This document shows positions 1 through 64,000 of a stretch of 64,000 nucleotides of DNA, in pieces (position 1 is the first letter of the stretch; each line of letters begins with the position of its first letter). Both the position numbers and the translations under genes were made by a program. The stretch is from Diphasiastrum complanatum. Taxonomy: Eukaryota; Streptophyta; Lycopodiopsida; Lycopodiales; Lycopodiaceae. The notes beneath the pieces are model-generated. The model was not told where the DNA came from. It did no database searches and saw nothing but the letters and a program-made list of their open reading frames with translations. Location: positions 27,348,178-27,412,177 of the forward strand of contig CM055109.1 of NCBI GenBank assembly GCA_029204225.1, in the 5' to 3' direction.

Positions 1-1231
1 TTTGTTTCCTGGCCGAAAACATGGGTGATTGATAGGTGCTCTGTAACTCTTCATCATCTGAGTCAAAGCTCACTTTTTGCCTTACTAAGCGTAGGTTGTG
101 TAGAATTTCAGGCAAGCTGCTTGCTCTTGGACGTCGAAGGGATCGATCAATCTGTCCTCCACTCTCTTTCAGTAGCTCAGATTGGCAAGGTTCTGAAAAC
201 TTCATGTCAATTGGAAGGTCAAAATCTGCAGAGAGGAACCGATTATCCTCCTGCATCAATATGCTGAGATCATCCGCGCCACAGTTGCGCATGGCTCTTC
301 CCTGGAAAATTTCCAGGTCTTTATCACTCAAATTACTCTTGCTTACATTTTCGGAAGTGTCTCCACAAAGGAATTTCTCAAGAACAGAATAGTTGGTCTG
401 ACTAGAAGTCTGGGGAAGACCTTGACGAGGTAGAAAGTCGATCTTAGAATCCTCAATGTCCTGTAGAGAGGTCATCACATCCTCCAGGCCTGAATCTTCG
501 TAAGCAGCCGATTTCTGCTCAGGCAACTCATGCGGCTTCTGAGATCCCACGTCTCTGTTGTAAATTCGGCAAAGAACCCAATCATCCAACTGCAATTGCA
601 AAGCAGAAGTCAATGTCAATTAAAGCTCTCCTCTATCTGGTACTCAACACACTCAGAACAAGAACACTGTTCAAAGCTAAACAATTTATGGCTAGAGTTC
701 TTTCATGCACAGACTGATCAATAGGTTCTAGTGGCTTACTCTTAGTGATCCTTTCTTTCTGGCAGGGAATGGCTTCCCACCACTGTCAATAAGCCGATAC
801 TCATGCATAATCCAGTTGGTCTTCGCACCTTTAGCTGCTTTGCCTGCATAGAAAACAAGGGCTTTTTTCACGCCAACTTTCTGAGGACCACCGGCGCTTG
901 AGCTTAGTATGGGCTTATCTGTGCCAGTGGCTTTCCAATAGCCTGAAGCCGCCGCCCTGTTAGGCCTTGCTCCATTGGGATATTTCCTATCCCGAGGACT
1001 GAAAAAGTACCACTCTCGCTCCCCAAAGAGAGCCTGGCTCGGGAGATCCCAGGGGTCGAATTTGTAGAGATCGAGCTCTGCTATGATTGGAATCGAGAAA
1101 GGGCGAGCATCAGTTTTTCTTGAGAGGTAATGCACCACCAGCTCTTCATCAGTTGGGTGGAACCTAAACCCAGGAAGAAGCTGCAGCTGTGCAGCCACAT
1201 CTTTCGTTGCTTCTGCTTCCTTCTCCATCAC
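1..1231 (-). CDS. NAC-domain transcription factor, 3' end beyond window
   Basis: A plant-specific nuclear transcription factor that binds DNA and dimerises through its N-terminal NAC domain. Exon one (1231-740) encodes 164 residues with NAC subdomains A ([19 protein letters not shown], residues about 18-36), B ([16 protein letters not shown]), C ([15 protein letters not shown] and [13 protein letters not shown]) and D ([23 protein letters not shown]). A canonical donor (AGA|GTAAG) ends the exon at 740 and an AG acceptor at 591-590 gives a 150-bp intron. The next exon (589-1) opens with subdomain E ([11 protein letters not shown]) and stays open, without stops, to the window edge as an acidic, Ser/Gln-rich tail typical of NAC activation regions. 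About 360 residues are visible. Start: two adjacent Met codons at 1231. The intron usual between subdomains A and C in many NAC genes is absent. The domain resembles the ATAF-type stress clade from memory; clade assignment is inference. Confidence 0.93.
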
Positions 1232-2011
1232 AAATTTATCAACGTCTTCTCTTACTTTTATTATACCGCACGTTTATCCCAAGCAAAACAATGTCACTGA
1301 GGTATCGCAATATATTCGATGGAGTCGTAATACATATATCAGGACCGAGTGAAGACTGGGTACTTACAACTGTAGCTCAATTCATGGAAATCCTTCAATT
1401 TTCTTCTCGAACTTTCTATGCCACCCAATTCAGGACGTCGCCAGGATGCTGCAATCTACTGACTTATAACATACCAGCAATAACTTATATACCAAGCAAC
1501 TGCCGTCGACAGTCCAGTCCAAGATGGGAGAAATCTGCAAGAATTGCACACGTGCATGCTGATGCAAATCGGGTGAGAAAAACAGAAGCTCTAGATCTTC
1601 CCGGTTCTTGGAAAGCATCACTTAATATATTCAGTGCGTTGAACAAGCTGGTATATCGAACGATCTGGGCTGTTATTCAATGCAGGGAAAACACTGATCT
1701 ATGGCTCCATGTGTGGCGAAAATGACAGGCAACAGTACGAATGCTGCAAGCAAAGCGAAATGATGGAGAAGCTACAACAAGGGAGTTGAATAAGGCAAGT
1801 AATCTCCCACCATATCTGAGCAGGATCGTCATACTATTCATCCCTGGACTACTGATCAATCAGTACGTCGTCAGAGACGAAAGGTTTCGTCATGGAATTT
1901 GGGTGAAGGGTCAAGCAAAGCAGGAGAAAAGTGAAGGGTCGGGTGATCTTCTAGGGCAACTCCCAATTGAGCACGTGAAGGGGGGATATATATATATATA
2001 TATAGAGGCAA
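1232..2011 (-). promoter_or_regulatory. Putative NAC upstream region
   Basis: Sequence lying 5' of the NAC start on the minus strand, with no convincing gene of its own. It contains a CACGTG G-box core at 1972-1977 and an alternating TA run at 1986-2003 that could act as a TATA element. They sit about 750 bp from the ATG, so a long 5' leader would be needed. Function is inferred from position only. Confidence 0.25.
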
Positions 2012-3253
<1,242 letters not shown>

Positions 3254-3263
3254 GTTCATTTTC

Positions 3264-3530
3264 TTTGTTGGGGAGATAGAAGTTTGAAGATCTTCAGAGA
3301 AGAGACATAAGTTGGAAATTTTAATGTTGTGAGAGAAATAGAGAGTCTTTGTTGGGGAGATAGAAGTTTGAAGATCTTCAAAGAAGAGACATAAGTTGGA
3401 AATTTAATGTTGTGAGAGAAATAGAGAGTCTTTGTTGGGGAGATAGAAGTTTGAAGATCTTCAGAGAAGAGACATAAGTTGGAAATTTTAATGTTGTGAG
3501 AGAAATAGAGAGGACTCTCTCTCTCTCTCT
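3264..3530. repeat. 84-bp tandem repeat, three copies, followed by CT run
   Basis: Three consecutive copies of an 84-bp unit (3264-3347, 3348-3430 with one T missing, 3431-3512), each beginning TTTGTTGGGGAGATAGAAG and ending in a GAGAGAAATAGAGAG stretch. The last copy runs into a short CT array (3513-3530), so the block is bounded by GA on the left and CT on the right, which are complementary. The minus-strand ORF across it merely reflects the repeat and is not annotated as a gene. Confidence 0.95.
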
Positions 3531-6234
3531 CATGATTTGGCACCTCGTCAATCATTCTACCTATAAAAATAAAATGGAAAGGTATGTGCAATGAGGTTGC
3601 ACATAGGTGAATGTAACGTGTGCCAATTAGCCTTCAAGATTGGTGTGAGACCTTCATTTTGAGCAACTTATATGTAAGATATGTCTTATAAAATGGAGTG
3701 CATTCCATAGGAAGTGCAACACATACAAATTATATTGTCCCATTGTCTCTGTCAAAACACATAATCTCAAAAGCATAGAGTAGAGTCACTAGCAATTGTT
3801 TGTCTTCTCAAAAGCACAAGACCAAGAAGAAAAGACACACAACTTGAGCCAGATTTAGCTAGCTGAGAGGAGGAGAATGTCCACAATCTTGGCTTGGCTA
3901 TCAAACAATGTGTCAATTATGGAGGGCAAGTGGGAGCTTATGTGTTAATGAGATGTTAATATCTCTTGTGCAACACCAAAACATTGTTGAAGACTATATG
4001 TTTGAGAGCCAAATTTGGAATAGGCTAGACAAGGATCCAAATTTTTTGTTTGATTTTTACAATTCGTTTTTATGGTAAGTAAGCTTTAAGCATTCAACAA
4101 TACTTCTTCCACTTGTTTTGTTCTTATGTATTCCTTTAAACTTTGTGAAACATCATTGAGCTATTGTTATGCATATCATATGCTACAAGTGGTGGCAATG
4201 ATCTCCTAGAATGATAATTGAAGTAGCAACAATATCGTAGCAATATCCATTTATTTTTGTGCTTATGTTGGGTAGTACCAAGTTTTTGTTGACCTTTCAA
4301 CTTTTATGCAACTTGTAAATGTCACAAGACTAAAAATTGAAGAGAACATCACTTTGTGAATATTTTTGACATACCACAATTAGCAATGAAAGATAGATTA
4401 GCTAGAATTATCATGCAATTTTGAGTTTGTCTTTTTTTTTCTTAAAAACATGACATTTTACATTTTTGTAAAATTGACGCACATGTTAAATTATTTGGTT
4501 CCACATTCTGCTTTGCAAATTTTTTAATCTAATTTTTTTTAATATAGCTATTCAATAGTCAAAATTAGCTATACTATTTTCATACTTCAATGTGATGTGT
4601 GAGTGTTTTCAATTTATTCTACTAATGTTAAAATTTGTTAGTTGTTTTCTAGGTCAAAGCCCATTATTCATATTTCAAAGGTCAACATATTTTTTGAGGA
4701 TCAACCTCATTCAACAAGATCTCATCATACATGTCATTTCAACATACAAGCTTAAAAAGTGCACCTTAGGTATTCTAAGAGTTCTCATATTATAGTACAT
4801 TGTTAAAATGTCACATAATATTCTCAAGAAGCCCACACTTCAAATTGAAATATGGGAATGATAGGTTCTTTTCATTCTTCAATATCTATATATTGGAGAT
4901 TTGAAATGGAAAATAACTTGCAAGGCAACTTTCATGAATAAAATGGCATGTTATGGACATCAACATCACCAAAGACACCAATGCGTAAAGGAAAATTTGA
5001 ATATCAAAGCATAACTCTATATATTATAAGGTTATTATGAAATAGAGTACTAATATTATCAAGATTAGTTGGAGTGCATGTTTTCAAGTGGCCCATCATA
5101 ATACCACCCTTAAAATTTTTTAGCTACTCAGTGTTGAAAATGCATATAAATGTTTTTTGATGTGCAAAGTGTTCGTCAAATTTCAAAATATTGTGAAATT
5201 TTTTTATCTTCCAAATGTATATTTTGCTTAAAAAAGAACTTACAATTTCAAGATGGTAAAGCTTGATGTCCTATACATCCCCTTATGTGTGAATAAGAGA
5301 TTGTGACACGATTATCTTGTAGATTTTCATGTGATAGCATCAAAAGATTGAGATGATACTTAAATTATTCAATAAGTGTACTACATAGTAGATATGATAC
5401 ACATCAGATTCTATCTCTAATGATTGTGTATTTCTAGATATAGACTAGTACATGATAGGTCTGATATGGAAGTTTAATACATATCCTATGTAGATTTCCA
5501 TTTCATAACAAAAGATCTTCATATGAAAGTAACAAAAGATTGAGATAATGCTTACATCATATCTTGAGATTTGACATTTAGTCCATGCAATTTTAATATG
5601 AGTTCTTTAGTAAAGTTTATGCATGTCATATGTCATTTAATTTAAGATTTAGCTTGCAACTTTTTTTTCTCAATATCCAAAATAGAGTGGTTGAAGCATA
5701 AAACAACACAAAAAATAATAGAAAGTATAGAGACAATCTAAATATTCTAATCATTCAACATGAAATATGATTCAAAAATATTAGAAGAAGTTGATGGGCC
5801 ATTTTAAATTTGCCCGTCAAATTGAAGACTTAAACAACCCTTTTCTCATCGACTTTGACAACCCTTTGCTCATCGATCACCAAATTGTTTTTGCCCTTTA
5901 AACATGTATACATAATCTTTGATGTGTGAAATGTTCATCAAATTTCAACATCATTTACATCATCAAATATATGGTAGTACACATCGGTCAATTCTATCTT
6001 TGAAGAGTGTCTCTAGTAGTTTGTAGCTACCATGATTCAAGTGACATGGGATTTTGATACATATTATATTAAATATGACATTAAGATCCATGTATGAGTC
6101 GTAGAAGGTTTGCATATTTATTTAATTATTGGATGTAACTATAACTGCTTACTTGGATTTATGGAGCATAGGTTTTTAAGAATAACCCCTTGTAAAAATA
6201 CAACGAAATAATTTATTCAAATAAGTAACATTTT
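3531..6234. other. AT-rich spacer, no gene seen
   Basis: About 2.7 kb of AT-rich DNA with no ORF over 70 codons, no domain motif and no clear repeat pair. It may be an old degraded transposable-element layer, but nothing in the sequence proves it. Confidence 0.6.
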
Positions 6235-6448
6235 ACCTAGCAAGGAGGTGCGAGATTGACTTGCTTGTGCTTGGATTTAGAAATGGTTGGGTGGTGAATT
6301 CTTGAGGCCGTTTTGATTGTCTACTTTGGAAGGATCTTAGGGACATTGGAGGAGAGGCACCTTGGAGGGCTCTTTGGAGGCATTGGTGGACATAAACCCA
6401 AAAGCTTGGAGGGTAGCTCTTCCTAGTTGTAAAAGTGGTATTAGAGCC
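6235..6448 (+). mobile_element. Gy-A: end of gypsy 5' LTR and primer-binding site
   Basis: The stretch resembles the last 250 bp of the intact gypsy LTR at 59,462-60,504: both share GGTTGGGTGGTGAAT, a GGAGGAGAG run, repeated CTTGGAGG motifs and end just before a primer-binding site. Here the site reads TGGTATTAGAGCC (6436-6448), one base off the initiator-tRNA-Met complement. The upstream part of the LTR is missing or unrecognisable. Confidence 0.7.
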
Positions 6449-6921
6449 TCTTCCAAAGTGGTGATAGTAAATTCTAAACCTCTTTTTTTGTTGCATAAAA
6501 ATTTGTCATCAAATTGTTATGATACTGTTATTGAAATAGCACCAATTGTTGCTTCTAGAAATTCGTGTGCTTTTCAATAAGGACTGGTTTCCTGATTTTT
6601 AAATGACTTTCTAAGTTTAGAATAGAGTGGCTAGCAAGCACACATCTTCATTTTGATAGGTAGAAGTGTTTGCAAGTTGAAAAGTAGGCTGAACTTAATA
6701 GTGTTTCATGAAAAAGACGATTGGTTTTTTTTTTTGAAGTAGAAAAGTGATAGTTTGGCTTTTTGTGGGCTGTACCAAATTTCTGGGCCCAACAAATAGG
6801 TGCCCAACTTCCACTTTCAATAGTTTTTTTTGAAGTTTTGTTTGTGCCTAAAGTGAAGTTGCCAAATGTAGAGGAAGTTTTGGATATTTGGTGTTGCACG
6901 CCCACTAAAATATAGTGAGGA

Positions 6922-7309
6922 AGCAACCCATCATAGGCCAAAACTACCTTTTATTTTATTTTTCTATTTTTTTTTTCACAAAACTTCAATGGACTTCAAA
7001 TCTGATTTTTTGTCTATTTTTACCTTGGATTAAGAAAAATAGGCTAAAAAAGATCTGTTTTTTGTGAAGGGAATTATGACATAGAAGGTAAGTTTAATTT
7101 TGTTATGGGTTTGTGAATAAGCAACCCATCATAAAGTAAACAACCTTTCCTTCTGGTTTTCTGGTTTTTTCACAGAACTTCAGTGACCTTCAAATCTAAT
7201 TTTTGATGTATTCTTACCTTGGATTAAGAATGATAGACTAAAAATTTTGCTTTTTGTGAAGGGAAGTATTTTTCGAAGGTGGGTTTGATTTTGTTAGGAT
7301 TTTGTGAAT
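6922..7309 (+). repeat. 198-bp tandem duplication in the Gy-A leader
   Basis: Two imperfect copies, starting at 6922 and 7120 with AGCAACCCATCATA. Both contain ACCTTGGATTAAGAA and TTTTTGTGAAGGGAA. The duplication lies between the primer-binding site and gag of the gypsy element, in its untranslated leader. Confidence 0.8.
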
Positions 7310-7668
7310 TCATTATCTTCTTAGCTATTCGATTTAAAGAGAAAGAATTGCTCTCAACTCTTAGAAACAAATGTTAGTTCTCCATTCTACATTGCTAGAA
7401 ATATAGATGAAACCATTTTTTTAATATGGTAGATGTAAATGGAAATTTGCCACCAAATTTAGCAATGGTTCATTATGAGTGATGTTATGGGAAACTAAAA
7501 GAGGAATCCAACATGTAAATGAAAACTTGGATAAGTTAGAATTCATTTGCGTATGATTGAATTCAAAAAAAAATTTAAACTTTTGGAAATTGAGCTCAAC
7601 AGTCTTACTCTAATCTTAGTTTTCTTTGTTGTTGCTTTGAATACTAGGATCTCAATCAAGACTCTCCC

Positions 7669-8235
7669 ATGGATCAATCAACCTCTAATCCTACCTTTGA
7701 CTTGTCTAAACCTGATAGTGTGGCACAAGCCCTACAACTCCTCTACCAAGAAATTCAAGAGACAAACCAACAACTACATGAAACTAATTTAAAGAATCAA
7801 GCTCTTGAGTCTAAGTTGGCCAATCAACGAAATCATGTAGTACCTCCTCTCGTTAAAGTATATAAAGGAGAAAAGAAAGAGAGGAGTCTACAAGTAGTAA
7901 ATTCATGGCTTAATATTTGGAATAAGATTTTTGTCGTGAATCAATTTTTCGAAAGTGAAAAACTATCCATTGCTACTATGTTTTTGGATGGAAAAGCTTT
8001 AGTATGGTGGGAGAACTTAGTAGCCAAAGGAAAACAACCATTAACATGGGAGGGGTTTTGCCTAATATTCAAGGAATACTTTCTTCCCTTGTTAGATGAT
8101 TATGAACATTTTCAAAAACTTTCGGGGTTGACTATGACAAAGGCCTTGATCAATTTATTCAAGATTTCCATGAGTATCCTCTTTATAGTGAAATACCTCC
8201 AAAGATATAGATGCTCTCCCCATCAAAAAGAGTGA
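7669..8235 (+). pseudogene. Gy-A gag remnant
   Basis: Capsid region of a Ty3/gypsy retrotransposon. The protein begins MDQSTSNPTFDLSKPDS, has a Gln/Asn-rich coiled-coil-like N-terminus, then the retrotransposon gag core (VVNSWLNIWNKIFVVNQF, LVWWENLVAKG, WEGFCLIFKEYF). It matches the gag of Gy-D near 60,853-61,122. After about residue 155 the frame shifts, and compared with Gy-D the following several hundred bases are gone: the gag C-terminus, the zinc knuckle and the protease catalytic DTG are all missing. Coding resumes in the downstream part of the protease region. The gene cannot make a complete capsid. Confidence 0.85.
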
Positions 8236-8248
8236 GAAGAAGTACTGT

Positions 8249-9770
8249 GTGACAATGACATCTAGATGTAATTCTGAACCCATGGATTATGTGGTTCCTA
8301 ATGTACCATTGCACATACAGGATTATGTTGAAATACTAGAATTCCATGCTGTTAATTTGGCAAATGTGGATGTTGTTTTTGGGCAACAATGGCATTATGA
8401 TAAGAATAAATCTTTGAAAATTGATTTTGTTGAAAAATCTTTAACTTTTATGCATGATTGTTCTTTAATAAAGATTAGTGCTAGTTTAAGTGTTGATGCT
8501 ACTAGTATTAAACCTTACTCTAAGCATGAACATAATTTTTTCATAAAGAACACGGAGTATAAAATTTATTTATGTTTTCACAAAAACCTAATTTGTTGCA
8601 ATGATGAGATTCTTAAACTTAATGCCATGAACATACCTAGCGAGAACACTCCTAAATTTAAAGCCTATAGTGAACTTAGGCAAGAATTTAATGATGTTTT
8701 TTAGACCTTCCTATAGGTTTACTACCTGAAAAGTCTTTAGATTACAAAATTGACCTTATACCTGGTTCAATTCCTATTGCACAACACCCTTATAGGATGA
8801 GTGCATCGGAAGAGACTGAGGTACAAAGGCAATTAAGTGAGTATCTAGAGAAAGGGTGGGTTAAACCTAGTAAGTCTCCTTGGGCATCACTAGTGGTTTT
8901 GGTCACCAAGAAGGACTGTGTGGACTATAAAAAATTGAACAAAGCTACAATTAAGAATAGGTATCCACTACCATGAATGGATGACCTAATAGATTATCTT
9001 GGTGGCACAAGGTACTTTACCAGGATAGACCTAAGATCAGGGTATCATCAGATTCACATTAAGGTAGAGGATATACGCAAGACGGGTTTTCAAACTCGTT
9101 TTGGACACTACGAGTTTTTGGTGGTTCCATTTGGTTTAACCAATGCACTAGTGACTTTCCAACAAATCATGAATGATTTGTTCAGGCCATTTTTGGGAAG
9201 ATTCTTGGTAGTGTTCTTGGATGATATGCTAGTATTTAGTAACACTTTGGCAGAACATAAGGAGCATCTTAGGATTGTCTTAGACATCTTAAGAAGAGAA
9301 AAGCTCTTTGCCAAAGAGTCTAAGTGTGACTTTTTCACTAAGGAATTATCATATCTAGGACATAAGATTTCTGAACGAGGAGTAGAGGCTGATCGTATTC
9401 GGAGGGTTATTGAATGGCCAATTATTACTACAGTTCGAGAAATCAAGTCATTCTTGGATTTCATAGGAGTTTTTCGTTGACATATACCCCAGTTTGCTGG
9501 GATGGCATTTCCCCTTACTCAAGCTTTGAAAGGCTTTAAGAAACTTAGCCGGAGGGCTAAAAGTCCACTAGTGGTGTGGACAGAGAATATGAATAATAGT
9601 TTTGAGTTGCTTACGAAAAGTGTGACAACACCAATCTTGATCATTGGAAATCATAAGAAACCATTTGTGATTAGGACCGATGCTAGTGATTATGCGATTG
9701 GAGCTGTCTTGATGCAGGATGGACATCTTGCTGCTTTTGAAAGCAAGAAACTCAATCCGGCTCGGAGGAA
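8249..9770 (+). pseudogene. Gy-A protease tail, reverse transcriptase and RNase H start
   Basis: Polymerase part of the same gypsy element. In order: late protease region (8249-8704), RT with [46 protein letters not shown] and the catalytic FLDDMLVF motif (about 8750-9470), then connection and RNase H start (IRTDASDYAIGAVLMQDG, about 9660-9720). Lesions are a small deletion giving a stop at 8702, a short internal deletion near 8918, TGA at 8974-8976 and TGA at 9478-9480. RNase H is cut after ESKKLNPARR, where the reading frame passes without a break into copia sequence. Confidence 0.9.
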
Positions 9771-11702
9771 GGATGATCCATGCTCTAGCAAAGGAATCAT
9801 GGTTGGATATTCATCCGCCAAAAAGGCTTATAGAGTCTTTGTACTCTCTACTTCACAAGTGATTGAAAGTAGAGGTATTATATTCCATGAAGATCAACAT
9901 CCATCATTTGAAGGGGCCGAGATCAAGTTACCTCAAGATTAATCAACTATCATGCCTATTGAAGACAATCAAGAGATGCTGGGGTCGAGATTTGAGGTGG
10001 AGTCTGCTCGGGTTTTCACACCTAGGAGGACATCAAGAGAGAGATCCAAGTCTAAGAGGCCTTCTTATGTTGACAAAGGCAAGCAAGTGGATCTTGATTC
10101 CACCAACTTTGCATATTTCATCTCACATGAAGAGCCAAAGGATGTTGAAGAGGCACTCAATACCAAGGAGTGGTATGAGGCCATGAAGCAAGAATATGAA
10201 GCCTTGATCATCAACAACACTTGGGAGCTTGTGGATCCTCCATCCAACAAGCACATCATTGGATCCAAGTGGGTATTTCGAATCAAGTATAATCAAGATC
10301 GCACCATCAACAAGTACAAGACAAGATTATGCGCCAAGGGATTTTCTCAAATCCATGGACTTGATTATGAAGAGACCTTTGTACCTATGGCAAACATGGT
10401 GACAAAAAGTTTTCTTATATCTCTTGCTACCTATTTCAAGAGGAAGGTGCTCCAATTAGATGTTTCCAATGAATTTCTCAATGGTTATCTTGAAGAGAAA
10501 ATCTACATGGAACAACCTCAAGGATTCATCAAGGATGAATCAAAAGTGTGCTTTCTTTTTAAAAGTCTTTATGGACTCAAGCAAGCACCAAGATCTTGGT
10601 ATGAGGGACTCAATTCTTTTCTTATCTCACTAGGATTCACTCTTAGTGAATATGATCCTTCCATGTGTCTAAAGTTTGTTGCTAGTGAAAGTGTTATTAT
10701 TCTTATCTATGTAGATGACATTAACCTATGTGGAAGTTGTATCAAATTGGTTGAAGAAACCAAAGTGGCACTTGGAATAGAGTTTAAGATGCAAGATCTA
10801 GGAGAGATCCGAGTTTAAGAAGCAAGATCTAGGAGAGATCCATTATATCTTAGGGTCTAGAGATTGACTTTCATGATGATTATGCTTTCATTTGTCAATC
10901 TAGATATGATCTTGCTATGTTGAAAAAATTTCATATGGAAAGTTGTAAGGGCATTGATACACCAATGGATCACATTGTAAAAGATCCTAATAAAGGTGAT
11001 GAAAGATCCTTTGAGGACATCACACTTTTTAGGAGTCTTATTGGCTCCTTGATATGGCTTACCATCACTGGGGCCGCCGATTTGAGCTATTTTGTGCACA
11101 AGTTGAGCCAATCTATGCAAGATCCAAAGATCCAACATTGGAAGATTGCCAAGAGGGTGCTAAGGTATATATCTTCATCACATGATTATGGCTTACTTTA
11201 CAAGAGTGAAGATTTATCCATTATTGGCTACTCGAATTCGGACTTTGCAAGTGATAAGGTGGATCGAAAGTTCACAAGTGCATATACTATCTTTTTTGGA
11301 GGAAATATCATACCTTGGCTTCCCAAAAAGCAAGATACTATCTCTCTTTCTTCTTGTGAGGCCGAGTATAAAGCACTCATTACATCAACAAAAGAAGTGC
11401 TTTGGATCAAGAGGATTCTATTGGAGCTGAAGTGCATCAAAGTGGAGGAGCTACTATTGATTTATTGTGATAAGATCTCGGCCCAAGCTCTTGCAAATAA
11501 TACAATTTTTTATGCAAGAAGCAAGCACATAGAAGTGGCACACCACTTTGTGAGAGAGAAGCTTATTGGAGGAGAGATCCATTTGGAGCATATTGATTCA
11601 TCATCTTGTATTGCCGATCTACTCATCAAGCCTCTACTCAAGAGTTCCTTCATCAAACATAGATCTAATCTTGGAATGATTCCAAGATCCATGCTTGTCT
11701 AG
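9771..11702 (+). pseudogene. Co-A: copia 3' half (integrase end, RT, RNase H)
   Basis: Ty1/copia polyprotein from the integrase C-terminus (KGIMVGYSSAKKAYRVF, matching Co-B near 19,800) through the variable linker and RT (WELVDPPSNKHIIGSKWVF, LDVSNEFLNGYLEEKIYM, LYGLKQAPRSWYE, catalytic YVDDINLCG near 10,710) to RNase H (SLSSCEAEYKAL, RSKHIEVAHHFV). Stops at 9940 and 10,816 interrupt it; the second follows a 31-bp tandem duplication (10,780-10,841) that shifts the frame. The last ORF (10,917-11,702) ends 24 bp before the 3' LTR. No gag, protease or integrase core belongs to it: gypsy DNA lies there instead. Confidence 0.93.
10780..10841 (+). repeat. 31-bp tandem duplication in Co-A RT
   Basis: Two adjacent 31-bp copies (10,780-10,810 and 10,811-10,841) that differ at one base, each starting GAGTTTAAG and ending GGAGAGATCC. 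Because 31 is not a multiple of three, the duplication breaks the RT frame. Confidence 0.95.
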
Positions 11703-11725
11703 ATTAGATATCTTTCTAGGAGGAG

Positions 11726-12444
11726 TGTGAAAATTATAAAAATTTATCTATCATAGCTTTAGGGCTCTGCTAAGTTTTTTATGTCAAGCATATTTGTGTA
11801 GGACTTTGATAGGGCCAAAATTGGCAAAGATGACAAAATGGTCAATTTCACATGTAAAGCCACAATTTGGCCAAAAGTAGTTTATGATGCAAACTCAAGC
11901 TAGTTAGGCTTGTGACACTTGTGCAAATGTGATTTGATGAGTGATCAAGTCAAAGTGTTGGCAAAGTCAAAGGGTCCAGTCACAATTGAGAAATCCATAT
12001 GAAGGGTCCAATAGAATTGCAAGATGGATGCATCACTCATCCAATAGGATTAGAGAGGCTAGGATTAGGGCTCCAATAGGATGTAAGCATGGATCTCCAT
12101 GATTTTTATATGTACTCTCTTTACCAATCATAATCTAATTGAGTTTTTGAGTCATTTTGAGTGCAATCAAGTTTTGCTTGTATTTCTTTCTCTCTCTACC
12201 CGAGAGCAAATTGGTCTATTCTCTCTGTACCCGAGGAGAGTAGCTTAATTTGACTTAGAATTTTTATGATGTACTTTTCCCACGTGTGAAAACACTTTGG
12301 TTATCAATCTATGCATCTATCTTTGCCTCTTTGCCTTAGATTTTGACATAAATCTTGTATTTCAATCTAGCGTTGATCTAATAAGCTTTGCTTAGGAGAT
12401 CATTCTCACACATTATGGCATTCCCACATGTGTGAATTTTCACA
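11726..12444 (+). mobile_element. Co-A 3' LTR
   Basis: The LTR starts TGTGAAAATT directly after a purine-rich tract (AGGAGGAG) and ends AATTTTCACA, so its ends are 10-bp inverted repeats of 719 bp total length. Inside are repeated TCCAATAGGAT motifs, a CCCGAGAG/CCCGAGGAG pair with flanking CTCTCT, and CACGTGTG-type palindromes also found in the Co-B and Co-E LTRs. The flank CGTAT follows; the left duplicate cannot be checked because the 5' half of the element is absent. Confidence 0.88.
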
Positions 12445-12482
12445 CGTATTATTAAAAAACTTATTTATCATCTTATTCTATT

Positions 12483-13082
12483 TGCTTGGAATACAAAACT
12501 GGAGGATCTAGTTAAATCAACTATCAAGAGGTTGGAAGAAGTTCTTTTAATCTTGATGGATCCAACTATCGCTTGTGGTCATTTAAGATTAAAATCGTGC
12601 TAATGGCCAAGGAGTTGTATGATGTTGTCACAGGTGCAGAGGCAAGACCCGAAGCAGACAATGCTGCAATCTCTCAATTGAAGCTGAAGGATGGAAAAGC
12701 TTTTGCACTGATCATCCTCAACATATCAGACACACAAAATGGTCATGTGTTTGAAGCTTAGACCTCAAAAGGAGTATGGGACATCTTGAGCACACTGTAT
12801 GATCATGATGTAGCCTCCAAGCTACACCTCAGAAGGAGATTCTTCTCCCTCAAGATGAGAAATGGTGATTCATTACATAATCACATGAACCAGTTCAAGA
12901 ACTTGCTATAGCAAATAGCCATTTTCGGATCAGTCATAGACGATCAAGACGCAATAATGGCACTGCTTTCAAGCTTGCCAATATCGTATGACAACTGGGT
13001 GATGATGATCACTACACACCCAAAGTTGACTCTATCAAGGGTCGTTACAATGTTGCTACATGAAGGCAAGGAAACCATCTAG
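12483..13082 (+). pseudogene. Copia gag fragment
   Basis: Remnant of a copia gag (UBN2-type) region: SNYRLWSFKIKIVLMAKELYDVV, then KGVWDILSTLYD, SLHNHMNQFKNLL and a serine/leucine block before the usual zinc-knuckle region. It corresponds closely to the gag of Co-C on the other strand (37,989-38,398). In-frame stops occur at 12,759 and near 12,908. No LTR or primer-binding site is attached on its left, where it begins just after the Co-A LTR. Confidence 0.8.
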
Positions 13083-13639
13083 ATCAAGCCATCAACATGT
13101 TGCTAGAGGATTATTAGATATTGTACATACATACATATGTGGCCCATAACCTTGTAGAATAGGACGAGTTTGGATTAGGTAGATCAAATTCCAATGACAT
13201 GCATAAAGTCTAGTTGGTCTAGTATGACATGCAATGATGTTGACAATGTCTAGTTTGACATGCATATAGAAATTCACATGGAATTGGTCAATTATGACCT
13301 TGTAGAAACTCGAGCCACAACATTATGTCCTAAGTTTCCATTGTGACATGCAAAGCATGCAAACACTCTAATGGACACATGCATGTAGTTTTGTACATGG
13401 CTAGTTTAGAAATTGCCATTTGGAGAAAGTAGGTAGAAGTTAGGTGCAATTTGTACATGCAAGCAGTTAGGTGTCAAGATAATGGTAGTTTGCACTTGAA
13501 TAGGTGTAGGATATGCATTGAATGCAAGGAGTACCACGAATTTTGGCTCTCCTATATATGTACATATCATTCTCATTCATTTCTAATGAAGAATCAAGCA
13601 TTTGTAATGTCATAATGTCAAATTTTGGATCTCATTCAA
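13083..13639. other. Spacer with CATG-rich motifs
   Basis: Non-coding stretch with many dispersed ACATGCA-type words (for example 13,196-13,206, 13,258-13,266, 13,376-13,386) but no ordered tandem repeat, ORF or RNA gene. It may be the U3 side of the following LTR-like segment. Confidence 0.4.
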
Positions 13640-13913
13640 TATTGCTTGTAATTGCTCTCTCTCTCTCTCTCTCTAACTCGGATTTTGTGTCTTCTTCATA
13701 CATGATCAAGCTTGTGTACTTTTCCTATTTGTGAGGAATTAATGTAGCTTTGATTTGTAGCAATCTAGATTGTGCTCTAGCCATAGATCTGTTGATAGAT
13801 TGCAGGATTGCTCTACAGGTGATTTGTGTGCACCACAAAGCATGGTAAAGATCATTCACACATTTCTTATGGTTCTCCACACGTGTGAACTTGCTGGATT
13901 TTTCACAGTTAAC
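13640..13913 (+). mobile_element. Solo-LTR-like U5 fragment
   Basis: The segment has a CTCTCT run, AACTCGG, a CACACGTGTG palindrome (13,878-13,887) and an end GGATTTTTCACA that parallel the downstream half of the Co-A LTR. No coding region follows. The left boundary is uncertain. Confidence 0.45.
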
Positions 13914-14061
13914 TCCTGACAACTCAAACGAAATAAACACCCCGCCTAAGCACACACTCGACTAAGCACACGCTGCCTAAGCTATCAGTAGCGGGAGGAG
14001 AAGGAGAGGATTATTTTTTGGTGTTCCCTCCAAAAATCTTTGAAAACATTTGAAAGGTAGA

Positions 14062-15530
14062 TTATATAACATGCATGTTTATTGATTTACAAGCTTGTTT
14101 TGGTTTCGCGTGAATCATTTTTCTCTTACATGATTTAGTTTGTTTGATTTTGAAATAATGGAATACACAAGTATTCCACTTGTTTCTTGAGTAGATGCGT
14201 AAGAGAAGCAACAATAGAAGCATGATTTTGGATAAATCTCCGACAATACCGACATGTCCTAAGAAAGCTCTTAGTTCACGTAGATTGGTTGGTATCTGGA
14301 GGTTCTTTATAAACTCGACTTTATCTTTATCGACTTCTATTCCTCTGTTTGATATTTTGTGTCCAAGTAAAATTCCTTCTTTCATACCGAAAAAATATTT
14401 CTTTGGATGAAGGGATAAACAAGTATCTCGACACCGTTGCAATGTAAATTTCAGCTTCTATAGATGTGTCTTTATATTACTATATACACAGAAATCATCA
14501 ATGAAGATTTCAAGAAAAGTTCTTAGGAAGGCAGTGAAAACTAACATCATAATTCGCTGAAAAGTCGCTGGTGCGTTGCAAAGACCAAAGGGCATTTTGT
14601 TGTAGGCATAGGTGCCCCAATCCGTAGTAAAGGTGGTCTTTGAACGATCCTCCTTTCTCACTCCAACCTGATTATAACCAGAGAAACCTGTCCAGAAATT
14701 GTAATGCTCTTGACCAGCAACATGATCTAAGATAGAGTTAGTGAAGGACAGAGGATGATGATCCTTCCTTGTGGCAGCATTAAGCTTCTGGAAATCTTGG
14801 CATATTCATATTTTGCTAGTCTTCTTCTTTGGAACAACAACAATGGGTGAAACCCATTCACTGTTTAAGATGAGATAGATAATACCTGCCTTAAGGTGCT
14901 TGTTGAGTTCGTCTTTAACCATGAGGGAGTACTTTGGATTGAGACGATACTGTCTTTGTCAAACAGGTACAACATCTTCTTTAAGATCAATATGGTGCTC
15001 TCCGAATTCTGTAGGTATACCTTTCAAATCGTCGAGCGACCATGCAAAAACATCTTGATACTCCTTCAATAATTATGTGAATTCTGCTAATTCTGTTTCT
15101 CCAAGTGACTTTGAAACATGCACAAATCTGCCAGGTGCAAGTTCAATTAGTTCAGTAGAATCTGGTAGAATGATACCTTCTGTCATACTGACCTTGGTAT
15201 GGCCATGAATTTCGCACATGGTTGACTCCATAGATATATTCTTGTCGTCAGTCTGGTTCTTATTAACAAATATGTGTTCAAATTCGTCACTCGAATCATC
15301 ATCAAACTCTTTAGAGTTCGTGTCTGCAACTTTAATTTCTTCATTCAAAACATCCGCTTCAGCATTGCAGGCATCGAAGAATTCTTCTTCATCAGTATTT
15401 TCATACCATTTGAGATATTGCACTGCGATGTCAGATGCATTGGAAAAAATATTTAAGGCATAAGAAGAATCTTCTGAGGTAAAACTGGTGTCAGACAAAG
15501 GAGTTTCACCTTCATATTTGTCACGACTCC
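14062..15530 (-). pseudogene. Gy-B reverse transcriptase and linker (gypsy)
   Basis: Minus-strand gypsy polymerase, distinct from Gy-A/Gy-D. From right to left: an acidic linker (15,498-15,073; EEEFFDACNAEAD), RT start (WVSPIVVVPKKK near 14,850), then GYNQVGVRKEDRSKTTFTTD, MPFGLCNAPATFQRIM, catalytic FIDDFCVYS, LLGHKISNRGIEVDKDKVEF and LRELRAFLGHVG. The last part continues in another frame to about 14,160. Stops lie near 15,072 and 14,812 and between the RT blocks. In motif A, where a catalytic Asp is expected before GFSGYNQ, Thr is read. Nothing of RNase H or integrase remains. Confidence 0.85.
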
Positions 15531-15748
15531 AGGTGATTATTTGTTCTACTAGCTTATCTCGATTATTGGTCTCACTAGTCTAAAATCTCAACTCTTTAAA
15601 CACTTGTGTTTGATTGATAAAGCCAGGGCTATTCAATTAGCACAGAATAATATGACAAACCAAGTGGTTTGATAACTATAAAATTCATTGTGAAAGCCTT
15701 GGCTTGAATGTAAATAGTAACGTCCTTCAATTCTCCAACATGTTTTCG

Positions 15749-16014
15749 TCATGTCGAATCAGCTAACTTGATATTTCGTTGTGTCGGTTGAATGTCAATC
15801 AACCCCAAAGCATGAGCTCTGTCTTTTGTTATTATGTTCACTCTTGAACCAGAGTCTATCGACACTTTTTCAATCAAGCATCCCACAATGGTAACATCAA
15901 TTTCAGGTGCACCGAGATCTCCTAAATCAATAGACAATACACCAGCATCTGGCAAAGAAACTTCTTTCTTCTTTTTAGGGATAGAAAGACCTTTCAATTG
16001 GGAATATGCCGACG
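15749..16014 (-). pseudogene. Gy-B protease fragment
   Basis: Retropepsin-like region upstream of the Gy-B linker: GAPEIDVTIVGCLIEKVSI then the active-site triplet DSG followed by SRVNIITKDRAHALGL. The spacing and DSG loop fit a gypsy aspartic protease. Its N-terminal side is fused at about 16,010 to an RT fragment of another gypsy family, so the single ORF 16,075-15,749 is a junction artefact rather than a gene. Confidence 0.7.
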
Positions 16015-16217
16015 AAAAAATCCTACAAACCCCAAGAAAGACTTGATTTCCCGAACTGTGGTGAGAATAGGCCAATCAATAACCATCTGGATATGATTGG
16101 CCTCAATCTCCACTCCCCGTTCAAAAATCTTATGCCCCAAGTAGGACAATTCCTTAACAAAAAAGTCACACTTAGACTCCTTGGCAAAGAGCTTTTCCCT
16201 TCTTAGAATGTCCAAAA
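16015..16217 (-). pseudogene. Gypsy RT fragment flanking the Co-B insertion
   Basis: Minus-strand piece of Gy-A/Gy-D-type RT: LRREKLFAKESKCDFFVKEL, SYLGHKIFERGVE, REIKSFLGFVGFF. Its first bases on the minus strand (TTTTGGACATTC) abut the Co-B LTR exactly at 16,217/16,218. The Gy-D RT at 62,791 stops at the codon just before this point of the protein, also against a copia LTR end. The two pieces are thus complementary halves of one RT. Confidence 0.85.
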
Positions 16218-16953
16218 TGTGAAGAATTGAAAAAGATTTTCTATGTTAGATATAGGGGTCTTATGTTTTTTACATCAAGCATCTAGGTGTAGGATGTTGA
16301 TAGGAACAAATATGGCATAGATGGCAAATTATGCATTTCCACTTGTAATGCCATTATTAAGCCAAAATAGAGTAAGAGGCTAAACTCGTGCCAATTAGAG
16401 TGTAGACAAGTGTAATACCTTTGTTTGATGAATTCTAAGAGGTCCAATAGGATTTAGAGGTGGAACCATGTGAGGTCCAATAGGAATTTGAGGTGTGCTT
16501 GAATATAGTCCAATAGAATTAAGAGGTGCATGGATCAATGCTCCAATAGGATTAAGAGGTGACAAATTGTGGTCCAATCATAGTTAAGCATAGTGGTAGC
16601 TCGTGGATCTACTAGTATAATTGTACTCCTCATACTGGATCTAATTGATTTGGTGATTGTGTGGATTTTGAGTGTCATTGAATTTCTAGCTTTCTCTCTC
16701 TACCCGAGAGCTCATGATGGTTTTTCTCTCTCTACCCGAGGAGAGCAGCTTGTTTTTACTTAGAATATTTTTTGAATACTTCCCACACGTGTGAGTGAGA
16801 GTTGGAAGTGATTGAATGCATGTAGTAGTGTGTTTTTGCCATAGGATCTAAGATTGATCTTGAATCTCAATCTAGTCTTGATCTTGATGCATCTACACAC
16901 ATTAGGAGATCACAAGTACATGTTGTGGACAATCCACACGTGTGAAATCAACA
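16218..16953 (+). mobile_element. Co-B 5' LTR
   Basis: LTR of 736 bp from TGTGAAGAATTG to GAAATCAACA, followed at once by a primer-binding site. It holds four spaced copies of a TCCAATAGGATTAGAGGTG-like motif (16,440-16,560), a CCCGAGAG/CCCGAGGAG pair in CTCTCT context and two perfect CACACGTGTG palindromes (16,784-16,793; 16,935-16,944). By eye, its right 535 bp differ at only about ten positions from the reversed LTR at 62,792-63,326. Confidence 0.9.
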
Positions 16954-16966
16954 TGGTATCATAGCC
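16954..16966 (+). promoter_or_regulatory. Co-B primer-binding site
   Basis: TGGTATCATAGCC directly after the LTR, one base different from the complement of the initiator-tRNA-Met 3' end. It would prime minus-strand cDNA synthesis. Confidence 0.85.
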
Positions 16967-17700
16967 TACCTAAGGTTACCATGCATTTTGATCCATTTAA
17001 GTGAAAACTATTCATCAATCTTGAGCTAGAAATTGTCAAGGCCCATTTTCCTAGCTATCTTGTTCAATTTTGGATCAAAAGAGATCAAAAGGACATTGAT
17101 TGGGTCTGACCTGGTACTGTATGGAATCAGGTGCTCAAACATGTGTGAGGAACATCCAATTTCAGTTTGAAAGTTCTCTCTCATGCTTGATCCATTTATC
17201 TTGCTTGATACCTTGTTTTGAAGCTATTTTTGTCTAGTTTTTGATGCAATCAGTTTCATTCCATTTGGTTGAGCCAATCAAAAGTTATAAGCTTTTGAAG
17301 AGGGTTAGTTAGGGCACCCAGACCTGGGTGGACACATTTGGTTTGGTCAAGAGATTGCTTGGTTGATCCAAAATCATAGTTGTATGCTTACCAATCTCAT
17401 CTATATGTGATCTAGGCACTGTTTTGAGATCTTAGCCATTTTGTTTCATGCAATATCATTGTACTTGAGTCAAATTTGGTTTCTTAGTGTACTTCATACG
17501 TGCTAAGAGTGTTTTATCCTAACTTTGCCTATATTCCATCATTTGATGTGAAATAGATCTTGTTTTAGAGAGATTTGTGTAGCTAGTGAGAATCAATTCA
17601 CAAATAGTTGCAAGATCTTTCATAGGAGGAGATAATACTTTATTATTGGATCCTATTGAGAGTGTGTAGCAACATTTATTGTTCATCATTTGAGTTTTCT

Positions 17701-18470
17701 TCACTTCAAATGTCTTCAATGGGTTCATCCTTGTTGGAACCAAGTGAAAGATTTTCCACTTCAAACTATTCAATTTGGAAAATGAGGATGGAGTCCATCT
17801 TGATCCTTCAAGACATGATGGACATAGTTCTTGGCCTTGAAGAAGAACCACAAGTTCTTCAAGAGGTTCAAAAATACAAAAGGAGAGCTAGGATGGCTCT
17901 CCACTACATTAAGATGAATGTCTCTAATGAGATATTGAGGGAGATAGGTACTTGTACAACAGCCAAATAAGCTTGGGATTGTCTCAAGACTATCTATGAG
18001 GCTAAGAATACCTCTAGGCTTCTCACTCTTAGGAATAAAATCTTTCAAAGTAGCCAAAAGAGTGATGAGAGTGCATCTAGTTATGTTTTGAGAGTAAAAG
18101 ATATTCATAGAGAACTTGCTTGTATTGGTGATTCCATCAATTAAAATGAGCTAGTTCAAGTCATTCTCAATGGCTTGAGAAGTGAATTTGATAACCTTGT
18201 CCAATCCTATGCCATTAAGGAGGAGCTACCAAGTTTGGAGGCTCTCCAAAGTGTGCTAATTTCAAAAGAATCAAGACAAGAGTACAAGCTCTTGAGGATG
18301 GACAAGCTCTCTCTCACTCATAATGATGGCAAAGCTCTCTTTGCCAAGGATAAGCACAAAGGGAGGAGCAAGAACCAACATCAACAATTCTCAAGCAAAG
18401 ACAAAGTCAAATCCAAAGACAAATATGAGGAGGAAGATGATTCCTTCATCATCCAAGCTCAAGAAGAAGA
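17701..18470 (+). pseudogene. Co-B gag
   Basis: Copia gag beginning near MSSMGSSLLEPSERFSTSNY, with the IWKMRMESIL start of the UBN2-type domain, AWDCLKTIYEAK, SSYVLRVKDIHRELA, NELVQVILNGL and a Lys-rich C-terminus. TAA codons at about 17,968 and 18,142 interrupt it, and the frame must shift near 18,460 to enter the zinc knuckle. The 730 bp between the primer-binding site and this start is leader with no gene. Confidence 0.85.
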
Positions 18471-19895
18471 AGATCAAGTGCTTTTATTGTGGCAAGAAAG
18501 GCCATTATGCCACCAATTGCTTCAAGAAGAAGAATCAACTCAAGCAAGCCAACATTACCAACGAGAAGGAAGACACTATTGCAAGTGATGGAGAGGGATC
18601 TCTTATGGTCTTTAGTTTCTCATCTACTCCTTTCAAGAAGGACGGCCTATGGTACATTGATAGTGGAGCCTCTTCACATATGTGTAGCTCCAAGGACTCT
18701 TTCTCTTCTATTGCACCTTATGATGGAGTCAAGAAATCAATATACACAGCAAATGATTTTGAATGTCCTATTGAAGGCATAGGGAACATTTCCTTGAAGC
18801 TTGCATCCTTTAAAGTTCTTTCTCTCTCTAAAGTTCTTTATGTACCTAATCTTACTAAGAATCTTATTAGTGTTGGCCAAATGCTTGATAATGGCCTTGA
18901 TGTAAAATTCAATGTTGATATTTGCACTATCAAGAAGAATGATGAGATACTTGCATTAGGATCTAGATTTGGAGGCATCTATAAACTAGATCCAAATGAG
19001 TATGTGAATGCTTGTAATGTTGCTCTTGTGAACAAGCTCTCTATGGAGGAATTATGGCATAGGAGGTTGGGACATCCCAACTACAAATACATGCTCTCTA
19101 TGATCAAAGAAGACAAAGCTATTGGCTTGCCAAAGTCATTCTCCAAGAAGATCAAGCCTTGTGAGGCTTGTGCTATTGCTAAATCTCACAAGAAGCCATT
19201 TACAAGATCTTCTATCAAAAGCAAGCATCCTTTGGAGTTAATCCACTCGGATGTGCATTTCTCATCAACTACAAGCAAGGGAGGAGCCACTTGTTTTGTT
19301 ACTTTCATTGATGATTTCACAAGATTCACTTGGATTTATCTTCTTGCTTCTAAATCTATGGTGTTTGATCATTTCCTTATTTTCAAAGCTTATGTAGAGA
19401 AGCAATTCTCATTCAAGATTAAAGCTCTTAGAAGTGATGGAGGTGGTGAATATATCTCCAATAGATTTCAAGATTTTTGTGAGCTTGAAGGCATCAAAAG
19501 AGAGTTCTCTTGTGCCTACTCTCCATCTCAAAATGGAGTGGCCGAGAGAAAGAATAGATCTCTATGTGAATGTGCAAAATCTATGAGAATTGAGGCATCT
19601 TTGCCCAAAGATTTTTGGGGAGAAGCCATTAATTGTGCAAATTATCTTTGCAATAGGCTCCCACATATAGCTCTTGGAGGAAAGTCACCATATGAAATCT
19701 TATATTTGATGAAGCCTAAGGTTGATCACCTTAGAGTTTTTGGATGCATATGCTTTGTCCATATTCCCTTGGAAACAAGGAAGAAGAAAGATCCTAGTGC
19801 ATGCAAAGGGATCATGGTTGGATACTCATCCACCAAGAAGGCCTATAGAGTCTTTATACTCTCTACTTCTCAAGTTATTGAAAGTAGAGATGTTG
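18462..19895 (+). pseudogene. Co-B zinc knuckle, protease, integrase
   Basis: Long open frame (within 18,323-19,933). Domains in order: CCHC knuckle CFYCGKKGHYATNC (near 18,480), aspartic protease DSGASSHMC (near 18,660), pre-integrase HHCC motif (LWHRRLGHPN to CEACAIAKSHKK) and integrase core with HSDVH, FIDDFTRFTW and a GGEY-containing block with NGVAERKNR for the D,D,E triad, then WGEAINCANYLCNRLP and the KGIMVGYSSTKKAYRVF segment. Copia similarity stops after SQVIESRDV at about 19,895; RT and RNase H are lost and unrelated repeats follow. This is the best-preserved retrotransposon ORF in the window (536 codons), yet the element is truncated. Confidence 0.93.
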
Positions 19896-19913
19896 TATCC
19901 TTGGCAGTCTTGG

Positions 19914-20096
19914 GAAGAGTCTATCAAAGATAAAGTCACTCACCAAAGAGGCTTGGGCTAAAAATTATTATAATAGTTTTTATAGAAAAAGGCCTTCAAC
20001 GGTCGTGGGAGGTGCTATCAGAGATAGGGTCACTTCCCAACGAGGCTAATGGCCCAATTCGTATTTTTATTTTTATTTTTATTTTTATAGAAAAAT
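19914..20096 (+). repeat. Two imperfect direct repeats after the Co-B break
   Basis: Copies at 19,914-19,990 and about 20,010-20,096 share a CTATCARAGATA motif, GTCACTYMCCAA, GAGGCT and TTTTTATAGAAAAA; the second has a (TTTTTA)n run inserted. They begin exactly where copia coding similarity ends. Confidence 0.7.
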
Positions 20097-20394
20097 AAAC
20101 CCTTGCAGATTTCTCTGTGTCCTGGTCTTAGTGAGACGAAGATGAAACTTCAGAGGCCTCTACAAAAGTTTGTTGTGCTTTTTTTTTTTTTTGACAACAA
20201 ACTCTTGCAGATTTCTCTGTGTCCTGGTCTTAGTGAGACTAAGATGGAACTTCAGAGGCCTCTACAAAAGTTATTGGTTTTTTTTATTATTATTTATTTA
20301 TTTTTGGACAACAAACTCTTGCAGATTTCTCTGTGTCCTGGTCTTAGTGAGACTAAGATGGAACTTCAGAGGCCTCTACAAAAGTTTGTTGTTT
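20094..20394 (+). repeat. Three-copy tandem repeat, period about 105 bp
   Basis: Units at 20,094-20,177, 20,193-20,278 and 20,307-20,394 each carry CTTGCAGATTTCTCTGTGTC, CTGGTCTTAGTGAGAC and CTTCAGAGGCCTCTACAAAAG (with small differences). T-rich spacers of varying length separate them. The ORFs across the array only echo the repeat. Confidence 0.95.
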
Positions 20395-20575
20395 TATAAA
20401 AGAAGAGACTACGGTAAAAAAAACAGCGAAGGTAACAAGATCGTCAAAAGTTAAAAAAAATGAAAAATAAAAAGTACAACTCTGAAAAAAAGGAGAAGAG
20501 ACGGAATGGTATACGCAGGAGAATAGAGAGCACAGTTTGGGATGCGGGTTCCTGGAGTGTGATAGTGCGGGAAAA

Positions 20576-22066
20576 GATCGAGAGTAGCAGGGAGTTGAAC
20601 AACAGGCGAGGGAGGGAGCGGAGGAGAGAGAGAGAGAGAGAGCAGGCAGGCAGGCAGGCTAAGGAGAAGAGCGAGCAGAGCAGGCAGACAGACTATGAAG
20701 GAGACGAGCAGCAGGCAGCAAGCAGGACGAGCAGGGAATGGTGAAGGGAGCGGACAGGGAGGTGAAGCGAGCCGGGAGGTGAACAGGGAGGTGGAAGAAG
20801 TGCGGGATGTGAAAGGGGAAGGAGGCAACGAGCAGGAGAGAAGCTGAGGAGAGAGGGGAGCAGGCAGGCAGGTGTTGAGAAGGAGCAGGGGAAGGGACCG
20901 AGAGAGAGTAGGGGAGGGGGGTGAAACGAGCAGGGAAGAAGCGGAGGAGAGAGGGGAGCGGATCAGCAGAGAGAGGAGAAGGGAGTGAGAGAGAGTAGGG
21001 GAGGGGGGTGAAGCGAGCAGGGGGAAGCGGAGGAGAGAGGAGAGCGGATCAACAGAGAGAGGAGAAGGGAACGAGAGAGAGTAGGGGAGGGGGGTGAAGC
21101 GAGCAGGGGAAAAGCGGAGGAGAGAGAAAAGTGGATCAGCAGAGAGAGGAGAAGGGAGCGAGAGAGAGTAGGGGAGGGGGGTGAAGCGAGCAGGGGGAAA
21201 GCGGAGGAGAGAGAGGAGCGGATCAGCAAAGAGAGGAGAAGGGAGCAAGAGAGAGTAGGGGAGGGGGGTGAAGCGAGCAGGGGGGAAGCGAAGGAGAGAG
21301 GAGAGCAGACAGGCAGGTGCTGAGAAGGAGCAGGGGAAGGGAGGGATGGAGGTGAGTGGATGAAGGTGAGGGAGGGAGCTTAGTTGTAGGTAGGGAGCTG
21401 CGAGCTGGAGGGGAGGTGAAGGGAGAAGCGAGTAGCAGGGGGTGAAGGAGCGAGTAGGGAGCTGGAAGATGAAGGAGGGAGGAGCTATGGCAACGATGGT
21501 AGGCAATAAGCAGACATTGGCGAGTGAGAGAAGGGGGAGGGGAGATGGAGCTATGACAGCGAGCAGCAGGAGGTGAAGGAGGTGAACTGGAGCAGCAAGG
21601 AGATGAGCAGTGAAGGAGGGAGGTGGAGCGAGAGATGAAGGGGGCGGGCAGCGAGCAGGAGAAAGGAGCGAGCAGAGATGAGCAGCGGGGAAGGGGGAAG
21701 GAGCGGAGGAGCAAGGAGGGGGAACAACAAGCGAGGGAGGGAGCGAGAAGGGGGAGGGAGTGGAGATCACGGCAGGGAGGGAGGGAGTAATGGGAGGTAG
21801 AGAGGTAGACGGGATAGGAAGGAGGTGGAGCGATGAAGGAGGGTGGGGAGAGAGCAGCACAGTGGTAGTGAGAAAGGGAGCGGGTGAGGAGCGAGAGAGG
21901 GGATGAGAAGGGAGGTGAAGGGGGTGGATGAGGAGAGAGCAAGGGGTGCGAGCAAGAGGGGATGTGGTGCTGCGAGCAGCAAACGAGAGGGGGAGGGAGC
22001 GAACGAGCGAGAGGGGGTGGTGAAGGGAGGGGAAACAAAGAGAGAGCGGTAGCAAAGAGAGAGATT
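20576..22066. repeat. Purine-rich minisatellite tract of 1.5 kb
   Basis: The plus strand is overwhelmingly G and A for about 1.5 kb, with few C and T. Inside (about 20,873-21,310) an 86-87-bp unit repeats: the word GATCAGCA or its variants recurs at 20,961, 21,047, 21,134 and 21,221, each followed by GTAGGGGAGGGGGGTGAAGC. The minus-strand ORF of 558 codons across it is Ser/Pro/Leu-only low complexity, lacks any domain and is treated as a product of strand composition, not a gene. Such mirror-like purine runs can form triplex structures. Confidence 0.9.
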
Positions 22067-23807
22067 TTTTTTTTTTAAAAGGAGACTTGATCCATATCAA
22101 AACTGAGATTACGGCAATAAAAAACACTGAGCAATTTGAAAAAAATCTGACACAATATATAGCTTAAAAAAACATAATTAATCCCTTGAAGGCTTGGGTT
22201 TTTTGTAATGGACTTGGAAGATTTCGAAGAAATGAAAAAAAGAGGAGGTGAGGGGAGGATTGTTCGATGTATTTGCGACTGTGCAGACAATCAATTAATC
22301 ATGTTCGCGAACTATTCGTTTCTAGACAGAAGTCCTCAACAACTAAAGTCCAAATTAATGGCTAAAGAACACGAATAGTTTTAGAACACGTCAGAAACTT
22401 ATGTCAATGCCAATCAGGAAAACATATCAAAGACTCAATTCTTCAGATAGGGACTGTCATCTCATATGTATACATACAACTTTATTCAATGATCGTGCTA
22501 GACTGTACCAAAGATAGTCGTTATTCGAATGCTGAAAGAAAGTATTCGCGACAGACAAATAAGATGGTTTTAAGACAGTTCTTTAGAGCATGCTTTATGG
22601 ATACACAACAAACAACTGTAATGCACTAGAGCGTCTGTCTGATCAGAGAGTAATTCATGTAATGCGTTAGAGATTGTTAGCAGACTCAAGATCACTCACA
22701 CTCAGCAGTGCGGAGAACAGAGATAAGAGAGAATAACTCACAGAACTCTATTCACTTCTTCAATCTCTTACATATGCATAAACTCTTCTCTCCCGATGAT
22801 TGAGACTGAAGTGTGAGATCATATATGTTCTACAGGGTGAACAAACACACCTCTAAAACAATAGGTGCGTCGCTCCCGCGAAAGGGTCTAGTTAACAATT
22901 AGACTGAAAATACGTTCAATTATACCATGAAAGACATACTTAACTATGAGTTAAAGTCACTTTAACATGTCTCTTCGTATCTAATCGTTTCGTGTGGTCG
23001 ACCTAGTAAAGGTTATCCAACGTAATGTCTTTCCTATAAAAGGTCTCGTCCTTAATTACAAGGCAAGTACTTAGGAGATATATTCCTGAAAAATGACTTT
23101 AGGCCTCTTCATGATTTTTACTTAACCAGCTCATATCTTCATTTTCGAGTATATCATGTCATATTTATGTTGATATTCAATTTTTAACAATAAGGTGGCA
23201 TCACAAGATTTTTATACACATTTGTTGGTTTCAAAAATATCACAGGGTTGAGTATTGTGCACTGAGGGCAACCATAGCTGGGTGAGAGCCTTATGCAGAT
23301 TCGTTCTTGTGTTTGAGGCTTGAGGTCATTACATTTAAGTTTAGAAGCTAGGGGCTTGCATTCATGTTTCCCTAGCACCTTAAAGTTTTGTAAAGAACAT
23401 CCTTTTAGAAGTAAGGGCTTTATTTTATTTTTGAACGTTCATAGACGCTTTCAATTTTTTGAAGGGCTCAGTTTGCAGGAGCGGCTGCTTCAAAGATTCC
23501 TGCATTACCTATTACTGGATCTATTTTAGTTAGTGATTTACATCAGGCAGTTGATTTTGAGTAATTAGCTTACTATTTTAAGTTTTACTTAGTATTTAGA
23601 TAGCTTAATTCATTTTTGCCGTTCTATGGTATTATTTTAAATACGTCAATCTTCTTGTATGATCATGGATTTTCCCATCATTTTCAATAAAAGCAGAGAT
23701 ATTATTATTTCTATTGGCCTCTACATCGAAACTTGAGACAAGTCTAGATAGATTGATTTTTTTTATTTATTGAATAATTTCTAAGTACTAATTGTCAACA
23801 AGTCTCT
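22067..23807. other. Spacer, no gene recognised
   Basis: Mixed-composition non-coding DNA. The part 22,300-22,860 has LTR-like wording (dispersed GTCAGA/ACTCACA and an AGAGAATAACTCACAGAACTC stretch) but no matching partner, primer-binding site or coding region. The rest is AT-rich with short chance ORFs. Confidence 0.45.
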
Positions 23808-24160
23808 TTGTTTAATATGCCTGGATTTGAGAAATTTGCAAATGCATGTAAACGTCGTCATCAAGAGTCTCATGATGATGAGTCTTATGATATTGTGCCT
23901 AATGTTGACATTGATTTTAATTTTAATGAAAAACCTGAGGATGAAATTCTGCGTATAAAAAGGGCTAACAAGGCTTGGTTTTCGAAGTGGGTTGATGAGT
24001 TCGAGTGGATAAGATTCGATCAACAACTCGGTCGCATGTTTTGTAAGTATGTGAAAAAGCCCGCAATCAAAGTGAATTTGGTCTTAAGGGCTTGGTTAAT
24101 ATTCAACTTAGTGCCATAAAAAACCATGCAAAGTGTACTGCACATAAAATGATGCATGGG
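23808..24160 (+). pseudogene. hAT/TTF-type zinc-finger transposase fragment
   Basis: N-terminal part of a hAT-like transposase family protein with a TTF-type zinc finger. A short acidic leader is followed by AWFSKWVDEFEWIRFD and GRMFCKYV, the pattern of the W.F.WL...MFC.xC start of these fingers; the second Cys is replaced by Val. A one-base frame change near 24,075 then leads to GLVNIQLSAIKNHAKC and TAHKMMHG, which supplies the distal Cys/His ligands. The following catalytic core is absent. Recognition is from family memory, so the superfamily call is moderate. Confidence 0.6.
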
Positions 24161-24429
24161 CCATTATTGATGGTAAAAAATGTTTAGAAGCGGATATTTG
24201 TAAGCAAAGTCTTGTGATCAATAATTGAGTTTATTTTTTTATTTAAAGTTGCATATTTTATTGTTAAAGAAAATCTTGCTATTGCGAAATACCCAAAGAC
24301 ACTAATTCTTTTACGTATTTGTGACACACACAGATGTCCCTTGTGACCTTTATCTATTGGAGAATGCAAGAGCAAGCCCTTCAATTCTCTCGGTGCGTGC
24401 ACTACTACTGACTTAGTAGGCTAACACAA

Positions 24430-25150
24430 GAATATAATAATTTTAAAGCCTTTAATGTGTGGTGGTAGCGGAAGTGAAGAGCAAACAACCAGACAAAGCA
24501 ATTAGATAGCCAGACAAATCGTAGAAAAGCATTACAATATTGACACAAATCTGAACGCATAACCAAACAGAGCTATAATCAGATTAAGTATAATGAAATA
24601 TACAAGTCAATAATGCAGGCGAGCACAAAACAATAGCGGATGTAACCGCGTGCTTCACAAGCTAATCACAATCTGTAAAGGTTATGAACCTATTACTGAC
24701 AATCAATCTAAAAGAAAGAATCAATGCGCGAAGGCACCTACAATGTCTATCTCTAAATTACAGATTTGCTCTATTATCTTATGTTCTACATGTTACGCTT
24801 GACATTGAATACGCAGATGGTATTCAGTATATACACAATTTTTACAGGTGTGCAGACGAAGAAAGTATAAAAAGTGGATGTGTTGTCTGTGGGAGATCGT
24901 GTGTAGTTGTTGTCGTTGTCAAATCTGATTACACAGTGCATGGGATGAGCGTGAGAAGGTCGTGACATCAACCTTTGCTGAAATTAATGTTGATGAAAAT
25001 GCGAAAAATGCGACACTTTGACAAATGCCTTAAAAACTGATTTACAGGGTACCCTCACTTTTCCATTAGGGCACCTTTGGCATTTCTAGGGAAGTGTCAT
25101 CTTTTTCACCTGTGGAAATTTACTTGTCTTTGTTGCATCTTCATCATCCT
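24430..25150 (+). repeat. LTR-like dispersed repeat, copy 1
   Basis: The stretch GAATACGCAGATGGTAT, ACAGGTGTGCAGA.GAAG, GTGGGAGATCGTG, GCATGGGATGAGCGTGAGAA and GCGAAAAATGCGACACT is repeated, in the same order and strand, at 44,690-45,125; its right half also recurs at 40,555-40,860. The left part (ATAGCGGAT...AACCGCG) resembles the Co-C LTR at 39,090. It is most likely a fragment of an LTR from the same copia group. No coding capacity. Confidence 0.75.
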
Positions 25151-26859
25151 TCCAGCTATGGCTCCATCTAGCATGACTATGGCAGTCTCCCAACTAGTCT
25201 ACGCTATGGCTTCTCCAACTAGCTTGAGCAAGAGGATGGGAAGACGATAATGAGCATGGTGAGTATCCTGAGGGTAAGATCCACTCTTCTCTCTTTTCTC
25301 TCCTTAGTTTCTAACAAATGATGGCTTAACCTAAAAGATGAAACCCTAAACTAAATCTCATCCTCTAAGGCTTACCCTACTAGAGAATGGAGGGCCTAGA
25401 TTAACTTAACCTGTTGCCAGATGAATAATATACAATACAATGTAAAGTAACACAGTTCATGAAACCACACAAGGGAGAACACTCAAAGAGAAAGATAGGC
25501 ATGTATTGCAAATGAGGTTCTTCTCGAAAATGGACTCTTCCACTCCTATTTATACTTGGAGTGGTGGTCACTTACATAAATGCACTGTGGGACAAGTATG
25601 CCACATAGACTAACTTAATTTTGAATCATACTGGTGCCATGGGACAAACCCCCAATAGGCCTTTGTGACTAACTTTTACATAACTTGAAATTACATATCT
25701 ATGTGCAATGTCCATGGCAATTTAAACTTAGAACTAAATAACTTAAGCCAGTACGGATACCATAAAAGCCTAAACTTGTTGGGCAAGTTCTACGTTTAAA
25801 TCCTATCCTGCTTGTATTTTTTAAGACGTTCCGTAGGATGGCTAGAATATTCCTTGGAATATCAGCCTGCATTATCCCTCCGTTAAGAACTTGGCTGTCC
25901 CACGCCAAGTGCAATGTTAAGATCTCATTCCTTGTAGTGCTGGAGGAGTAAAAAATCGATGCAGTTTGTAGATGTGGAACTTTTTGTATAGTGCTGCTCC
26001 GTAGGAGATGAATCTTTGAAGAAGTATGAGTGTCTCCAGAAGATTTGAATTGAAGCAGAGTGGAGTTGGCTCGTTGATGACTTGCTTCTAATTGCTCATG
26101 CAAATGATTCAACGGATGATGTACACAAGCTTAGTATTTCTTGAGACATGATGCGAATGCCACACAAGGGTTTATTGAACGATAGTGAGATGAAGATGGA
26201 GTGGGTGTGATAGGGGGTGTTGTAATCTCGGAAGTGGTGAAGGTGGATAGATGGAAGGGGCTAGATGGATCAAAATTCCTTTGCTCATTACTGTCTTGCA
26301 AAAGCACTTTTGTCAGCAGAGGTTTCATGTTTGACATTTCTTGCAGCTGTTTGAATTCTTCACATAGTTCGATAGCTCTTCAAGCGGTCGCAAATGTATA
26401 GAGGCGTGTATGGCCTCATTTTTTTTTTCATTTGAATAATCAACAAGCTGTTAACTTGTCGTTTTTTTCTTCTTTGAACTTAAGACATGGGTCATAATCA
26501 TTGTTGAGAACCTCTAGCATCTTTGATTTTGTTGCTTCAAGCGCTGAACTATATCAGTGGTATGTTGCAGTTGTCGTAGATTTGTTTGCTTCACGAAGTA
26601 CTATAGTTGATAAATGAGAGCAGGTTCACATTGATCCATCGAGGAGGAATGATAATTTGAGACAAAAATGGGGGAAGTGAGATGAAGCTTCCAGATGTAT
26701 TATGTGGTGGAACATGAGGGAATGGATGGATGAAAAAGAAAAGTGAGATGGGTCTTGTGTGGATTTCCATATCTGTCCATAATATAACCAATGCTCTTTG
26801 TACAATTCTCCACGGAATCATCATTGCTCACTGTTTACTCAAATGTTTACAGATCCAAA
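25151..26859. other. Non-coding, possibly LTR-derived
   Basis: No domain is visible in any frame; the 137-codon minus ORF at 25,699-26,112 shows no recognisable motif. A TATTTATACTTGG element (25,549) preceded by hairpin-like GGAGTGG words suggests old LTR promoter sequence. I cannot assign more. Confidence 0.4.
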
Positions 26860-27480
26860 GGTCCAAAGGATCTGTTTACTACTGTTCTTTTACTTCTTGC
26901 TTACAGCTTCTACGGCTTGGTATTCTACTTGTTATCATGCTTCATGGCATTCGTTATGTGTGCTCGTGATATTACGATGCCAAACCAAGCAGAAGGGATA
27001 GATCGTCATTGTAGTATATTTTTGTCTTGCCTATAAGAGGACTACTCAGGGTCGAACTCTCTTGAACGCACTTACATTCTAACAGAGTTGCAAGCCAAGA
27101 ACGCTCATTCACAGATTAGAGTGCAAGAGTCTACAACTATTTACTCCTAAAAAATAATTGAATCAGATCCTAAATTTTACTAAGCTGAGTTACACTTGCA
27201 TAAATTGACAAACCAAGAAACAAGAAACTAATCTACAACATGTTAGAAGTCCAAGAATCAAGAAACCAACCAGTCTATTGATTCTTGGACATCCCAAGAA
27301 CATCAAGAACTGGATTGTAAAGAGATATGCAAGAACTACACCACAGATCCAGGCTATTTAGTTTACTAGAATGCTGGTTCCTACATTAATCCACAAACAA
27401 GAAAAGAAGCTAATCCACTCTAGGAAAGCAGCAAATCTAATCCACTCTACAATCCATAACCACACACAAAAGGAGGGAAG
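26860..27480 (+). repeat. LTR-like dispersed repeat with hairpin, copy 1
   Basis: Shared with 44,030-44,640: CATTCGTTA, CAGAAGGGA, CTTGAACGCACTTACATTCT, GCAAGCCAAGAACGCTCATT, AGAAGTCCAAGAATCAAGAA, GGACATCCCAAGAACATCAA and GATATGCAAGAA in the same order. Each copy contains a perfect hairpin formed by CCAAGAATCAA and TTGATTCTTGG about 27,249-27,291. Probably another LTR or leader fragment. Confidence 0.8.
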
Positions 27481-29263
27481 GGCAAGATCATAAATGCATT
27501 ACTCAAGAAACAAGCATGATCAAGGAGCTCAATGGATACACCAAACTCGTGAAGGCTCTTCTCATTTCAGCATGGAGTTGATACAATTCACAAAAAGCTC
27601 CTCTTCACAAAGAGAGAGTCTCTTAAATAAGCAAGAGAGCTCCTTAGGTGGCATCCTAGTGGAATTTCCACATTTCACAAATTACAAGTGGAATAATGCC
27701 CTCCACTAGAGGTCACCATTAAAATGTGGCTCACTCTACTTTCTTTAAGAGGGGTCTACTTGCATTTATTACATCTGTTTAGAGATACTAGTTCCTACAT
27801 GGTCATTCCATCTTCCGGGATTCACCATGAGGCTTACACAAAGGTGACCTCCTATTGGACTGGCTGTGAGAATACCTGGAAAAAATATCTGTTTGGTAGA
27901 CCAATTTATAATAGCATCATGTATTTCTCGGCTCTCATACTCGGCTCTCAGTCTTCATTAGTCTCCTCTTCTCAAAGACCTCCTTGGTCTAAGGTGAGAG
28001 GTGCTCTTGAGTTGTTCTCTCCGAGTATCTTGGGGATTCATCAGAATCAGCCAACATCATCTCACGCCTAATGTGTTGTCCTTGTTTAGTAAATGATGTA
28101 GAAAAGGTCAATTATGCTATATTTGTTGATGATGTTAATGCTAATTCTGTTTCTTTTCCAAAAGTGCAAAACATACAACTAGGCTTAAGTCATTGGAAGA
28201 AGAATTTGAATGTGTACCATTGAAGATGAAAATGATCCCCAACATATAATCGTCCAACAGAGCAAAAGTGCTTCACACGATTTGTGAGGTTTTGGAACTT
28301 GTATTGATTTATTTGAAAGTTGAAGATAGTATCCTATTTGAGAAAGTTTTATGTTTTAAATTTATTATCACAAGATACCTACTTGAATGCATTTATTTCA
28401 CAATCAACATCATCCACCATGAACCCATTTGGTTGCCAATTAGACTTCAATTTGTACATCTTGTCCTTTAGTTTGTAACCAAGGGACAATGTCACCAGTC
28501 TTAGATTTATGGATCAAATTTAACTGGTACATAAGCAACTATTTCGTTTGATATCGTACTAACATCTTTGTTATTTATCCACAACATTATGTGTGCATGT
28601 ACTGAATCTTGATTTTGAAATTCATAATGTTGCACTCTTTCAAGTATTGCTTTGGGTGATAAAAATTTTTGAACTTAAAAAAAAAAATATTTTAAACAAT
28701 TCACATCAATTTGAAATCTCTTAATAATCAATAATAATATTAGCAAGTTGAATTAAAATTCATATTCAATTTAATACACATTCATATTAATCTTAAATCT
28801 ATAAATCAGAATTCATATAAATATGTAATTCAAAGAATACTTTACAGTCTTTAAAAGATGAGATTAATTAATATAAACAAATAAATTTAAAAAATATATA
28901 TTATTATTTTTTGAAATATGTGTTTGTTCAAGAATTAGTTCTTAGTTGTTATTGATTAATTACAATAATGAAAACAAATGTAAAGGTAAAATTGTATTGA
29001 ATCGTGTAGAATATAGGTATATATATTGTTACATATAATCATATCATGATAATTTGCGTACCAAATATAAAGATTGTACTTCTCAACGAGTATTGTTGGA
29101 GAGACATGATTCGACGTTTGTGACGAAGTACAAGAAGAGTTTATCTATTTCATTCTAAAACTTGAAAAGTTTCAAAAGTAATCTACAATCACAAATTTTT
29201 AGACTAGAACATCCATACTAATTTTTTTAACTTAAGAAATTAAAATACAGTCATATTTTTTAT

Positions 29264-29265
<2 letters not shown>
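27481..29265. other. Spacer, no gene recognised
   Basis: 27,481-28,080 reads like LTR U3/U5 sequence (TTAAATAAGC TATA-like box, AGAGAGAGTC) without coding potential. From 28,500 the DNA becomes strongly AT-rich. No RNA gene or domain seen. Confidence 0.45.

Positions 29266-29349
<84 letters not shown>
29266..29349. repeat. (CT)n microsatellite
   Basis: About 42 uninterrupted CT dinucleotides in an AT-rich setting. Confidence 0.98.
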
Positions 29350-29352
<3 letters not shown>

Positions 29353-29720
29353 ATCTTACTAGTCTAAAATTCTGAAATCTATAAATTAGATTTCATATAA
29401 ACATATAATTTAAAAAAGTACCTTAGAATCAACTTTATTTGTGACTTGATTGTATTTGTTTCTTTGAATTTTGATTAGAATCTGTAAAAATATATATAGT
29501 TTTTAAATTCGTTAAATCTTAAATATGTTTTTAATTAATGAGATAATAAATCTAAAAAAAAAAATTATCTATTTTTGAAATATGTGTTTGTTTAAGAGTT
29601 AGTTGTTAGTTGTTATGTTAGTAATTTTGGCATAAAGCTAGTGGGAAATAGCAATTGTCTTCTCAAAAATTTATAAAAAAGAAGATTATGTCTTTCTCCG
29701 CGAAATTTTACATTTTTTTA

Positions 29721-29786
29721 TTTTGATTTTGATTTTGATTTTGATTTCGCTTTTGATTTCAATTTTGCTTTCGCTTTCGCTTTTAA
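29721..29786. repeat. TTTGAT/TTTCGC hexamer array
   Basis: Consecutive six-base units of TTTTGA/TTTGAT that grade into CTTTCG/CTTTTG units, about eleven units in all. Confidence 0.9.
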
Positions 29787-30048
29787 GTATATTAGTTCTT
29801 ATACGACAAGGGTGTAAATAATAAAATTAAATTTAAAAAATTATTTTGAAAAAATTGTACCTTTTTTCTATAGTGTATAAATATCAACAGATGTTTTTTT
29901 GCTACTCTTCATCGATCACTGTGAATCAAAATATTATTTTTTGAATCAATCTTTTTTTGTATCACTATTATTATTATCACATACAACTTGATGACTGTTT
30001 TTCTAAGTGCACTGTAAAATTATTATTTTGAATTTACACAGCATATAT

Positions 30049-30316
30049 TTCTTCATCATGCAACTTATTTTGCAAAGGAATATGGGAGCTTAAGTATCTG
30101 GTCATCACAAGGCATGGAAAAATCTCATTGGCAAGCAAGGGGAGCATTTCATAGAGCTACAAATCATGGAGGACACAATTCAAGAAATAAATATTTAGCT
30201 CAACTTTTTCAGTGGTTTTATAGAAGAGCACAATTTAGATATCAAGCTAAAACTTCGCTAAATGTTACGATTTTTCGAAAGACATTCAAACTCATTACAA
30301 AAGAGAGATTCTTGTA
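30049..30316 (+). pseudogene. C-terminal block of unfamiliar transposon (copy 1, inverted)
   Basis: A CAG acceptor-like site is not evident, but the frame reads TYFAKEYGSLSIWSSQGM, EKSHWQARGAFHRATNHGGH, KYLAQLFQWFYRR and ends at TAA 30,315-30,317. The same block is found at 63,792-64,000, where it is joined through an intron to the LDKLIGVIR block. In this copy the LDKLIGVIR block (32,003-32,160) is on the opposite strand, so the C-terminal exon has been inverted relative to the body. The WSSQGMEKSHWQAR/HGGH pattern is, from memory, like the C-termini of large uncharacterised transposase-like ORFs in other eukaryotes. Confidence 0.6.
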
Positions 30317-30345
30317 ATATATCAAAAATCTATTACAAAAAATCT

Positions 30346-31137
30346 TTAATTATCATCATCATCTTCTTCAAGATTCAGACGGATGGTATTGTCATGAAGG
30401 AATAATCTCCTTTCATATAGATCCAAAAATTCTAAATTTTTCCTATTGCTCATATCAATGTAACCCAAATAAAGGGCCATTGTAGATGATCTTTTTGTAG
30501 ACTCATTTGGAATATAACCCAATATTTTAATTTCCAAATCTCTTTTCACAAAAATTATTTTATATGTTCCTCTTGCGTACTTATGGCCTCCTAAATAAAC
30601 TGATAATGATTTGATGGCCATAATGACAGTGGTTGCATATGGATTAAAAGATGAATGATATATACAAGTCTCATTATTTTGAAAGTTTTTCAAATAATGA
30701 GATAGAGACACGTCCTTTCTCCCGGCTGATACACCTCAGACGCCTCCATGTCTCATACCAAAGGCATCTATTTCAATAACATCATGTAACCGAGTAAAGA
30801 AAATAAATTTAGAATGATACATAACAATGCAAACTCATACTACAACACAATATTTGAAATAAGAAATTTGAACAATATCAATACCAATATAATATCTATG
30901 TACCAGATCATAATCATCGTATTTGACGACGTTTGCTCTACTAATGTCATGTCCTCCAATGGCCTCTACATTTTCAGAGGGGATATATCGAGTCCTTGGG
31001 AGAGATTTTTTTTGGAATTCCAAAAATTCCTCTTCTGTAGGCAAAGTTTTTTCATAGGCTTTAGATTTTTCAATCATGGCCTGCAAGGCCTCATTGCCAG
31101 ATTTCCAATTGCCATTTATCATAATCTATCTCACTTT
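30346..31137 (-). pseudogene. 3' exons downstream of the C48 domain, function unknown
   Basis: Two minus-strand coding stretches. The first (31,137-30,890) reads GNWKSGNEALQAMIEKSKAY, LPTEEEFLEFQKKSLPRTRY, ISRANVVKYDDYDLVHRYYI. The second (30,715-30,346) reads SLSHYLKNFQNNETCIYHSS, IKSLSVYLGGHKYARGTYK, ILGYIPNESTKRSSTMALYL and ends with an Asp-rich EEDDDDN tail before TAA. I do not recognise either. Their strand, order and acidic terminus suggest they complete the gene that starts at 33,403, but the linking introns are not certain; a separate second gene of the element is equally possible. Confidence 0.45.
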
Positions 31138-31399
31138 CAAGGCCATCATATGTGTAATCAACAATGTCAGAAAATTCTGATAATTTTTGTGCAGCCATTG
31201 CAATTGGATATGAATTTTCGATCACAAGCTTTATGGTCTCTTACCTGAAGTGCATTATCTCCATTGGGGAGACCTTCGGGCATTTAAACTGAAAAAAACA
31301 AAAACACAGTTAAATGTTATTAATCAAAGATTAGTTATTAGGAATGTGATTATGAAAAAAAAAAAAAAACACAATTAAATGTTACTAATCGAAGATTAC

Positions 31400-31832
31400 C
31401 TCTTCCAGATTGGGAAGTCCATCTTGTAGTGCAAGTTAATTGAAAAAGTGCTTGGCATTGCATACCGTATACCAACCACAGCTGACAGAATCAACCTGCT
31501 GGGAGGACTGCAATATCCAATATAAACAAAAGTTAGTAACCAAATTTTAACACTATGTAATATCGGATTAGCACACAAGAGGTTATAATAAAATCTACAA
31601 CGGAAACAAGTGCACGTCGAACCGATATTGAAAATTTTTTACCTCTGTATCAACAAATTTTAACTTCGTATATGCTATTGCATGTGGTACTGGAAAGAGT
31701 TCTAGTATTTTCTGGATATGGCTCCTGGCAATTTTGTGAGTGTATGTAATAGAGTTCATCTTTAAACAAAATGGATTACACACACCCTCATCATTGACAT
31801 ATAAGGACAACATATATAAGCTCCCATGATTA
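31400..31832 (-). pseudogene. Ulp1-like C48 cysteine protease exons
   Basis: Two exons with clean splice signals: 31,832-31,643 (acceptor CAG, donor GAG|GTAAAA) and 31,507-31,400 (acceptor GCAG, donor GAG|GTAATC), joined in phase 0. The first reads NHGSLYMLSLYVNDEGVC and LKMNSITYTHKIARSHIQKI; its HGS-L-M-L aligns with the catalytic HWxL of SUMO/ubiquitin-like proteases. The second begins QQVDSVSCGWYTVC, the Q-x5-C-G-W catalytic segment (Cys codon 31,478-31,480). An Asn (MNS) stands where the family has the triad Asp (DS). A TAA follows 24 codons into the second exon. The protease would cleave isopeptide or C-terminal tags of ubiquitin-like proteins; here it is probably inactive. Confidence 0.65.
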
Positions 31833-32002
31833 CTGCAATCAGAAAACAATAAATTTATGAAAATGAATGTGAAATCAAAATTCATATTAAAAATTCAACT
31901 TAATAAAATCAGATAGAAATTTACTTACTTTGTTATGTACATCAGTAGAAAAAAATATAAGTCTGAATGAGATAAGTACCAGATAATGATATAGATTAGC
32001 AC

Positions 32003-32823
32003 CATGTAATGAGTACATTGTCTTTTTCCCAACAATCATGTATAAATTTTACAAATGTGGTGTAATGGATTTGCAAAGTCCTCATATTTTCTGATGATAG
32101 GTTTTCTTTCCTGATAACACCTATGAGTTTGTCTAAGTTGGTCCACACTTGTCTCGTTTTCACTCGATTACTTCCTTCCAATATTTGTCTGGCTTGAACA
32201 ATTTCTCTCCAAATTTCGTATTTGACACTTGATTCTTTGCATGTGTGATTGGATAAGAATCTTCTTGCTTTAGCACCTCCAATTGATGGCTTATTATGAA
32301 TGTTTCCATTTTTTCCGGAGAGTCTGTCACTTTTTTCAATTGTGACATTCCCTTTATATAGTCCTGCATTTTACAGAACTATTTTCAACCTCCTAATTGT
32401 TGCTTTAGCCACAGACTCTGGTTTATGATTCCATGCTAGTAGAATATGCAGGTAAATAAGTTTTTCAATAATACGAACCTCAACATGCAATGTGCATATG
32501 TGAACATTTTTAAATGGAATTGGCAAAACACTTTTCATATTTGGATCTTCAGCTTCTCGCGTTGGGCCAGTGTTTGTTGATCCCAAATTCATATTGTAGC
32601 AATCCTTCATGCAATTAAGACATGGATGCTTTGATATTGCCCCATGAGAGATATTATACATACATTTTAATGTTTTCAAATCCCCTGCATGGTGCCATTG
32701 AATTTAAAAACTTCCATGGTTTTCGACTATGAATTTCTCACCCTCCAAATGTCTGTTTATTATCTCGTCATAATTTGTTCTTGAAAATATCCATGTAAGT
32801 ATTTTATGGTCCTCTTTCAAGAC
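32003..32823 (-). pseudogene. Transposase-like core of unfamiliar element (copy 1)
   Basis: A long exon from a TCTCTACAG acceptor (32,824) to a TACATG|GTGC donor (32,002). Visible blocks: VLKEDHKILTWIFSRTNYDE, then QWHHAGDLKTLKCMYNIS, SKHPCLNCMKDCYNMNLG (a CxxC...C knuckle), FKNVHICTLHVEVRIIEKLI, then a block ending VWTNLDKLIGVIRKENLSSE. A TAA near 32,702, a stop at 32,371 and frame changes break it. The HAGD, CLNCMKDC and TLHVEVRIIEKL order resembles large transposase-like proteins with an RNase-H-type fold, but I cannot name a superfamily. Part of it (from AMTS.LKK on) is repeated at 63,330-63,692. Confidence 0.55.
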
Positions 32824-33090
32824 CTGTAGAGAAGCAAGTAATGCATGACATGTCAATAAAAACTGACAAGGTATGAAATGTTAATAATGATATTCTAAAT
32901 GAAAATTGAAATGTATATCTGGAATGCCGCCAACCACCATATGTGATTTTCTGATTAAACACTAAACGTTGTATCTAAAATTTTGTTCATCAATGTGACA
33001 CTCACTCATTCCAACTTTTGACCTTTGATGTTTCAAATTCATCCAATTTTATCACGATAATAATATTTCCATTTACTTGATGTTATTCAC

Positions 33091-33176
33091 TTTGGGATTG
33101 GCTCAGCTAGTTAGTTTGACATCCAAAGTTTCTTTGGTCTCATGTTCGAGCCTCCCATTGGAAACCAAGAGGCATT
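33091..33176 (+). repeat. tRNA-like SINE fragment, copy 1
   Basis: Shows a box-A-like TTGGCTCAGCTAGTTAG (33,099-33,115) and box-B-like TGTTCGAGCC (33,143-33,152), followed by GGAAACCAAGAGGCAT. The copy at 57,641-57,720 has the same order and the same trailing words. Spacing of the boxes fits a pol III internal promoter. It lies in an intron position of the minus-strand element. Confidence 0.6.
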
Positions 33177-33276
33177 TACTTGATGTTTGTCTAGTTTATA
33201 GAATCAAATAATGTATTTTAGAACATTTTTAAAATCAAGAAAAGTATTCAATTGCAATCATTGTAATTGAGCTCAC

Positions 33277-33403
33277 CATATTCTGATTTGTATAATTCAG
33301 TTATATGAAGTGGTTGGCCAACTACTTTGAACATTCCATCATTATAATAATTTCTTGGTAATCTTACCCGATATGGACGCGGAAGATAAGTTTTCTTCAC
33401 CAT
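33277..33403 (-). pseudogene. Possible first coding exon of the 30-33 kb element
   Basis: A 42-codon open stretch from ATG (33,403) reading MVKKTYLPRPYRVRLPRNYY and FKVVGQPLHITELYKSEY, ending at a consensus donor (TATG|GTGAGC). Protein-like composition and the good donor make it a plausible upstream exon of the transposon gene that follows on the same strand. Not seen elsewhere in the window. Confidence 0.4.
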
Positions 33404-33429
33404 CACTTGAAAAAAAGCTTCTTTAATAG

Positions 33430-34990
33430 GTATATATAATACAAAGTCGAGTCTATGGAAAATTTCAGGCCTCTTAGTTTTATCAAAATTTGTGGAAGGA
33501 ATCTTGTCGATCGGACCACACTTTGATCAACCATCTTGAGCTGACAAGTGGGTTTGGTGAGTTTGTCTCTCAGATTCCATTCTAACATGAGAGATATAGA
33601 GATGGTGTTGATACCTAAGCCACCATCTAACACAGCCAATACTTCACGAGATTGGCTATGAGTAGCTGGAATCTTGATATTGCCTCTTTTATTGAGCGGA
33701 TTTGTTAGCTGTAATGGCATTTCAGGTAGCTCATCATGGGTGGTGGTTTCGGTGGTTTGGAGTTGTTGTTTTCACTTACTCGCATGTTTTCATAGAACAT
33801 AGAAAGGGAGAATCATGTTAGCTTGTAACGGATCTTCCCAAACTTCAGTGCCTCCAAGGGTTTTAGTCTCAAAAGGCATGTGATGTGCGTGATGGAAAGT
33901 GGAAGAGTGTTGGTCTGCATTTTGAATTTGCTAACGATATTTGTGATGCAGTCTAATTTCTTCAGAAGGTTGAGGATATACAATGGGTGTAGAACCCTCA
34001 CTCGGGGGAATGTTGAGCTGCTGGATGTTGCTAGGTGCAATGGTAGGGGCTTGACGTTGGGTTTGTGCACGAGTCAAGACCAAGGCTGGCCGTGTTTTGA
34101 CTGGCAAGGTTTCTACCTGCACGGAGCATACAGGAGCAGCTGGTTTAGATCTGGAAGGACAATCCTTCACATGGTGTTCAATGCCACAATTTTCACAAGT
34201 TGGTGGAAAGAAAAGTTTGTATGGGCAGCGATTGTCATCCGCGTATTGCTGGAAGTTGATGCGTTGCAAACACAACTTGGTTAGGATCATAGGTTTCGAA
34301 ATTGGGATCAACCACTTGATCATTATGATCATAAAAATAATAGACGACTGTCTCAGTGGAGTACTCTGGTGGAGTAGTGTCCTCGACATAATAAGTTGTT
34401 GGGTCGATAGAATTGGGATCAATATAATGGACAACTTGTTGTGGAGTAGGTTGATTGATGACGAGAACTGTTGACGTGGTGGATATTCATTGGGTGCAGT
34501 TGGTCGTGGTTGATAGACTCCTGGTCGCGACATAGGTTGTTGTGGATTGTAAGCACGGTATTGCCGATACATGGGTCTGCTGGATTCTACCAGATAATGG
34601 TGTTTCAGTTGGGGACATCCATTGGCAGTCTGATTCTGCGAATAGATAGAACACCATATATTTGTCAGCAATATTTTTCATAGCAGTCTGGAAATCAGCA
34701 GTAAGTTTATCCATATGAGTTTCTTGAGCTTTCTGCCAAGTTTCCATTTGATATAAAAGTTCTGAGAATTAGGCGGTATTTTCGAACTTCTCAAATTTTT
34801 TTGATTTCTTTTCTATATTATCAAAGTCCTCATCAGACCCCTCGTCTTCTTCGCAGATGGCATCAGTCATTACATCCTTGAGTTGGTCATAAAGGTCAAC
34901 TGGTTTTAGTTCTTGTAGATATTTTTTGGAAGTCCAACCAGGAGCAATTTGATGGCCATTCGTTCGGTAATATTTTTGTCAATACATTCT
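33430..34990 (-). pseudogene. Gy-C gypsy gag and protease fragment
   Basis: Minus-strand gypsy gag to protease. From right to left: gag (about 34,990-34,490; GWTSKKYLQELKPVDLYDQL, acidic EEDEGSDEDF, METWQKAQETHMDKLTADF), a Pro/Gln-rich segment (34,671-34,250), one CCHC zinc knuckle CENCGIEHHVKDC (near 34,190), and a protease start with EVLAVLDGGLGINTISISL (33,720-33,430). The protease triplet is DGG where D[ST]G is expected. Several frame changes separate the parts. The fragment stops where the exon at 33,403 begins. Confidence 0.8.
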
Positions 34991-36399
34991 ACCTTGAGTC
35001 TTTAGACGTGCTAGAGATTATCATGACACCTATCAAGAGACATTGAGAGATTATTAGTAGTGAAGATTGGAGACGAACAATGTCACTTCCAAAATTGTCT
35101 CACATTGAAGTACATTGAAATTTTTGCATCTCGTTAGTATCTTCTTATGGTTAGAGATAAAATGAAGTTAATATCACATGGCATGCCATGTGCTACGTAA
35201 TCGATGAACCATGGGTAGAATGAAACTCACAAAACATTTACTTGCAGATTGTCAAAACCCAAGGCAATGCCAACAATTTCTCTCAAACCTCCCTTCTGCA
35301 AATGATGTCCAAATCACAATCAACAAAAACAATCCAAAATGCTCTCCATAACCCAACGCCATACATCTGAAGCAACATGCAAACATCAAAGCAAAATTTT
35401 CATGCTTGCCACATACTTTCAACACAATGACTACATGCAACAAGTAACACATTCAAAGCTCCATCTCTAGCTCTTATATTTGCAAAGAAAGAGTAAATGT
35501 GAAAATTTGCGCTTTTGTTTGTAGAAAGAAAAAGTGACTCCTACCGAGAAAGAGGGCAAATTCTACTTTTGCATGTGAAAAGAGAGAATAATCTAGACAC
35601 CTTTTTGTGCACTTCTAAAATTATAGAATGTTATGAAAACAAGGATGTTGTGGTTTACAACAAAGGCATTGCCACAAAATTCATTACAAGAAGGTTGTGG
35701 TTTACCACACAAAGATTGCCACAATTTTTATGAATGAAAGATGTGATTGTCTAAGATTGGATGCAAGGTGATTAGTTATTTTCAAATCTTAGTTTTCTGG
35801 GAAGGATTTAACTTTAATTCAAAGTGTGTGCATAAGTACAAATATGACAACAGCAAAAAACATATATGAAAATGATTTTGTGATTGCAAATAGACAATCT
35901 TTATTTGATTATTGTTGGTGGTGATGATGTTGGGGCATCATGCACGCTGAGAGCCTAGGGATGCATGCAAGGGAAAGAGACGGACTTTTTTGTTATTCAT
36001 GACTTGCATAAAGAGGTGCATGCATGCAAAAAAAAAAAGGGAAATTTTTTTGCTATTTACAACTTGCATATAAAGGTGCATGTTCTTGCAATAAAGTCCT
36101 TAGCAATGTGACAAAGCTTTTTGCGCACACATCCCCTTATGATTTAAGACATTGATTTTAATATCAACTTTTGGATAAACTCGGCTCCGCTTATTTTTAG
36201 CACCCTAATGGGTCCTGCCAAGCACGTTAGGGTAATGTTTGCACCATAGTACAAACATGTACAATTTGAGTACTATCTCAAACTTGTTCTTCACAAAAGC
36301 TTGTTTATCACAAAAGCCAAAGCAATCAACTGGAGCTCAAGGGAAAAACCTAGGAGGGAAGACAAAGACAGGCTTAAGAAGTTTAGTGTTTGTACTATT
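34991..36399. other. Spacer, no gene recognised
   Basis: Non-coding DNA with a pair of related words, GTTGTGGTTTACAACAAAGG and GGTTGTGGTTTACCACACAAAG (35,650-35,715), and two TTGCATAAAGAGGTGCATG-like lines (36,002-36,080). Possibly the Gy-C leader; no LTR ends found. Confidence 0.45.
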
Positions 36400-36795
36400 T
36401 TTGTACGATTGCCAGTTAGCTGGTGTCCGCTGACATTCATCCAGTTCAAAAATTGATTGCTAATAGGCGGTCGAAATTGGTCGTAAACAGTCTGTTTGCA
36501 TAAATGAACCAAAACTGTCGCTTTGTAGAAATGAACTAAAACTGCCACAACCGAAGGTGTCGCAAAAATACGACAATGTCGGATTTTTGCGAAAAATGTG
36601 ACAGTGACCTTAAATCTCATTTAGTATTGCCCCACACTTTGCCAGAGTCATTTTCTTAACATTTGAGGCACTTAGACTACATTTTAAGTCGTAATTCCTT
36701 TCAGGCAAAAAAGACAACATTGCATTTTTACACGAGATTCCTGACAGGCGAAAAATGCGACACTATTGTCAAACTCTGTGTATTTTTGCAGATTG
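36400..36795 (-). mobile_element. Co-C 3' LTR remnant
   Basis: Matches the outer part of the 5' LTR at 39,395-39,745 in the same orientation: GATTGCCAGTT, GTCCGCTG.CATTCATCCA, CAGT.TG.ITGCATAAATGA-type words, AGTCATTTTCTTAA and CACTATTGTCAAACTCT. The inner (R/U5) half is missing. It bounds the Co-C deletion derivative on its 3' side. Confidence 0.7.
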
Positions 36796-36904
36796 TGTAA
36801 AAACACTTGTAATTCTACAAACTGTATAAAAACACGGAAAAATCTGCAGAACTGGATAAACAATGGATGAAGATTAAAACCGATTAGTCGATTAGTAAGA
36901 AGGA

Positions 36905-37590
36905 GAATAATCCAACAAATAAAAGTAGTGAAATACTTTGCATCTAGTAATGAAGGAGTTTGAATAGGTCCACATATATTTGTATGAGAAACATCTAACA
37001 GACCTTTTGCTGCAAGCTTATGGCTTGATCTAAAAGGAATCCTAGTCTGCTTTCCAAGGATGCAACTATGACAGACAGGGAGATCGACTTTTCCAGAAGG
37101 ATAGTCGAGATCAAGAGTCATGGATCGTCTGGACATGTTCAATACAGATGCATAATTCAAGTGTCCTAAGTGATGATGCCATAGTAATGCTTAATAGAGG
37201 TTTTCAAGGCTTGACTAGCTTCAAAAAAACAATACGCCAATCTATATAAGTATCTCTGCATCTTGTCGAGTGCAAGGATCTTGTTACTCCTATCAATAAT
37301 TCTGCATTGATCAGATTCAAACTCCACATTATGACCTAAATCTATAATTCTACTTACTAATAGTAGATATGTAGAGATCTTAGGAACATATAAAACTTTT
37401 GACAATCGTTTGAATTGATCATGCTGGAATCGCAATCTTACAGTACCTTCACCTTCAATAGTGTGAGTGCTATTGTCACCAAGATGAACATACTTCTTTG
37501 TGTTGTAAGACATATAGGAGTTGAAGATTGCACGTTGATTGGTCATAAGTTGAGTAGCTCTAGAATCCAGAAACCAAGAATCATCCAAAA
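36905..37590 (-). pseudogene. Co-C protease and integrase N-terminus
   Basis: Copia protease and pre-integrase region, minus strand. Protease: DDSWFLDSRATQLMTNQ, where DSR stands at the D[ST]G active site, then LGDNSTHTIEGEGTVRLRF and VLYVPKISTYLLLVSRI. After a break at 37,166 the pre-integrase zinc motif continues with CHSCILGKQTRIPFRSS and NICGPIQTPS. Similarity stops at about 36,905; integrase core, RT and RNase H are deleted and LTR-side sequence follows. Confidence 0.85.
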
Positions 37591-37627
37591 ACTACGCTTT
37601 GGTCTTTGACCATAAATGCGTCTTCGT

Positions 37628-38398
37628 CTACTTCGACCTAGAGAGATGATATAAATGTATTTGCTTGTTGGTCAGGTTGCTTGGCTGAATTCTTTGCTTT
37701 GAGAATTCGGCAATCCTAGAACTCATGGTTATTGTGTTTGCAATACCTGCAAAACATCTTCTTCTTCGACCGTGGACTTGATGATTGTCCTTGATTTTGA
37801 GTCGGTTTCTAATTTGTTGCAACCTTCTTGGAGCTTTTCTGCTTTTGTCGTTTTGAACCTTTGTTGACGTATAGAGCCTGAGATGAGGAAGTAGAGGAAG
37901 TGTCTTGACTTCTTCAATTATTTGCTTGTAGTAACATAGTGATAACTTTGGTAAGAGTTAAATCTGAGTGTGTCGTGATGATCATTGCTTAGTTCTCATA
38001 TGTAGGGGGTAGGCTTGAAAGCAATGTCATAATTGTGTCTTGATCATCTATGACTGATTTGAAAGTGGCCATATGTTGCAAGAGACTCTTAAACTGGTTA
38101 ATGTGACTCTGAAGAGAATCACCATTTGACATCTTGAGTGTGAAGAATTTCCTTTGTAGGTGTAAGTTGGTAGTTACATCTCTCACATCATATAGTGAGC
38201 TCAAGATGTCCCAAATTTCTTTTGAAGTTTTGGCTTCAACGATGTGTCCAATTTGCGTATCTGATATAAGAGCTTTACCATCCTTCAATTTTCACTTTGA
38301 GTCTTCTGTGTCATCTTCAGGTTTCACTTCGATACTTGTAACAACATCCCACAACTCATTGGTAATAAGCAAGGTATTCATCTTAAATTTTCATAAAT
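37628..38398 (-). pseudogene. Co-C gag with zinc knuckle
   Basis: Copia gag, minus strand: TNELWDVVTSIEVKPEDD (38,350), KTSKEIWDILSSLYDVRDV, FTLKMSNGDSLQSHINQF, LLSSLPPTYEN, stop at 37,989, then a Lys-rich part and a zinc knuckle CRYCKHNNHEF.DC (near 37,720) with a stop codon inside the last CX4C gap. It is closely similar to the plus-strand gag fragment at 12,483-13,082. The short stretch from 38,400 to the primer-binding site is leader. Confidence 0.85.
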
Positions 38399-38610
38399 GA
38401 TAACTGGATCCATTCAGCTTGTCTTCGTAAGACCGACTTTACTTTGAGAATCCATATGGAACTTAGTCTGTCGATTGTATCAATGACGTTAAGATGTGGT
38501 GATGCCAACAATAGGAAATCAATTCTCTGGTACTGAAAAAGATGATATGAACTGAAGAATATGATATCAATTTGATAGCGCGAAAGATATCAAGTATTAA
38601 GCTATGTGTT

Positions 38611-38788
38611 CTGATATCGTGATAGTATTAGGCTTTGATAGAGATCACAAGTCTGATACCGTGATGGTTTAGATAAAGGGAGTAGTGATAACTACTCTGA
38701 TATCGTGATCTAGCACTGATACTATGATGGATCAATCTGATAAGAGATTAAAAATATTCTTATACTAGATTAGAATGCTCTGATACCA
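38611..38788 (-). promoter_or_regulatory. Co-C primer-binding site with four upstream look-alikes
   Basis: The true site is GCTCTGATACCA at 38,777-38,788 (minus strand TGGTATCAGAGC), directly next to the LTR. Four further CTGATAYCRTGAT-type words stand in the same orientation at 38,611-38,623, 38,653-38,665, 38,697-38,709 and 38,716-38,728 in the leader. They retain the core of the tRNA-complementary sequence but extend with GTGAT rather than the LTR. Confidence 0.8.
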
Positions 38789-39745
38789 TGTTAGAAATAA
38801 TTGAGTAATGGAATAGTGGAAACTTCCTGCTTCCAATGCATGACTATGCCTATCAATAGTGAACAAAACAGTAGTGATGGAAATCACATTCAATCTTTAG
38901 TATCTAACCTTGAAATCGCTAGAAACTAAGTGATTACGTAGCCAAACGTAAAGCATTGAATTCTCAGACAATTTCCATCAGTTACAGAAACATTATAGAG
39001 GTGCATACATTCTGACACATACTGAACGCAATAAGAAGTTTGATTGATTCAGTAAGAGAACAAATCAGATGCAAATGAGCGCAAGTAATAGCGGATCAAA
39101 ACCGCGCACTCTAAGCTATCTCTAAGTAACTGAGAATAAGTCTGAAATAAGCAACTCTACTAATAAGCAATAGTGCAATAGCAACTCTAAAATAAACTCT
39201 AAAGACCGAGCTAGAATGCTCAAGAGAGTTCAAGCTTGAAAGCTTGATAGAGAGCTAAATACAATACTTTCTGGTCGTGAACGATCTGCTTGATAAGAGC
39301 GCAGGTAGCGTCATGTAATAACACTCAACTCCTTCACAATTCACAACACGATAATAAGATGTATAAACAGCTGATTTATACTAAGTAATTAGGTCGTCAA
39401 ATGTGATTGCCAGTTGTCTGGAGTCCGCTGGCATTCATCCAATTCCTTCATAGAAATTAATTGCTGATAAGCGACATCAATCGCCATAAACAGTTTGTCT
39501 GCATAAATGAGCAAAACTGTCACTTTTCAAAAATGAATGTAAACTGCCATCATGGAAAAGCAAAAATGCCGAAGTGAGAGAAAATCCCAAAGGGCAAAAA
39601 ATGCAAAGGTCTTCAGTAAAGTCATTTTCTTAATTTTAAGGCACTTTGAAAATGCGAAAAACGCGACACTGCATTTTTACTCGAAATTCCTAACATGCAA
39701 AAAATGCAAAAAGGGCGTCACTATTGTCAAACTCTTTGTATAACA
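38789..39745 (-). mobile_element. Co-C 5' LTR
   Basis: Read on the plus strand it runs from TGTTAGAAATAATTG to TTTGTATAACA, so its ends are TGTTA/TAACA inverted repeats; length 957 bp. It adjoins the primer-binding site on the left. Inside are ATAGCGGATCAAAACCGCG (39,091-39,109, a hairpin) and GCGAAAAACGCGACACTGC (39,655). Confidence 0.85.
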
Positions 39746-40554
39746 CTTGATAAAATCATTGTTAAAATCATGTGAAAAAAAAATTTCAAATTAGCAAGCA
39801 CACTACCATAACCATATGAGAATTTTTTAGCTAATCTATGTATGCAATAATTCCACGTAACTCTATGAATCCTTATGAGGATCAATCTTGTAATGTTTTC
39901 ACTAGAGAGCTAAGAAATATTAGATTGGTGCATGAGGCAATCCTCATACCGATGATACCAACCCATAGTTTTCACATGTACATGATGGTATTTACAAAAT
40001 GTGCAATAAGTTTTTCAATCAACTACAAACGAATCTCTTAGAAATTTATACATGCAAATGAAAAACTAGTTTGAGCACTTTATTAACTAAACTACATGGA
40101 AGAATTAATGATTTTGTTGGCACTCAATTCTCTTCCAATGGTGTTATAATGTTTTCCAATCATGTAGATATCCTTGCCACTCCTACATTCGTCCACATGT
40201 AGAAAGGGCTCTATATCAATGTAATGGCCATTATAAAAAAATCCCCAATTTGGCCTTATAATTATAAAAGTACTCTCTCAAAAGGCGTTACTTTATTTTG
40301 AAGGGCCTTACTTTATTTGAGCTAATTCAAATGACTTTTACTTCATACCTTGATAATGCAAATCCATCAAGGTTATCGCTTGTGGAACGATAAATGTGGC
40401 ATTGTCACCGGTATATCTCCACTGCTCTCCTTCGTTCTGGAATATTGTTTCTCGAAGTGGAATTGTGGCATTACCCCCATAGTCCATTGGTTTACAGTAT
40501 TCTTCTCCTCCATGTCTCTCTATTTATCAAAGGCCTCAAGAATTCAATATAACA
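39746..40554. other. Spacer, no gene recognised
   Basis: AT-rich DNA with only short chance ORFs and no repeat partner noticed in the window. Confidence 0.5.
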
Positions 40555-41088
40555 ATAAGAAGGCCGCGACGTCAGTCTTCACTGAAATGAACATTGGTGA
40601 AGATGCGAAAAATGCGACACTCTGACAAATGCCTTAAGATTTGATTTACAAGGTGCCTTCACCTTTCTATAAGGGCACCTATTGCATTTGTAGGGCAGTG
40701 TCGTCTTTTTTGCCTATCACAAATCAAATGTAAAAACACAGTGTTGCATTTTTTGCCTTTTTCACATGTGGAAATTTACTTGTATTTATGCAAACAGTCG
40801 CATTTTTCACCTGTCTTATTTTACATGTAAATATGTAGACAGTTAAGAAAACACAGTTTAAACACCCGACCGGATCAATCACCACATCACAGCGTCAAGT
40901 GCAACAGGACAAGACAACAGAGTTGCTCTCCACAGACTGTATATTCAACTCATAAGTAAGTACAAAGATAAGTTGCTTAAAAAGCACTCAAAGGGCTCGT
41001 AAAAGAAAGATGGCCCGATAACTCTAGAACTAAGCACACGTGGTGCCGTTTGATATAAGAAATCACTGTATAAGTCGATCATTGCTAT
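40555..41088 (+). repeat. LTR-like dispersed repeat, copy 2
   Basis: 40,555-40,860 matches 44,850-45,125 and 24,960-25,150: GAAATGAACRTTGGTGAAGA, ATGCGAAAAATGCGACACTC, TGACAAATGCCTTAAGATTT, AAGGGCACCTATTGCATTTG. It continues to 41,088, just beyond the purine-rich tract (minus strand TGAGGGAGAGAG) after the Co-D coding region, so it is probably the Co-D 3' LTR; the outer end was not fixed. Confidence 0.7.
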
Positions 41089-41186
41089 TTTAACTCTCTC
41101 CCTCAATGATCAATGTCTCTCTTTATTTTAGAGTTTACTCTAGTCATGGAACATACTTCCATGATAGTATTACAAGTAAAGGCTTT

Positions 41187-42415
41187 TTACATAACCAGAT
41201 CTAAGCCAAGTTTGGCTCTAAAAGTTTCAAACTTTTCTTCACTTAAAGCTTTTGTAAATATATTAGCAACTTGTAATAACGTAGAACAATGTACAATACT
41301 TATATCTTCAGATTGTAACTTCTCATGCACAAAGTGATATTTCACCTCAATATGTTTTGTCCTTGCGTGAAAGATAGGATTCTTAGCCAATTGTATTCCA
41401 CTTTGACTGTCACAGAAAATAACAGTAGGATTTACCTGCCTCATGCCAATCTCACATAACAACTTACATAGCCAAATAGCTTTCTGGGTAGCAGCACTCA
41501 ACGCTTTATATTCGACTTCTGTAGAAGAAAGAGAAATAGTATTTTGCTAGACCATGAAAAACAACCGCTACCAAAATTGAAGGCATAACTTGTTGTTGAC
41601 TTTCTATAATCTATACTTCCTGCCCAATCAGCATCAACATAACCTTGCAACTTAGGTAAAACACTTTGTCTTTTGTAGATTAGACCAAGGTTAGGTGTAC
41701 CTTTCACATACCTCAAAATCCTTTTTGCAGCTTTCCAATGGTCCATAGTGGGTGATGACATGAATTGGCTAATCAAACTTACAGCATAGCAGATATCAGG
41801 ACGTGTAGTCATAAGATATATCAAACTCCCAACTAGCTGACGAAATAGAGTAGCGTCAACATGTGCACTATCATCTATACGAGATAATTTCTTACCAGTT
41901 TCGCAAGGGGTGATGGAAGGTTTGCACTCTGTCATGTGAAATCTCTCCAATATCTCGCCCACATACTTGTTTTGACATAACCTGATATCACTGCCAGTTT
42001 GCCATACTTCGACACCCAAGCAATAGTGCATAAGATCTAAATCTGTCATCTCAAACTGCTTGCATAAGTTGGCTTTGATAGAACGAGTGAGGTTCTCATC
42101 ATTGCCCGTGATAATGATATCATCAACGTAAAGTACAATCAAGGCAATGTTGTCATCATTTATAAGAACATAAAGGCTTGGATCTGAATTTGTTCTTACA
42201 AACCCATGAGAAAGAAAGTAACTGTCAATGCGTCCATACCATGCGCGTGGCGCTTGCTAAGGCCATAAAGTGCTTTGTGTAGTTTACATACCTTTTGTTC
42301 TTGCCCTTTTGCCATGAAGCCCTGCGGTTGGACCATGTAAACTTCTTCCTCTAAGTCACCATTCAAAAATGCGGACTTCACATCCATTTGATGGATCTTC
42401 CACCCAAAATGAGAT
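41187..42415 (-). pseudogene. Co-D reverse transcriptase end and RNase H
   Basis: Copia RT/RNase H, minus strand in three frames. 42,387-42,196: MDVKSAFLNGDLEEEVYM and LYGLSKRHAHGMD (KQAP normally; a frame slip here). 42,142-41,498: catalytic YVDDIIITGNDEN, LGVEVWQTGSDIRL, GSLIYLMTTRPDICYAVS, WKAAKRILRYVKGT, RNase H start GYVDADWAGSIDYRKST. 41,501-41,187: ATQKAIWLCKLLCEIG, HARTKHIEVKYHFVHEK and NIFTKAL, the usual RNase H end. Confidence 0.92.
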
Positions 42416-42416
42416 G

Positions 42417-43883
42417 CTAAGGCAATGATAAGGCGTAGCTAGTCCACTTAGCCACTGGAGCAAATGTCTCTTCATAGTCAATTCCTTTGCTTTGCTCATA
42501 ACCCTTCACTACTAGGTCTGCCTTATACTTTGCTATCATGCCATCCGCATGAAACTTTGTTCTAAACACCCATTTGTTGTCAATGGGTTTCTTTCCAAGT
42601 GGTTGATCAACCAACTCCCATGTATCGTGCCTGTGGATGGATTCTATCTCCTCTTCCATTGCCCTTTGCCACTCTTTGTGATCTTTTGCCTCATCAAAGG
42701 TTGATGGTTCTCGACACTTCAAAATGTCAGTCATTAGGGCATAGTTCACATGATAACGATTGGGAGACTTCCTTTCCCGCGTTGATCTTCTCACTTCACC
42801 TTGTGTGCTAGATCCTGGTTGATTTAGCTTTGTGTCCTTCATGATGTTTTCATACCATTTTGGTATCTTAGATTCAGGTGATACACTACGTGGAGAGTAT
42901 GTATCCCAAGGAGTGTCTAAGTAATGTCTCTTACTTCCAACCGGTTTCTCCTTTATTGCTCCTATTGGCAAGTACCTCCCCCTAGGCACTTGAATAGGTG
43001 GTTTCCTTTCATACTCGCCCTCTCGACTCTCGTCTCCACGTGCATCATCTTGTGGAGCATCTTCTTCATCTTCTTCCTCCAGGATTGTGGGAAGTCTTTT
43101 GATGCTTTCACCACTTACATGGTCTTCATCTTCATACCTATGCATTTCATCAAAGATCACATCTTTGCTAATGTGAATCTTGTTCATTACAGGATCAAAA
43201 CTCCTGTAAGCTTTCGTCCTCTCATCATAACCGACGAAGATACACTTGATTGCTTTGGCATCAAGTTTCTTTCACTCCTCCTTTGGCACATGTACATAGG
43301 CCTTACATACAATGACACGAAACTTGTCACTTTTTGGCTTCATTCCAGTAAATGCTTCTTTGGGAGTCACATTTGGAACCACAACTATAGGGCTCCTTTT
43401 TTGCAAGAACGTTGTCGCACTACACGCTTCCAACCAAAGTGAATGGGTCAAGCCCATTTGCTTTATCATGGAGCATGCACTCTCCATAATAGTCCTATTT
43501 TTTCTTTCAGCTACACCATTACTATGCGGCGTGCGTGACTGTGTGAATTGTCTTTTGATGCCGTGTTCCTTGCAAAAGTCCTCAAAATCATCAGATTTGT
43601 ATTCACCCCCTCTATCAGATCTTAGCACTTTGATGCGTGCATCCAGTTGGTCCTCTACCAAAGTCTTGAACTTCTTGAAACGAGTAAAAGCATCAGATTT
43701 CTTCTTCAAGAAATAAATCCATGTCCTCCTAGAGTAATCATCTATGAAAGTCATAAAATAATATGCTTTCCCCAACGACATGGTCTTCATTGGGCCGCAT
43801 AGGTCGCTGTGAATAAAGTTCCAGCGATTTCTTAGCTCTTGCAGCTCCACCTTTCTTGAATGTCTCCCTGTGATGCTTCGCAC
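42417..43883 (-). pseudogene. Co-D integrase and RT N-terminus
   Basis: Integrase core 43,883-43,272: HSDLCGPM, FIDDYSRRTWIYFLKKK, RSDRGGEYKSDDFEDFC and NGVAERKNRTIME supply the D,D,E signature; the C-terminus ends VHVPKEE at a stop. 43,187-42,417: KDVIFDEM, a charged linker, STRERKSPNRYHVNYAL, WELVDQPLGKKPIDNKWVF and GIDYEETFAPVAKW, the RT start. The two pieces lie in different frames, and the pre-integrase region before 43,883 is replaced by a gag fragment. Confidence 0.92.
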
Positions 43884-43990
43884 TTCTATAGTGTGCTCAA
43901 GATGTCTCAGTCTTTTTTGGATGTCTAGGCCTCGAATACATGGCCGATCTGAGTATCCGAAATGCTTAGGATTTTTGACAGATCCCCTGC
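43884..43990 (-). pseudogene. Co-D gag fragment joined to integrase
   Basis: Minus strand reads a gag stretch with GHVFEA.TSK and HLEHT, matching the gag copies near 12,735-12,800 and 38,200. It is followed, without protease, by the C-terminal side of the pre-integrase motif. This marks an internal deletion from gag to integrase. Confidence 0.65.
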
Positions 43991-44029
43991 TCCAGAGGAC
44001 CTATTGTTTGTTTGTTTCTTTGAATCTTT

Positions 44030-44640
44030 CTAATTCTTCATAACTGTTTCTGCCTGTTACCAGGCTTAAAGGCATTCGTTAAATGTCTTCTTGATTTAAC
44101 AATGCCAACCCAGGCAGAAGGGACAGAGTGTCGTTTTAGTATTTTCTTTATGTCCTGCCTATCAGAGGACAACTCAAGGACATCGCTCTTGAACGCACTT
44201 ACATTCTACATGGATGCAAGCCAAGAACGCTCATTCATAGATCAGTATACAAACCAATGAACGTTCTACATATTCTACAGCTACCTACACTTAAAACGGA
44301 CTGAAATCAGGGCCTACACTACATTAACACTGAGATACCTTGCATAAATTGACAAAACATGCAACAAGAAACTAATCTATAGCATGTTAGAAGTCCAAGA
44401 ATCAAGAAACCAACCAGTCTTTTGATTCTTGGACATCCCAAGAACATCAAGAACTGGATTGTACAGAGATATGCAAGAATCACACCACGGATCCAGCCTA
44501 TCTAGTTTACTTGAATGCTGGCTTCTACATTAATCCACAAGAAAACAAGAAAGCTCATCCACAACTAGGAAAGCAAGAAAACTAATCTACAATCACACAC
44601 AATATGAATGGAAGGCAAAATGTGAGACAATACATCTAGA
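44030..44640 (+). repeat. LTR-like dispersed repeat with hairpin, copy 2
   Basis: Second copy of the repeat at 26,860-27,480, same orientation, including the CCAAGAATCAA/TTGATTCTTGG hairpin near 44,395-44,437. It abuts the broken gag end of Co-D and probably is its 5' LTR/leader. Confidence 0.8.
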
Positions 44641-44689
44641 AGAACATCTCTGATAAGCTTTTGATGCATGCTATGTTTTTCACACACAC

Positions 44690-45125
44690 TGAATACGCAG
44701 ATGGTATCTAATATATATACATAATGTTACAGGTGTGCAGATGAAGAAAGTCCAAAGTGGATGTGCTATCTGTGGGAGATCGTGGGTGGCTGTTGTTGTT
44801 GTCAAATCTGTTTGCACAGTTGCATGGGATGAGCGTGAGAAGGCCACGACATCAGCCTTCCCTGAAATGAACGTTGGTGAAGATGTGAAAAATGCGACAC
44901 TCTGACAAATGCCTTAAGATTTGATTTACAGGGTGCCTTCGCTTTTCTATAAGGGCACCTATTGCATTTGTAGGGCAGTGTCGCCTTTTTCGCCTGTCAC
45001 AAATCATGTGTTAAAACATAGTGTCACATTTTTCGCCTTTTTCGTTTATGGAAATTTACTTGTATTTATGCAGACAATCGCATTTTTCGCCTGTCTTATT
45101 TTACATGTAAATATGCAGATTGTGC
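44690..45125 (+). repeat. LTR-like dispersed repeat, copy 3
   Basis: Full-length match to copy 1 (24,790-25,150) and to copy 2 (40,555-40,860). It lies next to the hairpin repeat here, whereas at 24-27 kb the two are about 1.7 kb apart. Confidence 0.8.
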
Positions 45126-46479
45126 GACAACATGAGTAAAAAAGCAACAACATGAATGAAGGCAAATTAATATAGGATTTAGAAGAGTAAAGGAGATAAG
45201 TCCAACAATTTGGCTTGGCTATAGGACTTTGGCCTTATCCAGTCAAGTATTAGAAAGTATAGACTCTTTTTTAGATGTAATCTTATAAGATGTATCCTTG
45301 TACTAATCTTATCAGATAAATCCTATGTGTAGTGGCTAGGGAGTGATCAAAATTGTCCATCGAGATTCAAAAGGTTTTAAAACTCTTGAAAAGGTTCTAA
45401 AACATTCTTACTCTCTCACAATATTGTTATTGCACTTAGGTAGGAAGTTAGGAATAGTCACATACTAAAATAAAGAGTGCATAATGAAACTTTAATATTT
45501 TTTCATGATGTATTATTGAAGAAGCACATCGGATATCTATGAATAGTCTTGATGTTTCTATTACATTTCCCAAGGCTAAGTTGTGGGGTGCAACCAACTT
45601 TCCTAGCCATAGGGCCTATATTGGGGTTTAGGGTCTGCAATGTTTTTGTCCACTTTTTCAAAGAATGTTCCTATATTGTCTTACCAAAACAACTACATGT
45701 TGTGAACCATGGTTTAATGAAAAAGAGAGGTGACTTCGTAATAATTGTACATGTGGATCTGACGGTTGCTAATTGAAAAAGGACAAAAGCACAAATTTTT
45801 CACTCATAGCCATAAAGTCATTGACACATGTTTAGTCCCTTAACTCCATTTAGTCATTGAACATTATCTAGTCGTTGAACTCCATCTAGTCATTGAACTC
45901 TAGTGATAAAAGGTAGGTTGTCTTTACTCGGTTTTCAAGGGCTTAGCATGACACCTTTTAATTCAATTTGTTTATTGAATGGTGTTCCCAAGTTATCATC
46001 AAAAAACCAAAATAAATAACATGCTCACTTGAGATGAGTCGTCATGTTTGATTAGGCCTTGGATGGAGACAATTAGACTTTGTAATAAACACAATATTAG
46101 ATAAATGATTTTAATAGATGACATTTGGTTTCATGAAACAATTGGCCATGTACATTATTACATGTTTGGGGTCTACGATTTAAGTTGTATATGTAGGGGC
46201 CAAATTTTGGCTCATTGTCTTGACGTTTCTACGCCATGTTAATATTTGTCATGATTATTGTCCCTTTATGATATGATGACTTTATCAAACAACACAAGAC
46301 ATATGTGGGTTTAGGGATCTTTCCCAACATATCGTTGTTTGTTCAATTGCATGTTGAATTGCCATGGAAAGTGGACAACACAATGATAAGTTGACTAGGG
46401 TACAACGAAAGCGACTCAAAAGGGTTTAGGGGTAAATGCACATTTACAAAACCGAGATTCAGTGGCGGAAGCAACAATT
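45126..46479. other. Spacer, no gene recognised
   Basis: Non-coding DNA; a short cluster of related words TTTAGTCATTGAACWYTAT/CTAGTCRTTGAACTCCATC occurs at 45,826-45,905. No domain or RNA gene seen. Confidence 0.5.
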
Positions 46480-47468
46480 CCACAATTGATACTTCCTAAA
46501 AGTTTTTTCCACCCTGATGTCAATAAAGCAAAGGACAAGCCACCACCTCCACCTGAGCCCATTGTGGGTTGGCAAAATATCAGTGGCTAGAAAGTAGATA
46601 AAAAAATTTTGTAGGCCTTTATGGAAAGAGAGGTGGTGAAGAAAGAGAAGGCCCAACTGGACAACACAAAACCAAGGGACTCTATGGACGACCAAAATAT
46701 TTTGAAGAGGAGTCTAAAAGAGGAAAGGGAGAAAAAGGACTTGTACAAGGAGCAATTTCTTGTTGCTAGAGATGAGACCATTTGACCCGTCAAGAGATCG
46801 ATAAACTTCGACAAATGCTTCTAGTGACCAAGAAAGAGACTTTTGATATTTTGAGGGCACAACATATGTTCTTGCCATGTCCAAATACCCATTGTGTGAT
46901 TAGTGATAAGGCTACTTTTTGTGGGTTTCCAAGTAAGTTTCTATACATACATCCCATGGTTCTCCCCCTTTCAGGTGCAGTCTATTCAAAAAGGTTATCA
47001 ACTTCTCACCACCCAAATCCTATGTGTCGATGGTCGCTCATCGAAGGAGATTTTCCCACCTTCAAGTCAACTTGTAAGACATTGAACAACTTTGTTGTGA
47101 TATCCACAAACTCCTCTCAAGAGTGCGTGAGGTTAGCTGGGTTTTATGCTAGCTATCTACTAGTTTGGTTCAAAAGAGTTATAAGAAAGAAAAACAAACC
47201 CAGGTTAGAAGTTGACTGGTTCAATCCCAATCTACCAATTTCAAAGGGTTTGGATATTTTGATGTACATGAAAATACGCGATGCTTCTTCTTTGGAAAGG
47301 CGGATTTTTGGAGAGATGGTGAAATTCAAGTTTGTCGAAGGGGTGGATCCACGCTTTAACAATATCACAAAAGGTTACTCCGAAAGGGCCGACATATGTA
47401 GAGATACCGTTGAGAAGCTAGGAGAATACATAGTAATGTCATGGTTTTTTTTTAGCATTTCTAGATAA
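46480..47468 (+). pseudogene. Unrecognised broken protein gene with coiled coil
   Basis: A degraded reading frame. 46,480-46,790 encodes a Pro-rich start (DKPPPPPEPIVGWQ) and a highly charged coiled-coil-like stretch (REVVKKEKAQLDN, KRSLKEEREKKDLYKEQ), broken by TAG codons. A frame change then leads to a 228-codon open frame (46,782-47,468): QEIDKLRQMLLVTKKETFDI, then CPNTHCVISDKATFCGFPSK, YASYLLVWFKRVIRKKNKPR, RRIFGEMVKFKFVEGVDPRF, ending at TAG. I recognise no family. The CPNTHC...C spacing could be a metal site. It may be an ancillary gene of a transposon or a host pseudogene. Confidence 0.4.
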
Positions 47469-47954
47469 TGCTAGTTTTTTTGGTCGTAGATGTGGCACAA
47501 GATGCTACAGTTTTAGCCATCATCACGTCTTCCTCCACACAGCCCTTCACACACCTCCAGATCCTTCATGCTAGAATCTCCACCAAAGCCAGAGCCATCT
47601 CTCAGATCTCGCCTGATGCGCTACAGTTACATCTCAACCGAGAGCCCTCAATCCATGTAGTGGGTTTCTTTCCTTTCCTAACCTGAATCCAAGATCTAGT
47701 CAATCTAGGTTCATTTTAACATCGGACATAATACAAGTACTTTTCAAAAGCTTGATAACTGCAAAGCTTTTGGAAATTCAACTGACATTAATGCAAATTT
47801 ACGTTACACTATTGCAATCTATATTCACTCTTTGTGTGGTTTGAGTTTATGGTTTAGGGTTTGGTGATCTATCAATGAATGTGGTTATTTGTGCACATGA
47901 TGCGGTTTAGGGTTTAGGCCTTTGAAATGTGAAATTAATGTTTAGTCATGATTT

Positions 47955-47956
<2 letters not shown>

Positions 47957-48013
<57 letters not shown>
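47957..48013. repeat. (CT)n microsatellite
   Basis: About 28 CT dinucleotides, immediately followed by a short duplicated segment. Confidence 0.97.
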
Positions 48014-48018
<5 letters not shown>

Positions 48019-48150
48019 GATCTACCCACTCAAAAGAGTGACTATTATGGATTTGTTTGGGCTTAATCATTGAACGACTCTCTCTCTCTTATTAATCTAC
48101 CCACTCAAGAGAGTGACTATTATGGATTTGTTTGGGCTAATCACTGAACT
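48014..48150 (+). repeat. Two-copy direct repeat, about 70 bp
   Basis: Both copies read TTATTRATCTACCCACTCAA then AGAGTGACTATTATGGATTT and GTTTGGGCT, separated by ACGACTCTCTCTCTC. The CT run at the junction suggests the microsatellite seeded the duplication. Confidence 0.93.
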
Positions 48151-48159
48151 GATAAATTT

Positions 48160-49004
48160 TACAAGTTTTAGGACAATAATGATTGTACTTTACAATCATA
48201 GAGAGTTATTGGTTGCTTAATCAATGAATCTATCAAGTTCTACACATTAGATCTTGATCTAGATTCACTACACTTGGATTTAAGCAAGAGCAATGGATCA
48301 ACACATCATTTTTTAGTGAGAGCGGCCTCACACGTGTGGAGTACTGTCCACAGTACAGCCTGCACCTGAAAGAACAAGTACAATGATACTAGATAGCAAT
48401 CATACATAAAAATCACAAGACAAATGACTAGAAACCTCACAAAAGTGTAGAGTGCAAAAGTCTCATCAATCTTCTTAGATGATCCTTTTATGGATCAAGT
48501 ACATCCATGAGTCTGGTACAATCCAGCAGGTCTTCACACGTGTGAATAGTGCCACATCACTCAGATCTATCCATTTGATCCATTCTTGATCCTTATCCAA
48601 TAGTTGACCTTCTAGAATATGACTAAAATTCAAAAAGCTAGTCTCCTAGAATATAGGAATATTCCCTACAAAATAGGATCTAAGAAAAATGGTCAACTCT
48701 TATCTTCTAGTACACTATACACACATGTGAACATCCACTTGCCATGTGGGAGCATTTACTCATGCACATGCAAGGAAAAGCTAATTTGTAGGTGACTAGT
48801 CAACTTGACTAGAAACTAGTCATTTCATGTTCACACTAACTAGAATGATACAAAATCAATCTGGATATATACAAACATGAAAAGTACATCCTTTCACACG
48901 TGGGAATAGGCTCCACATGTGTGAAATCAGATCATCAACATATTCTAATGTTTGATCAATATTTACATGAACCAATGTCAACTGAGAAGTGACAATTTTC
49001 AACA
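48160..49004 (-). mobile_element. Co-E 3' LTR (left end uncertain)
   Basis: On the minus strand the LTR starts TGTTGAAAATTGTC at 49,004, right after the purine tract AGTGAGGAGGAG. It carries CACACGTGTG palindromes at 48,329-48,338 and 48,535-48,544 like the Co-B LTR. I could not fix the far end; no CA-ended match with flanking duplication was found. Confidence 0.6.
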
Positions 49005-49017
49005 CTCCTCCTCACTT

Positions 49018-50330
49018 CTAACTTGGCAAATCTAGTGTACATCTATCTACAATTCCAAGAGCATATCTTAACTTAAAAAATGGATCTTTGGACAATGGTT
49101 TGGTTAAGATATCAGCTATGCATTCGGATGATGGTACATGATGTAGTTGCACTTCCTTATATTGTACCTTCTCCCTCACAAAATGGTGAGCTATCCCAAT
49201 ATGCTTTGTTCTAGCATGGAAGATAGGATTTGAAGCAATTTGTTGAGAAGCTTGATTGTCAGAATATATGTAAGGGATCTCCTTGGCCTCTAGCACATGT
49301 AGTTCCATCAAGAGTCTTCTTAGCCATAGGAGCTCTTTGGTTGTTGAAGTCAATGCCTTGTACTCGGCTTCACAAGAAGATAATGAGATTGTATCTTGCT
49401 TTTTGGAAAGCCAAGATATCACTCCTCCACAAAATTTTTTTGCAAATGCACTAATGGACTTCCTATCCATCTTGTCACTTGCAAAATCTGAATCCGAGTA
49501 GGCTCTCAAGTGCAAGTTAGATCCTTCATAAAGTATGCCAAAAAAATCTAGTACTAGAAACATATCTAAGTACTCTCTTGGCACTTTTCCAATGATGAAC
49601 TAAAGGAGCTTTCATACTTTGACTCAACTTGCTTACACAAAAACTTAAGTCAGGTATAGTGATGGTTAAATAGATTAGAGAGCCTATAAGCTTCCTAAAG
49701 AGGGTGATGTCCTCAAGGAGCTTCATCACCTTCATTAGTTGCTTTCACAACATGCTCCATAGGGGTGTCAATCCCCTTACAATCTTTCATACCAAATCTT
49801 TCAAGAATGGAAGTAGCATACTTAGATTGACTTATGAAAGTACAATTGCTACTTCTAGACACTTCTATCCCAAGTATAAACTTTAGGAAGCCTAGATCTA
49901 CCATCTTGAACTCACTCGATAAGTCAACTTTTACTTTGCCTATGCCATCATCATCATTTCCTGCCATAATGATGTCATCAACATAAAGAACCAAAATGAT
50001 GACCTTTCCTTCACTACATTTGAAATATAAAGAAGGTTCATAAGCACTTAGTACAAAGCCAAGGGAATAGAGAAAATCATGCAACCTAGAGTACCAAGCT
50101 CTAGGTGCTTGCTTCAAGCCATATAGGCTCTTCCTTAAGTAGCACACCTTTTGCTCCTCACCAACTTTGATGAAGCCCTCAGGTTGCATCATGTAGATTT
50201 CCTCTTCTAAGAAGCCATTCAAGAAGGCATTTGTCACATCCATTTGGTAGAGATCCCATTTGAACAAAGTAGCAATGCAAATGATTAATCTAATAGTTAC
50301 AAGCTGCTACAGGTGCAAATGTTTCTTCAT
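49018..50330 (-). pseudogene. Co-E reverse transcriptase and RNase H
   Basis: Copia RT to RNase H, minus strand. 50,267-49,713: MDVTNAFLNGFLEEEIYM, LYGLKQAPRAWYSRL, catalytic YVDDIIMAGNDDD, LGIEVSRSSNCTFI. 49,735-49,526: LIGSLIYLTITIPDLSFCVS and WKSAKRVLRYVSST. 49,584-49,018: RNase H with AYSDSDFASDKMDRKS, SLSSCEAEYKALTSTTKEL, HARTKHIGIAHHFVREK and the normal end ADILTKPLSKDPFF. Two small frame shifts (near 49,710 and 49,560) break it; it stays close in sequence to Co-A. Confidence 0.93.
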
Positions 50331-51049
50331 AATCCAATTCTTTTATTTGAAGAAATCCCTTAGCAACAAGCCTAGCTTTGTACTTACTAATAGATCCATC
50401 TTGATTGTACTTAGTTCTATAAATCCACTTACATGCAAGTGGTTTCTTTCCTCTTGGAAGATTTACAAGATTCCAAGTATGATTCTCTTCTAATGCATCA
50501 TACTCTACTTGCATTGCATCTCTCCAAACTTTAGATTTATATGCTTCTTCAAAAGATGATGGTTCTTCAAGCAATGTAGCTAAAAAAGAGTAAGAGGTAG
50601 AAGATGTAGAGTCTTCCTTTTGCTTTCCCTTGTCCACATAGGTAAGCCTTGAGGGCTCGGCCTTGCTCCTTGATGATCTTCTCGGCCCCTTTTGACTCAG
50701 ATCCAAATCTCCATCCTCGGGTTTGTCATGATCCTCCTCGGGTTTGTCAAGATCCTCCTCGGATTTGTCAAGATCTTCAATGCACAATGGGTTAGATCCA
50801 TTTGACAAGCTCTTAACAAATTGTGACTCATCAAAAAGTACATCCTTGCTTACCTTTACTTTCTTGGATGTAGGATCATATATCCTATATCCCTTGCTAT
50901 TTTCTCCATAGCCAGCAAAGATTCCTTTGAAGGAGGTAGCATCTTCTTTCCTTCTAGTCTCCAAAGGAATGTGTACATAACAAGTACATCCAAAGATCTT
51001 AAAATCTTTTACATTGGGTTTCTTATCAAAGAAGGCTTGATAAGGTGAC
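50290..51049 (-). pseudogene. Co-E integrase C-terminus and RT start
   Basis: Copia frame of 253 codons: SPYQAFFDKKPNVKDFKIFG, CYVHIPLETRRKED, then KGIFAGYGENSKGYRIYDP, an acidic linker with an imperfect repeat DLDKSEEDLDKPEEDHDKPE, SYVDKGK-type segment, EEPSSFEEAYKSKVWRDAM, WNLVNLPRGKKPLACKWIY and DYEETFAPVA. It is interrupted on its N-terminal side by a 377-bp insertion at 51,050-51,426. Confidence 0.92.
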
Positions 51050-51426
51050 ATTAGAGGAGTTCTAAATCCAAAAAAGACCCTTTGTAAAGATTCTTTTTAT
51101 ATTTTCTCTCAATTTTTTTCTTACACATGGACCAATCAAAACACTCAAATTTGAAATCTACGTAACGTAACTTTTTGAGTCCACATTTTGATTCCACACT
51201 GAAAATGGCATAACTTTTTAGTGGTAAGTCCAAATTTAGCAGAGTTTGGTGCATTGGAAAGCGCTCAACAAGGGCTTTCCAATGATATCTTATATGGCAT
51301 ACTTTTGAGCTACGATTAAAAAGTTATGGCAAGTCAAAAGTATTAGTGTTATAATATTTTAGTAATATAAACTACATCTTGCACGAATTCTTAAAGGGTC
51401 TTTTTGGAGCTCAAAACTCCTCTAAT
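51050..51426. mobile_element. MITE-like insertion in Co-E integrase
   Basis: A 377-bp segment with inverted ends of 34 bp (ATTAGAGGAG at each outer end, AAAGACCCTTT at the inner side; about 28 of 34 positions pair). Copia coding on both sides (CNRLPSGAIDG at 51,428-51,470 and SPYQAFFDKK at 51,017-51,047) is contiguous once the segment is skipped. It has no transposase. A TA dinucleotide sits at both ends, but a target duplication is not certain. Confidence 0.75.
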
Positions 51427-51517
51427 GGATCCCATCTATAGCACCACTAGGAAGTCTATTACACAAATAATTAGCACATGTTATGGCTTCTCCCCAAAAT
51501 GAGATGGGAAGTGATGC
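51427..51517 (-). pseudogene. Co-E integrase segment right of the MITE
   Basis: Thirty codons on the minus strand: ASLPISFWGEAITCANYLCN then RLPSGAIDG. It ends at about 51,517, beyond which the copia sequence continues in the opposite orientation. Confidence 0.85.
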
Positions 51518-51544
51518 ATAGGATCTATACCTCTTTGCTTAGGC

Positions 51545-51990
51545 ACATCTAAAAGGATAGATCTAGATAATGTTTTGTATGTTCCTACCATTTCAAGAAA
51601 GTTGCTTAGTGTAGGACAATTAATGGACAGTGGACTAGATGTACATTTTAAGAATGGAGTTTGTTCCATCTTGAAAAATGATAAGTGCATAGCTAGTGGC
51701 ATTAAGCAAGGTAGACTTTTGGATGCTAATGTTGCAAGTGAAAGTGTGAACTTGGCTAGGGAGGAGCTAACTCAAGTGGAGCTTTGGCATAAGAGATTAG
51801 GCCATCCTAATCTTCAATCTATGGATTCAATGGCAAGCAAGGAACTAGCTCTCGGCCTACCAAGAGCTTTCAAGAAGTGTGGAAAGATGTGTGAGGCATG
51901 TGGCCTTGCAAAGTCACACAAGTCTTCTTACAAGAGATCTTCATCAAGATCTCTCTCTCCCTTGGATCTCATACATCCTAATGTACGTAG
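51545..51990 (+). pseudogene. Co-E protease end and pre-integrase domain, inverted
   Basis: Plus-strand copia: LDNVLYVPTISRKLLSVGQL (end of protease region), then the pre-integrase motif LWHKRLGHPNLQ to CEACGLAKSHKSSYK, and LSPLDLIHPNV, where the integrase HSD motif reads HPN. Its family similarity to Co-E and Co-B is strong. The piece should lie upstream of 51,517 on the minus strand; instead it is flipped, and about 130 residues of integrase core are missing at the junction. The MULE begins directly at its right end. Confidence 0.9.
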
Positions 51991-52860
51991 TTTTTCACAT
52001 GCGACCATCAACCTTTAAGACAAACACTGGAGACTGTAAAAAGTTTTGGGTTGCTGGTAGTAAAAGGCATGGGATGTCGGAGGACTATATTAAAGCATCT
52101 TACCATGCATGCATCTTTTGTAGAGACGGTATTTTGAATGGTCCAAGGAACAAAGTGTCTAATCTCCCTTTTAGCCATGATGTGTTTTTACCAATGAATG
52201 AGTTGCAAGCACACATTGAAGATGCTGTTATACAACATCGAGTTTTGTTAATCATGAGGCAATCCTATATGTCAAAGGGTAGGTTCAACAGATTTGGGAT
52301 TGTACACTTGCCGTAGAGGAGAGTTACGAATGTCTCCAAAACAAGAGGGAGTTCACGTAAGGCATAGTTGTAGAGTTGGTTGTCCATTTCGGTTAAGATT
52401 GTCTATTCCAGTTAAAGATGATGGCAATGTTTGTGACTTTCAAAGTGACAAGGAGGCAGGATTTCAGTTATTCGATACCATTGTCCAGGTTCAGATGAAG
52501 ATGTGTTGTTTATGCATCCCCATCCATTGGCTGTACATGAGGTTGAAAGAGACCTCATGTCCTATAGAGATGCTTCCCAGCTTGCAAATGCATCAATGCA
52601 TCGAGCTTCATTCTTGAAATCTCAAGCAAGTGAGGCTGACCAATCAAGTTATCACTTTTTCCTAATTCCAAGGGAGGTTTCAGAACTGGCATACAAACTG
52701 CGTACCAAGGGTAATGTCAATATGCTATTTGTAGAGTTTGTATACAAAAAAAAAAAAATTGTTACATCAACCTGTACACACATTACAGATGCACTCAATA
52801 CTGATGATTGGAGGAGTTTGAACCTTGAGGCACTAGCTTTGATAGAAAATAGAAAGGTAA
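51991..52860 (+). pseudogene. MULE N-terminal region
   Basis: HMRPSTFKTNTGDCKKFWVA, YHACIFCRDG, then (after a frame change at 52,300) LGLYTCRRGELRMSPKQEG, CRVGCPFRLRLSIP, and a further frame change into HPHPLAVHEVERDLMSYRDA and LRTKGNVNMLFVEFVYKKKK. Cys-rich blocks (YTCRRG, CRVGCPF) fit the FAR1/WRKY-GCM1-type DNA-binding head of MULE transposases. An intron starts near 52,857 (GTAATATC) and ends at 52,953 (TATATCAG). Confidence 0.7.
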
Positions 52861-52953
52861 TATCTTAAAACCCAACAGTCTAAAAGTGGTTTAATACAAT
52901 TCGGGTTTAGATTTCCTTGGACTAATCTTTCTTTTGTAAGCTATTCTATATCA

Positions 52954-53799
52954 GCCATACTCTCCCAATAATGACGATGAATTGAAAAGACCCTTCGTTC
53001 TCGTCTTGCAAGACCATTGGATGCTTGATATCGCTCAAAAATTCTCTAGCCATAGTGCCTGGGAATCGACTCAACTTTTAACACGAATCAATTTGGTTTT
53101 CCATTGTTTGGAGCAGTGGTCCCTAACCAACTCGGATATGGCATGCCTATTTGGTTCATGCTTTGTTCGGATGACAATGCAAAGCAGCACCAGGGGATCG
53201 CTTTGAAGATGGCCATGCAAGTAATTTTTGCTAGACTCAGGGTCGCGACACCCCAAGCAATTGTGATAGACAAGTCTTTGGTTGAGCTCCAAGCCATTTC
53301 TGCAGTTGCTTCAACCGATGAAGCTAGTTGGAATATTCGTGACACAACGGACCAACAAATATCATGCAATGTTCTGCTATGCTCATTTCATGCCAAGAAA
53401 GCTTGGATAGAGACTCTCTTGCCCAAAGTGGTGCAAGATGGTCATGACGAATTGTATAGGCACATGTGTATGTTTATGCAGTCCAAATCTGAAGATGAAT
53501 TCAATAAACTAGTCAAGGAATTTGATAAGAAATATGTCGACATGCCAAACGTATTGAAATACGTCCACATGGGTAGGACTGGACAAGATGTAATCTGGCG
53601 GAATATGTGGCCAGATTGGGGTCGTCAGCATGGACATATGGACACCACCAATTTAATCGAGCGAACTTGGTACTATCTCAAATACACTGTTTTGGGAGCT
53701 AGAGTGAACCATAAGATTACAGAATTGGTGGGGGCCCTGATAGGCTCGTCCTCAACTAGAATGCACCATGGTGCACTCTCCTGGAGTTGGTATGATTGA
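52954..53799 (+). pseudogene. MULE DDE transposase core
   Basis: Catalytic domain that cuts the element ends. KRPFVLVLQDHWML precedes a frame change near 53,060; then IDSTFNTNQFG holds the first Asp (codon 53,068), followed by FGAVVPNQLGYGMPIWFML. VIDKSLVELQAI holds the second Asp (53,270), LLCSFHAKKAWIETLLP the conserved C/F-H segment, and TNLIERTWYYLKYTVLG the Glu (53,659). All three metal-binding residues are retained although the frame is broken. Confidence 0.88.
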
Positions 53800-54349
53800 C
53801 AATAGTAGCATAAAATTAAGTGATGAGATTAATTTTGTTTTTTGTGTACGAAGTGAGACAAACCGGGACCAATGGTACGATGTGAATATCACAAAGGACA
53901 ATTGTTCATGTTTTGATACTACTTCTAAATGCAAGCATATCATTGCAACTAAGCTTGTGGCTCAACAACACCTTCCAGAGAGGTGGAAGCAACACATGTC
54001 ATCTAGTATCCATTGCCAAGGCACAACATATGAAGGAGAACAAAACACTGAAACTGAGAAAGTGTTGCATAGGCTGAAAAGGACTCGAATCGCAAACAAC
54101 ACCAGTGGTTTAAAAGTAAACTCTAAAGTGAGGGAAGGACATGGACAGGCCGACTCTAGGTCCAAGAGAGGAAAGATTGCTTCTAGATATCCACATGCTT
54201 CAAACAATGAGATGAAGATAGAAAACATGGCTACTCAAACCAAAAAATTACCGCCATCCATTGTGGTTGAAGATGTAGAACAAGAACATGGGTCTCAGAT
54301 GGAAAATACTTCTCCAGGTTTTTGCAATGAATTGATTCTCGTTGCCTAA
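53800..54349 (+). pseudogene. MULE SWIM zinc finger and basic tail
   Basis: After a frame change from the transposase core, residues VFCVRSETNRDQWYDVNITK lead into NCSCFDTTSKCKHIIATKL, a CxCx6CxH SWIM zinc finger (about 53,902-53,943) typical of MULE transposases. A Lys/Arg-rich, presumably nuclear-localising stretch (KVREGHGQADSRSKRGKI) follows. The frame then runs to TAA at 54,347-54,349 unless spliced out. Confidence 0.88.
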
Positions 54350-54379
54350 TTCAGCTCTCATTATTGATTTTTTTTCAGA

Positions 54380-55340
54380 ATTGTTGCAACCAAATGAGAG
54401 AGAAAACTGCTTGGATATTGAAAGTTTTAGTAGAAGCAAGCTTAGATTTTGGCATCTGCAAATGCCACCCCACAACAGAGAAGCGGTGCATATATTCACG
54501 TCATTCTTTATGACATCAATGGAGAAAGGTGGCGAGCGTGCAATAAAGAAGTACATTAAACCAGGGTTGAAACAAAGGCGGGTCTTCATCCTTCCTTACA
54601 ATGCATAGTAAGTGGTATCATTTTGTATAGACATTTGAATGTGGTCTACATTAGACTAAATACCTGGTCTAATAAATACTTTGTCATCTGTTTTGCAGTT
54701 CTCACTGGAGTTTGGGAATTTTGGGTATGCACATTGACAAGGAGGACATATGCCACTGGACGGGACTAACATGCAACTCAATGGATACCACCCATGTTGA
54801 TATTGGAAGGTAATGCCTCAAATGTGTCCCCTCTTATGCGATGTTCAATTGCCAAAGATCCCCATGAGAAGTCAACATTTTCTATATTTGTGCAATGTAT
54901 AGGATCATGGAAAGCGTCGCCTCATTGCTGTCTTGTGCATCCACTCAACAACATTCCTTTCGCATCTTCGATGCCTAGGTACCTTAAAACACTAATCATC
55001 ACAATATATATAAGGGATAGATTGTTTAAGAATGCTTACATTCTCCTTGACTAAACATGCAGTCTCCACAACAAATGGATGCATATAGTTGTGGATGGTT
55101 CACAATCAAGAATGGAAAAAAATTCATGGAATGGTTTGCTGAACATGAAGGACGACTGTGTTTAGACTTGGTAAATGCAAATGTGTTGCTTGTTTGTTAA
55201 TGTATGCTTCATGGAACACATCATCAACAAGCCTAATTTTTTCCGTGCTCCAAAGTTTGTATGTGGCAATTGTCGAGTTGACATGATTTACAAGTTTCGA
55301 GAGGAGATGCTGCAAATTTTCTTGGACAACGCATAACGTA
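54380..55340 (+). pseudogene. MULE Ulp1-like C48 protease domain
   Basis: Cysteine-protease domain of the SUMO-protease fold. Exon one: RSKLRFWHLQMPPHNREAVH, TSFFMTSMEKGGERAIKKYI, RRVFILPYNA. An intron (donor GTAAGTGG at 54,609, acceptor TTTGCAG) precedes SHWSLGILGMHID with the catalytic His (codon 54,703). LTCNSMDTTHVDIG has Asn where the triad Asp is usual. A short exon (IMESVASLLSCASTQQHS) ends in TAG at a splice donor. The last exon begins SPQQMDAYSCGWFTI with the oxyanion Gln and catalytic Cys (55,090-55,092). After a frame change FMEHIINKPNFFRAPKFVCG leads to the final TAA near 55,337. Confidence 0.82.
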
Positions 55341-55857
55341 TTTCGTAGTGCCAACCAGGCAATCTCAAGTTCAGCTAGGCTGCTCTATCCTTGAATAGAT
55401 GATAGCATCTCTTATATATTCAGCTTTATATGACACATTTTTTGGCTAGTGATACGAATGTTCCTGGGTCCAATGCAAACACAAATGGATACAAGTCAAC
55501 TTCATGGAGAACAACCACACAACTGAATGTCAACTACATGGATGCAGACTGCCAAAATTGCTATATTTAGCATACATTTAGTGTATCGTAGTTTCGAAGA
55601 AAAAAATTTCCAAAGCCTAGTACCAAAATGATATTTTGGTACAATATCCTTGAAATTCTTTGTCAAAACCTTAAAACATTGAAAACCTGACATTTGGACG
55701 CTTAATGTCCGGCCTCGGCACTTATTGAAACTTTGATATTGTGGTCCATTAACATCTGTTTATCGTCTATTTGTGTTTGTAAATTAGTGCTTGCAAGCAT
55801 GCTTTCAAAATGAGCAGACTTTAATACCCTGATATATTTAGATTTATACCACGAAAG

Positions 55858-56280
55858 CTCTTTAGTTGTTGTCATAACATGTGGGAATTTACCATAATTT
55901 GGATTTTTACTAGTTATTCATTTCCAGTTTACATAGCGGATAGCATTCTCTCTTTTTTTTTTTGCTATCTATCATTTTAGCATAATCATACTGACGTTTG
56001 CATGCAGGCATAGAGGTTGCCTGGTAGGCAAACAACTCTTTTGGTTACGACACATTGTACATTCATGCTCTTTAGTTGTGGTCATGACATGTGAGATTAT
56101 GAAAACATTGATTTTTTATTTATTCGTGTTTATTTCTTGCTTATATAACAGAGAGTATAATTTATGCACCCACCATTGTTTTCTATCTATCATTTTTACA
56201 CAATGTTACTAACGTTTGCATGCAGGTTTAGAGGTTGTCTAGTGTGCATACCACTTTGTGGTTATGCTTGGGGTTCGATT
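55858..56280 (+). repeat. 211-bp tandem duplication
   Basis: Copies start at 55,858 and 56,069 with CTCTTTAGTTG.GTCAT.ACAT and both end with ACGTTTGCATGCAGG.(T)AGAGGTTG.CTRGT. The second copy runs into GGTTCGATTCCCC (about 56,274-56,286), a perfect pol III box-B-like word. No coding potential. Confidence 0.85.
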
Positions 56281-56286
56281 CCCCAT

Positions 56287-56617
56287 CAACCTTGCATGGA
56301 TCGTACATATCACTGACGTGGAGCTTGAAAATTAGCTTAACAGATCTCAACAGTGAGACTAAACCCAGACCGTTGCAAACAATTAGAGCCGACCAAAACG
56401 ACGTTTTTGGTCCAGCCTTGCAAAATCACCCAATTGGCAATATTGGCAGCACACGTTATGATTAACACAACAATGAGCGTGAAATGTTGCACAAAGCATG
56501 GATGTTGCCCAAAATATTTGGGTAGATGGTCAAAGTTATATTAAAAGTCAAAAGTCAAAATTTTTTAATCTTGGGGCCAAAATGGGCAATGCTTTGAAGA
56601 TACATGCCTCGCTCTCT

Positions 56618-56669
<52 letters not shown>

Positions 56670-57640
56670 TTCTTTGGGTATTGTAACTTTTCAAGGCCTT
56701 TCGAGAAAGAACAATTGTCGTTTATGGTGGATACGAGACATGTCTCTTTTCTTCTTGAACTCTCTGCATCGATCGCCATACCCTCTTCATATTTCTCTAT
56801 ATAATCCGTCCGGGAGGAGATGACTTCCATATCAGAATCTATTTACGATCATCTTTCTGCAACAGTTTTTCTAGCTCTTCAAGCTGTCTCACTTGTCTGA
56901 AAGACCTTTGATGGCAATTGTGATTGGTCTGATTATTTTCTAAGTTTGCTCGTCACTGTTCTTCCAACAGTTTTGTGATGGCATTGATTCATTTCAACGT
57001 CTTTGATCCTCTTTCCATAGATGCTTGTGATCCGTTCCCCCTCTGGACTAACACTACGTCTTAGTTCGAGTAGATTGGATTGAAACCGTTAGACGTTATT
57101 TGCGCATCATTTAGAATAGACTCTAGGCCTACTACATGACCATAATGCATTCGATAACACTGTTGTCTGTTTGCCTGAGGAGCTTAAACCAAATTGAGAT
57201 ATACTTTTCACATTTCAGTACATCGTCTTAGCCTTTAGGTATTTGGCAAACATCTTGATCGCTGCTGGATGGTTAGCGGACTTGCTCTCAGTTAACAGTT
57301 GGTGCTTCATGAGTAAATGGGTTGTAAATGATGGCAAGTTCGTTGGTGATCTTGTGAATGGGTTTGCATGTGAACTAGTTTTGCTATCAGGTTCATTGGA
57401 ACAAAGATTTTAGGAACCAAATTCGTAGAATCAGATTTCACATACGTAGGTTATTTGCAAGCAAGTTTTGTGAATTAACGAATTTTCAAAGATGGAATTG
57501 TAGACAATATTTAGGTTCATCATCATCAATTGTTCCAGATTTCTCAAATAGTTTGCTCCTCGTTTGAGATTTTGTAGATCAGTGCATTGACCATTTCGTG
57601 GCTCGCAGACTGGTTCGCAGTTAGGTGGTTTCATTACCCA
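56287..57640. other. Low-repeat spacer with possible promoter
   Basis: Includes a CTATATAATCC TATA-like word (56,797-56,807) after a CT run, and leader-like text downstream, as in a plant promoter. No open coding exon or domain follows within 1 kb, so no gene is called; a minus-strand ORF of 176 codons at 57,431-57,961 has no motif. Confidence 0.3.
56611..56666. repeat. (CT)n microsatellite
   Basis: About 25 CT dinucleotides with a CGCG interruption at the left end. Confidence 0.97.
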
Positions 57641-57720
57641 ACGGGGCTGGCTCAACTGGTTAGCTTGGCATCCAATTTGGTCCCAGGTTCGAGCCTCCCC
57701 TTGGAAACCAAGAAGCATTA
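57641..57720 (+). repeat. tRNA-like SINE fragment, copy 2
   Basis: Box A TGGCTCAACTGGTTAGC (57,648-57,664) and box B GGTTCGAGCC (57,686-57,695) are spaced as in a tRNA gene and look like its D and T arms, but no acceptor stem or anticodon arm closes. GGAAACCAAGAAGCAT follows, as in copy 1 at 33,091. Confidence 0.65.
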
Positions 57721-58559
57721 TCAACGAATGCCACTTGTGAAGGATTAGAACCTCGAATCTGGTGCGGTGAAGATTTGCAAGTAAATGTGAATCTTGTACG
57801 ATAATCCATAGCATTAAGAGAACTGAGTCCAAGTTTGTAATCAATATAGAAATTTGGAGATGGTTTCTGATGCTGTAATGGCAATTTTTGAAAATGCAAT
57901 GGCAGATCATGAAAATGGGCAAGCTCTTGTTTTTCTGATGATGACTCACCAACACACACAATTGACAATAGGAGATAGCACAATTTTTTTTTGCAAGAAG
58001 ACCAAATGGTAAATGACGTAACGAATCAGCTCTGATGAAGCAGGAAACGCCCTTCTGTTAGTGATTTCCAAGCCACAATTTGGGCTGGCAAAATCCATCT
58101 TATTTAATAGCGACTAACAGGTGAAAGCTTTCCTGAAAAATCAGCGTTTTCCAAGCCTCAAGTTTTCATGTATGGACAGGTTCAAGATATGGCTTTCCTA
58201 GCGACAGTTTATAGTATAGAAATAAACTATCTGAATAGTATTTTTCAGGGCATACAAAGTGCCGATGGTGACCTGCCAATAGCCTATATGTGGGAACATA
58301 AATGATCTACATTGACATTAAATGCCTCTGTAAGACTGTAAATCAGCAATCTACAAGGAGTGATAGGGCTTCGAAAATGGCAACTGTCAGAACACTTCCA
58401 GCAATTTACATTTTGTTCTGTCTTTTTTAGATCAGTGATTATAGGGAGTTAATGCTCACAATAGACAAGACTCTCGGATGGATAAGAAACTCAACAATGG
58501 ATTGGGTTTTTGACAGGCCTTGAAATGCTCTAAATAAATTGCCTGTAAGATTGTAAATT
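57721..58559. other. Spacer, no gene recognised
   Basis: Mixed-composition DNA with no repeat partner in the window and no domain in any frame. Confidence 0.45.
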
Positions 58560-59100
58560 GCCTGCTGGAAATCCATGGCCCTTCCCTTGCAATCATAAAG
58601 ACATACCCACAAGAAGACTTCCTGTGGTCAGGGTCACCACCCCAATCAGAATCAGTGTAGGCAATGGTAATTTTGTTGTCTCCACTCTATGTCACTCCGT
58701 AATTTTTTGTATTTCTTAAAAACTTCAATACTGGTTTTGCTCCTAACCAATGCTCCTCTCTAGGATTAGTTAGATATTCGGTTAGTTTGTTTACTGCCAA
58801 TGCTTTGCTTGGCCTTGTACACACGACTGCATACATCAACCATCCAATCAATTTTCTATATGGTTTTCTTTTCATTCCTTTCTTTTCTTTGCACTTCTGT
58901 TCTTGGCTCCTCCATAGTGTCCTCCTCATTAAACACCACATCTCTTGAAAGTGTTACTTTGTTTTATACTGGATCATATAGCTTGTATCCACATGCATTT
59001 GTTGGATACCCCACAAACAAACATGTTATGCCTTCTGGGCCAAGCTTGTGCCTTAACTTGTGTGCATAAGCAACATCTGAATATTCTCATGTGTTCTACT
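58560..59100 (-). pseudogene. Co-F: copia fragment with RT deleted
   Basis: Minus strand. 59,100-58,900 carries the integrase end (AHKLRHKLGPEGITCLFVGY, PTNACGYKLYDP, VTLSRDVVFNEED). It passes directly into the RT end (YRKLIGWLMYAVVCTRPSKA, HWLGAKPVLKFLRNTKNYGV) and then RNase H start (YTDSDWGGDPDHRKSSCGYV, near 58,640). Nearly the whole catalytic RT, including YVDD, is missing between the two. A TGA at 58,687-58,689 and a TAA near 58,965 break the frame. Confidence 0.85.
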
Positions 59101-59461
59101 TCTGGCTTCCTTCCAATTAATTTATTCAATCAAAGTTATATTTACATTTGCTTTCAATGTTGTAATTAATCAATATTGATACGTTAAAAGGGAATATAAC
59201 AGTTTTGTAATGTATTTGTATCTTTTCATTAGGTTGTATTATTTATGTGTAATATGATATATTTGAGTTTACTCCTAAGCCACCTTGCTCCATTGTTAAT
59301 GTGTTTGATTATGTTGGATTATTCTCCTTCCTACTAATCGGCTGATCGTTTTTTAATTTTCATCCAACTGTTTATCCAGTTCTGTGGATTTTTTCATGTT
59401 TTACACAATGCTACATACCTATGTAACTAGCAGTACTTCAAATCCCTATTGGTCCATTTAG

Positions 59462-60504
59462 TGTTGGGGGCTAAATGGCAAGTTACCCTTGGATAAGGGT
59501 TATCCTTAGGATTAAGGGTATGTGCCTTTGGATAAGGGCAAGCAAGCGACTATACCTTGGTCAAAGGTATGGAGTCACGTGACCATTGGTTAAGGGGTAC
59601 CCTTAGGATTAAGGATAGGTGTCTTAGATTAAGGTACTAGTGTCATTGGTTAAGGACAGGTAGGTGTCTATGTCTTGGATGGAGGTATGGAACCTAGAGA
59701 GGTGTTAGAAAGTCATTGGATGATTGTTTTTCTAAACCTTGGGCCTCAACCTTGAATCATATCACTTTATTGGTCTAGGACCAAAGTATATTTGCGCAAC
59801 TTGGGCATTGGGTCCTAGTAGGAGGGCGCCCTCCCAAAGGGTCCATTGAGTTCCCAACTCCCACAAGAAAGGCATTCAAAGAGTCATAGGTTATGGAAGG
59901 AGTCTCTTGACATTCCATAAGCCTATGGAGGCTCTTGGAGATTCTTTAACTCCCCTAGTCTTTTCTCTCTCTCATTGGATGAGCATGGAACTCCATAGTG
60001 CATTGGAGTGGTCCATGGGCCATCTATACGAGGGTAGTAGGGCGCCCATTGTGGGGGAGAGATCTCTCTTGTTTGCTTTGCTTATGCTCTAGTGTTGCTA
60101 CTAGTGTGTAGAGTGCTTTCTTGTGGTAATATGTTTAAGGTTTAGATCTTGCTTACGGTATGGGACATAAGTAGGATTTAGATCTTGAGTATGCTATGGA
60201 GTGTTGTGGTATGCTTGTGATTTGTTTATGGTTAGCAAGGGGGTTCTAGATAGGTCCTGCTTGGAGCTTGGATCTAGCTATGGTTGGGTGGTGAATACTT
60301 GAGGCCAGCTTGTTATCTATCTTTGTGTTTAAAGAGTAGGGACACAGGTGGAGGAGAGATCCTTGGAGGCTTGCAGATCCTTACTTGCAAGTGGAGGCAT
60401 CCTAGCTTGGAGTTGAGGAGCATCTTGAAGCTTATAGGTTGCTTGGAGAACATTTGGAGGCTCTACCTTGGATTTGGAGGACTTCCTCACCTCTACTTGT
60501 AACA
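59462..60504 (+). mobile_element. Gy-D 5' LTR
   Basis: Complete LTR of 1043 bp from TGTTGGGGGC to CTTGTAACA, with TGTT/AACA ends, directly followed (one base apart) by TGGTATCAGAGC. The U3 side (59,485-59,690) has many short imperfect repeats such as TTGGATAAGGG, CCTTAGGATTAAGG and TTGGTTAAGG. Its right quarter matches the Gy-A LTR end. Confidence 0.9.
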
Positions 60505-60505
60505 G

Positions 60506-60517
60506 TGGTATCAGAGC
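60506..60517 (+). promoter_or_regulatory. Gy-D primer-binding site
   Basis: TGGTATCAGAGC, perfect complement to the 3' end of plant initiator tRNA-Met, one base after the LTR. It primes reverse transcription. Confidence 0.92.
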
Positions 60518-60852
60518 TAGACAAAGGATGGTAACCTTTCTAACCTTCTTCAAGTTCTATTAAGATCACCAACTAAATTTTTTTTGGGGAAGTTTATTGG
60601 CTTTTCTAGTTGTAGGAAGCTTGTAGTTGAAGTACCCAATGAATCTAGTTCTCTTTGGAAGAGAGTAGTGATGCTTATAGAATTGTTTAGGGGCTGATTT
60701 TTTATCATGATAGAGAAGTTTTAAAGTGGGCTTTGGATTTTTAAAAGTTCTGAAAAAAGATTTGTGGGATGATTAGAGGAAGTCTTCCTCTACGTACACA
60801 AACTTTCTTTTGCAAAAAGATTGATTCTAGCTATGTGTTTTGATCAAAACTA

Positions 60853-61510
60853 GTGTTTAAAGATAGGAACTTACAAGTGGTAAGTTCTTGGCTAAATGTT
60901 TGGAACAAATACTTTGCCATGAACCAATTCCCTGAATCTGAAAAGTTATCCACTGTCACCATGTTCCTTGAAGGAAGACCCTTAGTTTGGTGGGATGACT
61001 TAGTTGCAAAGGGCAATCAACCTTGTACATGGGACGATTTTTGCAAACTTTTTAGGGATTATTTTCTAGCACTTTTAGATGACTATGAACACTTAAAAGT
61101 TGAATCATCTAACCATGAATAAAGGTTTGAAACAATTAAAAAAAGCATTAACTTCAGCACCAATACTGCGTTCTCCAGATTGGACGATAGAGTTTCATGT
61201 TCATACACTTTATAGTGACATTCCGCTTAAGGTACAAATGTTAATATTTACTGATGGGTTACCAAAAGAATCTCAAGTGGATGTTCGTAGGAACCATCCA
61301 AAAACCCTAGAAGATACTATAAGGGTTGCAAAATACTTTGATGACACACCTAAGCCACCTAGGGGTCAACAGCCTAATGAGCAAAAAAAAGGTTTTCAAT
61401 TTAAGAGGAAGCATAGGGAAGCTTTTAGTGAAACACATCCCAATTCCAACAATCCTAAGAAAACCAAGAAAAACTTAAAAAAATCATCAAGGTGGCAATG
61501 ATAAAGTTGA
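60853..61510 (+). pseudogene. Gy-D gag with inserted pol fragment
   Basis: Gag core MFKDRNLQVVSSWLNVWNKY, FLEGRPLVWWDDLVAKGNQP, WDDFCKLFRDYF matches Gy-A gag. At about 61,130 the expected short segment is replaced by LKKALTSAPILRSPDWTIEF (to about 61,205), the RT-RNase H connection found in gypsy pol. Gag then resumes with LYSDIPLKVQM, FTDGLPKESQVDVR, TLEDTIRVAKYFDD and a Lys-rich tail. A TAA at 61,120 and frame changes separate the parts. The N-terminus upstream of 60,853 is lost. Confidence 0.85.
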
Positions 61511-61526
61511 AGCTTGTAAGAAGAAC

Positions 61527-62340
61527 TTGTGCTTCAAGTGCAATGGCAAGGGTCACCTTGCACGTGCTTACATCAAAAAACAAGCTTCAACCTCAAGTAA
61601 TCTATCTCGAAGTAATGATATGGATGTTTGTTTCCTTAGTTCTTTAGTTTTTGGCCCTAATGACCTTATTTGCATTAAAGTTAAAGTTAATGATCAAGTT
61701 GTTAATATTCTTTTTGACACGGGATTCACTCATAACTTTATTAATGTAAATTTGGTGCGGACGCTAAACCTTCCTACCTAAAAAAGTGAGAAAAAATATT
61801 GTGTGACAATGGCATCGGGAAGTAATTCCGATTTGATGGATTTTATTGTTCCTGATGTAGAATTGCACATTCAAGATTATTCTAAAAAACTAGAATTCCA
61901 TGCTGTTGCATTAGCTAATGTAGATATTGTTCTTGGAAAACAATGGCATTTTGATAAGAACAAGTTATTGAGAATTGCTTTTGTTGAAGTGTTGACACTA
62001 AAAATGTTAACCCTTATTCTAAACAGGAACTTAATTCCATTATGAAGATTTCTAATTTTAAAGTTTATTTATGTTTTCATAATGATATCATTTGTTGCAA
62101 TGATGAAGAACTTAACATAAATGCCATGAATATACCCAATGAGAACACTACAGAATTTGAAGCCTATAATGAACTTAGGCAGAAATTCAATGATGTTGTT
62201 TTAGACCTTCCTGTAGGTTTACCACCAGAAAGGACAGTTGATCATAAAATTGACCTAATACCTGGAGCAATTCCAATCGCATAGCATCCTTATAGGATGA
62301 GTGCACCGGAAGAGACTGAGGTAATAGGCAATTACATGAT
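61527..62340 (+). pseudogene. Gy-D zinc knuckle and protease
   Basis: Zinc knuckle CFKCNGKGHLARAY (61,530), where the fourth ligand Cys is Tyr. Protease follows: CIKVKVNDQVVNILFDTG with the active-site DTG (61,716), then NVNLVRTLNLPT, stop at 61,779, KSEKKYCVTMASGSNSDLMD and LEFHAVALANVDIVLGKQWH. After a frame change near 62,000 the linker reads AMNIPNENTTEFEAYNELRQ and LDLPVGLPPERTVDHKIDLI to a TAG at 62,282. Confidence 0.88.
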
Positions 62341-62343
62341 TAC

Positions 62344-62791
62344 TTGAAAAAGGGATGGATACAACCTAGTAAGTCTCCTTGGGCATCACCAGTGGTTCTA
62401 GTTGCCAAGAAGGATGGGACTATAAGGTTTTGCATCGACTATAAGAAATTGAACAAGGTAACCATTAAAAATAGATATTCATGGCCGCGGATGGATGATC
62501 TAATAGACTATCTTTGTGGTGTTGGGTACTCTACCAAGATAGATCTAAAATCGGGCTACCATCAGATACACATTAAGGTAGAAGATATACCAAAAACCGG
62601 GTTTCAAACTTGCTTTGGTCACTATGAATTTTTGGTGTTGCCTTCTGGTTTGACCAATGCACCGGCATCCAAAGGATGATGAACGATTTGGTCAGGCCAT
62701 ATTTGGGAAGATTCGTAGTGGTATTCTTAGATGATATCCTAGTGTTCGATAAGACTTTGGCGGAACATAAAGAGCATCTTAGAATTGTTTT
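62344..62791 (+). pseudogene. Gy-D reverse transcriptase, interrupted
   Basis: RT N-terminal two thirds: [35 protein letters not shown], motif [37 protein letters not shown], then after a small deletion near 62,665 [20 protein letters not shown] with the catalytic FLDD and [12 protein letters not shown]. The sequence stops precisely at 62,791 at a copia LTR end; the next RT codons (LDILRREK) are found at 16,217 on the other strand. Confidence 0.92.
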
Positions 62792-63326
62792 TGTTGATTT
62801 CACACGTGTGGATTGTCCACAACATGTACTTGTGATCTCCTAAGGTGTGTAGATGCATCAAGATCAAGACTAGATTGAGATTCAAGATCAATCTTAGATC
62901 CTATGGCAAAAACACACTACTACATGCATTCAATCACTTCCAACTCTCACTCACACGTGTGGGAAGTATTCAAAAAATATTCTAGGTAAAAACAAGCTGC
63001 TCTCCTCGGGTAGAGAGAGAAAAACCATCATGAGCTCTCGAGTAGAGAGAGAAAGCTAGAAATTTAATGACACTCAAAATCCACACAATCACCAAATCAA
63101 TTAGATCCAAAATGAGGAGTACAATGATACTAGTAGATCCACGAGCTACCACTATGCTTAACTATGATTGGACCACACTTTGTCACCTCTTAATCCTATT
63201 GGAGCATTGATCCATGCACCTCTTAATTCTATTGGACTATATTCAAGCACACCTCAAATTCCGATTGGACCTCACATGGTTCCACCTCTAAATCCTATTG
63301 GACCTCTTAGAATTCATCAAACAAAG
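62792..63326 (-). mobile_element. Copia LTR (Co-B family), reversed and truncated
   Basis: Starts TGTTGATTTCACACGTGTGG, the reverse complement of the Co-B LTR end, and follows it for about 535 bp with roughly ten differences counted by eye. It stops at CATCAAACAAAG; the outer 200 bp of the LTR are gone, replaced by the transposon piece at 63,330. CACACGTGTG palindromes lie at 62,801-62,810 and 62,952-62,961. Confidence 0.9.
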
Positions 63327-63329
63327 AAG

Positions 63330-64000
63330 ACTACATAAAGGAAATGTCACAATTGAAAAAAAGTGATAGACTATCTGAAAAATCGATAATTTCCTAATAA
63401 GCCATCAATATGAGGTGCTAAAACAAGGAGATTCTTATCCAATCACACATGCAAAGAATCTAGTGTCAACTATGGTATTTGAAAAGAAATTGTTCAGCCA
63501 CACAAGATTTTAAGAATAAAGGAAGTACCCGAATGCAAAAGGCACAAGTGTGGAAGAACTTTGACAAACTCATAGGTGTTATTAGAGAGAAAAACTTATC
63601 ATCAAAAGATATTAGTAATTTGCAAAAGTATTGCACCACATTTGTAAGATCTGTTGAGATTGTTCAGGAAAAACCTCATCACACATTACATGGTAATGTT
63701 CTATTATTTTGATGATATTACTATAAAATTAATCTCAGTCATAATGTTACTTATTTCTATTGATGCTACTTATTTCAACTGATGTTTGCAGCACATCATA
63801 CTACTTATTTTGCAAAGAAATATGGGAGTGGAGCTTAAGTATCTGGTCATCCCAAGGCATTAAAAAATTACATTGGCAAGCAAGAGGAGCATTTCATAGA
63901 GCTACAAATCATTGTGGACATAATTCAAAAAATAAATATTTAGTACAATTGTTCCAGTGGTTTTAAAAACGAGCATAGTTTAGATATCAAGCTAAAAACT
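63330..64000 (+). pseudogene. Unfamiliar transposon, copy 2 (partial, runs off window)
   Basis: Two exons. 63,330-63,692 matches the minus-strand element at 32,003-32,365, including AATGTCACAATTGAAAAAA, TCTTATCCAATCACACATGC, and protein blocks VWKNFDKLIGVIREKNLSSK and YCTTFV. A 99-bp intron (donor ATG|GTAATG, acceptor TTTGCAG) leads to 63,792-64,000: HHTTYFAKKYGSG, SIWSSQGI, LHWQARGAFHRATNHCGHNS and LVQLFQWF, matching 30,049-30,240. Several stops (63,393, 63,708, 63,964) mark it as dead. Here both blocks are co-linear, which gives the ancestral order. Confidence 0.7.

Follow-up and report, generated by a model that had tools for sequence, protein, structure and literature searches.

Transposase and C48 protease exons side by side in a decayed region, best read as a rearranged transposon relic

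Transposase and protease exons at the locus

Within the window (the whole stretch of DNA analyzed here, 64,000 nucleotides), the locus carries a transposase-like exon, hereafter exon A, which is followed on the same strand by exons of a C48 (ULP1-type) protease, while a further exon, holding the presumed last catalytic residue of the transposase (the E exon), faces the other way. Together with the copies and relatives that were found elsewhere in the window, the features are as follows.

12445-12546, plus strand: fragment of exon A (tblastn, 62% over 34 aa, E 1.9e-7)
30018-30317, plus strand: frame holding the putative transposase E exon, with YGSLSIWSSQGMEKSHWQARGAF; inverted relative to exon A
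30346-30735, minus strand: 129-aa open frame, KIIFVKRDLEIKILGYIP..LDLYERRLFL, downstream of the C48 exons
31288 to ~30904, minus strand: third C48 exon, FKCPK.. plus a C-terminal extension; one stop and then a frame change; end uncertain
31400-31507, minus strand: C48 exon holding the Gln/Cys segment SSQQVDSVSCGWYT and interrupted by one in-frame TAA; matched by the MULE C48 gene in tblastn (41% over 34 aa, E 4.9e-6)
31643-31832, minus strand: C48 exon containing the His segment, NHGSLYML, behind a phase-2 acceptor, placed by alignment to the MULE C48 gene
31833-32002, minus strand: junction or intron separating exon A from the C48 exons; probable breakpoint region, where similarity to the 63 kb copy ends on the exon side at ~31991
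32003-32823, minus strand: exon A, recognized by its motifs and by its copy at 63 kb (79.8% identity), from which the donor position was also taken by homology
54381-55336, plus strand: MULE C48 gene, assembled by eye from five spliced stretches; 54381 marks where the sequence used begins, the exon start itself being unproven
63329-63694 (exon end at 63692), plus strand: second copy of exon A, 3' part; nucleotide identity calculated over 371 columns (blastn/tblastn within the window)
63792-63997, plus strand: the E exon again, here in the same orientation as the exon A that precedes it, and running off the end of the window

The three motifs by which the earlier note had recognized a transposase-like exon on the minus strand (HAGDLK, CLNCMKDC and TLHVEVRIIEKL) do share a single frame, running from position 32823 downwards, with GDLK as the presumed second-D motif and CLNC as the C(2)C pair. 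Two in-frame TAA codons interrupt this frame before the homologous donor, and a third follows the donor. The length of such frames says little here: the locus DNA has a G+C content of 33%, and dinucleotide shuffles of 30001-32900 yielded an open reading frame of at least 110 aa in 44 of 300 cases and of at least 124 aa in 21 of 300. Since frames of this length are unremarkable at such a composition, the case rests on repeats and homology instead, and the recurrence of exon A at 63.3 kb and 12.4 kb marks it as more than a chance frame, i.e., as part of a repeated element. Relative to the locus copy, differences at the three codon positions numbered 18/18/23 for exon A at 63 kb, 7/7/8 for the 12 kb fragment and 7/4/12 for the E exon, a distribution that lacks a clear sign of coding constraint between these copies. 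All three transposase copies are decayed. A Copia-type gag remnant was seen by eye on the 3' side of the fragment at 12445-12546.

The C48 exons and the MULE at 52 to 55 kb

The protease segments that had been described for the locus are HGSLYMLSL, in 31643-31832, and QQVDSVSCGWYT, in 31400-31507, both on the minus strand and flanked by AG and GT dinucleotides. The yardstick for these exons lies in the same window: at 52 to 55 kb, a MULE transposase (PF10551, E 6.3e-13) is followed by a C48 gene, the product of which matches PF02902 with 30.2 bits (cutoff, 20.7) and SENP2 with an E value of 8.8e-7. Over the spliced stretch this gene is nearly intact, with a single stop, located at an exon end. 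When the exons at the locus were aligned with it over ~125 aa, the score was 145, whereas 2,000 shuffles averaged 26 and reached 48 at most; this bears out the earlier identification of a His and a Gln/Cys exon. The active-site order of His, Gln and Cys is present, with NHGSL and QQVDSVSCGW at the locus aligning with SHWSL and QQMDAYSCGW in the MULE gene. At the place of the catalytic Asp, where C48 proteases usually have Asp-Ser, both have Asn-Ser (MNSI at the locus and CNSM in the MULE gene). Three introns, one ahead of the His exon (phase 2) and one on either side of the Gln/Cys exon, also have the same positions and phases in the two. The genes differ in that the MULE gene has one additional intron and has kept its first exon (with the ..VFILPYN.. 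strand), for which no counterpart was found at the locus, a weak test given how highly diverged even the shared exons are.

Searches with the locus exons themselves returned less. PF02902 did not match them at E ≤ 10 in Pfam-A, either as such or as a chimera with ten MULE residues; the Gln/Cys exon aligned with SENP8 at an E value of 0.11; and a search of the PDB with the frame of the first C48 exon gave chance-level matches only. Judging by the alignment with the MULE gene, the C48 exons at the locus are nonetheless genuine and of a known gene type. The frame at 30346-30735, which had no Pfam match and did not recur elsewhere in the window at E ≤ 1 apart from one chance-level match, may represent the C-terminal part of the same ULP gene. 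With stops in both genes, the locus copy should neither transpose nor cleave.

Native order of the transposase exons

The order in which the transposase exons originally stood is shown by the copy at 63 kb. There, exon A ends at position 63692 with the donor CATG/GTAATG, and the E exon begins at 63792 after TTTGCAG, so that a 99-nucleotide GT-AG intron separates the two and the frame continues unbroken across the join (VQEKPHHTLHAHHTTYFAKKYG). At the locus, the E exon (30054-30252, plus strand) is 86% identical at the nucleotide level to 63794-63997. The native gene thus runs from exon A through a 99-nucleotide intron to the E exon, an order seen in the sequence itself, with splicing predicted from the two sites. 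No C48 sequence lies between exon A and the E exon in the 63 kb copy, whereas at the locus the C48 exons separate exon A from the reversed E exon. The 63 kb copy is itself dead, carrying stops, frame breaks and a 5-nucleotide insertion in the E exon that breaks its frame, and at the place of the catalytic E it has a K, as opposed to the E of QGMEKSH at the locus.

Type of transposase

According to PMC12730594, the CMCT clade, with RAG1, includes EnSpm/CACTA, Mirage, Chapaev, Transib, Plavaka, ESTA and Lanisha (for the last of which Maumus, McDaniel and Carey 2020 is cited there), and its hallmark is the presence of a C(2)C and an H(3-4)H motif between the second D and the last E. In exon A, the D that we take for the catalytic second D stands in a D-19-CLNC arrangement. 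The 63 kb copy reads HHTLH at 22 residues ahead of the E position in the composite of both copies (the locus copy differs there), and HICTLH in exon A represents a second candidate, of the H(4)H type. The hallmark pattern with its spacings was encountered in 10 of 5,000 shuffles of the composite and in 3 of 360 six-frame blocks of the window, the composite being assembled from two decayed copies, with the E taken from the locus, and the spacing windows being chosen after RAG1 and CACTA spacings. Membership of the transposase in the CMCT clade is thus supported but not proven: the C(2)C after the putative second D and the H(3)H before the putative last E resemble the clade, whereas the way in which the spacing windows were chosen, the composite nature of the sequence and the second possible H(4)H leave the support short of proof.

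Other features expected of the clade were not recovered. The first D was not located, with the second D lying in exon A and the E in the inverted exon. At E ≤ 10, no Pfam transposase family matched the pieces of exon A, the read-through exon, the A+E join or the E frame; Transposase_21 (EnSpm/CACTA; presumably PF02992) and KDZ (the Zisupton group, for which we assume that Pfam includes a model) were not among the matches. Of the profiles that the earlier note had named for a search with a family consensus (C48, MULE, Transposase_21 and KDZ), none matched the pieces of the locus. Toxin_15 (E 0.087) and DUF7859 (E 0.11), two names that did appear on pieces of the locus, were below cutoff and were dropped as unrelated chance matches. 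The earlier note had further stated that the core matches neither the MULE nor the CACTA signature and might be an undescribed lineage; the lack of a Pfam transposase match agrees with the first part of that statement, but the D..C(2)C..H(3)H..E layout is the hallmark of a clade to which CACTA belongs.

Other collections added little. In IMG/VR no convincing relative was found (two loci only, each with 31% identity over 42 aa, which we took as chance), none of the seven pattern matches on GTDB contigs was a relative, and PDB searches with the A+E join and with the H motif plus E exon gave matches at chance level only. An AlphaFold model of exon A, made without an alignment, was unusable (mean pLDDT, 34.1). 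The ends of EnSpm/CACTA elements are CACTACAAGAAA-like; matches to this sequence with up to two mismatches occur 16 times in the 64 kb, compared to 10.0 expected, and 5 of 100 shuffles contained as many. No terminal repeats or target duplications were found at the locus, 24000-36500 having been scanned for inverted repeats; CMCT elements are described as having 5'-CA..TG-3' termini and target duplications of 2 to 5 bp (PMC12730594).

A proposed inversion

We tentatively propose, with a probability of roughly 0.45, that the locus is a broken transposon of the CMCT type, the E exon having been inverted together with part of a convergent ULP gene. The intact element would have encoded a DDE cut-and-paste transposase of the CMCT (CACTA-like) type, its exon A (second D and C(2)C) being spliced to the E exon and the H(3)H standing just ahead of the catalytic E; such a transposase would be expected to cut at terminal repeats by means of its RNase H-fold DDE site. 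Downstream, on the opposite strand and most likely tail to tail with the transposase gene, there would have been a ULP1/C48 gene, putatively part of the same element, the product of which might have aided that element as a SUMO or ubiquitin-like protease. A single inversion, with one predicted breakpoint in the A-E intron and the other in the ULP intron preceding the His exon, would then have turned around a segment comprising the E exon and the 3' part of the ULP gene, bringing the protease exons right behind exon A in the orientation of the latter and leaving the E exon facing backwards at the far end of the segment.

One such event would account for the order of the exons, for both orientations and for the missing ULP exon. 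The stops of the E frame and of the frame at 30346-30735 face each other, tail to tail, at a distance of 28 nucleotides, and this short gap fits the proposed inversion, as does the reversed ULP gene of the KI-MULEs. Transposons carrying ULP genes are already known among both MULE and CACTA elements: according to PMC2528002, ULP genes follow MULE transposases in either orientation and occur in CACTA families as well, and in KI-MULEs (Kaonashi) the ULP gene is reversed relative to the transposase. The ancestral element as proposed here would resemble KI-MULEs in having a C48 gene near the transposase in the opposite orientation. Unlike ULP-carrying MULEs and CACTA-ULP elements, the locus has no MULE transposase that we could find, both of its genes are broken, and the element that they would have shared is putative only.

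Two expectations under the inversion found no support. At the predicted breakpoints, the alignment of intron remnants was not significant: 141 of 500 shuffles did as well for 31833-32002 and 63 of 500 for the other breakpoint, with 245 of 500 and 433 of 500 for the opposite-strand controls. The displaced first ULP exon was not found outside the MULE itself, including on the plus strand below 30 kb, where it is predicted to lie, although high divergence of the shared exons makes this a weak test. Within 24000-36500, a search for inverted repeats of at least 30 nucleotides, which shorter ends could have escaped, yielded none longer than 35 nucleotides; the four pairs that it did find (32 to 35 nucleotides, 71 to 81%) do not enclose the whole locus, and the terminal repeats that the earlier note had suggested looking for were therefore not recovered. 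One of the pairs, 30082-30114/31795-31827 (33 nucleotides, 73%), was considered as an arm of the inversion and dismissed, the sequence just upstream having stayed with the E exon.

Alternative readings

Since the breakpoint test was not significant and the first ULP exon was not found, a serious competitor to the inversion is that the C48 exons are a piece of some other element (in the simplest case, a MULE or pack-type relic akin to the MULE at 52 to 55 kb) nested in or abutting the broken transposon, with the inverted E exon resulting from a further rearrangement. We regard this as a real possibility: the only other C48 gene found in the window follows a MULE transposase and is related to the locus exons by homology and common introns, and the 63 kb transposon copy goes from exon A to the E exon without any C48 sequence. 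However, tblastn of 22 to 38 kb with MULE transposase and SWIM pieces gave no convincing match (best E, 0.70), PF10551 was absent from the locus in a Pfam search of its pieces and of two of the three minus-strand frames of 22001-36000, the long terminal repeats of a nested element were not seen in 24000-36500, and the inverted E exon demands at least two events. (DUF3915, the sole name returned by the scan of the two minus-strand frames, in which stops were written as X, was below cutoff and was dropped.) The absence of recognizable MULE transposase similarity from 22 to 38 kb agrees with one half of an earlier suggestion, namely, that a family other than the MULE is accompanied here by the same protease type; the other half, in which that protease forms one gene with this transposase, is unsupported.

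Indeed, exon A and the C48 exons are probably not parts of one gene, in spite of their adjacency, their common strand and the presence of GT and AG dinucleotides, which speak for the reading of the earlier note, a transposase exon followed by spliced protease exons. There is precedent for such a fusion, as CACTA-ULP proteins with Tnp2 and ULP1 domains have been reported in grapevine and rice (PMC2528002). However, the donor of exon A is in phase 1, its one base meeting the two bases contributed by the E exon, whereas the C48 acceptor is in phase 2, as in the MULE gene; exon A joined to the C48 exons at that donor would be out of frame unless another donor was used. This mismatch, the failure to find an upstream protease exon at the locus and the in-frame continuation of exon A into the E exon at 63 kb lead us to consider a fused gene improbable. 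A transposase lineage outside all named superfamilies, and not of the CMCT type, is less probable still: the missing Pfam transposase family (E ≤ 10) and the lack of convincing relatives in IMG/VR and among GTDB contigs would suit it, but the C(2)C and H(3)H of the CMCT hallmark are present, and absence from those viral and prokaryotic collections says little.

The best reading, then, is that the locus is a rearranged relic of known kinds of elements and not a new one. Novelty could lie in the precise lineage of the transposase and in a possible native association of the protease gene with it. We think it rather unlikely, though worth stating, that the transposase represents an unnamed land-plant lineage of the CMCT type, beyond the reach of Pfam's CACTA models, which natively carries a convergent ULP1/C48 gene shared with MULEs of the same genome. 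Should the protease gene turn out to belong natively to a CMCT-type element, with intron-for-intron homology to the one in MULEs of that genome, the locus would become a test case for accessory genes crossing between plant transposon superfamilies, comparable to the TET/JBP genes exchanged between transposon superfamilies in fungi (PMC12730594). As it stands, the analysis is a correction: transposase and protease exons that adjoin in a decayed region do not amount to a gene.

Neighboring genes and repeats

Decayed elements crowd the region, and exons that adjoin by chance are to be expected there. Retroelement domains were detected by Pfam in 3 of the 10 frames scanned, and a NAC-domain gene (PF02365, E 1.1e-49), indicative of a land-plant genome, lies at 728-1273. 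Directly upstream of exon A, a Gypsy-type remnant with zinc-knuckle and aspartic-protease-like/gag sequence was seen by eye (33403-34980, minus strand); in the frames scanned, this stretch of ~33.4 to 35.0 kb had no Pfam match. A frame at 23778-24119 (plus strand; WFSKWVDEFEWIRFD..GRMFCKYV), likewise without a match in the Pfam scan, appears to us to resemble the N-terminal zinc finger of hAT/TTF-type proteins. Similarly, a short frame at 28507-28674 (minus strand) contains EFQNQDSVHAHIMLW, which we take to resemble the HUH Rep motif of Helitrons, and has a weak, below-cutoff match to PF23343 (E 0.017). Upstream of exon A, at 33099-33176, lies a SINE that looks tRNA derived (boxes identified by eye) and is 82% identical to a second copy at 57648-57719. 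Finally, a long AG microsatellite (~29267-29350) is flanked by two direct-repeat pairs of ~84% identity, 28791-28844/29371-29425 and 28880-28961/29545-29626.
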